From a virus, in IMG/VR virus record IMGVR_UViG_3300037230_000083, positions 1 to 47,685 of that record: a stretch of DNA of 47,685 bases; one strand, written 5' to 3'. Numbering within the stretch: the stretch's first letter is position 1; every line of letters starts with the position of its first letter. Positions 1 to 47,685 of this stretch are shown one piece after another. The notes beneath the pieces are model-generated. The model saw only the letters and a program-made list of their open reading frames with translations, was not told where the DNA came from and did no database searches. Made by a program: the position numbers and the translations under genes.

Positions 1-44
1 CCGACATTCACTGCAACCTGGCCTGTCAAACTAAGAAGCAGTTG
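1..44. repeat. Terminal direct repeat, left copy
   Basis: The first 44 bases match bases 47642-47685 at 43 of 44 positions; position 24 is T here and G at 47665. This is the overlap expected when a circular or terminally redundant phage genome is assembled as a line. The single mismatch means it is either a real short terminal repeat with variation, population heterogeneity, or a read error at a contig end. Confidence 0.9.
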
Positions 45-274
45 TGTCGGTAAAAAACATCGACGCTCGCGTCAGGGCGGAATGATGACAATGCACCCCT
101 GGGGTGCGTGTTTAACGCGATGTGAGGTTTTCGGAGTAACGCCACGGGCGCTACTTCCGATAACATACATTATTGTCGAGTTTCCGACTAAGTGACTTTT
201 TAAGTGAGTTAGTACCATAAGTACCAGAGGTACTATTCCACTTACTCCAATATTAGGCAGCGAATTCACAGAAT
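45..274. promoter_or_regulatory. Non-coding control region with GTACC operator cluster
   Basis: With the genome closed into a circle this stretch joins 47524-47685 to form an intergenic region of about 390 bp upstream of the leftward replication operon. It holds an inverted repeat TAGTACC (210-216) and GGTACTA (229-235) with a third half-site AAGTACC between them (219-225). It also holds a palindrome GCACCCC-T-GGGGTGC (93-107) and direct repeats AAGTGA near 190-206. These look like repressor sites; the binding protein is unknown. A leftward open frame over 72-278 has no convincing protein character and is not called. Confidence 0.5.
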
Positions 275-457
275 TCACGCTGCCTGTTTCTTTCTAGCCC
301 TTGCCTTCGCCCATCGAATCTTGACGCAGCGTCGCATTTCCGCGCTTCGTTGCGCCGGCGTCATCTTGGCCAGGCGCGAGGTCTTGATGGGATTCGGCTT
401 CGCGTAACGGGCCATGGCGGCACGTCGCTTCATCTCGCTCAGCTCTTCTCGGGTCAT
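275..457 (-). CDS. Small basic protein with ARW-type repeat motif
   Basis: A 60-residue, Lys/Arg-rich protein ending in a run of Ala, Arg and Lys. It carries the segment MTPAQRSAEMRRCVKIRWAK, which resembles the TPEQR...A...ARW motif seen in many small bacterial and phage basic proteins of unknown function; two others here have it (39267-39581, 39993-40166). I start at the ATG at 457 because AGAAAGG lies just before it and a TAATAT -10 with TTGCAT 16 bp upstream sits directly ahead; the frame stays open to a GTG at 508. The stop lies in a GGCAGCG/CGCTGCC hairpin (258-284). Nucleic-acid binding is plausible from charge only. Confidence 0.55.
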   Translation of the reverse strand: MTREELSEMKRRAAMARYAKPNPIKTSRLAKMTPAQRSAEMRRCVKIRWAKARARKKQAA

Positions 458-556
458 CCTTTCTATATTACTGCAGTGGTAGATTAATGCAACGTCTTTT
501 TTCTCCACGTAGCCACGGTTTTTCTATTTAATGCCTGCAGTTGTACTTAAATTAGG

Positions 557-1138
557 TCACACGACGCGCCGCGGAATGCCGGCGAACTCATCGTGAGGCG
601 TCCATTCCGCGATCCTGCAGGCCAGCTCGTCGTGGATGAGGCAGAGTATCCGGCCTCGATCGGCATCCGGGATTATGTCAAATTCCGCGGCGAGGAACCT
701 CGTGATCCTGGTGCGGATGAGATCAATGTCAGGTTGCACCTGACAGCCTGACACGTCCCGTGCGAGGGTGTCGCGCACCAGCGGTTCGAGCAGCATAGCC
801 CACATGCCCGCCGGCGCGGCGACGCGCCCGACTTCTTCAAACTTCCCTTCGGCGCGATCGTAGCGCCAGAGGATGACCGTGTTGTCGCACTTGTGGCGAT
901 TCCAGCCTTTCTCGGGTGCCTCGGATCCGGCGTGCTCCACCAGCAACGGGACGCGCGGGTACGTGCCATCCGGGTTCAGGTCGCTTTCGAGCACCCACGA
1001 GCCCGGCCTGAGATAACGCCCGCGCCACTCGAACGGGGAACGCGATCGCGGGTCGACGTGCTGGAGCAGCTTCGCGTAGGTCGCTTGGCTGCGTTTGGTC
1101 CGGGAGAGGGGGAGACGGACTTTCTTGCCGGGATCCAA
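557..1138 (-). CDS. Hypothetical protein, 193 aa
   Basis: Unrecognised soluble protein with mixed composition typical of a folded domain. The N-terminal half is rich in Arg and Trp (WRGRYLRPGSWV near residue 38, ILWRYDR near residue 88), followed by a helical C-terminal half. No signal peptide or membrane segment is seen. The only usable start is TTG at 1138, because an in-frame TAA lies two codons upstream and the first ATG is deep in the protein. It reads left, in the same direction as the neighbouring basic-protein gene, away from the long intergenic region 1139-1484. The family feels familiar from soil bacterial genomes but I cannot name it. Confidence 0.65.
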   Translation of the reverse strand: MDPGKKVRLPLSRTKRSQATYAKLLQHVDPRSRSPFEWRGRYLRPGSWVLESDLNPDGTYPRVPLLVEHAGSEAPEKGWNRHKCDNTVILWRYDRAEGKFEEVGRVAAPAGMWAMLLEPLVRDTLARDVSGCQVQPDIDLIRTRITRFLAAEFDIIPDADRGRILCLIHDELACRIAEWTPHDEFAGIPRRVV

Positions 1139-1484
1139 CGCTTAGTATGTTGACCGCGATTCAAATTTGGGGCGGACGAGGCGCTTTCGGCCGCGACTTA
1201 GTACGGGGAGTCCTATTGAAACGACAGGGCAAACACTTTCCTGGAAAATGTTCAGGAACGCGCTTCTTTTCGTAGTACTAACGAGACACGATTTAGTCCC
1301 AGTTTGGTGCGTAAGGGCTTGCAATTTCACATAAGACCCGTTATCGGAACCTAGCATTCATAAAGGACATTGAAGTCCGATTTTGTTTTTTGCGCAGGTG
1401 CGCACAAACGCAGAGGAATGGGGTAGCTCTGACGGGCGGGCGTTAGTCATTTATTGTCAACAAGAAACCCGGTAAGCTTAGCCC
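1139..1484. promoter_or_regulatory. Divergent intergenic region with TAGTAC sites
   Basis: No convincing gene in these 346 bases, which separate a leftward from a rightward gene and so should contain two promoters. TAGTACG occurs at 1199-1205 and the palindrome TAGTACTA at 1273-1280, echoing the GTACC operator cluster at 210-235. A GTGCGCAC palindrome lies near 1399. I could not fix a clear -35/-10 pair. Confidence 0.4.
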
Positions 1485-1865
1485 ATGGGCTGGCTGAAAG
1501 AGCGCATCGAGAGAGACCGACGGTTCAAGGCAGAAGTACCGAAGGTATGGGAGCAGCTCGTTGAATCGATTCAACTGGCGGTTGGCGAGTGGAAGGAGCA
1601 CGGTGCTGCCGATGTTATATTTCGCCGCGAACGCGAGGGCTGTGTGGTCTTGGTGAAAGAGACAACCAACGAGAAGTGCGAGATTTTCTTCAATTCCCTG
1701 GAACCTTGCGTGACTTGTACCGGTGCGAGGGGTGCGAATCTCGGGGCGAGTAGCCTCGCGTTTGCCTTTGGGTCGGACGGTCAAGTTTGGTTCTACATGG
1801 ACGGCAAGCCGATCGACGTCCAAATGGCCTGCCGGCTGCTTACGGAGTCCTTCTTTTTAGCGTGA
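1485..1865 (+). CDS. Hypothetical protein, 126 aa
   Basis: Soluble protein with a helical, charged N-terminus (WLKERIERDRRF at residues 3-14) and a beta-rich, cysteine-containing middle (CEIFFNSLEPCVTCTGARG around residues 65-83). The last 30 residues look like a closing strand-helix unit. No membrane segment, signal peptide or known catalytic motif. It starts at an ATG without a strong ribosome site. It is the first rightward gene after the 1139-1484 control region, which suggests early expression. Function unknown. Confidence 0.6.
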   Translation: MGWLKERIERDRRFKAEVPKVWEQLVESIQLAVGEWKEHGAADVIFRREREGCVVLVKETTNEKCEIFFNSLEPCVTCTGARGANLGASSLAFAFGSDGQVWFYMDGKPIDVQMACRLLTESFFLA

Positions 1866-2052
1866 CCCGAGTGGCAGGGTCTGGAACGTATGACCCCGGA
1901 AGAGCAGGACCCGGGAACGCCTCGCGGCGATCGAGCGGCATCTCGCAGGCTTCGACAACTAAACCCCTCTCGATGTAGCCTCTTTCTGGACGCCATCGTA
2001 CACAGTGCGCTCTAATCGTAAAGGGGCGATCCGGTTGCGGCGTTGTCGACAT
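1840..2052 (-). CDS. Possible small protein, 70 aa
   Basis: A leftward frame beginning MSTTPQPDRPF that fills much of an otherwise empty stretch and overlaps the end of the rightward gene 1485-1865 by 26 bases. Composition (WRPERGYIERGLVVEACEMP) is protein-like but the ribosome site is poor and no family is recognised. The frame is open further upstream to 2196 with Arg/Ala-rich, shadow-like sequence. It may be spurious. Confidence 0.25.
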   Translation of the reverse strand: MSTTPQPDRPFTIRAHCVRWRPERGYIERGLVVEACEMPLDRREAFPGPALPGSYVPDPATRVTLKRRTP

Positions 2053-2215
2053 AATAGCGTCGTGACGGGAGCCAAACGCCCCCTTACGAGGCAACACCGG
2101 GCCGCCGGCCGCGGCAATCGGACCAATCAATCCACGTCTCAAATCGTGGGCGCACCGTCGCGCGGCTCGGGAGTAACGCACCCGGGCCGCCCGCACGGCT
2201 TGAAAGAAGGTAGTA

Positions 2216-2476
2216 ATGCCGACACCGAAACTGCTAACGCGGGATCAAATTCTCACGAAAGTCATTGGCGCCAAGGAAGCCGACGCACGCCAGCGCATCG
2301 AAATGGATCTGCTCAACAAGCAGTACCAAGCCTGCAACTCGATCAGGGGTCCGGGACGCGCCAAGGCGTTCACGACCTGGAACAAGGAATATCTGGCTAT
2401 GCGGAACCTCCTCATCACGGCCGTCCAGGAGGGCACGTACGAGGCGCCGAAGACGAAATCGGCCAGCGCGGATTAA
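2216..2476 (+). CDS. Small helical protein, 86 aa
   Basis: Highly charged, mostly helical protein with no membrane segment: MPTPKLLTRDQILTKVIG at the start, then alternating Lys, Glu and Gln. GAAAGAAGG precedes the ATG. First of three rightward genes (2216, 2583, 2807) that probably form one transcript. Not recognised. Confidence 0.6.
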   Translation: MPTPKLLTRDQILTKVIGAKEADARQRIEMDLLNKQYQACNSIRGPGRAKAFTTWNKEYLAMRNLLITAVQEGTYEAPKTKSASAD

Positions 2477-2582
2477 CGAGTTTCGCCCGGGTTTGTTGTT
2501 CCTCAAGATGATCCCCGGGCGAGCGGTGTGAGCTGTGCGGGCGTGGTCCGTCGATCCGCGCCCCGGCCGCCGCAGGAGTCTC

Positions 2583-2810
2583 ATGACCTACACCGAACAC
2601 GGCGACGAGATTATCCTGCAGATGAAGCAGGAAGACTACTCCATCCTGTTGTCGATGCTGGGCCGTGCGCTCCACGATCCTCTGGCCGACCAAGACTATG
2701 AGGTTTTCTGTTTGTACATCGATTTCATCAACCGGTTGAATACTGGCAACCCGCGCTGGACGCCCTTCGGGCTGCCGGCACGCCCCGCCGGCTACGAGCT
2801 GCACGCATGA
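2583..2810 (+). CDS. Small hypothetical protein, 75 aa
   Basis: Acidic helical protein (MTYTEHGDEIILQMKQEDYS at the start, then LLSMLGRAL). I choose the ATG at 2583 because GGAG stands four bases before it; the frame is open upstream without protein character. Its stop overlaps the start of the next gene by four bases (ATGA), so the two are probably translated together. Function unknown; the length and context resemble phage early-region accessory proteins. Confidence 0.65.
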   Translation: MTYTEHGDEIILQMKQEDYSILLSMLGRALHDPLADQDYEVFCLYIDFINRLNTGNPRWTPFGLPARPAGYELHA

Positions 2811-3187
2811 CCCACGGCGAGCTGACTAAAGAACTCGCGGAGACTTTCGCCAGGCGCGCGAAGTACCTCATCGAGTGCTGTGACGGGATCCGCGTGGAGG
2901 AGAACGTCGACGGCCGTCCGGATGTCGTGGTGCTCTCCTCGCTGCCGGCGAAGCTGGCAATCAAGCACGCCCTCAAACTGCTCTTGCGGCTCGAAGAGGA
3001 AGTACGCCCGCCGGCGCTCCCGGCGGAGGCGCGGGTCCTGACCGAAGTCCCGAAGGCGACCTACGAGATGAGCGAAGACGGTAATACGCTCAAGTGCATG
3101 ATCTGCAAATCGACTACGAGCAACCCGCACTACGTGCTCAACCGCCTGTGCCCCACCTGCCACTGGCTCCACGAACAGGGGTTCTAG
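2807..3187 (+). CDS. Zinc-ribbon protein, 126 aa
   Basis: An N-terminal helical region of about 70 residues is followed by a Pro-rich linker and a C-terminal zinc-ribbon-like unit: CMICK near residue 97 and CPTCHWLHE near residue 116, so four Cys (or three Cys and His) can bind one Zn. Such treble-clef or ribbon tails usually mediate nucleic-acid or protein contacts. It follows the previous gene with an ATGA overlap and ends convergently, overlapping by four bases the leftward HTH gene 3184-3696. Specific role unknown. Confidence 0.65.
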   Translation: MTHGELTKELAETFARRAKYLIECCDGIRVEENVDGRPDVVVLSSLPAKLAIKHALKLLLRLEEEVRPPALPAEARVLTEVPKATYEMSEDGNTLKCMICKSTTSNPHYVLNRLCPTCHWLHEQGF

Positions 3188-3696
3188 GCGGGCGGCTGAA
3201 TCGCGAGGACGTCGATGCGGCGCACGATCCAACGGTCCGCGTTCGCTCGCGCCGCCACTCTGAACCCTTTCAACTTCCCGGCCAACGCCAGGTCCACGAG
3301 GATCGAAAGCGGCAGTCCAGTGATGGCAGAAGCCTCGTGCAGAGTGATCCAGGGCAGCTCCGCCGGGATAACATACTTGACTATATTATCCGGGGCCGGG
3401 TCCGGGGCTGGCAAGGCTTGCATGGCTGGTCGTTGCGCGCCTTGCTCGTCTGCCACCTTATCGAACTTCGGTAGCGCCGGCTTCGGCTGATCCCGCTGTT
3501 TCTTGTAGAGATCGACCTCGTCTGGATCGAACATCCAGACTTCCTGGTTGCTGGTGGGGTTGATGCGCTTCTCGGCCTTGATGGTCCCCGTCTTTGCGTA
3601 GTTCGACGCGGTCCGCTCGGAGACACCGAGCTTCTCCATTACGGCTTCTTTATCGAGCCAGGGTCGCAAGGCGTGCAAGGTTGGCAAAGTTCCCAT
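3184..3696 (-). CDS. Two-domain helix-turn-helix protein (Xis/MerR-like)
   Basis: Residues 15-65 form a helix-turn-helix of the excisionase/MerR N-terminal type: DKEAVMEKLGVSERTASNYA followed by a wing and an FDPDEVDLYKK end. A Pro/Ala linker (70-105) leads to a second similar unit (LHEASAITGLPLSILVDLAL, then WIVRRIDVLAIQ). Small proteins of this kind act as excisionases or transcription regulators. It lies beside the LuxR-type gene 3718-4086, both leftward. With the integrase far away at 44 kb, a regulator is more likely than a cognate Xis, but either is possible. Confidence 0.65.
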   Translation of the reverse strand: MGTLPTLHALRPWLDKEAVMEKLGVSERTASNYAKTGTIKAEKRINPTSNQEVWMFDPDEVDLYKKQRDQPKPALPKFDKVADEQGAQRPAMQALPAPDPAPDNIVKYVIPAELPWITLHEASAITGLPLSILVDLALAGKLKGFRVAARANADRWIVRRIDVLAIQPPA

Positions 3697-3717
3697 CTTT
3701 GCGAGCCTAGCACACCC

Positions 3718-4086
3718 CTACGCCGCCAAGGAAGCGTCTACGTCCGCATCGACCGAGCGCATGAAGACGCACCGCGGCAAATCGCACGGGCAGCCAGGCC
3801 AGTGAAGATCGAGGACCGCGCCCTTGCCCTTGAGCACCACCGGATAAAAGAAGATCCAGCGGGCGAGCTGGGTTCGGTTCGCGAACCCGGAGACGCGCAA
3901 CATTTCCGCTACGTGCTTCCGCACGGACGACGGCTCGATCCCCATCTGAAAAGCGATCTCTTTATCGCTATGGCCGTTCGAGACACCACGAGCTACATGC
4001 GCCTCTCGTCTTGTCAGAGTGGCGAACTCGTGCTCAGCACCGTTCGTCGCGAAGAACCGTTCCAGCTTGCACCCACGCTGTTTCAA
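3718..4086 (-). CDS. LuxR-type (GerE) helix-turn-helix regulator
   Basis: Residues 22-80 match the GerE HTH pattern: LTRREAHVARGVSNGHSDKE, then a recognition helix region SSVRKHVAEMLRVSGFANRT. No receiver or autoinducer domain is present; the protein is essentially HTH plus a short Cys-containing tail (CPCDLPRC), which might bind metal or sense redox state. It starts next to a divergent intergenic region (4087-4211) with an inverted TTGTGGG repeat, so autoregulation and control of the rightward genes from 4212 are plausible. A second LuxR-type HTH lies at 12342. Confidence 0.75.
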   Translation of the reverse strand: MKQRGCKLERFFATNGAEHEFATLTRREAHVARGVSNGHSDKEIAFQMGIEPSSVRKHVAEMLRVSGFANRTQLARWIFFYPVVLKGKGAVLDLHWPGCPCDLPRCVFMRSVDADVDASLAA

Positions 4087-4211
4087 GTGTAAGACGGCTC
4101 ACACCACCCTCTTAATTTGTGGGTAGCAGAGAAGGGCATAAAAGCCGCATAATATTCCCCCACAATTCCCATCTATGCGTCGCGGGGTGTCGAACGGCAT
4201 GCTGGAGAAAC
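4087..4211. promoter_or_regulatory. Divergent promoter region between LuxR-type gene and rightward operon
   Basis: This gap separates the leftward LuxR-type gene from the rightward gene run that leads to the terminase. It contains TTGTGGG near 4117 and its inverse CCCACAA near 4159, about 35 bp apart, and a CATAATAT -10-like box near 4148. It is the obvious place for LuxR-type control of the rightward transcript, but no binding site is proved. Confidence 0.4.
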
Positions 4212-4673
4212 ATGAAACAACCGATTTATATTCGTCCTGCCACTGCCGAAGAAGCCGCTCGCGCCGCTTTCCGATCGACCGCAGTCGACCGCTACGGCGA
4301 GCTGGACCGCCGCGCCACACTCGCGGAGCCTGACAACGCCGAAATGAAAATCCTCAGCGCCACGATCCAGAGCTGGCACAAGGATTCACCCGCGGACAAG
4401 GGGCCGATCGAGACGGGCGAACAATACCGCGTCCAACTGGGCGCAAAGCGAAACGAGCGTACCCTCCGCGACAAGCGGAAGGCGTTCAATCTCCTGAAAC
4501 GCGTGCTGGGCCTGGACGGATTGATAGCCGTCATCGAGATCCCTTTCGGCGTGCTCGACAAATCCATCCCCAAAACCGCACAGGCCGCGTTCGTGCACGA
4601 GGAGCGCTCGGGTTACCGGACGCTGGACGTGGTTGCGCTGCACCCCGTCGCGGATGTGAAGGTGGCCGCTTGA
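4212..4673 (+). CDS. Hypothetical protein, 153 aa
   Basis: Charged N-terminal helical half (RPATAEEAARAAFRSTAVDR) with a central Lys/Arg segment and a beta-rich C-terminus ending LHPVADVKVAA. GGAG five bases before the ATG fixes the start; the frame is open further upstream. It is the first gene of the rightward run and overlaps the next gene by four bases (TTGA). No family recognised. Confidence 0.6.
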   Translation: MKQPIYIRPATAEEAARAAFRSTAVDRYGELDRRATLAEPDNAEMKILSATIQSWHKDSPADKGPIETGEQYRVQLGAKRNERTLRDKRKAFNLLKRVLGLDGLIAVIEIPFGVLDKSIPKTAQAAFVHEERSGYRTLDVVALHPVADVKVAA

Positions 4674-5206
4674 ACCTAGCCATCCGACGCGCGATAGCCT
4701 CCATGCCCTACCGCCCCGATCCCGACCAATGCTGCGACGCGTGCGTGTTCGGCACCGCCGAGCACGAGGCGTGGTGTCCCTTGGCAATTCTTATTCCCCT
4801 CGTGTGGCAAAGCGAGGACGATTACGGCCCATGTAGCGGACGCTTTTCAAATGTATCAATGAAGCGGGCGGCCAAAAAGAAGCCGGCCGCAAAGAAGAAG
4901 CCGGCCGCGAAGCGCACCACCACCGCCAAACACCAACGCGCGATAGCGCTGGTGCCCGAACTATTCGGCGCCTCGGCTATTCAATCCGGGCTGGGGCCGG
5001 CGGATCGCGAACTCCTCGCGACCAAGCTATCCCGCTTCCCGAAACCAGGCGTAAGCGATGCCGCCTATGCACGGCGCGGAGTGCGTAACCGGGGCCGCTG
5101 GCACTCGAACCACACCCCGGGGAACATCATCCGCATCGTCGATCGCAGTTACCTCGTGGAGAAAGACGGAAGTTACCGGCTGATTGCAGGGATGAGGGCA
5201 GCATGA
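4670..5206 (+). CDS. CxxC mini-domain fused to lysine/alanine-rich tail protein
   Basis: Residues 11-37 carry SMPYRPDPDQCCDACVFGTA, closely related to the N-terminus of the gene at 5629, so this is a duplicated metal-binding-like unit. From residue 64 the frame runs into KRAAKKKPAAKKKPAAKRTT, a histone-H1-like tail identical to the start of the small-terminase candidate at 5964. In the downstream copy these two parts are separate genes; here they are in one frame, because the stop that ends the CxxC gene is missing. An internal start at the ATG at 4859 is possible. The C-terminal 90 residues are unique (RGVRNRGRWHSNHTPGNIIR). Starts with TTG at 4670. Confidence 0.6.
   Translation: MNLAIRRAIASMPYRPDPDQCCDACVFGTAEHEAWCPLAILIPLVWQSEDDYGPCSGRFSNVSMKRAAKKKPAAKKKPAAKRTTTAKHQRAIALVPELFGASAIQSGLGPADRELLATKLSRFPKPGVSDAAYARRGVRNRGRWHSNHTPGNIIRIVDRSYLVEKDGSYRLIAGMRAA
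4857..4935 (+). repeat. Direct repeat encoding lysine/alanine tail, copy 1
   Basis: About 79 bp identical to 5962-6040 except for one base (C here, T there, near 4927). It covers the ATG and the first 25 codons of the AKKKPA tail. The near-perfect DNA identity points to recent duplication or gene conversion. Confidence 0.9.
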
Positions 5207-5373
5207 ACACCGGTATGTTCTGCCTCTACGTTTACGCCGGCATCTGCATCGTTTGCTCGGCCGCCAACCCGGGCAGCCAAAAGACACCCGCCCTTTTCTG
5301 GTTAACCGTCGCTGACACGGTAGTCCTCTTCACGCTGCTCGCGTGCTCGCACGCATGGAGGTTTACATGGTAA
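5203..5373 (+). CDS. Two-helix membrane miniprotein, 56 aa
   Basis: Two hydrophobic stretches: MFCLYVYAGICIVCSA at residues 5-20 and ALFWLTVADTVVLFTLLA at residues 30-47, separated by a short polar loop. It starts at an ATG overlapping the previous stop (ATGA). Size and topology fit a holin or other small phage membrane protein. It is first of three adjacent membrane miniproteins (5203, 5367, 5477). Holin function is only a suggestion. Confidence 0.55.
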   Translation: MNTGMFCLYVYAGICIVCSAANPGSQKTPALFWLTVADTVVLFTLLACSHAWRFTW

Positions 5374-5480
5374 ACCTCACCCCGCAAATCGTAGAACTGA
5401 TCAACAACGGCATGGGCGCCATCGTCGCGATCGTCTTCATCATCGCGGTCGCCTGGGTCATGCACGGAGTTAAAGCATGA
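5367..5480 (+). CDS. Single-helix membrane miniprotein, 37 aa
   Basis: One hydrophobic helix, GAIVAIVFIIAVAWVM at residues 17-32, follows a short polar N-terminus. GGAGG sits seven bases before the ATG, which overlaps the end of the previous gene by seven bases; the stop overlaps the next start (ATGA). The tight coupling argues for a real gene despite its size. It could be a holin accessory or pinholin-like protein; no family match. Confidence 0.5.
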   Translation: MVNLTPQIVELINNGMGAIVAIVFIIAVAWVMHGVKA

Positions 5481-5632
5481 ACTTAGCTATTGGACTCGCC
5501 TCTCTCATCATCGCGTACGCCTTCTGCCTGTTGTTCAGCGACACGGCAGACCTCCGGAAACGGCTGGCGGTACTCGAAGGCGAGGAGCCCGAGATCGACG
5601 ACGAAGGACCCACCGGGGATCGATACCTATGA
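5477..5632 (+). CDS. Membrane-anchored acidic miniprotein, 51 aa
   Basis: N-terminal hydrophobic helix GLASLIIAYAFCLLF (residues 6-20), then a heptad-like segment (DLRKRLAVLEGEE) and an acidic tail. Both ends overlap neighbouring genes by four bases (ATGA). Third member of the membrane miniprotein cluster; topology is like a small spanin or antiholin but no specific family is recognised. Confidence 0.5.
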   Translation: MNLAIGLASLIIAYAFCLLFSDTADLRKRLAVLEGEEPEIDDEGPTGDRYL

Positions 5633-5967
5633 GCGGCATCGCCTCCATGCCCTACCGCCCCGACCGCGACCGATGCTGCGAAGCGTGCGTGTTCGGCACC
5701 GGCGTCCACGAAGAGTTTTGTACCAAAGTGTGGTCATACGAAGAGTTTTACGCTACCGGGCCGGGCGCTCTGAGGTTCGCCATGAATTTCAAGACCGCGT
5801 GTCCCTTATGCGACGCGCCGCTCACCTTTGACCTCTACGCGGAATTCCGCATCGTTAAGTGCGACGGCTGCAAGAGCCACATCGAGCTAGCGACCACCGA
5901 GCCGCTTATGTTCCGAGTCCCGTACATCGTCCCTAACTCTACCGGCCGCTATCCCATGCACCAATGA
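5629..5967 (+). CDS. Cysteine-rich zinc-binding-like protein, 112 aa
   Basis: The N-terminal segment SMPYRPDRDRCCEACVFGTG matches the start of the gene at 4670. A second cysteine group follows: CPLCDAPL near residue 62 and KCDGCKSHI near residue 83, together a plausible zinc ribbon. A real N-terminal duplication with divergence downstream. The stop overlaps the start of 5964 by four bases. Function unknown; zinc-ribbon proteins next to terminase genes are common in phages without a known role. Confidence 0.6.
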   Translation: MSGIASMPYRPDRDRCCEACVFGTGVHEEFCTKVWSYEEFYATGPGALRFAMNFKTACPLCDAPLTFDLYAEFRIVKCDGCKSHIELATTEPLMFRVPYIVPNSTGRYPMHQ

Positions 5968-6040
5968 AGCGGGCGGCCAAAAAGAAGCCGGCCGCAAAGA
6001 AGAAGCCGGCCGCGAAGCGCACCACCACCGCTAAACACCA
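5962..6040 (+). repeat. Direct repeat encoding lysine/alanine tail, copy 2
   Basis: Second copy of the 79-bp repeat at 4857-4935, one mismatch. Here it forms the first 25 codons of the probable small terminase gene. Confidence 0.9.
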
Positions 6041-6515
6041 GCGGAAGCGCCACATCATCGCCGCCGGCTATGTCGCCGGTAAGTCGACCAAGGAATCCGC
6101 CCGCGCAGCCCGCACCAGCGAGCGGAACGTCCAGCGGATCGCCGCGGAGCCTGAAACCCAGCTCCTCATCACTACCCTGTACCGGCCGCACCACGCCCTC
6201 CTCGAAAAGCTCTGTGTGCAATCGCTCAAGGTCATTGAGCGCGGCATGAAGGCGATGAAGCGCGACCGGCAGGACCACTATACCCGCCTGAAATCCATCG
6301 AGCGTTACCACGATGCGATAGACCGCGCACAAGGACGGCTCAAAGAAGTTCCCCCTGATCTCGGCCATCCAGGTCACACGTTCGAAGAATACGAAGCACT
6401 GTACGACGCGAGGAAAATTGTCAAAGCAAAGAAGCCTGTTCCTAGCCCGCAAGGCGATCAATCAAGCAGCCTACCGGGCGCGCGCCGGCCAACGCCGGGA
6501 GAAGTTAATCCTTGA
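5964..6515 (+). CDS. Probable terminase small subunit
   Basis: After a basic AKKKPA tail (residues 1-26), residues 28-62 form a helix-turn-helix (AAGYVAGKSTKESARAARTS, then ERNVQRIAAEP), followed by a long amphipathic helical region (residues 65-135) that could mediate ring assembly. DNA-binding HTH plus coiled helices, 183 residues, two genes upstream of TerL, is the usual TerS pattern; the HTH resembles homeodomain-like TerS domains. The call rests on context and architecture. It overlaps the sigma-factor gene by about 98 bases in another frame. Confidence 0.55.
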   Translation: MKRAAKKKPAAKKKPAAKRTTTAKHQRKRHIIAAGYVAGKSTKESARAARTSERNVQRIAAEPETQLLITTLYRPHHALLEKLCVQSLKVIERGMKAMKRDRQDHYTRLKSIERYHDAIDRAQGRLKEVPPDLGHPGHTFEEYEALYDARKIVKAKKPVPSPQGDQSSSLPGARRPTPGEVNP

Positions 6516-7050
6516 TCACGAGTTCGTGGTCACGAAAATCGCGGACCAGGTGCACCGGCACCTGACCCACGTTCCCATTGAGGACCTCCGCCAATCGGGG
6601 TTCGTGGGCCTGGTGGAAGCCGCGGACCGCTACAAGCGCTCCGCCGGCATCTTCGAGCACTACGCCTACTTCCGCGTCCGCGGCGCCATGATCGACGCCC
6701 ACAAGCGGCGAGCGTACCGTGACGAGACTCATTCCTCGATCGAGGAGAAGTACGACGACGGGGATCCGGAACATGACCGTTTCAAGGTGGTTGCCATCGA
6801 TCGACGGCCGCTACCGGACGCCACGGCCGCGAGACTCGAACAAGGGCGCCTTCTCACCGAAGCCATGACGCGACTCCATCCGGACGAACGCCGCGTGTTC
6901 GTGGGAGCGCTACAGGGCATCCCTCTTACCCAGACCGCCCGAGAGTGTGGCCGCTCAGTTTGCTGGGCGCGAGCCAAGATGGAACTCGCCCGTACCAAGG
7001 TGGGTTCCCGGGTTCTCATGTGGGGCCTGGGAACAGATAGGGCCGCGTGA
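6418..7050 (+). CDS. Phage-encoded sigma-70 family factor
   Basis: Residues 45-105 match sigma region 2 of the FliA/RpoD class: EDLRQSGFVGLVEAADRYK, FEHYAYFRVRGAMIDAHKRR, with the aromatic and basic residues used to melt and bind the -10 element. Residues 140-195 match region 4 (MTRLHPDERRVFVGALQGIP, LTQTARECGRSVCWARAKME), the -35-binding HTH. Region 3 is short or absent. The TTG start at 6418 follows AGGA closely and lies inside the preceding gene, so the true start may be later. The stop overlaps the TerL GTG (GTGA). Probably directs host RNA polymerase to phage late promoters. Confidence 0.8.
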   Translation: MSKQRSLFLARKAINQAAYRARAGQRREKLILDHEFVVTKIADQVHRHLTHVPIEDLRQSGFVGLVEAADRYKRSAGIFEHYAYFRVRGAMIDAHKRRAYRDETHSSIEEKYDDGDPEHDRFKVVAIDRRPLPDATAARLEQGRLLTEAMTRLHPDERRVFVGALQGIPLTQTARECGRSVCWARAKMELARTKVGSRVLMWGLGTDRAA

Positions 7051-8771
7051 CCGGCGAACAAGTAGAGCACTGGAAATATCGCGACCTCAAAAAAGGCTTT
7101 CCAGACCACGAGCAGTTCTGCCTCGAATCGCTGATGCTGCGGAACAAGGCGGGGAAACTCGTCCCGATGCTCTGCGGGCCCGCACAGGTCAAGCTCAACG
7201 AAATCGTGCAGCGTTGCCGCGATCGCGGTAAGCCCGTCCGCATCGTCTGCCCCAAGGCCCGCCAGGTCTGGGTGTCGATGGGCGTGGCCGCGCAATTCTT
7301 CCACGGGACCGTCTGGACCGCCGGCCAACACACGATGGTGCTCGCGAACGATGAGCCGACGGCGTTGAACCTGATGAGCTATTACCAGACGTTCGCGGAC
7401 AACTTCAAAGCGTTCGCCTCCGATATCCACTTGCCCCCTTACGCGGACTCGGGCAACACCACCAGCTCCATCGAATGGAAAAACAAGAGCTGGATCAAGT
7501 GCCACACGACGCGCAACCTTTCCATCGGCCGATCGTTCTCGATCCGCCGCGTCCACTTCAGCGAAGCCGCTTACTACGCGGACCTCAAGATGACCATGGC
7601 CGCGGTCATGGCCGCGGTTCCAGACGATCCGGACACGATGGTGGTTGTCGAGAGCACTCCGAACGGAGTCGGTAACGAATTCCACCGGCTATGCCTCTCG
7701 GCGCAGGCAGGAGACAGCGAATGGGAGCTGTTCTTCTTCGCCTGGTGGGAGAACCCGGAGTACACCCGCCCGCTCAAAGACCCGGCCGCGTTCCACGAAA
7801 TGCTCACGCCCGAAGAGTGGGAAATGATGCGCCAGTACAACCTCACGCTCGGGCAATTGAACTGGCGCCGATGGTGTATCGCGAACAAGATGGCGGGAGA
7901 CGCCACACTGTTCAAGCAAGAGTATCCCTCGAACTTCGAGGAAGGCTTTTTAAGCTCTGGACGCCCGCGCTTCAGCCATCAGGCTATCAATAAAATGCCG
8001 CTGATTCACGGCGCGGTAACCGGCGGCCTCGAGGAAAACGTGTATGGCGGGACCAAGCGCATCCAGTTCCTGCCCCGGGATTACGGCGAACTCACCCTGT
8101 TCAAGAAACCGGACCCCGCGAAAACGTACGTCATCGGCTCCGACACGTGCGAGGGGATCGATACGAACGAAGGCGTGGGCGAAGCGGATCCGGATTGGTC
8201 CGTGTCTATCGTGCGGGAACGCGAGTCCGGCGACCAGGTGGCCACCTTTCGCGCCCGCATGGAACCCGGGGAGCACGGGCGCTACTGCAACCTGCTGGGC
8301 CGCTATTACAATCTCGCGTGCCAAGTGCCCGAGATCAACAATACCGGGATTGCCTTTGTCGATGCGCTTTTGGGCGCCGGCTACCCGCCATCCTATATCT
8401 ATCACCGGCTGCGCCAGGCGGACGACGACCCGAAGGAACGCGCGGACAAGATCGGATGGCGAACGACCACCATCACCCGCCCGCAGCTCATCAGCTACTA
8501 CGATGCGGCCATGCGCGAGATGTCCATCTACATCCGTGACCCGATCGTGGCTCAGGAAGCCAGGACCTTCGTGATCAAGCCAAACGGCCGCACCGAGCAC
8601 GGGAAGGGCTGCCATGACGACTGTGTCTTTGCGGATGCCTTGACCGTGGTGGGCATCATGCAAATGCCCAAGCCGAAAGCACCAATCGACATCACCACGC
8701 GGGTTGTGAGCCAGTACGGCCGCCCGCAGCCGCCGCCCGATCGCCGCGGCGAGATGACCCGGGTTCGGTAG
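7047..8771 (+). CDS. terL: Terminase large subunit (ATPase-nuclease)
   Basis: Packages DNA into the prohead with an N-terminal ATPase and C-terminal RNase-H-like nuclease. Visible motifs: Walker-A-like CPKARQVWVSMG (residues 68-79), Walker B RRVHFSEAAYY (167-177), motif III VESTPNG (201-207), nuclease Asp in VIGSDT (D366), an acidic residue in FVDALLG, and the final HDD at 523-525. 574 residues is a normal length. The Walker A loop has W-V where the family usually has Gly-Phe or similar (KARQxGxST), so it is divergent. GTG start overlaps the sigma-factor stop by four bases. Confidence 0.95.
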   Translation: MTGEQVEHWKYRDLKKGFPDHEQFCLESLMLRNKAGKLVPMLCGPAQVKLNEIVQRCRDRGKPVRIVCPKARQVWVSMGVAAQFFHGTVWTAGQHTMVLANDEPTALNLMSYYQTFADNFKAFASDIHLPPYADSGNTTSSIEWKNKSWIKCHTTRNLSIGRSFSIRRVHFSEAAYYADLKMTMAAVMAAVPDDPDTMVVVESTPNGVGNEFHRLCLSAQAGDSEWELFFFAWWENPEYTRPLKDPAAFHEMLTPEEWEMMRQYNLTLGQLNWRRWCIANKMAGDATLFKQEYPSNFEEGFLSSGRPRFSHQAINKMPLIHGAVTGGLEENVYGGTKRIQFLPRDYGELTLFKKPDPAKTYVIGSDTCEGIDTNEGVGEADPDWSVSIVRERESGDQVATFRARMEPGEHGRYCNLLGRYYNLACQVPEINNTGIAFVDALLGAGYPPSYIYHRLRQADDDPKERADKIGWRTTTITRPQLISYYDAAMREMSIYIRDPIVAQEARTFVIKPNGRTEHGKGCHDDCVFADALTVVGIMQMPKPKAPIDITTRVVSQYGRPQPPPDRRGEMTRVR

Positions 8772-8805
8772 CTCGAAGAGGCGCATTGGGTCGAATGCCT
8801 GCAGG

Positions 8806-9150
8806 ATGAACTTTCTTACCACCTTCCTCCAGAAGATTGAATCGCTTTTCAAAAAGCCGGCCGTTCAAGCCGCCTTCAACGCAGTTGCTGAAGTGATTGA
8901 AGTTGCCGAGCCCATCGTGGCTGATATCGCCCTGTTGACCCCCAATAAGACGATTGCCGAAGTCGTGACCGCATACGCCAAGTACGCCGTACCTCTGGCT
9001 GCGACCATTTCCGCGAACCCGACCAGTGTCGGTAACGCATTGCTCAACCTCGCGACCACCGTGGTCACGCAGAACCTGAAGAACCCCGTTGCCGTGAACA
9101 TCGTCAACACCGCGGTTCAAATCGCTGTAACCGCTGCGAACGCAGCTTAA
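8806..9150 (+). CDS. Ala/Val-rich helical protein, 114 aa
   Basis: A short basic N-terminus (LTTFLQKIESLFKKPAVQAA) leads into repeated amphipathic Ala/Val/Ile helices to the end. It lacks clear transmembrane spans but is very hydrophobic. Its composition is similar to that of the leftward gene at 29106-29420. Located just after TerL and before another hydrophobic miniprotein. May be a membrane-active or small virion protein; no family assigned. Confidence 0.6.
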   Translation: MNFLTTFLQKIESLFKKPAVQAAFNAVAEVIEVAEPIVADIALLTPNKTIAEVVTAYAKYAVPLAATISANPTSVGNALLNLATTVVTQNLKNPVAVNIVNTAVQIAVTAANAA

Positions 9151-9153
9151 CCA

Positions 9154-9330
9154 ATGATGGGATCAGTCAAGGCGGCATGGGTCTACCTGTGCCGCAATCC
9201 CAGAACTTCCATTGCGGGCGTTGCGACAATCTGCGCCGCTCTGCTGCCAGGGCATAGCCCCGAAGGCATGATAGCCGGCGTTGCCGCCGGCCTCGGCCTA
9301 CTCTTCTCGAAGGACGCACCCACCCAATGA
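9154..9330 (+). CDS. Holin-like hydrophobic miniprotein, 58 aa
   Basis: Pattern typical of a widespread small phage protein: a basic start (VYLCRNPRTSIAG), hydrophobic helix GVATICAALLPG, a Gly/Ser turn, second helix GMIAGVAAGLGLLFSKDA. Two membrane helices with a polar C-terminus fit a class II holin-like topology. It ends in an ATGA overlap with the next gene. The holin role is inferred only from topology; such proteins also occur without proven function. Confidence 0.6.
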   Translation: MMGSVKAAWVYLCRNPRTSIAGVATICAALLPGHSPEGMIAGVAAGLGLLFSKDAPTQ

Positions 9331-9473
9331 TCAGTCTCGCTACCGCTCTCGCCATCGCGTCGTTCTGGATTGATCCGATCGACCGTCATTTCATGGTTAA
9401 TCGGATCTTTAAGCCCACCGAGCACTTCATTTCAAAGCCATTTCATCGGAAAAGGCGCAAACTGGTTCCATGA
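9327..9473 (+). CDS. Small basic protein, 48 aa
   Basis: Begins with a short hydrophobic segment (SLATALAIASFWI), then a His/Lys/Arg-rich tail ending FHRKRRKLVP. Overlaps both neighbours by four bases (ATGA), which supports translation. Function unknown; may be membrane-associated through its N-terminus. Confidence 0.45.
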   Translation: MISLATALAIASFWIDPIDRHFMVNRIFKPTEHFISKPFHRKRRKLVP

Positions 9474-9808
9474 GTAATACTCAGATTTATTCGAATCTCC
9501 CGCCGGCAATCTTCGCGGGCCTCGAAAAAGAGCTGGTGGACTCCCACCAGGCCGTCATGACAGCCGCGCCCACCGCTCCCAACGGGACGGAATCAGGCAT
9601 TATCGTGCACGATAACGTGCACGCCAACTACACCTACGTGGGCGGTACGCTCACCGTCAACATCACCGAAGGCGGAGGCATGATCACCAACCATGTCATC
9701 CATTCCCGCATCGAGGCAGCCATCGCAACCTTGGTGACCGCAGCCCAAAACGCAGCCAAAACCCCGTCACCGGCCGCCGCAGCCGCAGCCGTAAAGCCGG
9801 CAGCCTAA
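9470..9808 (+). CDS. Hypothetical protein, 112 aa
   Basis: Contains a beta-rich centre (GIIVHDNVHANYTYVGGTLT, VNITEGGGMI) and a long helix ending in an Ala-rich tail (AAAAAVKPAA). Nothing resembling a catalytic site. Coupled by ATGA to the gene before it. Position between TerL and portal suggests a small head or lysis-associated protein, unproven. Confidence 0.55.
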   Translation: MSNTQIYSNLPPAIFAGLEKELVDSHQAVMTAAPTAPNGTESGIIVHDNVHANYTYVGGTLTVNITEGGGMITNHVIHSRIEAAIATLVTAAQNAAKTPSPAAAAAAVKPAA

Positions 9809-9825
9809 ACGTCGAAGGACGGGCC

Positions 9826-10059
9826 ATGAGCCCGTCCGAATTTCTCTCCTCTCTCGCTGATCACCTGGACGCCGGCACGTTGCCGGCCCCCAATATGTCC
9901 CAGTTGGCGTTGCTGTGCCGGGATTACTCGTGCATCGCCGCCTTCCACGAGATACCGCCTCTCCCGGTGATTGTTTACATGAACAAGCCCCGGAAACATA
10001 AGACTGCCGCGTCGCGGGTCGAATGGCCGACCTGCGATGAACAACGTACAGAGTCATAG
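9826..10059 (+). CDS. Small hypothetical protein, 77 aa
   Basis: Helical N-terminal half (SPSEFLSSLADHLDAGTLPA) with two Cys (CRDYSC) near residues 32-37. The end of the gene overlaps the apparent start of the portal reading (ATG at 10037). GAAGGACGG lies upstream of the ATG. Not recognised. Confidence 0.55.
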   Translation: MSPSEFLSSLADHLDAGTLPAPNMSQLALLCRDYSCIAAFHEIPPLPVIVYMNKPRKHKTAASRVEWPTCDEQRTES

Positions 10060-12345
10060 CCTGATTGCAGGCTCAAACTGAGCCCGCAGCCGCCCGTTGG
10101 TGTAGGTACCCAGCAACCCCAGACCCCGCAAGAACCCGCCAATCAGCCGCCGCCCGCCGCCCCGCCTGAGCAAAGCACCTTCCAGCTCAAATGGCCTGCA
10201 GCCGAGTTAGATCGGATTGCGGACCGCGTTCAATCCGATTACCGCTCCGCTCTCGCTGATCACGAACGCCGCATCAACAAATGGCGCGAGTACTATCGCC
10301 GCTGGCGCGCACTGGCGCAGGTTCCCGCGCAAGGCGATGAGGAAGCGTCCAATCTCCCTGTTCCCTACATTCGCTGGAACATTTTCACGAAATGGTCCAA
10401 AGAAATGGATGGCCTTTTCGGTGATGACGCCGAAATAGTGGCCGTCCCGGTTGGTCCCTCCGACGCCAAGCGAGACAAGAAAATCTCGAAGTACATGACC
10501 TGGAGAATTTTCAACTCCATGAAGTTGCTCAACAAGTTCTGTGTGTTCGTGTTGCGCAAGCTCCTCTTCGGCCGCTCTATCGCATACGCCCCGTGGAAAC
10601 GCGACACCTACACGGTGGGTGGGCACGAGATTGTCGACTACGAAGGCGCGGACTTCCAGCCTCAATGGCCCGACGACATCATTGTCCCGGTTGAAGAAGT
10701 CGAGACGATCCACGATTTCAGCTTCGTGATACGCAAGTACCGCGTGACCCCAGACCAGCTCCTGAAAGGTGAGGACGAAGGGCGCTACCAGAACATCACC
10801 AAGAACTGGCTGCAGATTCTGAACATGGCGCAGCACGGCATCCAGCGCGAAGCCGAAGGCGATGAGATCAAGCGGGAAGCCGACGCCGCTGAAGGGCTGC
10901 AATACGAGCGGCCAATCTCGGCCGGCGAATCGATTCTCGTTCTCGAATGGTACGGCAAGTGGCGCCCGCTCAAAGGCAAAAACAAAGACGCGAGCGAGTG
11001 GGACTTCAAAAAGCGCGACATGCGCCAGAAGGACTTTGTCATCCGCTACCTCTGGGACCTCCACCTGATTGTAGGCGTCCAGGACCTCGAAGACCTCTAC
11101 CCGACGATGAAGCGGCGCCGCCCGTTCGTTGAGTCGTCAATGATCAAGGACGGTTCGTATTGGTCCGCCGGCATGGCGGAGATGCTCATCGACCTCGAAG
11201 ACGAGCTATCCGTCAACCACAACCAGGCGACCGAAGCCGGCCAATTGGCGATGAATCCGCCGCTGGCTTACCGGCCGGCATCCGGATTCAACCCTGAAAC
11301 GTTCCGCGTGAAGCCCGGTACCGCGATCCCTCTCGACAACCCAGAGAAGGACATCAAGCAACTCACGATCGGCGCCAACATGGAGATGGCATCCTGGAAA
11401 GAGCAAGCCGTCATCGCATACGGCGAGAAGCTCACCGGCATGAGCGACCTCCAAATGGGTCGCCAGAGTGACCGGCCGAACGCCCCGCGGACCGCACAGC
11501 AAACCGTCTCCCTTCTCGAAGAGGGGAATGTCCGCATCAGCCTCGACAGCAAGGTCTTGCGCGAGGACATGGCAGGAGTGCTCCTGCACATCTGGCAACT
11601 GGAATACGAGTTCAGTTCGCCCGAGACGTTCTTCCGCGTGACCGAGGAGGACGCCGATGGAGCGTTCCCGGTAACGCAGGGCGGCTCCGTGCTCTCTCAC
11701 AAGGACCGCGACGGCCGCTACGACTTCCGGTTGCAGTTTGCGAATTCGCTCTATTCAAAGGAAGCGGCGAAGGAAAACACCCTCGCGCGTTACCAGCTCG
11801 ACTTACAGAACCCGCTCATCACCAGCGACCCGGTAGCGCTCTGGGAGGTAACCAACGCTGTCCACGAAGCCCTCGGGGATGAAGACTTCGCCTCGATCGT
11901 GCCCCGGCCGCCGGCTCCGGATATGTCCGTCGATCCGAAAACGGAATTCGTCAACTTGCTCCACGGCGAAGAGATCCACGTCAACCCGGTGGATAACGAC
12001 CTACTCCACATGATCCGGCACATGAAGGACCTGAAGAAAGCCGAAGCCGATCCCACGCATGCGGATCCGGATGCGCAGAAGGCGCTAGCGGTCCATTACA
12101 AAGACCACATGTTGCAGCTTCAACAAAAGAAGATTCAGCAGGCGATTGTCGAGATGGGTATCAAGGCGGCTCAACAGCTCGCCGCGCAAGGCCAGGCGCA
12201 CGGCCAGGCGCTCGGCGGCCCGCAACCGCTCAACATGGCGGCCGGCCTCTTTGGTGGGCCGGTAACGCAACCGCCGGGAAATCCGGCCGCAAGTGACCCC
12301 CAGCTTTACAGCGGTCACCCCGAGGACCTACACGGAAACTCATGA
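10037..12345 (+). CDS. Portal protein (apparent -1 frameshift near 10078)
   Basis: Forms the dodecameric DNA channel at the capsid vertex. The conserved portal N-terminus (ADHERRINKWREYYRRWRAL, then VPYIRWNIFTKWSKEMDGLF) is encoded from 10258 on, in a frame open from 10060 but without any ATG, GTG or TTG before 10405. An ATG at 10037 in another frame reads MNNVQSHSLIAGSN and hits TGA at 10079; a -1 shift there joins it to LSPQPPVGVGTQQPQ and the portal. So the gene has lost a base, contains a read error, or uses frameshifting. Core features: long helical N-terminus, AYRPASGFNPETFRVKPGT loop, Gln/Ala-rich C-terminus. About 760 residues in total, large for the class; closest in style to P22-like podovirus portals. 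Confidence 0.85.
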
Positions 12346-12716
12346 TAAACACTCACATCGAACTCACTCCCCGGGAACGGCAATGCCTCCAGTGCTTGCT
12401 TGAAGGCATGGATAACAAAGACATCGCCAACACCCTGAACATCGCGCCCAACACCGTCAAGGTGTACCTCTCACGGCTGGGCGACAAGCTGGGAGTTCAC
12501 AAGCGCTTCGCCATGGCTCAATGGGCGCGGGCCTACGAAGAAGGGCGCCGCAGGATTGCGGCCAGATACAAAGAGGTATTTCCCGACGAACCCGAAATGC
12601 CTCACGTCTTCGAACTTGGTGAACCGTGCGAATACGATGTCTTCCTCGCGCTCGCCCGCACCACCAGCACCTTGACGAACCAACAGCGGGCGACCCTGAT
12701 CGCGGTCCTCGTATGA
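12342..12716 (+). CDS. LuxR-type HTH regulator inside head operon
   Basis: Residues 7-65 are a clear GerE HTH: LTPRERQCLQCLLEGMDNKD, IANTLNIAPNTVKVYLSRLG, DKLGVHKRFAMAQWA. There is no sensory domain; the C-terminal 55 residues are unrecognised. It overlaps the portal stop by four bases (ATGA) and the next gene by four, so it is made with the morphogenesis proteins. A transcription factor of this class between portal and scaffold is unusual. It could feed back on late transcription or act in the next infection cycle. Confidence 0.8.
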   Translation: MINTHIELTPRERQCLQCLLEGMDNKDIANTLNIAPNTVKVYLSRLGDKLGVHKRFAMAQWARAYEEGRRRIAARYKEVFPDEPEMPHVFELGEPCEYDVFLALARTTSTLTNQQRATLIAVLV

Positions 12717-12955
12717 AAATCTCAGGGCCCAACCGCTACGACGCCATAGACCAGGAACAATGGCGCACGATGATCGAGTCTAAGATGTTCGCGATCTACC
12801 TATCGCGGATCAAAGACGAACTGAAGCGGGCCACTGACACCTGTGTGCATTCAGAGGTTCAGCTTGACGTGGTGCGCGCACAGGGCGCCGTCTGCATCCT
12901 CGAAGCCGTCTTGTACCTGCCAGAGCGGATTCTCGAAGAAATGAAGGCCAAATAA
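12713..12955 (+). CDS. Small helical protein, 80 aa
   Basis: Predominantly helical (ESKMFAIYLSRIKDELKRAT, LDVVRAQGAVCILEAVLYLP). This size and pattern resembles small proteins in podovirus head operons that sit next to the portal, but no family is certain. I start at the ATG overlapping the previous stop (ATGA) rather than at upstream in-frame codons. Confidence 0.6.
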   Translation: MKISGPNRYDAIDQEQWRTMIESKMFAIYLSRIKDELKRATDTCVHSEVQLDVVRAQGAVCILEAVLYLPERILEEMKAK

Positions 12956-12986
12956 TAATTCCACTTTTCCCCCGCGGGTAGTCGAG

Positions 12987-13223
12987 TTGCGGAACGTGCA
13001 ATCTGAATTCCCGCCGGGAGGCGGTTACTCGCGCGTCCTATACAGATACGTCTGGCAGTGCTCCAAGTGCAACGTTGAGCATGTCGAGAAGTTTGAAGGG
13101 CACCCGGGTGACCAGCTCATGCGCGTGGAACTCCCTCCGTACTGGCACCAGATTGACCACGCGCTCTTTTGTCCGAAGCATCACGTCATGCACATAGTCG
13201 ACGGCTGCGCGGTGCACAACTGA
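12987..13223 (+). CDS. Cys/His zinc-binding-like protein, 78 aa
   Basis: VWQCSKCNVEHVEKF (residues 24-38) and ALFCPKHHVMHIV (59-71) form a CxxC...CxxH(H) group that could bind one Zn. Start is TTG at 12987 or GTG at 12996; no strong ribosome site. Ends inside the open frame of the next gene. Function unknown. Confidence 0.5.
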   Translation: MRNVQSEFPPGGGYSRVLYRYVWQCSKCNVEHVEKFEGHPGDQLMRVELPPYWHQIDHALFCPKHHVMHIVDGCAVHN

Positions 13224-13579
13224 GCGTTCCACAAGTTATCGCTGTCCGGTGTAACTGGTGCTCGAAGATGCGCGCGGCGAATCGCGTTCATCGGCTCGAA
13301 ACCAACCAGGTCATCTGTGACTACTGCCTCGAATGGCACTTCCACTCGATGGACTTTCTCGGCGGAGCTGTACCCAAGGGCTGTCAAATCTGTGGCACCC
13401 CGTGGGAGGCACTCCGCGATCGCACGCCCGGTAATGCTGTCCGAATGTACGTCGTTCCGAAGGACGGCATACAGCAGATGCTCTGTGACCAGTGCATCTT
13501 GCCCTACGCTCTCAAGCGCTCGGACATCTACCGCGACACCACTTTCTGGAAAGACCCCGACGGCAAGATCGCCGCCTAA
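13169..13579 (+). CDS. Double zinc-ribbon protein
   Basis: Four CxxC groups: CNWC, CDYC, CQIC and CDQC, spaced as two zinc-knuckle pairs within about 80 residues (VRCNWCSKMRAANR, VICDYCLEWHF, KGCQICGTPWE, MLCDQCILPYA). The open frame begins at TTG 13169, but the first about 17 residues overlap the previous gene and look non-native; the true start is probably near 13220 or at a later in-frame codon. Phage zinc-ribbon proteins of this kind often bind nucleic acid or mimic rubredoxin-like folds. Role unknown. Confidence 0.55.
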   Translation: MSEASRHAHSRRLRGAQLSVPQVIAVRCNWCSKMRAANRVHRLETNQVICDYCLEWHFHSMDFLGGAVPKGCQICGTPWEALRDRTPGNAVRMYVVPKDGIQQMLCDQCILPYALKRSDIYRDTTFWKDPDGKIAA

Positions 13580-13588
13580 AGACCCCCA

Positions 13589-14353
13589 ATGGACCCCATC
13601 ACAATTTCAAACACCCCGGAAACACCCGCACCCGTCGTTGCTGCAGCAGTAGCCACTCCGGTAGATAACACCGCCGAACTGACCGCGCTGCGGGCAGAGC
13701 TGGCGCAGACCAAACAGGCTACCCAGTTTTGGGCCGACAAGTATCAAGCGTCCAGTGCGGCGCCGCCGGCGCCCGTCACGACACCCGTACCCGAGGAGGA
13801 AGTGGACATCCTCGACATCCTTGCCACGCAAGGGGCCAAGGGCTTCGACGCCTTCATGCGGAAACGCGGCTACGTGCAACAGGCCGAAGTCGACGCGACC
13901 GTGAACGCGAAAGGCCAACAGCTTTCAACCGAAGCGGAGTTACTGGCGAACTATCCGGACCTCAAGGACCATAGTTCCGATTTCTTCCGGGCCACGGCCG
14001 CGAACTACGGCGAACTGCGTAAGCAGGGCGTCTCAGACGCCCTCGCGATGAAGCTGGGCGCCCAACAGGCACAGCTCGAAGGCTTCAAGAGCGGCAGGGT
14101 TAAAACCCCGACACAGGTAGCTGCCGATACCGCGGCAACCAAGGAAGCCGCCCGTATCGCCCGCGTCAAGGCGCAGAGCGGCGACAGAACCGCGCCAGGC
14201 CGAACCACGGAAGGCGTTGGCGACGAAGGCGACGGTGACGAACTGACGCCCGAACAAAAACACATCTGCGCACAGATGGGGATCTCGGAAGAGTCCTACA
14301 TCGCGCGCGCAAAGAAGGGCACGCAAATGAGCGGCCTTGGCGGAAGAAAGTAA
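13589..14353 (+). CDS. Scaffold-like protein
   Basis: 254 residues with the usual signs of a capsid scaffold: Pro/Ala-rich N-terminus, a coiled segment (LTALRAELAQTKQATQFWAD, residues 30-49), acidic middle (EEEVDILDILATQG), and a charged, Lys/Arg-rich helical C-terminus that would contact the coat. It lies between the portal and capsid genes, the expected site. No protease domain or protease gene is seen nearby, so the scaffold may be released intact rather than cleaved. Confidence 0.65.
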   Translation: MDPITISNTPETPAPVVAAAVATPVDNTAELTALRAELAQTKQATQFWADKYQASSAAPPAPVTTPVPEEEVDILDILATQGAKGFDAFMRKRGYVQQAEVDATVNAKGQQLSTEAELLANYPDLKDHSSDFFRATAANYGELRKQGVSDALAMKLGAQQAQLEGFKSGRVKTPTQVAADTAATKEAARIARVKAQSGDRTAPGRTTEGVGDEGDGDELTPEQKHICAQMGISEESYIARAKKGTQMSGLGGRK

Positions 14354-14358
14354 GCTAA

Positions 14359-15270
14359 ATGGCCACAAAACCGACCCCTACCAAGAAACCAGTTCTGGCA
14401 AGTAAAGACCCCGCGATCGTTGCGAACGAGCGAATTCTCGCTGCACGCAGCGAGCGCATCATCCGGCAGGAACTGGAATCGTCGCTCGACCTCGGGCTGA
14501 ACCTCCAGCAAGACAGCACGGCCGACAGTGCCGTTGAGTTTCTCAAGGACGAATGGGACCGCAAGGCATTTGGCGACGAGATCAAGACGATCTCGCGCAC
14601 CGTGTACGGTCCGGACCCGATCGTCAACAACTGCCCCGAGTTCCACGAGCGCCTCGAACGCTACGGCCTCGCAGCCGTTGCCGAAGCGTTCCGCACTCTC
14701 ATCATGACGAAGGAGGAGATGGCCTGCCCCGACGCAATCATGCGCAAGGGCGTCAAGGCCTCCATCCGCCAGTTCGGCAAGGAAGCCACCGCGGACGCCT
14801 TCCGCGATCGCATTCTCAGGATCCCGTCGCACGTGGTGGAGATCGAGACGGACACCAATCTCGATCCGATGCTCTCGAACCCGATGCGGGTGGCGGTTGA
14901 GAAATACCTGGAGCCCGGCTTCTCCGTTAAGTTCCTTTCCGAGCGCTGTATGGACGTACTCGGCATGCGCGGTTACGAAATCGTCAAGGACAAACGCGGC
15001 GACCCGGTGAGAATCGGAACTCTTTATATGGGTCAGATCCCGAAGGAATGGGCGGAACGCCGCCGGCAACATTTTGCCGACTTATCGACCGATGCAGTCA
15101 AGGAACAGGAAGACGCGTTCTACGACCGCGCGGCCGAAAAGATTGCCTCTGAAGGCAAAAAAGGCATGAGCGCCAGCATCCTGCAACGCGGCGAAAGCAT
15201 GCGTGACGATCCGGCCGTCAACGACCTCTATAAAGGCGAGACGCGCACCACTGGCATCGACCTCGAATAG
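14359..15270 (+). CDS. Structural-region protein of unknown function, 303 aa
   Basis: Lys/Ala-rich start, then a well-folded-looking domain with helical and charged segments (EFLKDEWDRKAFGDEIKTIS, AVAEAFRTLIMTKEEMACPD). A beta/alpha end (FLSERCMDVLGMRGYEIVKD). It sits between scaffold and decoration genes, so it is probably a virion or assembly protein. It has no resemblance I can name, and no membrane or signal segment. Confidence 0.55.
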   Translation: MATKPTPTKKPVLASKDPAIVANERILAARSERIIRQELESSLDLGLNLQQDSTADSAVEFLKDEWDRKAFGDEIKTISRTVYGPDPIVNNCPEFHERLERYGLAAVAEAFRTLIMTKEEMACPDAIMRKGVKASIRQFGKEATADAFRDRILRIPSHVVEIETDTNLDPMLSNPMRVAVEKYLEPGFSVKFLSERCMDVLGMRGYEIVKDKRGDPVRIGTLYMGQIPKEWAERRRQHFADLSTDAVKEQEDAFYDRAAEKIASEGKKGMSASILQRGESMRDDPAVNDLYKGETRTTGIDLE

Positions 15271-15326
15271 CTTCAAAGCTCGCGAGCTAACGCAAAGTCG
15301 AACGGCTGCGCAGGAGTAATTCCGAC

Positions 15327-15890
15327 GTGGCGAACGTAAATAACTTATTTGGTTTTCGGCCGATCAACCGCGATAGCGGTGGGCCTTTCTTCACCCGGCA
15401 GTACGGCAAAGCGGTAGGCGACAGCACCGCGATTTTCATGAACGACCTGGTGATGAAGGCTGCAACCTCCGTGCCCGATCCGACCGGCCAGGGCAATCCC
15501 GCGCCAGGCGTGACCAGCGCGCAGAACGCGACGCCAGGAACTAGCCTTTATCTCGGCTCCAACATTTCATTCGGCGCCGCGTCCACCGCGACCATGCAGT
15601 ACATCACCGATGCCATCGACACGATCTATATCGCGCAGATGCAAACCGGCCTGGTGACCACGACCGCAGCCGACGCCGGCAAGAACGCGAACCTTCTGAG
15701 TGGCACCGGTAACGCAACCACCAAGCAATCGACCATGGGCATCGCTGAGGCGAGCGTGGCCACCACGGCTGGCCTCGACATGCGCCTGATCCGGGTGAGC
15801 AACATTTCCCCGAACGCTGAAGGGTCCTACGCAATTTTTGAAGTGATGATCCTCAAGCACGAACTAGGACAAGGCACCGCAGGAGTTTAG
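15327..15890 (+). CDS. Capsid decoration/cement-like protein
   Basis: Starts with NVNNLFGFRPINRDSGGPFF, a pattern (N-N-x-F-G-F-R-P) shared by a family of small proteins encoded just before the major capsid protein in podovirus-like phages. The rest is Thr/Ala/Gly-rich beta structure, ending in LIRVSNISPNAEGSYAIFEV. Likely binds the outside of the capsid lattice. GTG start with GGAG about 10 bases upstream. Confidence 0.65.
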   Translation: MANVNNLFGFRPINRDSGGPFFTRQYGKAVGDSTAIFMNDLVMKAATSVPDPTGQGNPAPGVTSAQNATPGTSLYLGSNISFGAASTATMQYITDAIDTIYIAQMQTGLVTTTAADAGKNANLLSGTGNATTKQSTMGIAEASVATTAGLDMRLIRVSNISPNAEGSYAIFEVMILKHELGQGTAGV

Positions 15891-15997
15891 TCCGAGCGTC
15901 TTGAGACGGCACGGATAGGGGCGGCAGGTAACTGACGCCCAAGTTTTCAAAGTGAACCAGGAGAAAAAGCGGGCGTCGTGAGACGCGCGCAGACGAA

Positions 15998-16918
15998 ATG
16001 TATCTACGCACAAGTTTCCCCGATCTCAACTTAGCGACCATGCTTCCCGCCATTGACGAGGTTGTCATGGCTAAGTACACGCGCTTTCCCGATCAGTTCA
16101 GCGAGGTTTTCCGCATGGAAAGTTCCTCGCGTTCCATCGAGCAAACCACGGAAGTGACCGGCTTCGGTCAGTTCGCGGTAGTGCCTGAGAACGACAGAAC
16201 TGTGTACGACGATCCGTTACCCGGGTTCAACAAAACCTATGTCCACGCGCAATATTCGCTGGGCTTCAAGGTTTCGCGCATCGCTCAGGACGATGACAAA
16301 TTTGGCGTCATTCGCAAGCTCGCGAGTGAGCTGGGCAAGTCAGCGAAAGAGACGAAGGAAGTAGTCTGCGCCAACGTCTTCAATACCGGCTTCACTTCTG
16401 CGATCGGACCGGACGGCCAGACGCTGTTCTCCACCGCGCACCCCCTCATCGGAGGCGGCATCCAGTCCAACCGGCTGGCTTACGCCACTGACCCCGACGT
16501 CACCAGCATTCAGTTGGTTCTGACGCTCGCGCGGCAGACGGTCGATCACCGCGGTAAGAAGCTGCGCATCCCGCCCAAGAAATGCATTTTCCCTGCGCCC
16601 TTGGAGTTCATCGGGGCCGAGCTGCTCGGCGGCAGCGATCGCGCCGACACTGCGAACCGCACCATCAACGCTTTTAAACGGCGTTCAGGCATGCCTTCCT
16701 TCGATTCCTGGATGGTGTGGGACTACCTGACCGACCCTCACGCGTGGTTCGTTCAGGGCGAAAAAGAAGACACCGAACTTCGCTACTACAACCGCGAAGC
16801 CTTCAACACAGTCCATGACGTGGAGTTTGATTCTCGCTCCGTCAAGACCGCCGGCTGGATGCGTTTTTCAGTAGGTTACAACGGCTTCTACGCGCTGCAG
16901 GGCATTCCTTCGAGCTAG
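15998..16918 (+). CDS. Major capsid protein (HK97-fold, Mu gpT-like)
   Basis: 306 residues. FSEVFRMESSSRSIEQTTEV, YSLGFKVSRIAQDDD and GQTLFSTAHPLIGG are typical of the Mu-type major head subunit pattern, in which the last segment lies in the A-domain loop. FVQGEKEDTELRYYNREAF and GWMRFSVGYNG close the P- and A-domain strands. No N-terminal delta domain for proteolysis is apparent, in line with a separate scaffold gene. Identity is inferred from motif style and from position after scaffold and decoration genes. Confidence 0.85.
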   Translation: MYLRTSFPDLNLATMLPAIDEVVMAKYTRFPDQFSEVFRMESSSRSIEQTTEVTGFGQFAVVPENDRTVYDDPLPGFNKTYVHAQYSLGFKVSRIAQDDDKFGVIRKLASELGKSAKETKEVVCANVFNTGFTSAIGPDGQTLFSTAHPLIGGGIQSNRLAYATDPDVTSIQLVLTLARQTVDHRGKKLRIPPKKCIFPAPLEFIGAELLGGSDRADTANRTINAFKRRSGMPSFDSWMVWDYLTDPHAWFVQGEKEDTELRYYNREAFNTVHDVEFDSRSVKTAGWMRFSVGYNGFYALQGIPSS

Positions 16919-16948
16919 GCCGAAAGCCAGAAAGCAAGAAAGGAAACC

Positions 16949-17452
16949 ATGGCACTCCGACCCGTTTACACGACTCCGCACACCACGATGTTTCAGAAGT
17001 TGCGCATCATCCCGATGCGTATCTCTGCACTCGACCGGAGCATCCTTTCGCAGACGGCCGCTTACCCGGCCAACACTTCGCCCAACGCGACCAACGCGAC
17101 CGAAGTGACCGCGCTCGATCTCATTTTGACGGCCTGCTATCAGCCGGCCGCTGCGCCCACGGCTTCGGCTTCGATCACTTCCGGCGCCATCAAGGCCTGG
17201 ACCATCGACGCGACTCCTCCGGACTTCCAACCCGGTGACACGCTGCAGTGGATTTCGCAGTCCAACTACGACAACGGGACCAACGTCGATGACGCCCTCT
17301 CCGCCGCCGGCATGGCGGTTATCGGCTGGGGCGTGTTCGGCGGAAACCTCGTGGTCTACGTGTTCAACGGTGGAACCACCGGCGCCACACCCGCGGGCTA
17401 CAACCCGCAATTCCTGCTGATCCGCACGAGCACCAACGCACAGGTGGATTAA
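16949..17452 (+). CDS. Virion protein of unknown function, 167 aa
   Basis: Ala/Thr/Ser-rich, beta-type protein (ASITSGAIKAWTIDATPPDF, then GMAVIGWGVFGGNLVVYVFN). Directly follows the capsid gene, so a capsid-associated or neck component is likely. AAGAAAGGAAACC lies before the ATG. Its stop overlaps the next ATG by one base (TAATG). Confidence 0.55.
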   Translation: MALRPVYTTPHTTMFQKLRIIPMRISALDRSILSQTAAYPANTSPNATNATEVTALDLILTACYQPAAAPTASASITSGAIKAWTIDATPPDFQPGDTLQWISQSNYDNGTNVDDALSAAGMAVIGWGVFGGNLVVYVFNGGTTGATPAGYNPQFLLIRTSTNAQVD

Positions 17453-17820
17453 TGGGCGCGACTCAGAAGAATATCCCGGTGACGATCGCCGCCGGGGCTT
17501 CGCTCTCGAACCCGGCTCTCATCGGTGACCATACCCTTGTCGGGATCTACATCCCGGCTAACTGGACCACGGCATCGCTCTCGTTTCAAATCAGCTTTGA
17601 CGAGGGAGTGACGTTCCATAACCTTTATGACGACAGCGGCACGGAAGTGAACTTGACTCCGACCATGTCGTTTCTGCCGCAGTACTTCGCGCTTTCTCCC
17701 GATCCGTTCGGCGGAATTGTGTTGATCTGCGTTCGGAGTGGCACGCAAGGTTCGCCCGTGGTGCAGGTTACCGCGGCTCCGCTCACTCTTGTCACAAAGA
17801 AAATCTTCCCTGTAAGGTGA
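17452..17820 (+). CDS. Beta-sandwich-like structural protein, 122 aa
   Basis: Pattern of alternating strands: IPVTIAAGASLSNPALIG, LVGIYIPANWTTASLSFQIS, then FPVR at the end. This design (uniform hydrophilic beta protein with LSFQISFDEG) is shared by small phage head-surface or adaptor proteins. No signal peptide. Coupled to the gene before it. Confidence 0.55.
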   Translation: MGATQKNIPVTIAAGASLSNPALIGDHTLVGIYIPANWTTASLSFQISFDEGVTFHNLYDDSGTEVNLTPTMSFLPQYFALSPDPFGGIVLICVRSGTQGSPVVQVTAAPLTLVTKKIFPVR

Positions 17821-17835
17821 GTCGAATAGCTTTCC

Positions 17836-18540
17836 GTGAAAGCTCTCAAACTCTTCGCGCTGGCGGCATTGCTGTCCAGCGCGTTTCTTTTTCCGGCCGA
17901 AGCGCAAGTCTTCAGCAATGCCACGAAGCTCCGCGATAAGCCGATTTGCAGCGGTCAGACGCCCACCGCCGGCCAGGCGCTTCTCTGGAACGGTACCCTC
18001 GGTTGCTGGGCGCCGGGAGCGGTAAGCGGAGGCGGGGGAAGCCCGACCTACCTCTATTTCAAGCGGGCCGCAGCAAACATCTATAGCGGTGGAACCGGAG
18101 TAGGCGCAACCGCGTGGCAGTGCTCGACTCTCAATGCCTGCCCCGTCCCAACGGCCATCAATTCCGGCTCTACCAATACGGCCAGTCTGCACGTTGCCGC
18201 GGGAAGCTCAAACGAGACGAGTCAGGATTCGTTCGTGAGCCTGAACGCGATATCCCGGCTAGTGACGGCCTCAGTGGTGTTCTATTCGGCTGACTCTTCG
18301 CATACCGGAAGTCTCGCCCTCAGCGTGATCAACGTCTCGACCGGGACGGTTTCCAACCCGACATTCTCGACGGTCTGCGCGAGCGTGACCCTCACACCCA
18401 CGGCATCGAGCGATCGAGTCACGGCGAGCTGTACCTTCACGCCGACGTGGGCCGCCGGCGACGAAGTGTTCTGGCAGATAGCCTGGACGGCCACGGCGTT
18501 GACAAGTGACTTACAGATTGACTCATTCGGACTCTACTAA
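17836..18540 (+). CDS. Secreted beta-rich protein with Sec signal peptide
   Basis: Residues 1-24 are a clear signal peptide: KALKLFALAALLSSAFLFPA, with cleavage expected after AEA before QVFSN. The mature part is Ser/Thr/Gly-rich beta structure (LYFKRAAANIYSGGTGVGAT, later SLALSVINVSTGTVSNPTF), and its last strands resemble jelly-roll fibre domains. GTG start at 17836. Exported proteins inside a virion operon are rare; options are a host-surface modifier made during infection, or a fibre-like protein that kept an apparent signal by chance. It lies next to a second protein with a signal peptide. Confidence 0.65.
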   Translation: MKALKLFALAALLSSAFLFPAEAQVFSNATKLRDKPICSGQTPTAGQALLWNGTLGCWAPGAVSGGGGSPTYLYFKRAAANIYSGGTGVGATAWQCSTLNACPVPTAINSGSTNTASLHVAAGSSNETSQDSFVSLNAISRLVTASVVFYSADSSHTGSLALSVINVSTGTVSNPTFSTVCASVTLTPTASSDRVTASCTFTPTWAAGDEVFWQIAWTATALTSDLQIDSFGLY

Positions 18541-18541
18541 C

Positions 18542-20461
18542 ATGCGGACCTTGCTTCTGGCAGTACTCATCCCGTCGATCGCGCTCGCGACGGCCTTCAC
18601 CACACAACGTTCGGGCAATTGGTCTGACACCAATATCTCTACCACCAGCCCGTGGGTAGCGCTGGGCGGGCATGGACCCGGCGGAGTCCCTGGAAACGGC
18701 GACAGCATCACGGTTGGAGCCTTCACGGTGACATGCGATCTGAGCCCCTGTATCTTCGGCCTGTCTTCAACCACCACAGATTTGACCGTCGCGAGCGGGG
18801 GCGGATTGATTATTGGAGCGGGCAAGTCGATGGTCGCCCGCGGCAACATGACGATTGGAGACACCAGCTCCTATCACCCGGTGAACTTTGTCATGGGCGC
18901 GGGTTCCACCTTCACGTTTGACTCTTCGCTTTCGGCCAGCCCGTCCACCACGGCCTACACACTCACGGCTGGCTACGAGTATCAACTGTATTCCCAGTTC
19001 ACCATCAACGGCACTTCCTCCAGCCACGCCACTGTCACTTCGACGACGGCAAACGGAGCCTTGCCCGGTTACTTTGTGGTTGGTGTGGCGACTCCATTTG
19101 ATGACGCGCTGTCGCTTGGATGGAGCTACGTAGATTTCAGCAACATTTCATCCAGTGCCAATGTCATGCTTGCCCTATCCCTTGGCGGTGATGGCGCGGC
19201 GGGATATATTACTATCTTTAACTCCACCTTTACGAATTGCGGTGGAATTAACGCTGCGGTAAACAATGCCGACCCGGCTTCGATAATAGACATTGAAAAT
19301 AACAATTGGTCATCCAGTACAGCATCAATTATATTTACGACTCCCTATGGAGGTAGCCCACCTACCGGACTTCGCAAGCTCATCAACAACGTCTTTGACA
19401 AACAGTTCTATCTCGAATACCCGAACGGCTATACCGTTACCGGGAACGTGTTTTTGGGAACTGGGAGTGCATCTGGAGGAATCCAGTTCTGGGACGACGT
19501 TGACCATTTGATGCCTACCATTTGGAGTAATAATTTTTTGGCGCAGTCCAGTAGCGATGGAACCGGCTTGAACGGAGTTCCCGGCGCCGGAACTTTCGGC
19601 GCGAGCTACTGGTACATGCTGGCGAGCTCAGGGCAGGATTCTCATTTCATCCAGGGGAATTCATACGTCAACGACGTGACTGGCTCAGTTTTCGAGGCGG
19701 GCAATACGAGCGCGGCAAACCAGGACGGAACGATCATCGCCAATACGGCGGGAGCGTTCAATATTTCGTCCAGCATCGTGACATCCGACGGAAGCGGTCT
19801 TTGGGGCTCTGGGCGAATCCTGGCTCTACTTGGGGCGGCATCCGGGACTGGTACTGGCTCGGCTTCGAGTAATACCTATTTCTCCGATCCCGGCGATCGC
19901 ACCGGAGTCACCATGGGCGAGTGCCTGTCATCGTGCCCACCTTACGAGGTTGCCAATATGGTTACGGCCGTGAAATACAACATGGTTTTCGGCGGGGGAA
20001 CCACCGCGAACTCGATCGCTCCATCCGGGGATCACGTGGCCGACACCATTCCCGCGTCCGTGATCAACTACAACAACAATTACGCCGGCAGCACCGGCAC
20101 CTGTGCGAACGCAAACGGGAGCTTTTCCTGCTACGGCTACAACGGGAACCTCTTTTCAGGGTCGACCACCCCGGGGCCGAACGACATCAACGTCAACCCG
20201 TACATGGTCGCTCCCACCCGCAAATTGCTCGCTTGGGACGCCTACAACGGAGGACCCGGCACCGAGACCCATGTGCTCGCGCAATTGGCTCTCCTGAACA
20301 CCCCGAGCTTCAATCCGGTGTACAGCGTCGCGAACCTTATTGCTTGGGTCCGCGCCGGCTACACCCCGCAGAACCGCTCCGTGTGCGCTATCGACGGAGT
20401 CCACGACATCGGCGCTATCGCGTGCGCCCCGCTCTATGCGGGAGTGGTGGCCGCCCAATGA
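18542..20461 (+). CDS. Secreted right-handed beta-helix protein
   Basis: MRTLLLAVLIPSIALATA is a second strong signal peptide, cleaved near residue 18. About 600 residues of parallel beta-helix follow: repeated Asn-rich coils such as ITIFNSTFTNCGGINAA, IIDIENNNWSSSTASII, YTVTGNVFLGTGSASGG and NTYFSDPGDRTG. The end, GVHDIGAIACAP, has the DIGA motif common at the last coil of polysaccharide-processing beta-helices. I start at the ATG at 18542; the frame is open to a TTG at 18506. Could be a secreted polysaccharide depolymerase or a trimeric tailspike-like protein. Unusual base composition: AT-richer stretch at 19200-19330. Confidence 0.7.
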   Translation: MRTLLLAVLIPSIALATAFTTQRSGNWSDTNISTTSPWVALGGHGPGGVPGNGDSITVGAFTVTCDLSPCIFGLSSTTTDLTVASGGGLIIGAGKSMVARGNMTIGDTSSYHPVNFVMGAGSTFTFDSSLSASPSTTAYTLTAGYEYQLYSQFTINGTSSSHATVTSTTANGALPGYFVVGVATPFDDALSLGWSYVDFSNISSSANVMLALSLGGDGAAGYITIFNSTFTNCGGINAAVNNADPASIIDIENNNWSSSTASIIFTTPYGGSPPTGLRKLINNVFDKQFYLEYPNGYTVTGNVFLGTGSASGGIQFWDDVDHLMPTIWSNNFLAQSSSDGTGLNGVPGAGTFGASYWYMLASSGQDSHFIQGNSYVNDVTGSVFEAGNTSAANQDGTIIANTAGAFNISSSIVTSDGSGLWGSGRILALLGAASGTGTGSASSNTYFSDPGDRTGVTMGECLSSCPPYEVANMVTAVKYNMVFGGGTTANSIAPSGDHVADTIPASVINYNNNYAGSTGTCANANGSFSCYGYNGNLFSGSTTPGPNDINVNPYMVAPTRKLLAWDAYNGGPGTETHVLAQLALLNTPSFNPVYSVANLIAWVRAGYTPQNRSVCAIDGVHDIGAIACAPLYAGVVAAQ

Positions 20462-21393
20462 GCACCTGGGGATATTTGCGGTTCCAGCTTTTACAGAGCA
20501 ACCCCGGCAAGAGCCTGGACCTCCTCGATAGCTGGCTCAACACCCGCTATCAGTCCGTGCTCGACTCGACGGACTGGACGGGCGTGCATGCGAACGCGAC
20601 CCTGCAGACCCAAGCCGCGTACCTCTCGACCACGGACACGGTCACGTTCACGGTGGGCTCCGCGGCCGTGGTGGGCTCCGGAACCACCTGGGCGGCCACC
20701 ATCGTAGGCGATATGGTTTACCGGACCGGTGACCAGGCGGTTTACAAGGTCACCACCTGGACCGACGCCACCCATTTCACACTCGATCGACCCTACGAAG
20801 GCACCGGGATCGATGCGCCAGGCGTGGTCTATGCGGCAGCCGCGTATACCTTTATGCAGTACATTTACGCCCTGCCGGCAGACTGCAAAGCCGTGGAGCG
20901 TATCCTCGACCCGTTCACCGACTACCCCCTCGCGCAGTTCACTCCGGCCGAGATGGACGCCAGTGCGGGCCCGCTCACCATGGTGGGCGAACCGCAATCC
21001 TGGGCCGAAATCGCGGATTCGGCCGAAGTGATCGGGACTCCGAGCGTTCACCAGGTGCAGCTTTACCCTCCGCCTTTGCTCGAAAGGGGTTACCCGCTCG
21101 AGTATCTCCGGAACGCGTTCCAGTTCAACGGGACCAACCTCGCTCAATCCCCGTTAGCGTTCGTCTCGGATGCTGTCATCCTGTACGGCGCCAAAGCCGA
21201 TATCGCCATGGACAATGGCAAGCTGGCGATCGCCGCCGGCTTCGAGGTGCAATTCAAGACGGAACTGAACCGCTTGTTGCTCCTGGAGCACAGCAAACGC
21301 AGGAAGAACCCGACCGTGAAGATGGATCCGCGATTCACCCGGCACCGGATGATGCGCGTCGTCCGCGGCAGCAATAGACACGGCGGCTTCTAG
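20458..21393 (+). CDS. Neck/adaptor protein 1
   Basis: 311 residues. The N-terminal part (WGYLRFQLLQSNPGKSLDLL, DSWLNTRYQSVLDSTDW) matches the start of the next gene (WGEIRLLSQKTG, DLDSLDGYIRARYTTILD), so the two are paralogues; this one has a beta insertion near residues 50-110. Both also share a YALPADCK/YPLPANLK strand. Such proteins connect portal and tail in short-tailed phages. ATG overlaps the previous stop (ATGA). Confidence 0.65.
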   Translation: MSTWGYLRFQLLQSNPGKSLDLLDSWLNTRYQSVLDSTDWTGVHANATLQTQAAYLSTTDTVTFTVGSAAVVGSGTTWAATIVGDMVYRTGDQAVYKVTTWTDATHFTLDRPYEGTGIDAPGVVYAAAAYTFMQYIYALPADCKAVERILDPFTDYPLAQFTPAEMDASAGPLTMVGEPQSWAEIADSAEVIGTPSVHQVQLYPPPLLERGYPLEYLRNAFQFNGTNLAQSPLAFVSDAVILYGAKADIAMDNGKLAIAAGFEVQFKTELNRLLLLEHSKRRKNPTVKMDPRFTRHRMMRVVRGSNRHGGF

Positions 21394-21412
21394 GCGTCGA
21401 ATCCCCTAAGCG

Positions 21413-22030
21413 ATGACCTGGGGAGAGATCCGCTTACTTTCGCAAAAGACCGGTGAGACGGTCGACCTCGATTCGCTTGATGGGTACATTCGAGCCCGCT
21501 ACACGACCATCCTGGACTTCAAGCCATGGATCGCGCTCGACACAGGCGCCTCGCTCACGTTGACCACCGGGGCCGCGGGAACGCCGGCTATCTATCCTTT
21601 GCCGGCAAACCTGAAAGTGATTCTGGAGATGAACAACGTTGCGGCCAACTTCCCTTTACGACCAAACACACAGCTAGAGTTAAACCTTTTATTTCCAGGG
21701 CGTCCCGATATTGGGCAGCCAATGCGGTACTCGATGGCGCAGGACACGAACGCCACCCCGCCGCTCCACCAGGTGGAGGTTTACCCGATCCCCTCGTCCG
21801 CGGCCGCGGGGCCCATGCCCTACCGCTACACCGCGATCGCCGTGAACTTTGCCGCGGACACTACGCTCTCGCCTTTGCCTTGGATCAACCCTCACGTGAT
21901 CATTGCTGGGGTTCGCGCCGATGTCTGCGCGTTCCTCGAAAAGTACGATGGCGCCAAGTTTCACGAAGCGAAGTTTGACGCGGGCCTTGCCGAGCTGGCA
22001 ATCGTGCAGCCGTGGCACAAGGACCGCTAG
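21413..22030 (+). CDS. Neck/adaptor protein 2
   Basis: 205 residues, paralogous to the previous protein at its N-terminus and core: WGEIRLLSQKTGETVDLDSL, then YPLPANLKVILEMNNV and VYPIPSSAAAGPMPYRYT. Lacks the insertion present in 20458-21393. Probably part of the tail-adaptor ring stack beneath the portal. Confidence 0.65.
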   Translation: MTWGEIRLLSQKTGETVDLDSLDGYIRARYTTILDFKPWIALDTGASLTLTTGAAGTPAIYPLPANLKVILEMNNVAANFPLRPNTQLELNLLFPGRPDIGQPMRYSMAQDTNATPPLHQVEVYPIPSSAAAGPMPYRYTAIAVNFAADTTLSPLPWINPHVIIAGVRADVCAFLEKYDGAKFHEAKFDAGLAELAIVQPWHKDR

Positions 22031-22750
22031 ATGCAGTTCTCTGTCATTCAGACCCGCGTTTCCCAACGGCTCAACGAAGCGGGCACACCAGTTTATTACA
22101 CGGCCGTTGAGATTCAGGCCGCTGTCAACGAAGGCCTCCGCTTCTTTGCGTTGTTGACGCTGGGCCTCGAACAAACCTCGACCTGGACACCAGGTGCCAC
22201 GTTTACCCACATGCTGAACGTGTTCAGCAACTGGACAGCGCTTCTCCGCATCAGTCTCTCGACGGGCGCAGTTGTGCGGCCGGCGACTCTGGCAGAACTC
22301 GCCGCGCTCGATCCCTCGTGGCCGTTCGATGAGGGAACCTCTGCCCGGTACGTTTCGCTCGGTTGCGACCTGGTGGGACTTTACGGCACGTCCGGAACGC
22401 TCACCGTGACCTATGCGCGCGCGCCAGTGCCTCTCGTTAACCCGACCGACGTCCCAGAGATCCCGGCCGAGTATCACCCGCTGTTGATCGCCTATGGCAT
22501 CTACCGTTGCCGGCAGGGAGAAGGTTCGACCGAATTCGCGAAGGCCCTTCCTTATTTCAACGACTTCCTGGATGGGGCGCAGGCGTATGCGACCTACGTG
22601 CGATCGCGCAACCTCGGATCGGAGTACGAGACCCTACCCTTCGAGCTGGAAGGCTATGACCGCTCGAAGCTGTTGGCGCGGCCGGGGATCCTGCTGAGCA
22701 AGGTGATTCCGATTTCAGCCGGTACAGTGCCGGAAGGCAAGGCAGCATAA
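22031..22750 (+). CDS. Neck/adaptor protein 3
   Basis: 239 residues. IQAAVNEGLRFFALLTLGLE at residues 27-46 is a typical helix of portal-associated adaptors, and RPATLAELAALDPSWPFDEG parallels VRELRALDATWPVTSGPSTR in the next gene. The stop-start junction with the previous gene is TAGATG, directly abutting, and it overlaps the next gene by one base. Confidence 0.6.
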   Translation: MQFSVIQTRVSQRLNEAGTPVYYTAVEIQAAVNEGLRFFALLTLGLEQTSTWTPGATFTHMLNVFSNWTALLRISLSTGAVVRPATLAELAALDPSWPFDEGTSARYVSLGCDLVGLYGTSGTLTVTYARAPVPLVNPTDVPEIPAEYHPLLIAYGIYRCRQGEGSTEFAKALPYFNDFLDGAQAYATYVRSRNLGSEYETLPFELEGYDRSKLLARPGILLSKVIPISAGTVPEGKAA

Positions 22751-23367
22751 TGGACGTCGCAAACTCGATTGCGGACATCTGGTATCGGCTGGGCTTTCTG
22801 TCTCAGGCCGACATCGACGTGACCGGCACGTGGGTAACTTCAACCGAACTCTACCAATGGGCGGATGAAGCCGCGCAGAAGCTCGCGTACGCGTGCGGGG
22901 CCTTTACGACGTTCGACACTTCCATCACCGTGTCCTCGGGTACACCCGTCTACGAACTTCCCGCGGCGAACGTTTTCACCTTGGCCGCGTGGCTCGGGAC
23001 ACAGAATCTGCGGTTCACACCGGTGCGGGAACTGAGAGCGCTCGATGCGACATGGCCGGTAACGTCCGGACCGTCGACGCGCGCTAGCCTGGACGCGAGC
23101 GCAGTCGGTTCCATTACGCTCTACCCGAACCCCACGGCCGGCGGAACACTCACCCAAATTGCAGAGGAATACCCGGCTACGATCGCACTGGGCAGTTCAA
23201 CCGTGGCCTTGCCCTCCGTGTTCGAGGATTGGGCAAGTTACGCAGCCATGGGTGGGGCGCGGTTGAAAGAGTCGGACGCGCGCCAGGAAGAAATGGGCCA
23301 ACACTTCGAGGGGCGCGTGGAGCTTTACGAAGCGATTGCGGACTATCTATATGGCACGGGCGCATAG
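22750..23367 (+). CDS. Neck/adaptor protein 4
   Basis: 205 residues; helical N-terminus (WVTSTELYQWADEAAQKLAY), a strand region FDTSITVSSGTPVYELPA and the LRALDATWP motif also seen in 22031-22750. The C-terminus is helical (QEEMGQHFEGRVELYEAIAD). A paralogue of the previous gene in its middle part. Placement before the tail-tube-like gene fits a head-tail completion role. Confidence 0.6.
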   Translation: MDVANSIADIWYRLGFLSQADIDVTGTWVTSTELYQWADEAAQKLAYACGAFTTFDTSITVSSGTPVYELPAANVFTLAAWLGTQNLRFTPVRELRALDATWPVTSGPSTRASLDASAVGSITLYPNPTAGGTLTQIAEEYPATIALGSSTVALPSVFEDWASYAAMGGARLKESDARQEEMGQHFEGRVELYEAIADYLYGTGA

Positions 23368-23461
23368 TAGAAGTACCGGCGGCTTCGGCGCAGCTCGCCA
23401 GGCGAAAGCCGCGGCAACCATGCCAAAGAATGAACGCCGAGTCCACTTAGTCATCCTTTAA
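23351..23461 (+). CDS. Possible small basic protein, 36 aa
   Basis: ATG overlaps the end of the previous gene by 17 bases and the frame ends in TAA at 23461. Composition is Ala/Arg-rich (GGFGAARQAKAAATMPKNER). It fills most of the gap before the next gene. Protein-like but short and without a strong ribosome site. Confidence 0.35.
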   Translation: MARAHSRSTGGFGAARQAKAAATMPKNERRVHLVIL

Positions 23462-23483
23462 GCCTACAGTCGAATTTCCGCGG

Positions 23484-24806
23484 GTGTCAGGCTATAACCG
23501 CGAAAAGCTTCAGATCCTCAACGATAAGTGGTCATTAAGTGACCCCGGCGATAAACTGCCGAAGACCTCGATCATGCTCGCCCAAAACTGGAGAGTTGAT
23601 CGAACCGGCCACCTTCTTTCTCGCTGGGGCTACGTCCGGAAGTACTCGATCGCAGCCGCCGGCTACGCCCACAGCTCCGCCAACAATGGCGGCGATGAGA
23701 GCTCTTATTACACCGCTTGCAACCTGGTGAGCGGAGTCGCAGACCCGTGCTCCATCTATTACAACGGCGGCGCCACGGCCATCATAAGCGGCCTGAGCGG
23801 TTACCGCGTGGGCTTCGCTTCGATGCCTCCCGGCCGGATGTACTTCATGGACCGGAACGCTCAGGGCTATCACGACGGGACCAACATCTTTGCGTGGGGA
23901 ATCGTTCCTCCGGACTCCTCACCGACACCCGCGAGCGGTACCGCCAACGCAGACGGGCCGAGCGGCACGTACAACTTCTACGCCACCTTTGAGAGCACCG
24001 ACCTCTCCTACGAGACAAACCCGGGCCCGGAATCCGGAGCCGTCACGGTCACGGCCAATGACATCAATTTCAGCGGCATTCCGATAAGCTCCGACCCGCG
24101 CGTTGGCTTCGTCAACATCTACGCTGAAGGCGGCACACTCGGCGGCTCTTACCTCTGCCTCACCGTCCCGAACGGCACCACCACCGGGACATGGGCCACC
24201 AACGATCTCACCATCACCGATATCGGCGTTGAGATGCCAACGACCAACGGGCTCCCACCCGCCGGCCAGGGCCTGGTGGGTCCTTACCTCGATGCGCTCT
24301 ACACCTGGGTTGGCAACCGCCTTTTCTACACTCCGCCCGGCCAGCCTGAATACTGGGACACCGATCCCGCGGTAGGCAACTGGGTCGACGTAGGAAGCTT
24401 CGGTGAGTCCATCATCTGGTGCACCTGTCACACCGGCGTGCTGATGATCTACAAAGAGAAATCCATCTGGCAACTGGTGGGCGATCCTTACACCGGCACG
24501 CTCCAGCAAGTTGAGGATGGCGTTGGCCTCACCAGCGCGTTCGCAGTGGTCGCCGCGGCCGGCAACGTCGATTATTTCGTCAGTCCCAACGGGCTCCGCA
24601 AGTGCAACATGACCGGCACGGTGGAGTTCGGTCCGGACCTCCGCCCGCTGTTTAACACGCCGATCGCGAACGCCGGCAACTTGACTCCACCAGGGTCGAT
24701 CGCGCCAGGTCCGAACTACACGCTCAATTCGCTGGACTGTTACGGCATCAGCCTCGGTTACTCCATGGGCAAGCTCTACGTGGCCTATGACGAGGTTTCG
24801 GCGTGA
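23484..24806 (+). CDS. Tail tube/stabilisation-like protein
   Basis: 440 residues of mostly beta structure with recurring strand units typical of podovirus tail proteins that resemble P22 gp10 or T7 gp12: LAQNWRVDRTGHLLSRWGY, VGPYLDALYTWVGNRLFYTP, TGVLMIYKEKSIWQLVGDP, VAAAGNVDYFVSPNGLRKCN. The last three resemble beta-propeller blades used in tail-hub proteins. GTG start; it overlaps the next gene by four bases (GTGA). Confidence 0.7.
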   Translation: MSGYNREKLQILNDKWSLSDPGDKLPKTSIMLAQNWRVDRTGHLLSRWGYVRKYSIAAAGYAHSSANNGGDESSYYTACNLVSGVADPCSIYYNGGATAIISGLSGYRVGFASMPPGRMYFMDRNAQGYHDGTNIFAWGIVPPDSSPTPASGTANADGPSGTYNFYATFESTDLSYETNPGPESGAVTVTANDINFSGIPISSDPRVGFVNIYAEGGTLGGSYLCLTVPNGTTTGTWATNDLTITDIGVEMPTTNGLPPAGQGLVGPYLDALYTWVGNRLFYTPPGQPEYWDTDPAVGNWVDVGSFGESIIWCTCHTGVLMIYKEKSIWQLVGDPYTGTLQQVEDGVGLTSAFAVVAAAGNVDYFVSPNGLRKCNMTGTVEFGPDLRPLFNTPIANAGNLTPPGSIAPGPNYTLNSLDCYGISLGYSMGKLYVAYDEVSA

Positions 24807-27787
24807 GTAACTTCGCTTTCGTCCAAGCCACAGCTTGCACGCCGAATACGACCTCGCAGGCCTTCACTTCGCACAACACCGCGGGGAACATCCTCATCGT
24901 CATCGCCTGGTACGGCGGCGATGCACCGACCGACACCCAAGGCAACACTTACACGCTGGTGCAGGCCGGCTGGAGCTGGGCCGAAACCGCCATCTATGCG
25001 GCCTTCAACTGCGCGGCCGGCGCCAACACGGTCACTTCGGTTGGGTGCATGGCGGTCATTGCCATGGAGTACTCCTCCGCAGCCGCCACTTGCTATATCT
25101 GCCCGGGGCACGTTGCGGCAGGACCCGGCGACGACAACCAAATTATCACCAGCATCGATTCGGGCAACGGTCCGAGCGGGGGCGGCTCGAACTTCACCAG
25201 CGCGGATGAAGTGATGGTGATCTTCGCAGGCTTCAGCACAGACGCAGACGGAACGTGGACTATTCCCGCCGGTACGATTCGTTGGCACGGTCCGACAAAT
25301 GGAGGCTTTGAAGAGGCTCCATACGCCTCGTGTGTGGGTGATAACGACGTCGCGAACATCGCGACCTCCTACACCAATTCGCCGTTCTACCTCAGTGGCG
25401 CGGGCGTTCCGCAAACCATGTGCATCTTCCTCAACCTCACCGGGGTAACTTGCACGGGCGGGACCAGCGGAGCACCAGGCGGAGGGGAAAGCGGCTCTGG
25501 CGCGGGCGATAGCTCGTACGGCAGCACCGGCAGCAGTCTGGTGCCAACGCCGAACCCGGGGATGCTCGCCGTGTACTTCGAGAGTGAGGAGCGGTGGATG
25601 TATCACCGCAACGCGGTTGGGATGAGTCGCTTCTACGGCTTCCTATTCGATGGCGTGATGATGATCGGGCTTACCGGCTCGACTCCGGTGGACGCCACGA
25701 GCAACGCCGTGGCCTATAACGTCGATGATTTCCGCGGCTTCTTACAGCAGGACGAACCCCTCACCGGCTCGACAGGCGTCGCGATCGAGTGCGTTTATCA
25801 ATCGCACTTCGAGGACGTGAACTATCCCGACAACGAGAAGATGTGGCTCGAAATCGTGGTGGATTATCTTCTCGGCAACACCAACACCGCGAACGTCCTG
25901 GTGGGCTATAACAATTTCGCGCCGGCGACCGTTGGCACTCTCACGGCCACGGCAGGACTGCGCAAGCAAGTCAGCTTCCTGCTCGGCACGGATGGAGTAC
26001 TCGCCAAGAATATCTCGGTTCAGCTCGACACCTTCTTAAACGCTCCGTGCGAGATCCACAACGTTTACCTGTTCTATTACCTCGAAGCGCGGCGAGCGTT
26101 GGCCGCTTCCACCATCCCGATCGACCTCGGCAGTCCGCTGGTGAAGCAGTGTAAAGAGCTGATGCTTGATATCGACGCCTCAGACGGCGCCGTGAACATC
26201 AACATCTATTCGGACCTTCCCGGCAACACGCTGGCAGTCCGACAGACACCCTCCGCGGTAACGACCTCGGGCCGCGCCATCATAAAATTCCCGTTCTCCG
26301 TGACCGAGGGTTTTCTCTGGCGCGTGGCTCTCACGGCTGCCACCAGCGGCACGTTCCGGCTTTACGGGGCGCGGCTTCTTATGCGGCCGATCGGCGTGTA
26401 TGTCGAAGCCTACGAATCCGCGGCTGGGTTCATCTACGACAGCGAACCGCACAGCTTCGAAAGCCTTCTCACCAAGATCCCTCGCGCCTACGCGATCGCA
26501 CTTTCAGCCACACCAATAAAGCGATTTCGCGAAATATCCCTCGAAATCGAAACATTCAACGAGAATGTGACGGTTTCTTTCCTGACTGACCTTCCCGGCA
26601 ACACGGAAGTGGTCCGGAGCACGTTCACCGTCAACACCGCTTTGCTCGGCCGAAGGTACGTGAGGCTGCCTTTGCCGCTCGCGATCGGGACCGCGGCCTG
26701 GGTGGTGGGAACAACCTACGCGCTTAACGCCTTTTGCAGCTATGCCGGCAACTCATGGCAGAGTCTAGCGGGCACTAACCTCGGCAATACCCCGTCCACG
26801 ACGTCGACCTGGTGGCAACCGCTCCCGATCGAGGGCCGCATTTGCCGGCTCCAGATTTCAGGCACCAGCAAGTACGTGCTTTACGACGCAGCCGTGGAGT
26901 TGCTTCCGGTGGGCCTGTATATCGAGGCCTACGAAGCCGCCGGCGGCGCCGTGTACGACTCCCGCGAGATGGACTTCGGCAGCCAGAAGCCGAAAGAGGC
27001 TCGCGAGCTGGAACTCGATATCGAGACAACCGGCGCCGTGACCGCGACTTTGTACTGTGACTTACCCGGTTACACGATGGTCGCGTGCTACACGAACACG
27101 GGCATTTCAACCACCGGCCGGCAAAAGGTCCTCCTGCCGCTCACCTTGGACGCGGCGCCGTACGACTACCCAATCGGTAGGTTCTACAGGCTCGTCATCA
27201 CCGGAACCAACGCCTTCCGGCTCTACGACGCACAGATCAAGCTCCGAGAATTCGGCTGTTACCTGGTGGGCGATGAGGCGAGCGCTTCACCCATAGGCGT
27301 TTTCGATACGACGCCGATGGATTGCGGCACGGAGAGATTGAAAGAGTTCAAGAAGATCGAGCTTGAAATCCAGACCGACAGCACCGGTACCGCAACCCTG
27401 AACCTCTGGACCGACCAACCCGCCGGCAGCTTGACGCTGCAATTCACCACCACGATCAACACCGGGGCAACCCGGCAGTCCGTCAAGATCCCCATGACCA
27501 GCGGCATCCGCGGGCGCCTGGTGCAAGTCGAGGTAACCGGATGCGGTGTGCGGCTATTCAACGGTCGCATCTGGACGCGAGCCTTTAACGATCCCAAATC
27601 GCAGTGGACCTGGATCCCGATGCCAATCCCGCCTACACCAGGGGAATGGGCCTGGGCAAAATTCCCCGTCAACCCGACGCCGCCGGCGAATGATCTCAGC
27701 CAATGGATATGGGGCAAGTTCATGAGCGTGACCGAGACGCCTGACACCTGGACCTTTGTCGACGTACCTTTCGAGGTAACCGGATGA
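24803..27787 (+). CDS. Large tail protein with four tandem beta repeats
   Basis: 994 residues. Residues 1-230 are a Gly/Ser-rich jelly-roll-like head (FAFVQATACTPNTTSQAFTS). Residues 430-940 contain four related units of about 115 residues: each has a KE/RE-LxLxI-T strand (CKELMLDIDA, FREISLEIET, ARELELDIET, FKKIELEIQT), a DLPGNT-like turn and an RLY/LYDA end, and the first three are followed by a VEAYE-like strand. Between units 2 and 3 lies an insertion with YALNAFCSYAGNSWQSLAGT and WWQP, which is like a carbohydrate-binding ChiC/CBM5-12 module. Probably the main receptor-binding or tail-tip protein. Confidence 0.7.
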   Translation: MSNFAFVQATACTPNTTSQAFTSHNTAGNILIVIAWYGGDAPTDTQGNTYTLVQAGWSWAETAIYAAFNCAAGANTVTSVGCMAVIAMEYSSAAATCYICPGHVAAGPGDDNQIITSIDSGNGPSGGGSNFTSADEVMVIFAGFSTDADGTWTIPAGTIRWHGPTNGGFEEAPYASCVGDNDVANIATSYTNSPFYLSGAGVPQTMCIFLNLTGVTCTGGTSGAPGGGESGSGAGDSSYGSTGSSLVPTPNPGMLAVYFESEERWMYHRNAVGMSRFYGFLFDGVMMIGLTGSTPVDATSNAVAYNVDDFRGFLQQDEPLTGSTGVAIECVYQSHFEDVNYPDNEKMWLEIVVDYLLGNTNTANVLVGYNNFAPATVGTLTATAGLRKQVSFLLGTDGVLAKNISVQLDTFLNAPCEIHNVYLFYYLEARRALAASTIPIDLGSPLVKQCKELMLDIDASDGAVNINIYSDLPGNTLAVRQTPSAVTTSGRAIIKFPFSVTEGFLWRVALTAATSGTFRLYGARLLMRPIGVYVEAYESAAGFIYDSEPHSFESLLTKIPRAYAIALSATPIKRFREISLEIETFNENVTVSFLTDLPGNTEVVRSTFTVNTALLGRRYVRLPLPLAIGTAAWVVGTTYALNAFCSYAGNSWQSLAGTNLGNTPSTTSTWWQPLPIEGRICRLQISGTSKYVLYDAAVELLPVGLYIEAYEAAGGAVYDSREMDFGSQKPKEARELELDIETTGAVTATLYCDLPGYTMVACYTNTGISTTGRQKVLLPLTLDAAPYDYPIGRFYRLVITGTNAFRLYDAQIKLREFGCYLVGDEASASPIGVFDTTPMDCGTERLKEFKKIELEIQTDSTGTATLNLWTDQPAGSLTLQFTTTINTGATRQSVKIPMTSGIRGRLVQVEVTGCGVRLFNGRIWTRAFNDPKSQWTWIPMPIPPTPGEWAWAKFPVNPTPPANDLSQWIWGKFMSVTETPDTWTFVDVPFEVTG

Positions 27788-29109
27788 GCAAGAAAACGAA
27801 GGGCGGCGCGAAGCGCATTACTCCGATCGACGGCAGTCTGACCGGCACGGACCTCACGGCCGCGATCAACCAGCGACTCCGAAGCATCGTTATGGGGCCC
27901 ACCACTTCGGGCGAACTGACCGCGGGAGACGTGGCAGTCTACGACGCAAGCGGCAACCTGGTGGATGGTGGAGCTTTGCCGCTCACTGTCTCGGATGACG
28001 GGACCATCGTCGCGACCGAACCCGGCATAAATCTGATTGCGGGCGACGACGTAACGCTGGTGATCAAAGACAACCCCGCGAAAAACCGCATCGACATTAC
28101 TATCTCAGCCACCGGCGGGGGCGGCGCGGGCACGGTCACAAGCGTGGCTCTCACGGTACCCTCCTATCTCTCGGTTGCAGGGTCGCCCATCACCGGCGCC
28201 GGCACGCTCGCAATCAGTGGCGCCAGCGAAGCGGCGAACAAGGTTCTGGCGAGTCCGAACGGCTCCGCGGGCGTGATGACCCCGCGGGTACTCGTCCCGG
28301 CCGACCTTCCCATCGCGACCACTTTAGCGCTCGGAGCGGTGCAACCGGATGGCACCACCATCACGGTTGCAGCGGGCGTTATCAGCGCAGTCGGCGGGGG
28401 CGCCGGGGGCGTGACGGCGGGCACGTTTGCGAGCCTGCCGGGTTTTCCGGTTGCGGGCCAGCTCTATTTCTTCACCGACTCGATTTACGAATGCGCAATC
28501 TACAGCGGTTCAGCATGGCTGTATTTTCTCGCAGGGCGGTCGCTCACCCCGCCGAACGATGGGGCCTTCACTTGGCAGAATCAATCGACAGCCTTGGACA
28601 CGGGCGTGCATGGCGGGGCGAACATGCTCAGCGCAGTCGGGGCCGGCGGCTCGAATGTGAACGGACGCTATATCGCTTACCCGACGCCGCCCTTTACCAT
28701 GACGATGGCGTTCCAAGGGCAGCCCATTTCCGTCGCCGGGAACTCTCCGACCAACGGCAACGGAGGCATGTATTTGAGCGATGGCACCAAAGTGATCGTG
28801 TTTGGGATCTATGGACCGCTGCCGAGCCTTGCACTTCAGTACGGGCCGTCCATGACGAACATCACGTCGAACCTGATCACCGTGCGGCAGACCTCCGCGG
28901 CTCCGATCTACTGGCTGCGGATGGACGATGGCGTGACCACCAGCGGCTACCAGACTTTCTGGACGTCTTACGACGGCATCAACTGGACCAAGCAGCTTGA
29001 CCAGCCATCGACCACTGATCTCACGGCTACGCGCATCGGTTACTTCGTCTCGGCGTATGACACCGGCACTTTCTATCAGGCCTGGATCGCCCACTGGCTG
29101 CAAAGCTAG
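27784..29109 (+). CDS. Tail fibre protein with lectin-like C-terminus
   Basis: 441 residues. A short basic start (SKKTKGGAKRITPIDGSLTG) is followed by Gly/Val/Thr-rich fibre shaft repeats (GTVTSVALTVPSYLSVAGSP, a motif common in phage tail fibres). The last 200 residues resemble a concanavalin/LamG-like sandwich (YWLRMDDGVTTSGYQTFWTS, NWTKQLDQPSTTDLTATRIG). Coupled by ATGA to the preceding tail gene and convergent with 29106-29420; their stops share the bases CTAG. Confidence 0.75.
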   Translation: MSKKTKGGAKRITPIDGSLTGTDLTAAINQRLRSIVMGPTTSGELTAGDVAVYDASGNLVDGGALPLTVSDDGTIVATEPGINLIAGDDVTLVIKDNPAKNRIDITISATGGGGAGTVTSVALTVPSYLSVAGSPITGAGTLAISGASEAANKVLASPNGSAGVMTPRVLVPADLPIATTLALGAVQPDGTTITVAAGVISAVGGGAGGVTAGTFASLPGFPVAGQLYFFTDSIYECAIYSGSAWLYFLAGRSLTPPNDGAFTWQNQSTALDTGVHGGANMLSAVGAGGSNVNGRYIAYPTPPFTMTMAFQGQPISVAGNSPTNGNGGMYLSDGTKVIVFGIYGPLPSLALQYGPSMTNITSNLITVRQTSAAPIYWLRMDDGVTTSGYQTFWTSYDGINWTKQLDQPSTTDLTATRIGYFVSAYDTGTFYQAWIAHWLQS

Positions 29110-29420
29110 GCTTGCGCGGGGGGAACGCCGGCAGCGGCAGTTTTCACGGCGGTAAAGCCAACGGCCTGGAGCGGGGGAACGCCGGCAACCGCGGCCATCA
29201 CCTGATCGTAGACAGTGGGCAACAGGTCGGCACCAAGCGTAACCAGATTGTCCGCGGGCGCAACCTTCGACGCGGCAGCGTTCAGGGCCGACGCTGCAAG
29301 TGACAAAACGGCTTGCTTGTGCGCAGCGGGGGAAAGCTCCGGGGCCGCGCTACTCACACCGGCGGCCAGGGCAGCAACGCCCGCCTGTAAATTCGCTATC
29401 TGTCTGAAAACTGTCAGCAT
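29106..29420 (-). CDS. Ala/Val-rich helical protein on opposite strand, 104 aa
   Basis: A hydrophobic, nearly all-helical protein: FRQIANLQAGVAALAAGVSS, AVLSLAASALNAAASKVAP, AVAGVPPLQAVGFTAVKTAA. AAAGGAAACGAC before the ATG gives a good ribosome site. It is the only leftward gene between 4.1 and 39 kb, so it needs its own promoter in 29421-29524. It recalls the 8806-9150 protein in composition. Role unknown; might be membrane-active, immunity-related or a moron. Confidence 0.55.
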   Translation of the reverse strand: MLTVFRQIANLQAGVAALAAGVSSAAPELSPAAHKQAVLSLAASALNAAASKVAPADNLVTLGADLLPTVYDQVMAAVAGVPPLQAVGFTAVKTAAAGVPPAQA

Positions 29421-29524
29421 GTCGTTTCCTTTGTAGGCCGAACAGCTCCGAACTTAACACGTCTTCCACGTCTTCCTCGTCTGTTTCCCACACATTCACT
29501 ATTCGACCGTCGAAGTGCGTAGCG

Positions 29525-30379
29525 ATGATCACCCTGGTAGCTCCTTTCCCCTCATACCTTTGGCACATTGCGTGGAGTTGGCTCGAACCGTTGCGCGCAA
29601 TCGTGTGCGATGACTTCGCTCCGAAGGACTTAGAGGCATTTGTCGAATCATTCCAGAGAGGCGGTAGCCAGGTCGTTGGAGTTAAGGAAGATGGCCGCCT
29701 GGTTGGCGCCGTGACGTTCGAGCCGGTGAACCCGGTAACGTGCAACGTCCACATCCTGTTTGCTCCGAAGTTTCGGGGCCGGGAGAAGAAGCGGGCCGCG
29801 GCAGAGATGGCGTGTCAGGCAGCGTTCAACGCTGGGGCGCGGAAGTTGATGGCGCTGATCCCGGCTGATAACTGGCCGGCGATCGCGATGGCGGTACGGA
29901 GCGGGGCGCGGATCGAGGGGCGGCTGATGAGTCACTCGGTGCGAGATGGAAAACCGCTCGATGCAGTGTGTTTGGGAATTACGAAAGAGGAGTTTTCGCA
30001 TGGGACTGAATTTAGGCGCATCTACGGGCGGAACATCGAGCAACAGCCAGACGGCGGGAACCGGAACCAACACGCCGACATTCTCGGCGGGGCAGGGGAC
30101 CGTCCAATCGATGCTGGGGTCACTGTTCTCCCAGCTCCTGCCGGCAGCGGGATCGGGGGGGATCTCGGCGCCGGTGCAGGCCGTAGAAACCGGAAACGCA
30201 AATCAGATCAATCAGACCAGCGCGGCCACGGGAACAGCGATGAACCGCTTCCTCGCAAGCCGCGGGTTCGGAGCAAGCGGCCAGACGGGACAAGCGGGAC
30301 TCCAGACCGAACTCGGCAGGCAAGCAGCTCTGGGAGCAAACGCGTCAAACGCGGGCGCCCAACAGCTCACCCAAAATGA
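29525..30379 (+). CDS. GNAT-like acetyltransferase with overlapping C-terminal extension
   Basis: Residues 1-155 have the GNAT pattern: DLEAFVESFQRGGSQVVGVK, EDGRLVGAVTFEPVNPVTCN, VHILFAPKFRGREKKRAAAE (the FxPxFRGR-x-G/A pyrophosphate loop), then ARKLMALIPADNWPAIAMA. Phage acetyltransferases of this kind lie next to internal virion genes. A normal protein would end near residue 160, but the frame stays open to 30379 and runs 380 bases into 30000-30500 in another frame, with Gly/Arg-rich, shadow-like sequence. Either the extension is translated or a stop has been lost. Confidence 0.65.
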   Translation: MITLVAPFPSYLWHIAWSWLEPLRAIVCDDFAPKDLEAFVESFQRGGSQVVGVKEDGRLVGAVTFEPVNPVTCNVHILFAPKFRGREKKRAAAEMACQAAFNAGARKLMALIPADNWPAIAMAVRSGARIEGRLMSHSVRDGKPLDAVCLGITKEEFSHGTEFRRIYGRNIEQQPDGGNRNQHADILGGAGDRPIDAGVTVLPAPAGSGIGGDLGAGAGRRNRKRKSDQSDQRGHGNSDEPLPRKPRVRSKRPDGTSGTPDRTRQASSSGSKRVKRGRPTAHPK

Positions 30380-30500
30380 CACGGCTCTTTCGGATGCTCT
30401 AAACTTCGCGTTCAACACCCCTGGATCGAGTAGCAGTGCCGCAACCGCTAGCAGCGGCAGCTCCACGGCGTACAAAGTCGGCGCCGGAGTGTCGGTGTAA
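30000..30500 (+). CDS. Internal virion-like Gly/Ser/Ala-rich protein, 166 aa
   Basis: GAGGAG lies seven bases before the ATG, a strong ribosome site. Low-complexity start (GLNLGASTGGTSSNSQTAGT) then helical segment VQSMLGSLFSQLLPAAGSGG and QINQTSAATGTAMNRFLASR. Small Gly/Ala/Gln-rich helical proteins of this kind precede the ejection proteins in podoviruses. Overlaps the end of the acetyltransferase frame and abuts the next gene by one base. Confidence 0.65.
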   Translation: MGLNLGASTGGTSSNSQTAGTGTNTPTFSAGQGTVQSMLGSLFSQLLPAAGSGGISAPVQAVETGNANQINQTSAATGTAMNRFLASRGFGASGQTGQAGLQTELGRQAALGANASNAGAQQLTQNDTALSDALNFAFNTPGSSSSAATASSGSSTAYKVGAGVSV

Positions 30501-31954
30501 TGGCCCAATTACTCAACGCTCCAGAACTAAATTTGAGTGGCTCCGCCGCCCCTGATCCGGCCGGGGAAGCAGCTTCGCACGCCTATGCGGCCGGGCTCCA
30601 GTTCGCGACGGCGTTGCGCGACCAGGCGCTCAAAGGGCAACAGCAGCAGCAACTCAAGCAGCACCAGGACCAACAGGCCCAACAGGCAAGCGATATTGCC
30701 TATGCCAAGGAGCAACAGGGATACAACCAGATCGGCGCCACCCTCGCTCCCCAGTACAACGCGGCCGTTCCACAGACCGGCAGTGTCGCCCCGACGCCTG
30801 CAGGCTTCGGCGGCGGCGAAGCTCCCCCACAATTGAGCAACCCCGGCAACTCGCTGAAACGCGACCCATCCGGATTGCAGCTCGATCCCAGCCAACAGGC
30901 CGACGACCCGAACCATATCCAGATCGATTCTCGAGGAATTGCGCGCCACGTTCCATCGCTCGAAGAACGCGAGAAGGCGAAGGTGAAGCCACCTGTTCCG
31001 CTCGATGACACCAACAGCTTTGTTCCTTCAGGAGATCTCGCGGACCGCCTCACGAAAGCAGGGGTGAAACCCGGTACACGGTTGCCCTTAGCCGATGCAC
31101 TGAAGCAACAGGCACCAGGCGCGGAACACTACATTACGGGGACCGACAAAGACGGCAACGCGGCACAGTTCACGGTCGGTCCGGATCATAAGGCCGTGCC
31201 TATCGAGTTTTCGGACGGGTACAGCGGAGCGAAACCGGAGTCCGACAAGCCGGCGAAGTACACCTACAACCACTTCACGGATGACTCGGGAAAAGTCAGT
31301 GTGACCCGGATTGGAGGAGACGAGGAAGCTCCTCAAATCTGGAAGGGCGGAAAGTGGACGCCCATGGGAGACACCGAAACTGTAGGGGCAAAGCACAAGG
31401 ATCCGGACGTAGCAAGCGCACTGGTGAACGAACACATCCAGGAGCGCAAGGATGCGAAGGAACAAGCAGGCCGGGACTCCGCACAGAAGGTGCTCGACGG
31501 GTATCAGGTGAAGGAGCAGTCTCAACATGCCCTGCGATCCGCCTATGGGGAGGCTTTGTCCACCCAACCGGATGCCGACGGAAAGAACAAAGGTCAAACC
31601 TGGGTAATCGATCCGGTGACTCATAAGGAGGAGGAGCTCACTCCAGCGCGGCGCGCCGCCTATCAGAACGAGTACCAGAGGGCCACAAAGCTGGCGGGAG
31701 CCTACCATGACGCCCAGCAGAAAATCATAGTCCGGCAAGGCGGTGATCCGGACCCGGCACAGCAACAGCAGACCGCACCTGCAGGCCAGCAGACCACTGC
31801 ACCGCCGGCAGCTCCGCCGGCTGCGGCAGCGACGAAACCAGGCAGTAAGGGCAAGCTCACTGACAAGACCATCGTGCGGAAATACCTCGATGCGAATCAC
31901 GGAGACAGTAAAAAGGCACAGGCCGCGGCGCAGGCCGATGGCTGGGTGTTCTAG
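30500..31954 (+). CDS. Internal virion/ejection protein, 484 aa
   Basis: Helical N-terminus (PAGEAASHAYAAGLQFATAL) with a Gln-rich coiled run near residues 50-75, Pro-rich linkers, a central domain with YTYNHFTDDSGKVSVTRIGG, and a long helical segment. It ends KKAQAAAQADGWVF, a closing motif seen in other phage internal virion proteins. Position before the giant protein matches the podovirus ejection-protein order. Not an enzyme as far as visible. Confidence 0.6.
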   Translation: MAQLLNAPELNLSGSAAPDPAGEAASHAYAAGLQFATALRDQALKGQQQQQLKQHQDQQAQQASDIAYAKEQQGYNQIGATLAPQYNAAVPQTGSVAPTPAGFGGGEAPPQLSNPGNSLKRDPSGLQLDPSQQADDPNHIQIDSRGIARHVPSLEEREKAKVKPPVPLDDTNSFVPSGDLADRLTKAGVKPGTRLPLADALKQQAPGAEHYITGTDKDGNAAQFTVGPDHKAVPIEFSDGYSGAKPESDKPAKYTYNHFTDDSGKVSVTRIGGDEEAPQIWKGGKWTPMGDTETVGAKHKDPDVASALVNEHIQERKDAKEQAGRDSAQKVLDGYQVKEQSQHALRSAYGEALSTQPDADGKNKGQTWVIDPVTHKEEELTPARRAAYQNEYQRATKLAGAYHDAQQKIIVRQGGDPDPAQQQQTAPAGQQTTAPPAAPPAAAATKPGSKGKLTDKTIVRKYLDANHGDSKKAQAAAQADGWVF

Positions 31955-31956
31955 AC

Positions 31957-34900
31957 GTGCCCAACATCTTCGATGAGGTAGCGGGCGAGCAACAGCAACA
32001 GGCGCAGCCGCAGAGCCAGAACATTTTCGACCAGGTGGCCGCGGAGAAGCCGCAGGCGCAAGCGCCAGCAGCTCCGGCGGCCGCACCCTCGTGGCAGGAC
32101 CGGATGACGCAGGAGGTTCAACAGAACGCTCCGCCCGTTGAACAGCATCGTGACGCGAGCGGCAACCTCTACATTGGCGGCCGACGAGCGGACGCCTACC
32201 AGCAGACCCCGCAAGAGAGCCAGCGCGCAATCGAAAACATCCGCGGGCTGGAACAGGACCATCCAGGCTTGGCGTCTGGCGGCATGCCTGACGTCGAGGC
32301 CTACGGTAACGCACTCGCCATGGGAGCGGGCGAAGTTCTACCCGGCGCCGCGGCAGCAGTCAAAAACCCGTTGGTCAAGAAAGCCCTTCTTTTGGGGAGC
32401 ACCGCGGTCAATGCCTACTTCACGTGGCAGATGGGGCAAGGGGCAGGGCAGACCGCGAAAGAAGGCCTGGACGCTTACAACCAGGGCGACTACGCCAAGA
32501 TGGCCGCAAAGATTGGTCACGCGGGCGTGCTGGGACTCCTCACGGTCCTCGGAATTCATGGACTCGCCAAAACCGCGGTGATTGCCGAACCGTTATCGCA
32601 GTACAACACCCGCCAGGCTTCGCAACCGTTATCCGAGCAACCCGGGGGAGTGGCAGCCGAACCCGAGGTTCAGCAAGGCACCGCAGGGCCGGCAAAGCCC
32701 GCAACTGCGACCCCTGCCACCCCTGCCAGCGCTCCGGCACCGCCGGAAGCCGCGGCGCCGATCGACCCGCTGAAGCGCCAGAAGGGCGAGAAGTTCAGCG
32801 CATGGCAGGCTCGCGTGAACGCTGCAGGTCCTGCAGCTCCGCCGGCACCGGCTCCGGTACCGCCGGCCGCTCCCGTGCCGCTCAGCTCAACACTTCCGAC
32901 TCCGGAGCAAGCCGACCAGGCTACTACCGCGAACGCGCAGACAATCGTCAACGGTCCGCAACCGCCGGCAGCACCGGCGTCCATTCAACAGGAGACACCC
33001 AATGCAACTACCGTGGTCCAGCCAGGGCAAGCCCCCGGCAGCCAAACGCAAATCGATCAAGAGTCCAGCCCCGCAGTCGGGCCTACTCAAAGCCTTGAAC
33101 CAGGCGCAGCCGAACCCGCAGCAACCGGCGAGATTGCCAGCACGCCCGAGCCTGCCCAACCGCCCGCCGATGAAGTAGCGCCCGCAGAAAAACCAACGCC
33201 CGAGAAAAAGCCGGCACCGAAGGTCATCGCGGCAGATTCGGGTAAGGTAGCTGACAAAGCAAAAACCGAGGCTAAAGAGCCACAGTCTGGGCCGCAGGAA
33301 AAGAAAACTGAAACCGGGCCGGTTTACGGCAAGCCCGTCAATGTTGCCGTGCCAGGCGAAGAAACAAACTACCCGGCACGCTACGCCATCCGCGAACTCT
33401 CGGACCTTCAGCCATCCCACAATGGGATCACCTTCGAGCGGAATCCGCGCTACGAATACCAGAACGACCGCGACTACAAGAACAACCCGGAAATCAGTTC
33501 TCTCGTTGCCGATCGGTCAGGCCCAAAGTTCGATCCCAACTACCCGGCGACGGAGTCTCCCACCGCGGAAAATGGCGGACCGGTGATCGATCCCCGCGGT
33601 AACGTCCTCGGCGGCAACAGCCGTTCGATGACCCTCGCCCGGGTGTACAAATCGAATCCCGAAGGAGTCAAAGCTTACCAGGCCGCTCTGCGCGATCGCG
33701 CTGCCGTGTATGGCCTGAAACCGGAGGACCTCGACCGTTTCAAACAGCCCGTCATGGTTCGGGAGCTTTCTGAGCAACCGAACGAAGCCGCGGCGCAGCG
33801 GGCGATAACCGACTTCAATAAGAAAAGCGCTGGTGCGCTCGCAACCGCGGAGCGCGCAGTGGCGGACGGCCGTCTGATGAGCCGGCAGACCATCGGTCTG
33901 ATCTCCGCAAAGCTCGAGAACGTAGGCGAGGATTCGACGCTTGCACAGGCGATGCAGGGCGAGAACGGCGCGCAGATCGTCGACAGCCTGATCAAAGATG
34001 GCGTCGTCTCGCAGCAGGAGAGAGGCGCACTCATTGATGAGCGCGACTTGTTGACTGGCGAGGCCAAGGACCGTATCGCCAAGATGCTGGTCGGCCGGAT
34101 GTTCGAATCGCCGGCACAATATCAGGCGACACCTCCGGAGTTGCGCAACAAGCTCGAGCGCGTGGCGCCACAGGTTCTCCGCCTCGAGGGACGTCACGGC
34201 TGGAACATTACGCCGGCAGTGCAAGAGGCGCTTGGGCTTTTGGCTGACGTGCGATCGCATGGCGGTAAGAGCCTCGATGATTTTCTGAAGCAACCGGACC
34301 TCCAAGGGGAAGAGCGGGACTTTTCTCCGGAAGCGGTAGGAATTGCGAGAACGCTGGGCCGCGGGCCTGTGAAGGTTGCGCGCGCGTTCCGGCAGTTCGC
34401 CAACGATGAAGCACTTTCGCGTCAAGGTGCGGCACGGACGTTCTTTGAAGCACCGAGCCGGGAAGAGGCTTTCCATGCGGCGTTTAGCGAGGGAGCGAAG
34501 GGAGCGCTTGCCCGAAAATCCCGGTTGCAGAAGATGCGGCCGGCTGAACTGGCACGGATCAGTTACCGGCCGACGAAGAGTGGCGCGCCGGGAACGCTGT
34601 ACGGAAACAGTGAAGCGACGAATATGCTCTCGCACCTTGCCGAGGGCGCTTCGAGACTCCTTAGAGATCCTGAAACCGGCAACGTCCTTGTGGACGAAGA
34701 CGGCGAAATCAAGCGGGACCTTGCGGCCTTCAAAGATTTTACCGGTATGTCGATGCATCGCCTTACCGTGGAGAGGCTTCTCGCGCAGGCCCGGTGGGAG
34801 TTATACAACGGCGGGTGGCTACCATGGCGGAGAGACGAATTACAACGTTTCGTTTTCGCGGCCAAGGACGCGTTGGAGTCAAAAGACCGGTCCTTCATCT

Positions 34901-37900
34901 ACGCTGAAGCACAGCCGTTCCGCGACTTGCGGCGCACAATCCTCGAAGAACGGTTTCACGCCGAACAACGACGGAACACGGGGATCAAAGATCACGTTGA
35001 CGTCCCCGCATTGATGGAACATCCCGCGGCGGAAACCGCCCGCGCAGCCCTCGTCGAAACTGGATATCCCGACGATCCCGACATAATTGCGGCTGAAATT
35101 GGAGCGAAAATTGCAGCCGGTTCATGGGACGATCTCGATTTAGCGGAAGACGAGGCCAAGAGCCTCTTCTACCGGTACGCGGAGCTAATCGTAGCCCGTC
35201 ATGGCCCAGGAGTACTATTCAAATTCCGCTCGATCTCCCCTATACTCAAAGAGGTTTTTTATGAGCCTGGCAAACAGACACCGCTCGGTGAAGGACGATC
35301 TAGTCCTCGCCGATCCCCGACCGGGCATGACTCCAGAGGAGCGGAAGAAACGCCGCCAGGAGGTAGAGGAGCGCTGGGGGGGGCGTACGGGCAAGGGAGG
35401 GAAGCGCCCTCAGCCAGAAATGCTGGAGAAGAACCAGGCGCGACTGATCAGAGCGGCCACGAAGGGCAAAACGGAGTTCGACCGCGTGTGGAACGAGATC
35501 TTCCACAACAAGTTTCCGTCGCCCGGACTGGACAAGTTCCGTCAGAATCCGGGCCTGCGCTAGCCAGCCGGCGAAACCCCGATGACGATAGTAGAGGAGT
35601 CTATAGCCATCTTGGAGACCGGCCAGAACGTGGAGGACCTCCCGGGCAGGATGCTGGCAATAACCGGATTCGATCCGGATTATCCGAAACGCCTGCTGGA
35701 CCTGAATCGGAAGGTCTACGAGAGGTGGGTGCAGAGGCAGATCGCAGAGGCGACGACAGCACCTACTTCGGCTCCGGACTCGGAGCGTTAGAACCCTTTT
35801 TCCGCGAGGCCAAGAAAGAAGGTGACCGCCTGCGCCTCGAACGCAGTGCAGCCCTCGCGGCGGCCAAGGTAGCGCGCTCGACACCCTCCGAGCAGCACGC
35901 CGGCGAGAAGGCGCGCGCCTGGTACACGGCCGAACGCGATCTGTGGGCGCTGCGCGTGAACCAGGCGATCGATATTCTGGACCGGACCAAAGCCAAAAAG
36001 GTTCAGGAGCGGGAAGCGGTTGGGATCATGCGCGAGTTCAGGCACAGTCCTCGGGAGCTGCAGCAGTTCGTCGATGGCACCCATCCGTTCCTGCAGGACG
36101 AAGTGGACGGCGGATCCGCCGAAGGTGTGAAGAACCTAAAAGTCCTGCTGCCCCGCATGCAAGAGGCTTTAGCCATGATGGCGCGGCCACTTACTGAGTC
36201 GGAGAACGTGGCAGATCGGCTCTACACTAACATCGCCGACAAGACTTTAAAGGAAGGGCAGAAGGGCGGCTGGATGGGATCGCGATGGCTGCCGGACCAG
36301 TATGTGCCTCACATCCTGAATGCAAAAGGTGAGGGAGGAGTTGCGAGGGCTCCATCGAAAAAGGGCCGGGCGATGGGGAACATCGGGAAATACTTCGGGT
36401 TCGCCGAACGGAGGGACGACAGGTACCCGACAATCGTTCACGCTGTCGCCGATGGACTGATCCCAAAAACGCTGGACCCCTCGGCAGCCTTCATAATTCA
36501 CGGCGAAAACTTTGCGAGAGCCCGCGCAACGAGGTTGTTCGAGAAGTATCTGGCGGATTGGGGTCTGGGGCATTGGGGTACGCAGAAGAGCGCGCCGGAG
36601 GGATGGAAGCCCCTTGGATCGCATGCAGACGAATTCCGGAGGCTGGTACCTTACCTGAGGGAAAGCGCGCCGTCCGCCATCGAGCCAGGCAAAACCTACT
36701 CGCCACGCGAACTTTACACTAACCTGATTGGCGACCAGCTGCAAATTGTGCCCGACGTCGCCGAGCAACGGTTATACGTTCCTGAGTTCATTCAGTCGGC
36801 GCTCAGCTCGATCACAGACCCGGATTACACGCCAACACATCCCAAATTCTCCTATATCAGAAGAGCGCAGGCGGGGCTTAAGCGGGCCATCCTCGGCTTT
36901 TCGGGTTTCCACCTAGTCACTGAAAATTTCATGGCGGCGACGGATGTCGGTCCGGGTGGAATGTGGAGGGCGTTCGCCACTTCGAGGGAAAGCGCCGGGT
37001 TTCTCTCGGACGAGCGCGACCTGGTCGCCTCCGGAGGGACCACGGCGATCGAAGGGAAGGTGATGGACGCATACGGGAGTCTCAAGCCCGGCACAATTCC
37101 GACGCGGGCTGAAGTTGTACGGGCCTATATTCCAGGGACGAATCGAGCCCTGCGGGTAGCAGATTACATCACTCGTCTCACGTTCGAGAACTTCCAACGG
37201 CGGTTCAAGGTGACAAGCTTCGCACTGCATCGCGATGCATGGATAAATGACAACCCGAACGCCTCCTCTGACGAGCTGAACGAAGCAAAGAAGGGAATCG
37301 CGAGCTTCGTGAATGGCGTTTACGGAGGCCTCCACTGGGAGAACATGGGGACAGCTCACGCGTCGCTCGAATTGGGCCGGATGATCTTCCTTGCCCCCGA
37401 CTGGAGCGGCAGTAACATCGCCCTTGCAAAGTACGCACTAGCCGACGCGCGTCTATCGGCACACGAAATTCCGCTGCGGAAGAAACTGACCGGCGCCTAC
37501 TCGAAGGAATCGACGCAGGCACGTCTCTCTCGCGCCTTTTTCACCAAGCAGATGCTGGGCGGATTGCTGGCGACGATCGGCATGAGTATCGTGTTCACCG
37601 GCTGGCAGCCCAGTAAGTGGCGGCCGTTTCAGGTATACCTCGGCAAGGACAAGGACGGGAAAGACGTCTATCAAAACATCTTCTTCCGTGGACTCGCCGG
37701 CGACTCAGTCAGCCTGGGTACCAAGATGATCAAGCACGGGGAAGAAGGCTACGACGAGGGCGGCGCGGGCGGCTGGCTTGTCGGGCTGGGCATTGGAGCG
37801 GGCGTTTTCGTTGGATCGAAAGCGGCGCCCCTCGCAAAGTTTGCCAAGCACTTTATCTCCGGCCTTAACGACTTCGGGGGGAAGGAAACGCCCGCCGGAC

Positions 37901-38121
37901 TCGCCTCAGACCTACTACCAATTCCAATCCCCCTGCGGCAGCTATACGACAACCGGGCCGGAGACAATGGACAGGACATCGAGTGGTCAGAGCGGATGCT
38001 CTCCCTCTTCGGCCAGCCGGCTCAACACGTTGCACCGAGCGGTCATCACCCCACGCACCACAAAACCACGCATAAGAAGGCCGCGCACACGGGTTGGGAG
38101 AAGATCCTGCTCGGGAAATAA
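31957..38121 (+). CDS. Giant ejection/polyvalent protein, 2054 aa
   Basis: Likely injected into the host with the DNA. Domains in order: two NIFD(E/Q)VA motifs at residues 2-30; hydrophobic helices near 139-157 and 189-211; long Pro/Ala linker (220-440); a DdrB/ParB-like unit around 470-630 (GGPVIDPRGNVLGGNSRSMT, LARVYKSNPEG); helical domains to about 1090; a Gly/Arg/Pro/Ser-rich linker (1100-1275); a C-terminal helical region (ESAGFLSDERDLVASGG) shared by phage large polyvalent proteins; and hydrophobic stretches near 1864-1883 and 1938-1961. GTG start. The linker coincides with two overprinted genes (35261-35563, 35582-35791). No peptidoglycan-hydrolase motif seen. Confidence 0.75.
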   Translation: MPNIFDEVAGEQQQQAQPQSQNIFDQVAAEKPQAQAPAAPAAAPSWQDRMTQEVQQNAPPVEQHRDASGNLYIGGRRADAYQQTPQESQRAIENIRGLEQDHPGLASGGMPDVEAYGNALAMGAGEVLPGAAAAVKNPLVKKALLLGSTAVNAYFTWQMGQGAGQTAKEGLDAYNQGDYAKMAAKIGHAGVLGLLTVLGIHGLAKTAVIAEPLSQYNTRQASQPLSEQPGGVAAEPEVQQGTAGPAKPATATPATPASAPAPPEAAAPIDPLKRQKGEKFSAWQARVNAAGPAAPPAPAPVPPAAPVPLSSTLPTPEQADQATTANAQTIVNGPQPPAAPASIQQETPNATTVVQPGQAPGSQTQIDQESSPAVGPTQSLEPGAAEPAATGEIASTPEPAQPPADEVAPAEKPTPEKKPAPKVIAADSGKVADKAKTEAKEPQSGPQEKKTETGPVYGKPVNVAVPGEETNYPARYAIRELSDLQPSHNGITFERNPRYEYQNDRDYKNNPEISSLVADRSGPKFDPNYPATESPTAENGGPVIDPRGNVLGGNSRSMTLARVYKSNPEGVKAYQAALRDRAAVYGLKPEDLDRFKQPVMVRELSEQPNEAAAQRAITDFNKKSAGALATAERAVADGRLMSRQTIGLISAKLENVGEDSTLAQAMQGENGAQIVDSLIKDGVVSQQERGALIDERDLLTGEAKDRIAKMLVGRMFESPAQYQATPPELRNKLERVAPQVLRLEGRHGWNITPAVQEALGLLADVRSHGGKSLDDFLKQPDLQGEERDFSPEAVGIARTLGRGPVKVARAFRQFANDEALSRQGAARTFFEAPSREEAFHAAFSEGAKGALARKSRLQKMRPAELARISYRPTKSGAPGTLYGNSEATNMLSHLAEGASRLLRDPETGNVLVDEDGEIKRDLAAFKDFTGMSMHRLTVERLLAQARWELYNGGWLPWRRDELQRFVFAAKDALESKDRSFIYAEAQPFRDLRRTILEERFHAEQRRNTGIKDHVDVPALMEHPAAETARAALVETGYPDDPDIIAAEIGAKIAAGSWDDLDLAEDEAKSLFYRYAELIVARHGPGVLFKFRSISPILKEVFYEPGKQTPLGEGRSSPRRSPTGHDSRGAEETPPGGRGALGGAYGQGREAPSARNAGEEPGATDQSGHEGQNGVRPRVERDLPQQVSVARTGQVPSESGPALASRRNPDDDSRGVYSHLGDRPERGGPPGQDAGNNRIRSGLSETPAGPESEGLREVGAEADRRGDDSTYFGSGLGALEPFFREAKKEGDRLRLERSAALAAAKVARSTPSEQHAGEKARAWYTAERDLWALRVNQAIDILDRTKAKKVQEREAVGIMREFRHSPRELQQFVDGTHPFLQDEVDGGSAEGVKNLKVLLPRMQEALAMMARPLTESENVADRLYTNIADKTLKEGQKGGWMGSRWLPDQYVPHILNAKGEGGVARAPSKKGRAMGNIGKYFGFAERRDDRYPTIVHAVADGLIPKTLDPSAAFIIHGENFARARATRLFEKYLADWGLGHWGTQKSAPEGWKPLGSHADEFRRLVPYLRESAPSAIEPGKTYSPRELYTNLIGDQLQIVPDVAEQRLYVPEFIQSALSSITDPDYTPTHPKFSYIRRAQAGLKRAILGFSGFHLVTENFMAATDVGPGGMWRAFATSRESAGFLSDERDLVASGGTTAIEGKVMDAYGSLKPGTIPTRAEVVRAYIPGTNRALRVADYITRLTFENFQRRFKVTSFALHRDAWINDNPNASSDELNEAKKGIASFVNGVYGGLHWENMGTAHASLELGRMIFLAPDWSGSNIALAKYALADARLSAHEIPLRKKLTGAYSKESTQARLSRAFFTKQMLGGLLATIGMSIVFTGWQPSKWRPFQVYLGKDKDGKDVYQNIFFRGLAGDSVSLGTKMIKHGEEGYDEGGAGGWLVGLGIGAGVFVGSKAAPLAKFAKHFISGLNDFGGKETPAGLASDLLPIPIPLRQLYDNRAGDNGQDIEWSERMLSLFGQPAQHVAPSGHHPTHHKTTHKKAAHTGWEKILLGK
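35261..35563 (+). CDS. Overprinted small protein inside giant gene, 100 aa
   Basis: Read one frame ahead of the giant protein gene. AGAGG stands six bases before the ATG. The protein is strongly charged and helical (SLANRHRSVKDDLVLADPRP, GMTPEERKKRRQEVEERWGG, RLIRAATKGKTEFDRVWNEI) and looks more natural than the Gly/Arg/Pro-rich sequence encoded here in the giant frame. No family match. With the next entry it may be an inserted two-gene cassette that the giant frame reads through. Confidence 0.5.
   Translation: MSLANRHRSVKDDLVLADPRPGMTPEERKKRRQEVEERWGGRTGKGGKRPQPEMLEKNQARLIRAATKGKTEFDRVWNEIFHNKFPSPGLDKFRQNPGLR
35582..35791 (+). CDS. Overprinted small protein inside giant gene, 69 aa
   Basis: Same frame as 35261-35563, starting 18 bases after its stop. 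Sequence such as TIVEESIAILETGQNVEDLP and GFDPDYPKRLLDLNRKVYER is acidic, helical and well balanced, unlike the low-complexity giant-frame product here. Ends at 35791, about where the giant protein regains a normal composition (residue 1278 onward). Ribosome site is weak (GCGAAACCCCG). Confidence 0.45.
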   Translation: MTIVEESIAILETGQNVEDLPGRMLAITGFDPDYPKRLLDLNRKVYERWVQRQIAEATTAPTSAPDSER

Positions 38122-38221
38122 ACGCTGAAAGCACTTCGCGGCCAGTAAAGTCGAATAGCGCACCAGGCAGGGGGCGGCGCATGTTGCCGAGAGGAGATCT
38201 CCGGCAGGGTTTGTATCCCTC

Positions 38222-38569
38222 ATGAAACAAAGCCGCCCCGTTCCGACAGAAAGAATGGATAGACTGATGACCGCGACACTCCCACTAACGAAACGCGCAC
38301 CACGGATCCCGTGGATTGCCGTGATAGCGGTAGTGTTGTCGTTCGCTACGACGGCCGGGGGAAGCTGGGTGAGTGCTTCGATGAATGCGGCCACGCTGCG
38401 CGCACGGATGGACGCATCGGACAAGTTGATCGAGATCAACCGGCTGCGCGTTGAGGAAATGGTTCCCGAGAAACAATTTACGCTCGCGATCACCGACATG
38501 AAATCCGAACTGGACGAAGTAAAAGCGGACGTTAAAGAGATTCGTCGGGCTACGGCGCCGCGGCGCTAG
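38222..38569 (+). CDS. Spanin/holin-like membrane-anchored coiled-coil protein
   Basis: One N-terminal membrane helix (WIAVIAVVLSFATTAGGSWV, residues 31-50) after a basic segment, then a long amphipathic helix (RARMDASDKLIEINRLRVEE, MKSELDEVKADVKEIRRAT). That is the topology of an inner-membrane spanin with a periplasmic coiled coil. No outer-membrane lipoprotein partner is recognised; the possible small gene at 38633 lacks a lipobox. Other in-frame starts at 38255 and 38267 exist. Confidence 0.5.
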   Translation: MKQSRPVPTERMDRLMTATLPLTKRAPRIPWIAVIAVVLSFATTAGGSWVSASMNAATLRARMDASDKLIEINRLRVEEMVPEKQFTLAITDMKSELDEVKADVKEIRRATAPRR

Positions 38570-38632
38570 AATCTCTTCGAGAAGGGATGCAATCCGTGTC
38601 GCCGCGGGACGTGGTCGGTCGAAGATAGAAGC

Positions 38633-38779
38633 ATGCAGATCATCACGATACACCGGCCGGACGGAAGCGCCGAGAGCACCCTCATGTTGGTTCCTCGCCG
38701 GGAGGTTTCCCTTGAGGCGGTTCCTGGGCTTCAATCCAATCTGCGCGCATTAGAAGTTCTCCGCTCGTCTCGTCGGTAG
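38633..38779 (+). CDS. Possible small protein, 48 aa
   Basis: ATG preceded by AGAAG. The product (MQIITIHRPDGSAESTLMLV, PRREVSLEAVPGLQSNLRAL) looks like a small beta-alpha unit. Fills part of the gap between the spanin-like gene and the promoter at 38861. Short, unrecognised, low certainty. Confidence 0.35.
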   Translation: MQIITIHRPDGSAESTLMLVPRREVSLEAVPGLQSNLRALEVLRSSRR

Positions 38780-38860
38780 GCCGGACTGCAGCGCATGAAA
38801 CGCTCGTGCTCAAAATCGGGTAGTGGGCTACTTTGAAAATTAATGCTTGTTCGGCTCAAG

Positions 38861-38902
38861 ATTCCGCTTGACATGCTTGAGCGGAATAAGCATAATAGTC
38901 TT
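38861..38902 (+). promoter_or_regulatory. Sigma-70-type promoter with palindromic operator
   Basis: TTGACA at 38868-38873 and CATAAT at 38891-38896, separated by 17 bp. A perfect inverted repeat ATTCCGCT (38861-38868) and AGCGGAAT (38880-38887) spans the -35 and spacer, so a bound protein would block polymerase. The ATG of the next gene is six bases after the -10, so the mRNA would begin at or near the start codon (leaderless). Strong consensus-like match by eye. Confidence 0.7.
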
Positions 38903-39157
38903 ATGAATCGGCTCACTTCTGGACAGCGCGATGCTTCGACGGCCCGCGACTTCATCACAGACCTTGCAGGACGCCTCCGTAACCGCGTGCAGTTGACCAC
39001 TGATGGTCTCAAGCTTTATCTGAACGCCGTTGAAGATGCCTTCGGAGGCAACATCGATTATGCGATGCTCGTCAAGATCTACGGCATCGATCCGCGACTC
39101 CTGGATACAGGGCTTGAAACCGAACCAGGAGCCGCCAGCAGAAAGAGGTCCGAATGA
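38903..39157 (+). pseudogene. IS1-type transposase relic with internal deletion, 84 aa
   Basis: MNRLTS resembles the first residues of IS1-type transposases; then the sequence jumps directly to the middle part RDASTARDFITDLAGRLRNR and VQLTTDGLKLYLNAVEDAFG, IDYAMLVKIYG, which is a core block of that family containing its second catalytic Asp (TTDG). The N-terminal DNA-binding and first Asp regions and the C-terminal third (normally about 230 residues in all) are missing and the tail is novel (GLETEPGAASRKRSE). An intact frame, a strong promoter and a following terminator suggest the relic may be expressed, perhaps as a regulator. Confidence 0.65.
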
Positions 39158-39181
39158 GAAACCGACGCCCCTAGTTATAAG

Positions 39182-39231
39182 GGCGAGTGGGCGGGGAAAC
39201 CCGCCCACAACACTCTCGCCTTTTCATTTTT
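39182..39231. terminator. Terminator hairpin
   Basis: A stem GTGGGCGGG (39187-39195) pairs with CCCGCCCAC (39200-39208) around a GAAA loop; an outer GGCGAG pairs with CTCGCC, followed by TTTTCATTTTT. It ends the transcript of the preceding gene; the U-rich tract is on the right, so it works best for rightward transcription, but it may also help separate the leftward genes that converge on it. Confidence 0.75.
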
Positions 39232-39266
39232 ACCACAGAATTCACGAAAGGAAAAGCCATCGAAAG

Positions 39267-39581
39267 TTATTTGTCCCAGCGCGAGCGCGCGGCCTTCAAC
39301 GCAATTTCGCGGCGGCGTTCCGGTGTCATGGACGCCGCCCGATTCTTGCCTCCGATGCGACCGCCTTTTCTGCCGAGCTCGGCCATGACGCGCGAAATCT
39401 CGTCGCCCGTCGGCGGGCGATCCGAGTCGTCCTGCTGAGTCGAACGCCGGACCAAATCTTGAGCGACCTGGTTGAAGTCCATCCTCTTGGGCTTCGACCC
39501 ACTCACTGCTTTTTTCTTTGCGGCGGTTCCTGGTTTGTTAGGTCTTATCGGCAGCACTGGCATACTTCTGGATTTCGACAT
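39267..39581 (-). CDS. Basic protein with KGG/ARW-type motif, 104 aa
   Basis: Lys/Arg/Ser-rich N-terminal half; C-terminal half has ELGRKGGRIGGKNRAASMTP and ERRREIALKAARSRW, the TPERR...A..A...RW motif found in many small bacterial and phage proteins. Relatives here are 275-457 and 39993-40166. It begins at TAAATG with the stop of the previous leftward gene, the same junction used by the genes in the element at 41930-43626. Possibly DNA- or RNA-associated. Confidence 0.65.
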   Translation of the reverse strand: MSKSRSMPVLPIRPNKPGTAAKKKAVSGSKPKRMDFNQVAQDLVRRSTQQDDSDRPPTGDEISRVMAELGRKGGRIGGKNRAASMTPERRREIALKAARSRWDK

Positions 39582-39923
39582 TTAGCGATCTCCACCACGC
39601 ACCGTCGCAACCTTGAGAAGTCTAAGTACAAGAGCGTCCCATTGGCGGACGAACTCGCCGCGACCGTATACGTCTTCATAGTGTCCAGTGGTCACGCCAG
39701 CAGCTCGTGTCTTTCTACGACCCAGCTTGGGCAGATATTGAGACTGGGGCAATTCGTTGATCAACAGGCGCTCGCCGGTAAACGCTGCCGCTGCCTCTGC
39801 CTTCTCTATCCACGCTTCCAGAGCGACCAGTTCAGCCTTGATAGGATCGACAAACAGGCGCTCGGAGCCACCAGCGAACACGAAGTTTACGCCGGATTCG
39901 AATTTGTTGATGTTGGTATCCAT
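39582..39923 (-). CDS. Hypothetical protein behind element-type promoter, 113 aa
   Basis: Starts with MDTNINKFESG, while the first gene of the IS1595-type element starts with METNTATLEAN behind an almost identical promoter. The body (ELVALEAWIEKAEAAAAFTG, then GRGEFVRQWDALVLRLLKVA) is helical. No recognised family. Its start codon lies at the expected transcription start, so the mRNA is probably leaderless. Confidence 0.6.
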   Translation of the reverse strand: MDTNINKFESGVNFVFAGGSERLFVDPIKAELVALEAWIEKAEAAAAFTGERLLINELPQSQYLPKLGRRKTRAAGVTTGHYEDVYGRGEFVRQWDALVLRLLKVATVRGGDR

Positions 39924-39967
39924 ATCTCTATAGTAGATGACTACACGTCAGTCTGTCAAGAGAAAAA
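39924..39967 (-). promoter_or_regulatory. Leftward promoter sharing the element's operator
   Basis: On the minus strand: TTGACA (39959-39954), 18-bp spacer containing TGTAGTCAT, then TACTAT (39935-39930) and seven bases later the ATG. The inverse half-site ATGACTACA lies just upstream in 39968-39990. Nearly identical to the promoter at 41953-41995 (few substitutions and one extra base in the spacer). Confidence 0.75.
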
Positions 39968-39990
39968 ATGTAGTCATGTATATAATTCCC
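39968..39990 (-). repeat. Solitary copy of IS1595-type terminal repeat
   Basis: All 23 bases equal the terminal inverted repeat of the element at 41930-43626. Outside it, CTTCATTT (39991-39998) resembles the element's target duplication CTTTGATT. No second end was found to the left, so this is a solo end or relic. It starts two bases beyond the stop codon of the 57-residue gene 39993-40166. Confidence 0.85.
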
Positions 39991-39992
39991 CT

Positions 39993-40166
39993 TCATTTAA
40001 CCGTCGCTTTCTTCTTTGCCGCGGCTTTCTTCTTCGGTCCCTTTCCCCATCGGGCTAACGCCCCGCGCTTTCCGTTCTCCTTTCTCTGCTTGGCGGTAAG
40101 TGAGCCGAATCCCTTCGTCGGCACTTTGGCGATGCCGCCCATTCTCCCTGCATCTTTTGTGTCCAT
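39993..40166 (-). CDS. Small KGG/ARW-type basic protein, 57 aa
   Basis: Residues 8-45 read RMGGIAKVPTKGFGSLTAKQ and RKENGKRGALARWGK, the classic small-protein pattern GFGSLTxEQRxENGxRGGxARWGK; the end is a run of KKKAAAKKKA. It is probably a nucleic-acid-associated protein. The ATG at 40166 is preceded by a short divergent region. Small but strongly patterned, so the call is good. Confidence 0.75.
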   Translation of the reverse strand: MDTKDAGRMGGIAKVPTKGFGSLTAKQRKENGKRGALARWGKGPKKKAAAKKKATVK

Positions 40167-40302
40167 ACCCTAAACAATACACTGCCATAAGCCATTACTG
40201 CAAGGTTGGCATACGAAGGTACTGGTACTAGCTTCGACCGGGATCGAGGCAGAGTATTGTATACTATAAGCCCTTATATTAAGATGAACTGTAGGCGATC
40301 AC
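40167..40302. promoter_or_regulatory. Divergent promoter region with GGTACT repeats
   Basis: Contains tandem GGTACTGGTACTA at 40218-40230, the same half-site as in the cluster at 210-235, and a TATACT/TATAAG -10-like segment near 40260. Genes leave in both directions. A common repressor could coordinate this region with the left end of the genome. Confidence 0.45.
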
Positions 40303-40536
40303 ATGAGCCAATTCCCCCGCAATCGCAACAGGATGCCGATACTGAAGCGCCGCTTAGGACCGCCAAGACGCGGTTCAGAACCAAACGATCAATACCTCAG
40401 ATGGCTGCGCAAACAGGCTTGTGCGGTTTGCGGAACTCTTCGGTGGGTCGAAGCGGCTCATGTGGGGCTCAGGGGACTCGATCGCTACGAACTGATTGCG
40501 TGGTTTAACGAACGGTACGACCAGGAAGTTAAGTGA
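40303..40536 (+). CDS. Short HNH/DUF968-like zinc protein, 77 aa
   Basis: Basic N-terminus, then YLRWLRKQACAVCGTLRWVE and AAHVGLRGLDRYELI. CxxC plus a downstream AAHV resembles the start of HNH-type or DUF968-like phage nucleases, but the protein ends before the catalytic end of those families. It is either a truncated nuclease or a stand-alone zinc finger protein. Rightward; overlaps the next gene's open frame by four bases. Confidence 0.55.
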   Translation: MSQFPRNRNRMPILKRRLGPPRRGSEPNDQYLRWLRKQACAVCGTLRWVEAAHVGLRGLDRYELIAWFNERYDQEVK

Positions 40537-40553
40537 AAAGGAGACCGAAGACG

Positions 40554-40781
40554 ATGTTTCTCGACAACGAAACGGGCTATTACGACAACGAGACCAACTT
40601 CTCAAATCACGACGCGCAAGTGGAAGCGAAGCAACGGGAGCGGGATGACCGCTTCGAATACGAAGCCGAGGCGATGCTGGCCAACGCGTGGGAGGGTGAG
40701 ACGGAGATCGACCGGGCGACGCGCCTGGGCGCGATCCCCGCCGGCATCGAGATCCCCGCCGGCCTGAAGGAGGTTGCATAA
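40554..40781 (+). CDS. Acidic small protein, 75 aa
   Basis: Very acidic and Asn/Asp-rich (MFLDNETGYYDNETNFSNHD), then helical. AAGGAGA ten bases before the ATG at 40554 selects this start over the GTG at 40533. Unrecognised; acidic small phage proteins are often DNA mimics, but nothing proves this. Confidence 0.6.
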   Translation: MFLDNETGYYDNETNFSNHDAQVEAKQRERDDRFEYEAEAMLANAWEGETEIDRATRLGAIPAGIEIPAGLKEVA

Positions 40782-40783
40782 CC

Positions 40784-41488
40784 ATGGCTGTAATCAGGTT
40801 CGACCCCAACACCCCGGTAGAAGTCGCATTGAAGTACGACACCGGGCGAGAGGTGGAGAGCAAGAAAACGTTCGTCAACAAAGAGACCGGCGAGCAGGAG
40901 AGACTTCCGAATCAGATCATGTACACCGTCTGCGGCGATGACACGATCTACTTACCGGTGCACGTCGGCGAAAGGATCTCCCAGATGGGAATCAAGAAGG
41001 CCGAGCTGATCTCGATCTGCAAACGGCAGCAGGGGACGATGGTCAAGTGGGAAGTGAAGCGCCTGGCCGAAGGTACGGAGCCGCAATGTGCACCGAACTC
41101 CTTTGACAGCATCCCGACGGCGATCGACGCGACTCCGCTTGAGCGGAAGCTCACGACTTCGGTCAAGCAAGCCCAGCAACGGAAGGCGGTTACTCCTCAG
41201 TGCGCGCCTTCCGCTGCCGCCACTGTACCAGCGAAAATCCTAACGCCGGCAGCACAAAGCAATTCTATCCCGGCGCCGATCAGTCACACATTGATCAGCA
41301 AGCTGATGGCGTCGTCGCTGATCGCAGCCTTCGACGCTACCCAGGAATGCGAGAGGTACGCTCACTGCAAAGGCGTTGAGGTGGAGTTTGGTGCGGACGA
41401 TATCCGCGCCATCAGCAACACGATCTTCATTGCCCTCAGCAAAGACCCGCGGTTTGTCGAGCCGCAGAAAGTGAATGGGGCGGCTTAG
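40784..41488 (+). CDS. Hypothetical protein, possible OB-fold/ssDNA-binding protein, 234 aa
   Basis: The first 90 residues are beta-rich and could form an OB-fold-like barrel (VEVALKYDTGREVESKKTFV, YTVCGDDTIYLPVHVGERIS, KWEVKRLAEG). A long Pro/Ala/Gln linker follows, then a helical C-terminus (LISKLMASSLIAAFDATQEC). The pattern of domain plus flexible linker suits an ssDNA-binding or recombination accessory protein, but there is no firm motif. Follows an acidic protein in the same transcript. Confidence 0.5.
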   Translation: MAVIRFDPNTPVEVALKYDTGREVESKKTFVNKETGEQERLPNQIMYTVCGDDTIYLPVHVGERISQMGIKKAELISICKRQQGTMVKWEVKRLAEGTEPQCAPNSFDSIPTAIDATPLERKLTTSVKQAQQRKAVTPQCAPSAAATVPAKILTPAAQSNSIPAPISHTLISKLMASSLIAAFDATQECERYAHCKGVEVEFGADDIRAISNTIFIALSKDPRFVEPQKVNGAA

Positions 41489-41490
41489 CC

Positions 41491-41646
41491 ATGGCCGCCC
41501 CGCCGCTCGACTTCACCCGGCTCGCCGCTTTGCACCGGCAAGCGCTTCGCGACCAAAACCTCGTTCGTTGGGGCATCGCCGTATTGATCGTGTCTCCGCT
41601 CATCGGACTCGCGATCGGGCTGGCCGTCTTCGGCTGGCCGCAGTAA
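41491..41646 (+). CDS. Single-span membrane miniprotein, 51 aa
   Basis: Basic N-terminal half (DFTRLAALHRQALRDQNLVR) with one membrane helix (WGIAVLIVSPLIGLAIGLAV) and a short end. Good ribosome-like GGGGCGG upstream. It starts two bases after the previous stop. Possible small membrane regulator; function unknown. Confidence 0.55.
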   Translation: MAAPPLDFTRLAALHRQALRDQNLVRWGIAVLIVSPLIGLAIGLAVFGWPQ

Positions 41647-41706
41647 CCGGTTAAACTTAGGGGAGCGGCTCCAACCGCCCCCCTGTATTGGCTCACAGAG
41701 GAAAAA

Positions 41707-41883
41707 ATGACAACAGAAGAACGCTTCCAGCGGATCGAAGGCATCCTTGACCGCGTGGTCGAGACGCAACTGCAGGTAGACTCGACCATGCTCACGCTCA
41801 CCGAGTCACACATCAAGCTAGCGCAAGAAATGCGCGCCCTGGAACTTCAGTGGCAGGCGTACCTGACCACCATCCGGCCGTAG
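41707..41883 (+). CDS. Small coiled-coil protein, 58 aa
   Basis: Entirely helical with regular heptads: TTEERFQRIEGILDRVVETQ, then LTLTESHIKLAQEMRALELQ. AGAGGAAAAA gives a ribosome site. It lies between a hairpin-like GGGGAGCGG/CCGCCCCCC stretch (around 41659-41683) and the element. Function unknown. Confidence 0.55.
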   Translation: MTTEERFQRIEGILDRVVETQLQVDSTMLTLTESHIKLAQEMRALELQWQAYLTTIRP

Positions 41884-41921
41884 TAAGAAAGCCGGAAAGC
41901 ACGATGATGCCAAGCTCGAAG

Positions 41922-41929
41922 CTTTGATT
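41922..41929 (+). repeat. Target-site duplication, left copy (CTTTGATT)
   Basis: The 8 bases CTTTGATT directly abut the left end GGGAATT of the element and recur directly beyond its right end at 43627-43634. Eight bases is the size produced by IS1595-family insertion. Confidence 0.9.
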
Positions 41930-41952
41930 GGGAATTATATACATGACTACAT

Positions 41953-41995
41953 TTTTCCTCTTGACAAACTCCGTGTAGTCATCTACTATAGAGAT
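41953..41995 (+). promoter_or_regulatory. Leaderless promoter with operator overlapping the element end
   Basis: TTGACA at 41961-41966 and TACTAT at 41984-41989 with an exact 17-bp spacer. TGTAGTCAT (41974-41982) lies in the spacer and its inverse ATGACTACA (41943-41951) lies in the left end, so an inverted pair flanks the -35. The first gene starts seven bases after the -10. A protein recognising the ends would be expected to repress this promoter, an arrangement known in transposons in general. Confidence 0.75.
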
Positions 41996-42181
41996 ATGGA
42001 AACCAACACAGCAACCCTCGAAGCAAACTTTAAGGCAGCCAAAGCTGCTTACGACAAAGCCGCTCTCGCCGAACGCCGCCATCAGGGGTCTCGCGCTGAA
42101 ACCGACTTTCGCGACAAACAGATGCATGTGGCTCTGAAGGTTTGGCGCGATGCGGTGGAAATGAGCGAGGTGAAGGCTTAA
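41996..42181 (+). CDS. Passenger gene 1, helical protein, 61 aa
   Basis: All-helical, Ala/Lys-rich (TNTATLEANFKAAKAAYDKA, then ALAERRHQGSRAETDFRDKQ). ATG at the predicted transcription start; the stop TAA is followed immediately by the next ATG (TAAATG). No family recognised. The same promoter, start and junction type occur at 39582-39990 with an unrelated body. Confidence 0.65.
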   Translation: METNTATLEANFKAAKAAYDKAALAERRHQGSRAETDFRDKQMHVALKVWRDAVEMSEVKA

Positions 42182-42439
42182 ATGACAAAGCAACGGTATC
42201 AAGAGATCAAAAGCCAAATGACCGCAGCCGCTGCCACATCTGGTCAAACCTCCGATTGGTTCGCGGACATTTTCGGCCCCATGGAAGCCGTCGAAGCCAG
42301 CCTTACGGAGCAAGAGCGCACGGAGTATACCCGATTGGCTTATGCGCATATGGCTCTCGACAACCCGGTAGGATACAACGGCATTTCCGAATCCGACAAA
42401 ATTGACGCCGTAAAACTGATCGCAGAGCAGGGCTGGTAA
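42182..42439 (+). CDS. Passenger gene 2, 85 aa
   Basis: Acidic, helical with many Thr/Gln/Glu (TKQRYQEIKSQMTAAAATSG, SDWFADIFGPMEAVEASLTE, AVKLIAEQGW). It directly abuts both neighbours through TAAATG junctions, so it is probably translated by termination-reinitiation. Unknown function. Confidence 0.65.
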   Translation: MTKQRYQEIKSQMTAAAATSGQTSDWFADIFGPMEAVEASLTEQERTEYTRLAYAHMALDNPVGYNGISESDKIDAVKLIAEQGW

Positions 42440-42721
42440 ATGGATCGGCAACAGAGGTTGGCGCAGTATAACAGCAATCAGCGGGTTGATCTGGTGCGGA
42501 AAGCGCACGAGGAACAGGGCTATGCAATCATCTCTTCTCTGGTGCCACGCCGCGTCGGAGAAGTCCTCAACGGACATCTTGGCAGTATCGAGAGGCTGGC
42601 TATGGCGGTCATCGGTGAGGCGACTTACGATGACTGGATTGCGCAGCGGAGACGATATTACAGCGGAGACGGCGAGGCCCAGAGCAAGGGCGTCTACTAC
42701 TACAAGGTCAAGGCCGAATAA
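42440..42721 (+). CDS. Passenger gene 3, 93 aa
   Basis: Charged helical protein (DRQQRLAQYNSNQRVDLVRK) with a beta-like centre (YAIISSLVPRRVGEVLNGHL) and an end rich in Tyr and Lys (SKGVYYYKVKAE). Abuts the transposase gene by TAAATG. Function unknown; passenger genes next to IS1595-family transposases are known in the family but are not usually these. Confidence 0.6.
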   Translation: MDRQQRLAQYNSNQRVDLVRKAHEEQGYAIISSLVPRRVGEVLNGHLGSIERLAMAVIGEATYDDWIAQRRRYYSGDGEAQSKGVYYYKVKAE

Positions 42722-43318
42722 ATGTCCAAATCCACAATCAGCACTTTTCAGCTTTTTGCGTTGTTTCCGGACGAAGAATCGGCCCGGATCTACCTGGAGT
42801 CGCGTATCTGGCCCGATGGCCCGGTCTGTCCGATGTGCCTGTTCGGTGAGCGAATCAGCATCCTGGGAAGCTGTGCGACCCGCAAGCATGGCTACTATCG
42901 CTGCCTCCGATGCGCGTTTGACTTCACGGTTCGTACTGGCACGGTCATGGAGCGATCCAAGATTCCTTTGCATAAATGGTTGTACAGCATGTACTTGCTT
43001 GTCACGGCACGTAAAGGAATTTCCTCTATGCAACTCGCTAAAGAGATCGGCATTACCCAAAAGTCTGCGTGGTTCGTCTTGGGTCGGCTGCGGGAAGCTT
43101 GCGGCGGCGATGGGCCGGATGGTGGATTGCAGAAGCTTCGCGGAACGGTGGAAATCGATGAAACCTTCGTTGGCGGCAAAGAGGGGAATAAACACGATCA
43201 TAAAAAGCTGAAGCAGGGGCGCGGATCGGTCGGCAAGGTCGCTGTGTTGGGGATGCGCGAACGTGGTCGCGGCGGAAGAACTTACGCGACGGTCGTACCT
43301 GAGACGCTGAAGGGTTGA
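42722..43318 (+). CDS. IS1595-family (ISXO2-like) transposase, truncated, 198 aa
   Basis: Residues 8-72 are the zinc-ribbon N-terminus (CPMCLFGERIS and CLRCAFDFTVRTGTVMERSK), then an HTH (LAKEIGITQKSAWFVLGRLR) and the start of the catalytic domain (GTVEIDETFVGGKEGNKH, with the first catalytic Asp in EIDET). The protein then ends ATVVPETLKG; family members continue about 100 more residues with the second Asp and the final Glu/His/Asn triad parts. These are absent here, also in other frames. So it probably binds DNA but cannot catalyse transfer alone. Confidence 0.8.
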   Translation: MSKSTISTFQLFALFPDEESARIYLESRIWPDGPVCPMCLFGERISILGSCATRKHGYYRCLRCAFDFTVRTGTVMERSKIPLHKWLYSMYLLVTARKGISSMQLAKEIGITQKSAWFVLGRLREACGGDGPDGGLQKLRGTVEIDETFVGGKEGNKHDHKKLKQGRGSVGKVAVLGMRERGRGGRTYATVVPETLKG

Positions 43319-43458
43319 AAGTTGCTCGACAGTTTGGCTGGAGCGGTCGCGATGAAAAGTGGCATCTGCTTCACAACGGAAAGGACTCCGGGCACGAATT
43401 CAACACCGCTAAAGAGGCAATCGAGCACGCTGAAGATGCGAGGATACATGGCCACTAA
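43315..43458 (+). CDS. Passenger gene 4, DUF2188-like protein, 47 aa
   Basis: A TTG start overlaps the transposase stop as TTGA. The protein reads KVARQFGWSGRDEKWHLLHN, GKDSGHEFNTAKEAIEHAED. The W-H-x-x-N-G...F-x-T-x-x-E-A-x-x-x-A pattern resembles DUF2188 small beta-alpha-beta proteins. It is coupled to the transposase, and might replace the lost catalytic end as a regulator. TTG start and size make it tentative. Confidence 0.45.
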   Translation: MKVARQFGWSGRDEKWHLLHNGKDSGHEFNTAKEAIEHAEDARIHGH

Positions 43459-43609
43459 AATTCCCCCAGAACTAGACTTGATCGCGGACGTGGTTCTGAA
43501 TTACCGACATGATCCAAAGTGTACGACGGCAAAACCGCTGAAGAAAAAGGCAAAAAGCCGACCAAAGAAGCGGAGTCTGCAAGCCTATGATTCTTCAAGG
43601 GGTATGTAG
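43448..43609 (+). CDS. Passenger gene 5, PPELD-type protein, 53 aa
   Basis: KIPPELDLIADVVLNYRHDP followed by a Lys-rich tail (KPLKKKAKSRPKKRS). A short PPxLDxIxDVVLxYxP protein with a basic tail is often found beside ISXO2-type transposases, to my recollection. AGGA lies before the ATG at 43448. The stop TAG is inside the right terminal repeat. Confidence 0.6.
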   Translation: MATKIPPELDLIADVVLNYRHDPKCTTAKPLKKKAKSRPKKRSLQAYDSSRGM

Positions 43610-43626
43610 TCATGTATATAATTCCC
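43604..43626 (-). repeat. Right terminal inverted repeat of the element
   Basis: Exact inverse of 41930-41952, ending TATAATTCCC at the right boundary. It contains one TGTAGTCAT half-site (43605-43613). Confidence 0.9.
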
Positions 43627-43634
43627 CTTTGATT
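43627..43634 (+). repeat. Target-site duplication, right copy (CTTTGATT)
   Basis: Identical to 41922-41929; follows directly after the inverted repeat. Confidence 0.9.
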
Positions 43635-43708
43635 GACACCTTGCGTCGATCTGGCGGCAACGGTCACGCGAAACGGAAGGTCGATTTGCACTAGGTGGAG
43701 GAAACAAA

Positions 43709-43939
43709 ATGGAGGAACGTTTCGTGGACGTCGTATTCGATGGCCCGCCGGCGGCCGAAAGCGGGCGCTTCGTGGAAGTCGAGGACCATTTAGGACGTAG
43801 TATCCAATTCGGGAGCTGGGTACAGCGGCCTGATGGCTATTGGTGCTTACGCTTAACTGCTGGTGACATAGCCAAAGTGATTGAGAGGGAACCCAGAGAC
43901 CCTCCTGGTTGGGAGGGAGGGTTCGCGCCGAATCACTGA
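43709..43939 (+). CDS. Small hypothetical protein, 76 aa
   Basis: VDVVFDGPPAAESGRFVEVE, then DHLGRSIQFGSWVQRPDGYW and LRLTAGDIAKVIER. This FDGPPxxESGRFVEVED pattern is recognisable from many small proteins of soil bacteria and phages, function unknown; probably a small beta-type domain. GGTGGAGG precedes the ATG. A hairpin terminator follows and the integrase gene converges on it. Confidence 0.75.
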   Translation: MEERFVDVVFDGPPAAESGRFVEVEDHLGRSIQFGSWVQRPDGYWCLRLTAGDIAKVIEREPRDPPGWEGGFAPNH

Positions 43940-43944
43940 CCCCT

Positions 43945-43983
43945 AAAGCCCTCTGGACCTTACGAGTCCATGAGGGCTTTTCC
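43945..43983. terminator. Bidirectional terminator between convergent genes
   Basis: AAAGCCCTC (43945-43953) pairs with GAGGGCTTT (43972-43980), and inside this TGGAC pairs with GTCCA; T runs follow in both directions (TTTT to the right, A run read from the left). It separates the rightward 76-residue gene from the leftward integrase gene, whose stop codon is in the loop. Confidence 0.85.
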
Positions 43984-44691
43984 CATTTCATCGCGCCTTG
44001 CGTTGGTCACGCGGGCGTAGATCATGGTGTTCTGGATGTTCTCGTGTCCCACCCAATCCCTCACTTGCTCCACGTTGAACCCGCGGCTCAACAGGTGCGT
44101 GCAGCATGCATGCTTGAATGTGTGGCAATGGCTCATCTTCGTCGGCCACCCCGCCAACGTGCCGTAGCGCTTCACCAGCTCGTCGAGGCTTTGCCGGCTG
44201 ATCGGACCGTGTTTCCGGCTCGCGAACAACACCCCGGGCAGCGTACCGCGTACCTTGAGCCACTGTTTCAGGGCCTTGATGGTCTTGCGGTTCATGGGAT
44301 GCTCACCCGAGTTCGAGCCTTTCAAGCGGGTGATCATCAAGCGATCGGTCCGCGGCTGGTAATCCCGCATCTCGATCTTTCCGACCTCTGAAGCTCTCAG
44401 ACCCGCGTGATACATGATTCGGAAGATAGCCCGATCGCGGTGTGATTCGATGACCGAAAAGAAGCGATCGATCTCTTCCGGCTGGGGGATCAGGTGCGTG
44501 AGCTTCTTCTTCCGCCTGGTAGGCGCTTCAACCTCTGAACCGGTCACTATAGTTATTCCGTCCGGTTCGTACCAAGTCGAGGGATCTAACCCCTTTAGTT
44601 GCGTTTCCGCGTCTTTCTGGTTTTCCACTGTAATGTCCGGTTCGCAGGGTTTTGTGGGGCTTTTGCTGCCTTTCCCGCGGCTGGTAGCCAT
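43960..44691 (-). CDS. int: Tyrosine integrase (phage integrase family)
   Basis: Integrates the phage into the host chromosome. Visible catalytic-domain motifs: box I GLRASEVGKIEMRDY with the first Arg, a beta region with RLKGSNSGEHPMNRKT, box II HTFKHACCTHLLSRG, GHENIQNTMIYARV with the GH and the nucleophile Tyr (Y near the end). Box II normally reads HxLRH; here Arg is replaced by Lys (FKH), unusual at this position. I start at ATG 44691 (MATSRGKGSK); the open frame runs to 44829 without protein character. The arm-binding domain is short, so 243 residues is on the small side. Confidence 0.85.
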   Translation of the reverse strand: MATSRGKGSKSPTKPCEPDITVENQKDAETQLKGLDPSTWYEPDGITIVTGSEVEAPTRRKKKLTHLIPQPEEIDRFFSVIESHRDRAIFRIMYHAGLRASEVGKIEMRDYQPRTDRLMITRLKGSNSGEHPMNRKTIKALKQWLKVRGTLPGVLFASRKHGPISRQSLDELVKRYGTLAGWPTKMSHCHTFKHACCTHLLSRGFNVEQVRDWVGHENIQNTMIYARVTNARRDEMGKALMDS

Positions 44692-44780
44692 TCGACTTTT
44701 GGCCACAAACCGTCGCAAACCGTCACCCCCCTCCGCGCGCGAGAGCGGCGAAAAACCGCCTATCTGGGTGAGAATGAGGG
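44692..44780. promoter_or_regulatory. Divergent region with CAAACCGTC direct repeat
   Basis: CAAACCGTC occurs at 44706-44714 and 44716-44724, a tandem direct repeat that could be an arm or regulator site for the integrase. The gap separates the leftward integrase from the rightward gene at 44781. No core attachment site is recognisable without a host sequence. Confidence 0.45.
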
Positions 44781-45029
44781 ATGCAAATACGACTGGTGAA
44801 AAAGCGCATCGGCACGACGTTGACCGCAACTCTGACGTTCAAAGCGTACTCGGACGAGGAAGCCGCGGACCTCAGGAAAGTCGTTTTAGCCCTGCGGCAT
44901 GCCGGGAATATCGAAGCATTGACCGAGGTGACCGAGGTGATTGAAGACCTGGGAAAACTCGGCTATGCCGGCGAGCTGCTGAAAGAGACGCGCAACACCA
45001 AGGAGTTTCAGCTCTCGAAGGCGACCTGA
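44781..45029 (+). CDS. Small helical protein, 82 aa
   Basis: IRLVKKRIGTTLTATLTFKA starts with a beta segment, followed by acidic helices (SDEEAADLRKVVLALRHAGN, LTEVTEVIEDLGKLGYAGEL). A lone rightward gene between the integrase and the leftward replication operon; possibly an early regulator. No family identified. Confidence 0.6.
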   Translation: MQIRLVKKRIGTTLTATLTFKAYSDEEAADLRKVVLALRHAGNIEALTEVTEVIEDLGKLGYAGELLKETRNTKEFQLSKAT

Positions 45030-45090
45030 CGGAGCGTGCGCGAACGTCGGCCGTGGTGAGTCGTTCGTGGCTAATCCGCGCTACCGCGGC

Positions 45091-45372
45091 TCATGGCGCC
45101 ACCACTACAAGCGGGCATACGTGCTGTACCGCGTTTTTGATTGTGATCGGGGCCCCGCAGCGATTACAGAAAAGCGAGTCGCCTTCGGCTGCCATTGTTA
45201 AGAGTTCGCGCATCAGCGCGCCAATATCTGCTTTGCGGGCGACTTCGCCCCAACTTACGATGGCCTCAAGAGCCAAGGCACAGACGGAACATAGATCCTC
45301 CTCGACCCACCTGCAACCGCACGCGCACGGCTCCGCCTCCGTGCACCCGCACACGCGACATTCTCCGTTCAT
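45091..45372 (-). CDS. Cys-rich zinc protein, 93 aa
   Basis: CRVCGCTEAEPCACGCRWVE (residues 5-24) and ICSVC-like LCSVCAL, then FCNRCGAPITIKNAVQHVC: a first group of six Cys and a second CxxC...HxxC group. N-terminal CRVCGCTxxxxC is a known motif in small phage and bacterial proteins. Probably binds two Zn. ATGA overlap with the HTH gene upstream. Confidence 0.7.
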   Translation of the reverse strand: MNGECRVCGCTEAEPCACGCRWVEEDLCSVCALALEAIVSWGEVARKADIGALMRELLTMAAEGDSLFCNRCGAPITIKNAVQHVCPLVVVAP

Positions 45373-45761
45373 GCCCCAGCTCCTTTCTGCCGTCTGTTGC
45401 GCGGCCGTCCCTTCTTCTCTGTCCGCAGTCCCAGCTCGTGGATCAACCTGTAAACGTAATCGGGGTGGTACGCCACCTTGTACCGGGCCTTGATCCAGGC
45501 CCGAAACTCCCGCCCGTAGACGGGTCGATCGCCGTAGTGGGCCCGCAGTTCGTCACGTTGGGCAGCGGTGAGCCTGGCAGGCCTGCCAAGCGATTTGCGT
45601 CGCTTCAGCCCGTCCCGACCCTCAGCGCGCAGCCTGCGACGCCATCTCCACGACGTGGTGAGCGAGACGCCGTATTTCTTTGCGATCTTCGAATAGCTCA
45701 AGCCGGCGATCATGTCCTCCGCCGCTTCAAACCGGCGGGCTTCGAGGTTCTTGCGTGTCAT
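45369..45761 (-). CDS. HTH protein with IS630/winged-helix-like N-terminus, 130 aa
   Basis: Residues 10-45 match a recruiting HTH seen at the start of IS630-type transposases and regulators: RFEAAEDMIAGLSYSKIAKK and YGVSLTTSWRWRRRLRAEGR. Residues 50-110 add a second HTH-like unit (LTAAQRDELRAHYGDRPVYG). The catalytic domain of a transposase is absent, so it is a DNA-binding regulator. Coupled on both sides (ATGA). Confidence 0.7.
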   Translation of the reverse strand: MTRKNLEARRFEAAEDMIAGLSYSKIAKKYGVSLTTSWRWRRRLRAEGRDGLKRRKSLGRPARLTAAQRDELRAHYGDRPVYGREFRAWIKARYKVAYHPDYVYRLIHELGLRTEKKGRPRNRRQKGAGA

Positions 45762-45829
45762 GGGGCTCCTTTCGCTCGTTCCTTGGCATTGGGATCGCGC
45801 AGCATGACGAGCTGAGCCCGCGCGATCAT
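45758..45829 (-). CDS. Micro-ORF, 23 aa
   Basis: MIARAQLVMLRDPNAKERAK, ending GAP. Start and stop both overlap neighbours as ATGA, and GAAAGGAGCCCC before the next ATG is encoded by its last codons. It may serve mainly as a ribosome-loading bridge for the HTH gene. Translation is suggested by coupling alone. Confidence 0.35.
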   Translation of the reverse strand: MIARAQLVMLRDPNAKERAKGAP

Positions 45830-45936
45830 TCTCTCGAGATCGGATTGTTGAGGGTCGCGGATAGAAGCTGGGTCACCAGGTCCGCGCCCTTCTCGACGCG
45901 CCTGAAGATTGCGACGGCCGCCGGCACCCGGGTCAT
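45826..45936 (-). CDS. Micro-ORF, 36 aa
   Basis: Reads TRVPAAVAIFRRVEKGADLV, then TQLLSATLNNPISRE. Overlaps the replication gene stop and the next micro-ORF start by ATGA, with GAAAGGAGCCCC as ribosome site. Composition is protein-like, helical. Confidence 0.4.
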   Translation of the reverse strand: MTRVPAAVAIFRRVEKGADLVTQLLSATLNNPISRE

Positions 45937-47063
45937 GGGGCTCCTTTCGCTTTGCCGTCCTCGGCTTGAATCTTCCGCCGCATACGCTCGATGCCCTCGG
46001 CCTTCAGTTGCTCCTCATCGATGGGCGTGTCGTCGATGGGCGTGGTGTACGCTTCCGACTGCCGGCTCTGTTGCGCGGCTTCGCGTTCGAGCTGCTCTCC
46101 CTGCCACGTGGCGAGGGCCTCTCCCCTGAACAACTTCGCGATCTCCGTTCGCAGAACGCGGACAGGAGAACGGGCGCCGGCGTTGATGTGCAGTTCCGGT
46201 ATGCGGGATACGACATCCTGGACGGTCACGCTCTGGTCTTCTTGCCGGCACTCGGCTAAGACGCCGCGGGCGAACTCGTCATCGATGGCGCCAACCGGCG
46301 CGAATGCTTTGAGGATCGGGGCGATGGATTCGGGAGCAGGGGCGGGGGAGAGCGGCGGCGGCGGCGGCGCTTCGGCCAGAGAAGCCGCCGCCGCCGCATC
46401 GCCCGTTCTTTCAGAAGTTCTTTCAGTTCTTTTTCTTATGGGGGCCGTTTTCGCTTCCGCGCTGCCCGCTTTTAGGCGCGCGATAACCCTCTTTTCGGCC
46501 TCTTCCAGGGCGCGCGCGTCCTCTTCTAGACCAGCCAAATAGGGGGCGCGCGCCGCCTCCTCAAGCTCCGGATCGATGTCGATCTTCAGACGTTTTACAA
46601 GGCGGCTGACGACGGACTTCTTGGGGAACCGGGCTTCGAACCATTCCGGAATGGGGGCGCGCGCTGCCCCCTTTTTGGGTTGAGGGTCGCGCGGTATCGC
46701 CCACGAGAAGAGTTGGACCTTGCCCTTATGAAGTGGTCCGTCGCCGGTTCCCTTCCGATCGCCCAATCCGGCGGCTTTGAGTTCGTCCATGCCGCGGCGG
46801 AAATCGCGCGGGGACTTTTGGGTTGCGCGCATCACGTCGCGTGGCGTAACGGGGACGCGCTCGCCGCCTCCTACCATCTTGACTGCCAACTCCGAATCGA
46901 AGCCCATGGTGTAGGGTTCCAGGTAGCAATCGATCTGGCGGGCATTGATCGATAGCTTGTCGAGGACAGCCCGGCGCTCGACGCGGGCCTTCGTGTTCCT
47001 GTACCAACGCTTGTCGGGAATCTCGATCGGTTGGCCGTCGGCGCCCGTCACAATGAAACTCAT
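45933..47063 (-). CDS. Replication initiator-like protein (winged-helix), 376 aa
   Basis: N-terminal half (RWYRNTKARVERRAVLDKLS, INARQIDCYLEPYTMGFDSE, then VTPRDVMRATQKSPRDFRRG) contains an HTH reminiscent of phage replication proteins of the O/DnaD type. A long charged/Pro-rich linker (residues 230-290) leads to a C-terminal helical region (DDEFARGVLAECRQEDQSVT, VQDVVSRIPELHI). No helicase or polymerase motifs. I start at the ATG at 47063, overlapping the previous stop. Likely binds the origin and recruits host proteins; inferred from position and architecture. Confidence 0.6.
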   Translation of the reverse strand: MSFIVTGADGQPIEIPDKRWYRNTKARVERRAVLDKLSINARQIDCYLEPYTMGFDSELAVKMVGGGERVPVTPRDVMRATQKSPRDFRRGMDELKAAGLGDRKGTGDGPLHKGKVQLFSWAIPRDPQPKKGAARAPIPEWFEARFPKKSVVSRLVKRLKIDIDPELEEAARAPYLAGLEEDARALEEAEKRVIARLKAGSAEAKTAPIRKRTERTSERTGDAAAAASLAEAPPPPPLSPAPAPESIAPILKAFAPVGAIDDEFARGVLAECRQEDQSVTVQDVVSRIPELHINAGARSPVRVLRTEIAKLFRGEALATWQGEQLEREAAQQSRQSEAYTTPIDDTPIDEEQLKAEGIERMRRKIQAEDGKAKGAP

Positions 47064-47119
47064 GCCGCGCCGCCTTCGGCTATGATGATTTGTGCCGGCT
47101 CTCCGTCTTGCGCCTTCAT
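47060..47119 (-). CDS. Micro-ORF, 19 aa
   Basis: MKAQDGEPAQIIIAEGGAA, with ATGA overlaps at both ends between the coiled-coil gene and the replication gene. Short but precisely coupled; may simply carry the ribosome to the next gene. Confidence 0.35.
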   Translation of the reverse strand: MKAQDGEPAQIIIAEGGAA

Positions 47120-47523
47120 CGGGCACCCTCGTCGCATGTGTCCGGTGCAGTACGGATAGCGCTCATCTCCCACGCCTCGCGGGCCAATTTCAGCCTGATC
47201 GTGATGGCATCGATTTGCGCCTGGATAGCGCTGATCTCCACGGCGCGCTCCGGAGCGAGAAGCCTTTTTTGCTGCTTGAGTTTCTCCCGCCGCTCCCGTA
47301 GTTTGACGCCCGCCCGTGTGAGATTACCCGTCTCACAATTGATCAGGTATTTGGGCGCCGCGGCTTGGGCGCGGTCTCTTTCGGCCCGCAGATCCCTCGC
47401 AATCATTTTGGCGTGAGAGAGTTCACGCGTCTTTTGTTCGAGGGCGCTCTCGACGGACTTTTGCTCTTGAAAATCGGTGGGTGGTTCAGTATTCTGATGA
47501 AGTTGTTCTTTTCTCGCGCTCAT
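47116..47523 (-). CDS. Coiled-coil protein, first gene of the leftward operon, 135 aa
   Basis: Long helical heptads (VESALEQKTRELSHAKMIAR, KLRERREKLKQQKRLLAPER, VEISAIQAQIDAITIRLKLA) with no other domain. First gene behind the promoter at 47589-47617. Coiled-coil partners of this kind often pair with replication proteins; function not assigned. Confidence 0.6.
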   Translation of the reverse strand: MSARKEQLHQNTEPPTDFQEQKSVESALEQKTRELSHAKMIARDLRAERDRAQAAAPKYLINCETGNLTRAGVKLRERREKLKQQKRLLAPERAVEISAIQAQIDAITIRLKLAREAWEMSAIRTAPDTCDEGAR

Positions 47524-47641
47524 TGTGGAGAGTCCAAAAACCGACTTTTTTGGTTTGACTCACGAGCGCAGGGAGGGATAACATGTAGATGGTATGGCTA
47601 TCTAATCATCTAGCCAACCCCACCTGACGCTCATGTTACTG
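47524..47641 (-). promoter_or_regulatory. Leftward early promoter with operator in the spacer
   Basis: On the minus strand TTGGCT (47617-47612), 17-bp spacer, TACCAT (47594-47589). Inverted repeat TGGCTA (47595-47600) and TAGCCA (47611-47616) spans the spacer and part of the -35. A repressor bound there would shut off the replication operon. A weak AT-rich hairpin lies near 47538-47556. This reproduces the promoter-with-operator pattern seen at 38861 and 41953. Confidence 0.6.
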
Positions 47642-47685
47642 CCGACATTCACTGCAACCTGGCCGGTCAAACTAAGAAGCAGTTG
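47642..47685. repeat. Terminal direct repeat, right copy
   Basis: Copy of 1-44 with G at 47665 instead of T. See the left copy. Confidence 0.9.

Follow-up and report, generated by a model that had tools for sequence, protein, structure and literature searches.

Organization of the giant gene and its nested reading frames

The window, as we call the whole 47,685-nucleotide stretch of viral DNA analyzed here (IMG/VR record IMGVR_UViG_3300037230_000083), contains a giant gene that lies on the same strand as the large terminase, head-tail adaptor and internal virion protein families. Its single polypeptide combines several disparate domains, a ddrB-like ParB domain, a central domain with the motif EExxHxxQ and a C-terminal domain (Table 1), and it is a polyvalent-type phage protein that is probably injected into bacteria. 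In the central domain, which is common to the giants of the window and of loci L002, L004, L011, L020, L021, L024 and L057, the EExxHxxQ motif is invariant across the alignment and the HEXXH of the MPTase domain is absent. A structure model of this domain is of low confidence (pLDDT 61) and gave no fold match, and no sequence relative was found in the PDB at E<0.1. Searches among phages returned neither a near-match to the DNA of 30001–38200 nor a tblastn match to the C-terminal domain.

The N-terminus of the giant carries the tandem motif NIFDEVA/NIFDQVA (31957–32060). Most of the 20 giant N-termini that we compared have a repeated short motif of their own, which is phage-specific. Such tandem repeats (NIFDEVA/NIFDQVA, LTPDSFMA, LPxGF) open most giants and are perhaps a packaging signal.

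Table 1 Features of the giant gene and of the nested open reading frames in the window and its relatives
Feature	Position or loci	Strand	Description
Giant ORF	31957..38121	+	2054 aa, single open frame; polyvalent-type protein
ddrB-like ParB domain of giant	33358..33768	+	Residues 468–604; Pfam PF18763, E=1.7e-14
EExxHxxQ-motif domain of giant	34774..35260 (approximate bounds)	+	Shared with L002, L004, L011, L020, L021, L024 and L057
Shine-Dalgarno-like AGAGGT	35250..35255	+	5 nt before ORF1 ATG
Giant-frame linker across nested ORFs	35257..35736	+	Open, Gly/Arg/Pro/Ser-rich, without normal coding signal
Nested ORF1	35261..35563	+	+1 frame of giant, 100 aa, charged, helical
Nested ORF2	35582..35791	+	+1 frame of giant, 69 aa
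Giant-frame ADRRGDD	35737..35757	+	Identical in L002, codon differences synonymous only
C-terminal domain of giant	35764..38118	+	Most widely shared module of giant family
Family X	L004, L021, L024		After EExxHxxQ domain
Family V	L002, L057		After EExxHxxQ domain
Family Y	L008, L010, L015, L026, L027		Before ParB
Family Z1	L003, L009, L015, L016; weaker L002, L057
Family Z2	L009, L015, L016; weaker L037

At the joint between the EExxHxxQ and C-terminal domains, two smaller open reading frames, ORF1 and ORF2, lie one frame ahead of the giant frame. Both are present exactly where the original prediction had placed them, as is the ribosome site that it reported for the first. ORF2 starts 18 nt past the ORF1 stop with no clear ribosome site before its start, and is perhaps translationally coupled to ORF1. 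A single-sequence AlphaFold2 model of ORF1 has a mean pLDDT of 66, with block means of 77–91 over residues 51–90, and gave no fold match. No homologues of ORF1 or ORF2 were found in viral contigs, Pfam, PHROGs or the loci that we fetched, and neither is detected by the profiles of the nested families X, V, Y, Z1 and Z2 described below.

Coding signal at the joint

Reading-frame preference was scored with a codon model trained on the phage's other genes and on the flanks of the giant, in 90-base windows and also in 20-codon steps. From about 35250 to about 35760 the +1 frame is preferred in every 90-base window, and the giant frame is preferred on either side. The GC content by giant codon position is 0.70/0.49/0.67 and 0.62/0.46/0.71 in the two flanks and 0.76/0.63/0.45 in the block between them. 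The earlier observation that the giant frame resembles a shadow frame here and has a normal composition on both sides is borne out by its residues: over the 159 residues encoded by 35287–35763, G/P/R/S account for 52% and I/L/V/F/M/W/Y for 10%, versus 28% and 27–30%, respectively, in the flanks. The giant frame is normal again from ADRRGDD onward, where direct reading against L002 shows that 5 of 7 codons differ, all 5 synonymously in the giant frame. A clean frame switch is also seen, independently, in this relative.

Such a pattern could arise if the giant were the sole coded product and the +1 ORFs were by chance the shadow of a disordered linker, rich in Gly/Arg/Pro/Ser, in a genome of high GC content. 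The portion of PMC2542354 drawn on here ties long phase-1 overlaps to GC content for compositional reasons, and the low-complexity linkers of two relatives (L017 and L019) do give a signal in both frames. As a composition null, the linker protein of the giant was kept and its codons were redrawn 2000 times from the giant's own usage. The frame log-ratio is −19.6 (sd 7.1) under this null and +39.6 as observed (z = 8.4); because none of the 2000 draws yields a +1 signal as strong as the observed one, the Gly/Arg/Pro/Ser-rich linker alone is not the explanation. The same null is rejected in 18 of 18 segments from 18 loci (z 3.9–12.5), several of which were chosen for a high score and others through homology. 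A chance shadow is further opposed by the linker itself, which is without a normal coding signal, and by the nested families with conserved ribosome sites that exist in relatives. We regard this explanation as very unlikely and already largely refuted.

The control set for the +1 score consisted of 21 conserved genes cleaned of shadow ORFs. Scores of at least 10 occur in 11 of these and of at least 15 in 8, all of them the GNAT gene with an overlap of its own; none of the other control genes among the 21 attains a score of 10 in +1.

A similar run-on is seen near the giant in the window, where the GNAT acetyltransferase gene (29525–30379) continues over an ORF at 29946–30500 in the same relative frame, the overlapping part being its basic C-terminal tail. 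Homologous GNAT genes in the relatives run on in the same way, and eight of them have a +1 coding signal of at least 15. Farther along, a 342-aa ORF at 39030–40055 has a strong +1 coding signal over 138 codons from 39171 and is probably a shadow of other genes.

Nested frames at the joints of mosaic giants

Two scans with alignments of the C-terminal domain returned 44 and 57 loci, partly shared. One close relative, L002, which had come from an earlier scan, is 80% identical to the window giant in the ParB region and 41% in the C-terminal domain, and its linker contains a different nested ORF in the same relative frame as in the window. The giants of the relatives are mosaics in which ddrB-ParB, zeta toxin, His phosphatase, methyltransferase and FtsK gamma appear in varying combinations, and many of them have +1-frame ORFs where modules meet. 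Among giants with a GC of at least 0.55, 14 of 24 have a +1 segment scoring at least 15. Of these 14, L017 and L019 were rejected as nested-gene giants, as their +1 scores exceed 15 but they are of low complexity with signal in both frames; L012, whose score above 15 comes from a short segment, was left out of the nested-gene count. The near-duplicate contigs L020/L028 and L021/L022 have 0 differing positions in the giant.

The nested ORFs follow particular modules. Among the 14 giants scanned with Pfam (the window, L002, L004, L005, L007, L010, L011, L012, L015, L016, L020, L021, L024 and L027), a +1 ORF lies just past the zeta-toxin domain in all four zeta giants (L005, L007, L010 and L011). 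Of the 8 giants aligned for the EExxHxxQ domain, 7 have a +1 ORF just past that domain, the exception being L011. The joint of the window is represented in relatives with a different nested ORF (L002) or a different upstream module (L003, L006).

Five families of nested ORFs are found again across viral contigs (Table 1), two of which, Z1 and Z2, form tandem ORFs ahead of the phosphatase domain in L015 and L016. On visual inspection X and V could have been one family, but V is not found with a profile built from X only, and we therefore treat them as separate. Profiles of the five families were run against all six frames of the loci retrieved up to that point. At E<1e-4 there are 20 non-duplicate matches (X 3, V 2, Y 5, Z1 6, Z2 4), and all 20 fall within a giant, in its +1 frame. 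A weaker match outside giants (E=0.0012), on the minus strand of L016, is an Acb2/Tad1-like gene. Scans of viral contigs for standalone copies of X, Z2 and Y gave the same contigs only, and tblastn with one member each of these three families found no match among phages. The eight nested ORFs that were scanned have no Pfam match, no PHROG match at E≤0.1 and no match to a known antitoxin family, including the two that follow a zeta domain (L005, L010).

Ribosome sites are conserved at the starts of Z1, Z2, X and Y in most members. Z1 has AAGGAG 7 nt before its ATG (L015, L016), Z2 has GGAGGT 5 nt before its ATG (L015, L016, L009), X has AAGGAG or AGGAGG 7–10 nt before a GTG (L004, L021, L024) and Y has AGGAG 6–9 nt before its start (L026, L015, L008). 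In L007, L010 and L011 the nested ORFs show no clear ribosome site at their likely start. These starts bear on whether the nested frame is reached through programmed +1 frameshifting, in which ribosomes would slip out of the giant frame and yield a shorter giant ending in nested sequence. In line with slippage, the ORF1 frame has no stop between 35195 and its ATG; however, a stop separates ORF2 from ORF1, so that ORF2 needs its own start, and ribosome sites accompany the starts that are conserved in Z1, Z2, X and, for the most part, Y. We judge frameshifting to be the least probable of the explanations weighed here.

Stop avoidance and conservation in the two frames

If the small genes are real, the giant frame could still be an accident. 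For 14 nested ORFs at 11 loci, we held the nested proteins fixed, redrew their synonymous codons and counted the stops that appear in the giant frame. At these loci, which were found via the C-terminal domain and whose nested ORFs were recognised through lying in an open giant, 0 stops are observed versus 30.7 expected (product P 1.6e-15). For the window alone, 6.6 stops are expected, 4.30 of them in ORF1 (P about 0.007) and 2.34 in ORF2 (P about 0.08), with 0 observed. T-ending codons occur in 0 of 300 cases before stop-making codons versus 68 of 758 elsewhere.

These counts argue against a split arrangement in which separate N- and C-terminal genes flank the small genes, the open frame between them is accidental and the C-terminal domain starts internally, for instance at GTG 35725. 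That codon has AAGG 10 nt upstream, and in family V the residues of the giant-frame linker are unconstrained, both of which suit a split gene. Against it, in addition to the missing stops, the ORF of the C-terminal domain is unsplit at the window-type joint in the relatives' loci examined, and in the seven giants checked no internal start recurs consistently close to the module that follows. A split gene is quite improbable in our view.

Sequence comparison between relatives shows that the nested protein is conserved better than the giant frame in Z1, Z2 and V. For Z1 in L015 and L016, identity is 86% in the nested frame versus 62% in the giant frame, the synonymous/nonsynonymous counts are 12/8 and 3/21, respectively, and substitutions at nested codon positions 1, 2 and 3 number 5, 6 and 17. 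For V in L002 and L057, the nested frame is 48% identical and the giant frame 30%, the latter being the level given by the nested frame alone (p 0.485; the redraw tests for conservation assume saturated synonymous sites and therefore understate the p-values of related pairs). V is thus the reverse of the case that had been named as speaking against the original prediction, a giant frame conserved at the residue level with the other frame broken, which was not encountered in the relatives. In X, both frames are conserved about equally (43–52% versus 43–51%), as they are in several Y pairs. Both frames look constrained, and in families Z1, Z2 and V of the relatives the nested protein shows signs of purifying selection.

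A model for dual coding and its origin

We consider it highly probable that the joint is dual coding, with the giant read throughout its frame (31957–38121) and two small proteins made from the +1 frame at its flexible joint. Codon usage, the ribosome site, stop avoidance and the analogy with relatives point to ORF1 and ORF2 as putative genes. The DNA of the flexible joint between the EExxHxxQ and C-terminal domains would thereby also encode two small +1 proteins with independent starts inside the mRNA: ORF1 would use the ribosome site in front of it, and ORF2 probably coupling. In related phages this layout recurs where other modules meet, with small genes of other families.

The original prediction offered an inserted cassette, a read-through fusion or true overprinting; the last is best supported and the second is its most likely origin, while a simple cassette is not demonstrated. 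A mobile cassette that entered the giant gene without breaking its frame would be in keeping with the variation of both upstream modules and nested ORFs at the same joint among relatives. However, no empty site was found, as no relative joins the EExxHxxQ domain directly to the C-terminal domain without a nested ORF, and no insertion signature was noticed in the sequences. Moreover, nested ORFs come after particular upstream modules (EExxHxxQ or zeta), so that in a cassette model module and nested ORF would have to move as a unit. Insertion of this kind is unlikely.

As for read-through fusion, codon usage is typical in the nested frame and shadow-like in the giant frame, which suggests that the linker came later than the nested genes. 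The run-on of the nearby GNAT gene is a similar case. We infer that the small genes would be the older readings, and that neighbouring genes would have been fused when stop loss and read-through of the small gene between them turned it into a linker. That no standalone copies of the nested genes were found in our searches speaks against this origin, or at least does not favour it.

Because the nested ORFs follow specific modules (zeta, EExxHxxQ), we tentatively propose that each small protein is a partner of the module next to it, as chaperone, inhibitor or antidote, and acts in the producing cell. It is possible, if still speculative, that injected giants generally grow via stop loss and read-through, with the small genes surviving nested, their shadow frames becoming linkers and their products serving as partners or antidotes of the effectors that are not injected. 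Such a route, by which phage effectors with several domains would gain both domains and linkers, can be tested, and it draws attention to small phage genes of a kind that would be skipped by gene callers that forbid long overlaps. Should the nested proteins restrain the effector modules beside them, they would provide inhibitors of a new kind, and the nesting itself would account for the safe carriage of toxic modules.

Relation to known systems

Overprinted and nested phage genes are known, as in lambda Rz/Rz1 and phiX174 E in D. Like these, the small genes described here are complete, independently started and read in a different frame from the larger gene around them. Unlike these, they come from several families that are unrelated to one another, sit where modules of a single giant family join and are always in the +1 frame, and it is the larger frame that has the shadow-like composition.

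Polyvalent proteins are described in PMC5512222 (Iyer et al. 2017) as multidomain phage proteins whose modules are pieced together from solo versions. The giant resembles that description in its ddrB-like ParB domain and its adjacent late genes, and its relatives do so in having zeta-like kinase and methyltransferase modules. The central domain, with EExxH, differs from the HEXXH described there for the MPTase domain, which is common but not obligatory in such proteins. In the main text of that paper 'overlap' and 'small gene' occur 0 times, and we found no mention of nested out-of-frame genes there. Long same-strand overlaps in bacteria prefer phase 1, in correlation with GC content, according to the portion of PMC2542354 drawn on here, and the nested ORFs are likewise same-strand and phase 1. 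The overlaps in that portion arise from start or stop changes, while the small genes of the giants lie entirely within the larger frame, which runs on into another domain. Among titles and abstract openings of the open-licence PMC papers retrieved on these and related subjects, we found no report of nested genes in polyvalent proteins. Polyvalent proteins, nested phage genes and the phase-1 compositional bias are thus known, and recurrent nesting at the joints of one giant family was not found in the literature searched.

Two further observations concern the relatives. Just downstream of the giant of L016 lies a small gene on the minus strand (10217–10504) that matches Pfam Acb2_Tad1_hairpin (E=1.6e-6), a family of anti-defence sponges, and this gene and family Y have the short motif WTPEQ..E.G in common. 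A gene for the C-terminal domain is also found in L047, a contig of the Bryobacterales MAG bog_224 (Acidobacteriota); the domain is present in 2 of 396 genomes of that phylum, and the contig hints at the hosts of this phage family.

Follow-up and report, generated by a model that had tools for sequence, protein, structure and literature searches.

A decayed member of a phage-associated group of cargo-carrying IS1595 elements

The element and its setting

The window – the whole stretch of DNA analyzed here, a 47,685-bp IMG/VR virus record – contains a 1,697-bp block (41930-43626) bounded by inverted repeats that are complementary at 23 of 23 positions and bordered at both ends by the octamer CTTTGATT (Table 1). 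There are three copies of the terminal 23-mer in the window, compared with an expectation of zero from 100 shuffles. Phage genes in the window include those for a terminase, a major head protein, an integrase, and a sigma factor. For a 2054-aa phage protein (31957-38121) the only matches are weak ones to uncharacterized phage families, and part of it has 64-65% DNA identity to the phage of L006.

Table 1. Features of the element and of a second, decayed copy in the window
Feature	Coordinates	Strand	Details
Left target duplication	41922..41929	+	8 bp, CTTTGATT
Left terminal inverted repeat	41930..41952	+	GGGAATTATATACATGACTACAT
Putative promoter	41961..41989	+	TTGACA-N17-TACTAT, sigma70-like
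Cargo gene 1	41996..42181	+	61 aa, no family match
Cargo gene 2	42182..42439	+	85 aa, no significant family match; TAAATG junction
Cargo gene 3	42440..42721	+	93 aa, no significant family match; TAAATG junction
Truncated IS1595 transposase	42722..43318	+	198 aa
Replacement gene	43315..43458	+	47 aa, overlaps transposase stop (TTGA)
PPELD gene	43448..43609	+	53 aa, small basic protein
Right terminal inverted repeat	43604..43626	-	
Right target duplication	43627..43634	+	CTTTGATT
Second left end	39911..39990	-	inverted repeat, promoter, cargo start; flanked by CTTCATTT
Cargo gene of decayed copy	39582..39923	-	113 aa
Transposase gene start of decayed copy	39568..39581	-	first 14 nt (ATGTCGAAATCCAG), after TAA

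A first-pass annotation, made from the sequence alone, had described perfect 23-bp inverted repeats and an 8-bp target duplication in a phage genome, with a promoter ahead of three TAAATG-linked genes, and all of this is borne out; the TAAATG junctions lie between cargo genes 1 and 2, cargo genes 2 and 3, and cargo gene 3 and the transposase. Its five passengers resolve into the three upstream cargo genes, the replacement gene, which has weak similarity to DUF2188 (E 0.015, below the cut-off), and the PPELD gene, which is the family's own. The latter is a standard gene, found in 50 of 66 elements including several with a broken transposase, and is therefore part of the backbone rather than a passenger. 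The cargo of the window copy has no known function; cargo gene 3 has no relative in viral contigs, and none of the cargo genes has one among the fetched loci.

A truncated transposase

The transposase of the window ends at 198 aa, compared with a full length of 318 aa. Its zinc ribbon matches PF12760 (33.4 bits, cut-off 25.4) and its DDE domain matches PF12762 (46.6 bits, cut-off 27) at profile positions 1-60 of 153 only, and with both matches above the curated cut-offs the earlier assignment to the IS1595 type holds. The window copy lacks the complete set of catalytic residues, and its family assignment rests on the full-length relatives, in which the D, D, N, and E residues (D146, D217, N250, and E253) are present in all 78 and K260 in 77. 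The window protein retains the zinc ribbon and the helical DNA-binding part, and its catalytic core is cut after the first D, such that D146 is retained and D217, N250, E253, and K260 are missing. The description of the element as 'complete' was thus wrong. Nor do the identical ends establish a recent insertion, since selection can preserve such ends and decay of the transposase has already set in.

The closest relative, L007, encodes a 318-aa transposase that is 96% identical over the common part; the two sequences are unrelated from about position 43307, and similarity returns at the PPELD gene. In the sequence as assembled, which may contain an error in the transposase, a short gene of unrelated sequence stands in place of the catalytic half.

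Loss of the catalytic half with retention of both ends is seen in at least six other elements (L068, L079, L080, L082, L085, and L111), and a structure model of the window protein is fairly confident for the zinc ribbon and helices at approximately residues 10-125 and of poor confidence beyond. Both observations would fit a truncated transposase domesticated as a phage DNA-binding regulator, with the block kept for that function and not as a transposon remnant. We regard this as unlikely, since the points of truncation vary from element to element, as independent decay would give. With only D146 left of the catalytic residues, the block is instead read as a non-autonomous derivative, and on its gene content it is predicted to be unable to move itself.

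Distribution and relationships of the family

With the window transposase as query, viral contigs yielded 96 relatives and a set of 84,980 species genomes yielded 26 at ≥61% identity, the two collections being unlike in size and habitat; an alignment query recovered 253 relatives in viral contigs. No transposase with >60% identity was found in 72,556 plasmids or in 50,697 cultured-phage records, and a blastn comparison of the element with these phage records gave no match. In a survey of one host phylum the clade was present in a single genome out of 297, which was the seed, and bacterial genomes rarely contain it.

For 82 distinct elements both ends could be delimited; 68 of these are viral (including that of the window) and 14 are from bacterial MAGs. 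They range from 871 to 4,344 bp in length, with a median of about 1.84 kb, and 77 of the 82 have exact 8-bp duplications, which have a GC content of 19% compared with 59% in the flanks. The inverted ends of the relatives match at 12-16 of 16 positions. The proteins encoded beside the viral-contig members include matches to terminase, portal, and head proteins, none of which is among the listed flanking families of the MAG members.

A single stray transfer of an ordinary IS1595 insertion sequence from a host into a phage could also account for the window block, given that bacterial replicons often carry IS1595 transposases – more distant relatives (<60% identity) are present in 392 plasmid records – and that the clade has members in MAGs. 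The predominance of viral-contig relatives over those in species genomes and the near absence of the clade from the surveyed host phylum argue against this, as does the position of the window transposase in the tree, within a group of 25 drawn without exception from viral contigs (support 83, not starred), and we give the explanation little credence. Elsewhere in the tree, MAG and viral members are mixed. The block belongs to a large, apparently undescribed IS1595-type group that appears to live mainly in viruses of soil bacteria; a literature search on IS1595 or passenger-gene transposons in phages, with subscription papers largely outside its reach, returned no description.

A promoter in the left end and putative autoregulation

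The spacer of the window promoter carries TGTAGTCAT (41974-41982), which is an inverted copy of the inner motif of the end. Sigma70-like promoters are present in 53 of the 82 left ends and in none of the 82 right ends (shuffle mean 0.18), and the spacers of the relatives often hold the inverted inner motif of their own ends, with end and spacer pairs such as TGACTACA and TGTAGTCA, TGACTCCC and GGGAGTCA, and TGAGTACA and TGTACTCA. When each right-end motif is compared with the interior of its own left end, the match beats 20,000 of 20,000 label permutations, a result that is inflated by shared descent, and the covariation of operator and ends may in part reflect common descent. The covariation suggests autoregulation, and in the simplest reading the transposase would bind both the ends and the promoter, and repress its own operon.

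Mobility of the family

The 1,835-bp element of L037 (= L199) lies between two copies of TTTTATTT, and the near-identical phage L200, with flanks of 95% and 90% identity, lacks the element and contains a single uninterrupted TTTTATTT, as do L201 and L202. The uninterrupted site in near-identical phages shows that these elements transpose in phages. L021 and L029 hold the same element, 90% identical over 2.25 kb, at unrelated sites, with different duplications and flanks without homology.

The first-pass annotation had proposed looking for the ends at other sites with other duplications, and these were found at 82 distinct placements; its opposing expectation, that all relatives would carry the block at one site and that the ends would be absent elsewhere, is contradicted by these 82 different places. 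It had also proposed looking for the uninterrupted site in related phages, which succeeded for the relative L037/L199 and not for the window, because a search with three neighboring window proteins found no related phage with which to examine 41922. No element is present at the equivalent position in L006/L007, a distant relative that is too diverged to count.

A reading of the block as an operon native to the phage, with operator sites and not transposon ends as its flanking repeats, is very improbable and is refuted at the level of the family, for although the end sequence shares a motif with the promoter and three copies lie near phage genes, the family has distinct placements with nearly all different 8-bp duplications, an empty site in near-identical phages, and right ends with the repeat and no promoter.

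Cargo exchange on a conserved backbone

As annotated, the conserved backbone of the family consists of the left-end promoter, the transposase, and the PPELD protein, and the cargo varies. In a first set of 66 elements the extra DNA is upstream of the transposase in 31, downstream in 27, and on both sides in eight. Cargo swaps on backbones of 84-94% identity are seen in the pairs L055/L063, L051/L052, and L034/L040, and a swap is also seen in L029/L041; the cargo of L055 is a C5 cytosine methyltransferase and that of L063 an N4/N6 methyltransferase. The window and L007, with their 96% identical transposases, have no cargo in common.

Clear DNA methyltransferase, PAPS-reductase-like, or Lar cargo is carried by 13 of the 68 viral elements: DNA methyltransferases by six (L035, L036, L055, L063, L070, and L192), PAPS-reductase-like proteins by six (L016, L018, L028, L044, L053, and L169), and a Lar anti-restriction protein by L083. 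L031 and L051 have weak methyltransferase matches below the cut-off. Among cargo proteins of ≥150 aa, 12 of 26 fall into these classes, compared with no more than 6-10 of the 99 proteins in the flanks (Fisher p of about 5e-6 to 1e-4, from a rough hand count with the flanks estimated from a family table). DNA methyltransferases are common accessory genes of phages generally, so the enrichment alone is no proof of selection for anti-restriction. The cargo methyltransferases could shield virus DNA from host defenses, and from the annotations we infer a benefit of the cargo to the phage.

A recurring cargo class of approximately 240-290 aa, located downstream of the transposase in L097, L101, L107, and L108 (MAG) and in L017 and L039 (viral), has hydrophobic, membrane-like segments and no clear family, unlike the phage-type cargo.

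A second, decayed copy and composite elements

The third copy of the end sequence (39968-39990, minus strand), missed by the first-pass annotation, marks a second, decayed copy at 39990-39568 that consists of a left end, a promoter, one cargo gene, and 14 nt of a transposase start. Its first 80 bp (39990-39911, minus strand) are 94% identical to the left end of the window element, promoter and start codon included. No right end for this copy was found in the window at up to three mismatches. The ATGTCGAAATCCA that follows the TAA of the 113-aa gene is the start of the first transposase fragment of L007, and is fused in the window to an unrelated 104-aa ORF (39267-39581, minus strand). This ORF, which ends in GGKNRAASMTPERRREIALKAARSRWDK, apparently uses the start codon of the decayed copy's transposase gene, and the captured transposon promoter may thus drive a phage gene.

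In the composite L007 (4534-7126), a single outer pair of ends sharing the duplication CTTCTTTG encloses a second left end, which includes a promoter and lies 35 nt inside the first transposase start. Together, the arrangements of L007 and of the second window copy point to a nested insertion followed by loss of the remainder of one copy, and the L007 composite suggests that cargo can accrete via nested insertion. A 4.3-kb element in L049 (2727-7070) has two oppositely oriented transposase copies within one pair of ends and a duplication of TAAAAAAG.

Discussion

We consider it highly probable that the block at 41930-43626 is a non-autonomous, cargo-carrying IS1595-family transposon belonging to a mainly phage-living clade. 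The element would have entered an AT-rich 8-bp target through transposase-mediated insertion, and its left-end promoter would transcribe the cargo, the truncated transposase, and the PPELD gene as one operon. In the full-length relatives an active-looking transposase would move the element between phage genomes and occasionally into host chromosomes, and it probably acts, via the end-like operator within the promoter, as a repressor of its own operon, with cargo being swapped on the conserved backbone. Movement of the window copy would need a transposase supplied in trans from another element, and its remaining DNA-binding half may still bind the ends and the promoter.

The clade shares with ISXO2-like members of the IS1595 family the Zn_ribbon_IS1595 and DDE_Tnp_IS1595 domains, 8-bp AT-rich duplications, ends that start with GGG, and, in the full-length relatives, the invariant D, D, N, E, and K residues. 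It differs in having a median length of 1.8 kb, extra genes beside the transposase, a location apparently mostly in phages, ends of the form GGGAATTATATAC.TGACT.C, and an end-like operator in the left-end promoter; the window copy differs further in having no working transposase. ISApl4 likewise belongs to the IS1595 family, with perfect inverted repeats that start with GGGG and 8-bp AT-rich duplications, and is a 712-bp element of bacterial genomes with a single gene and no cargo within the IS (PMC12561309).

The clade also has a transposase and unrelated genes between IS ends in common with the 'transporter IS', the IS elements with passenger genes that the IS1595 family reportedly includes, and in the window three genes unrelated to transposition lie upstream of the transposase between the ends. 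Its cargo differs in being phage-type (DNA methyltransferase, PAPS reductase, Lar, and DUF551) and swapped on a constant backbone. Phage morons are similarly small accessory genes with their own promoter between phage genes, whereas the present unit has transposon ends and is moved by transposition.

The window block is a decayed member, and the interest lies in its group, a phage-associated variant of cargo-carrying IS1595 elements. We propose tentatively, and with somewhat less than even confidence, that this is an IS1595 lineage adapted to phages as its main habitat, forming a self-regulated shuttle of interchangeable counter-restriction and DNA-modification genes between phages. The usual view is that phages are purged of insertion sequences. 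A transposon group seen mainly in phages, with a demonstrated empty site and exchangeable methyltransferase and Lar cargo, offers a concrete possible route to anti-restriction genes, and is a testable case of transposition-driven gene exchange among phages.
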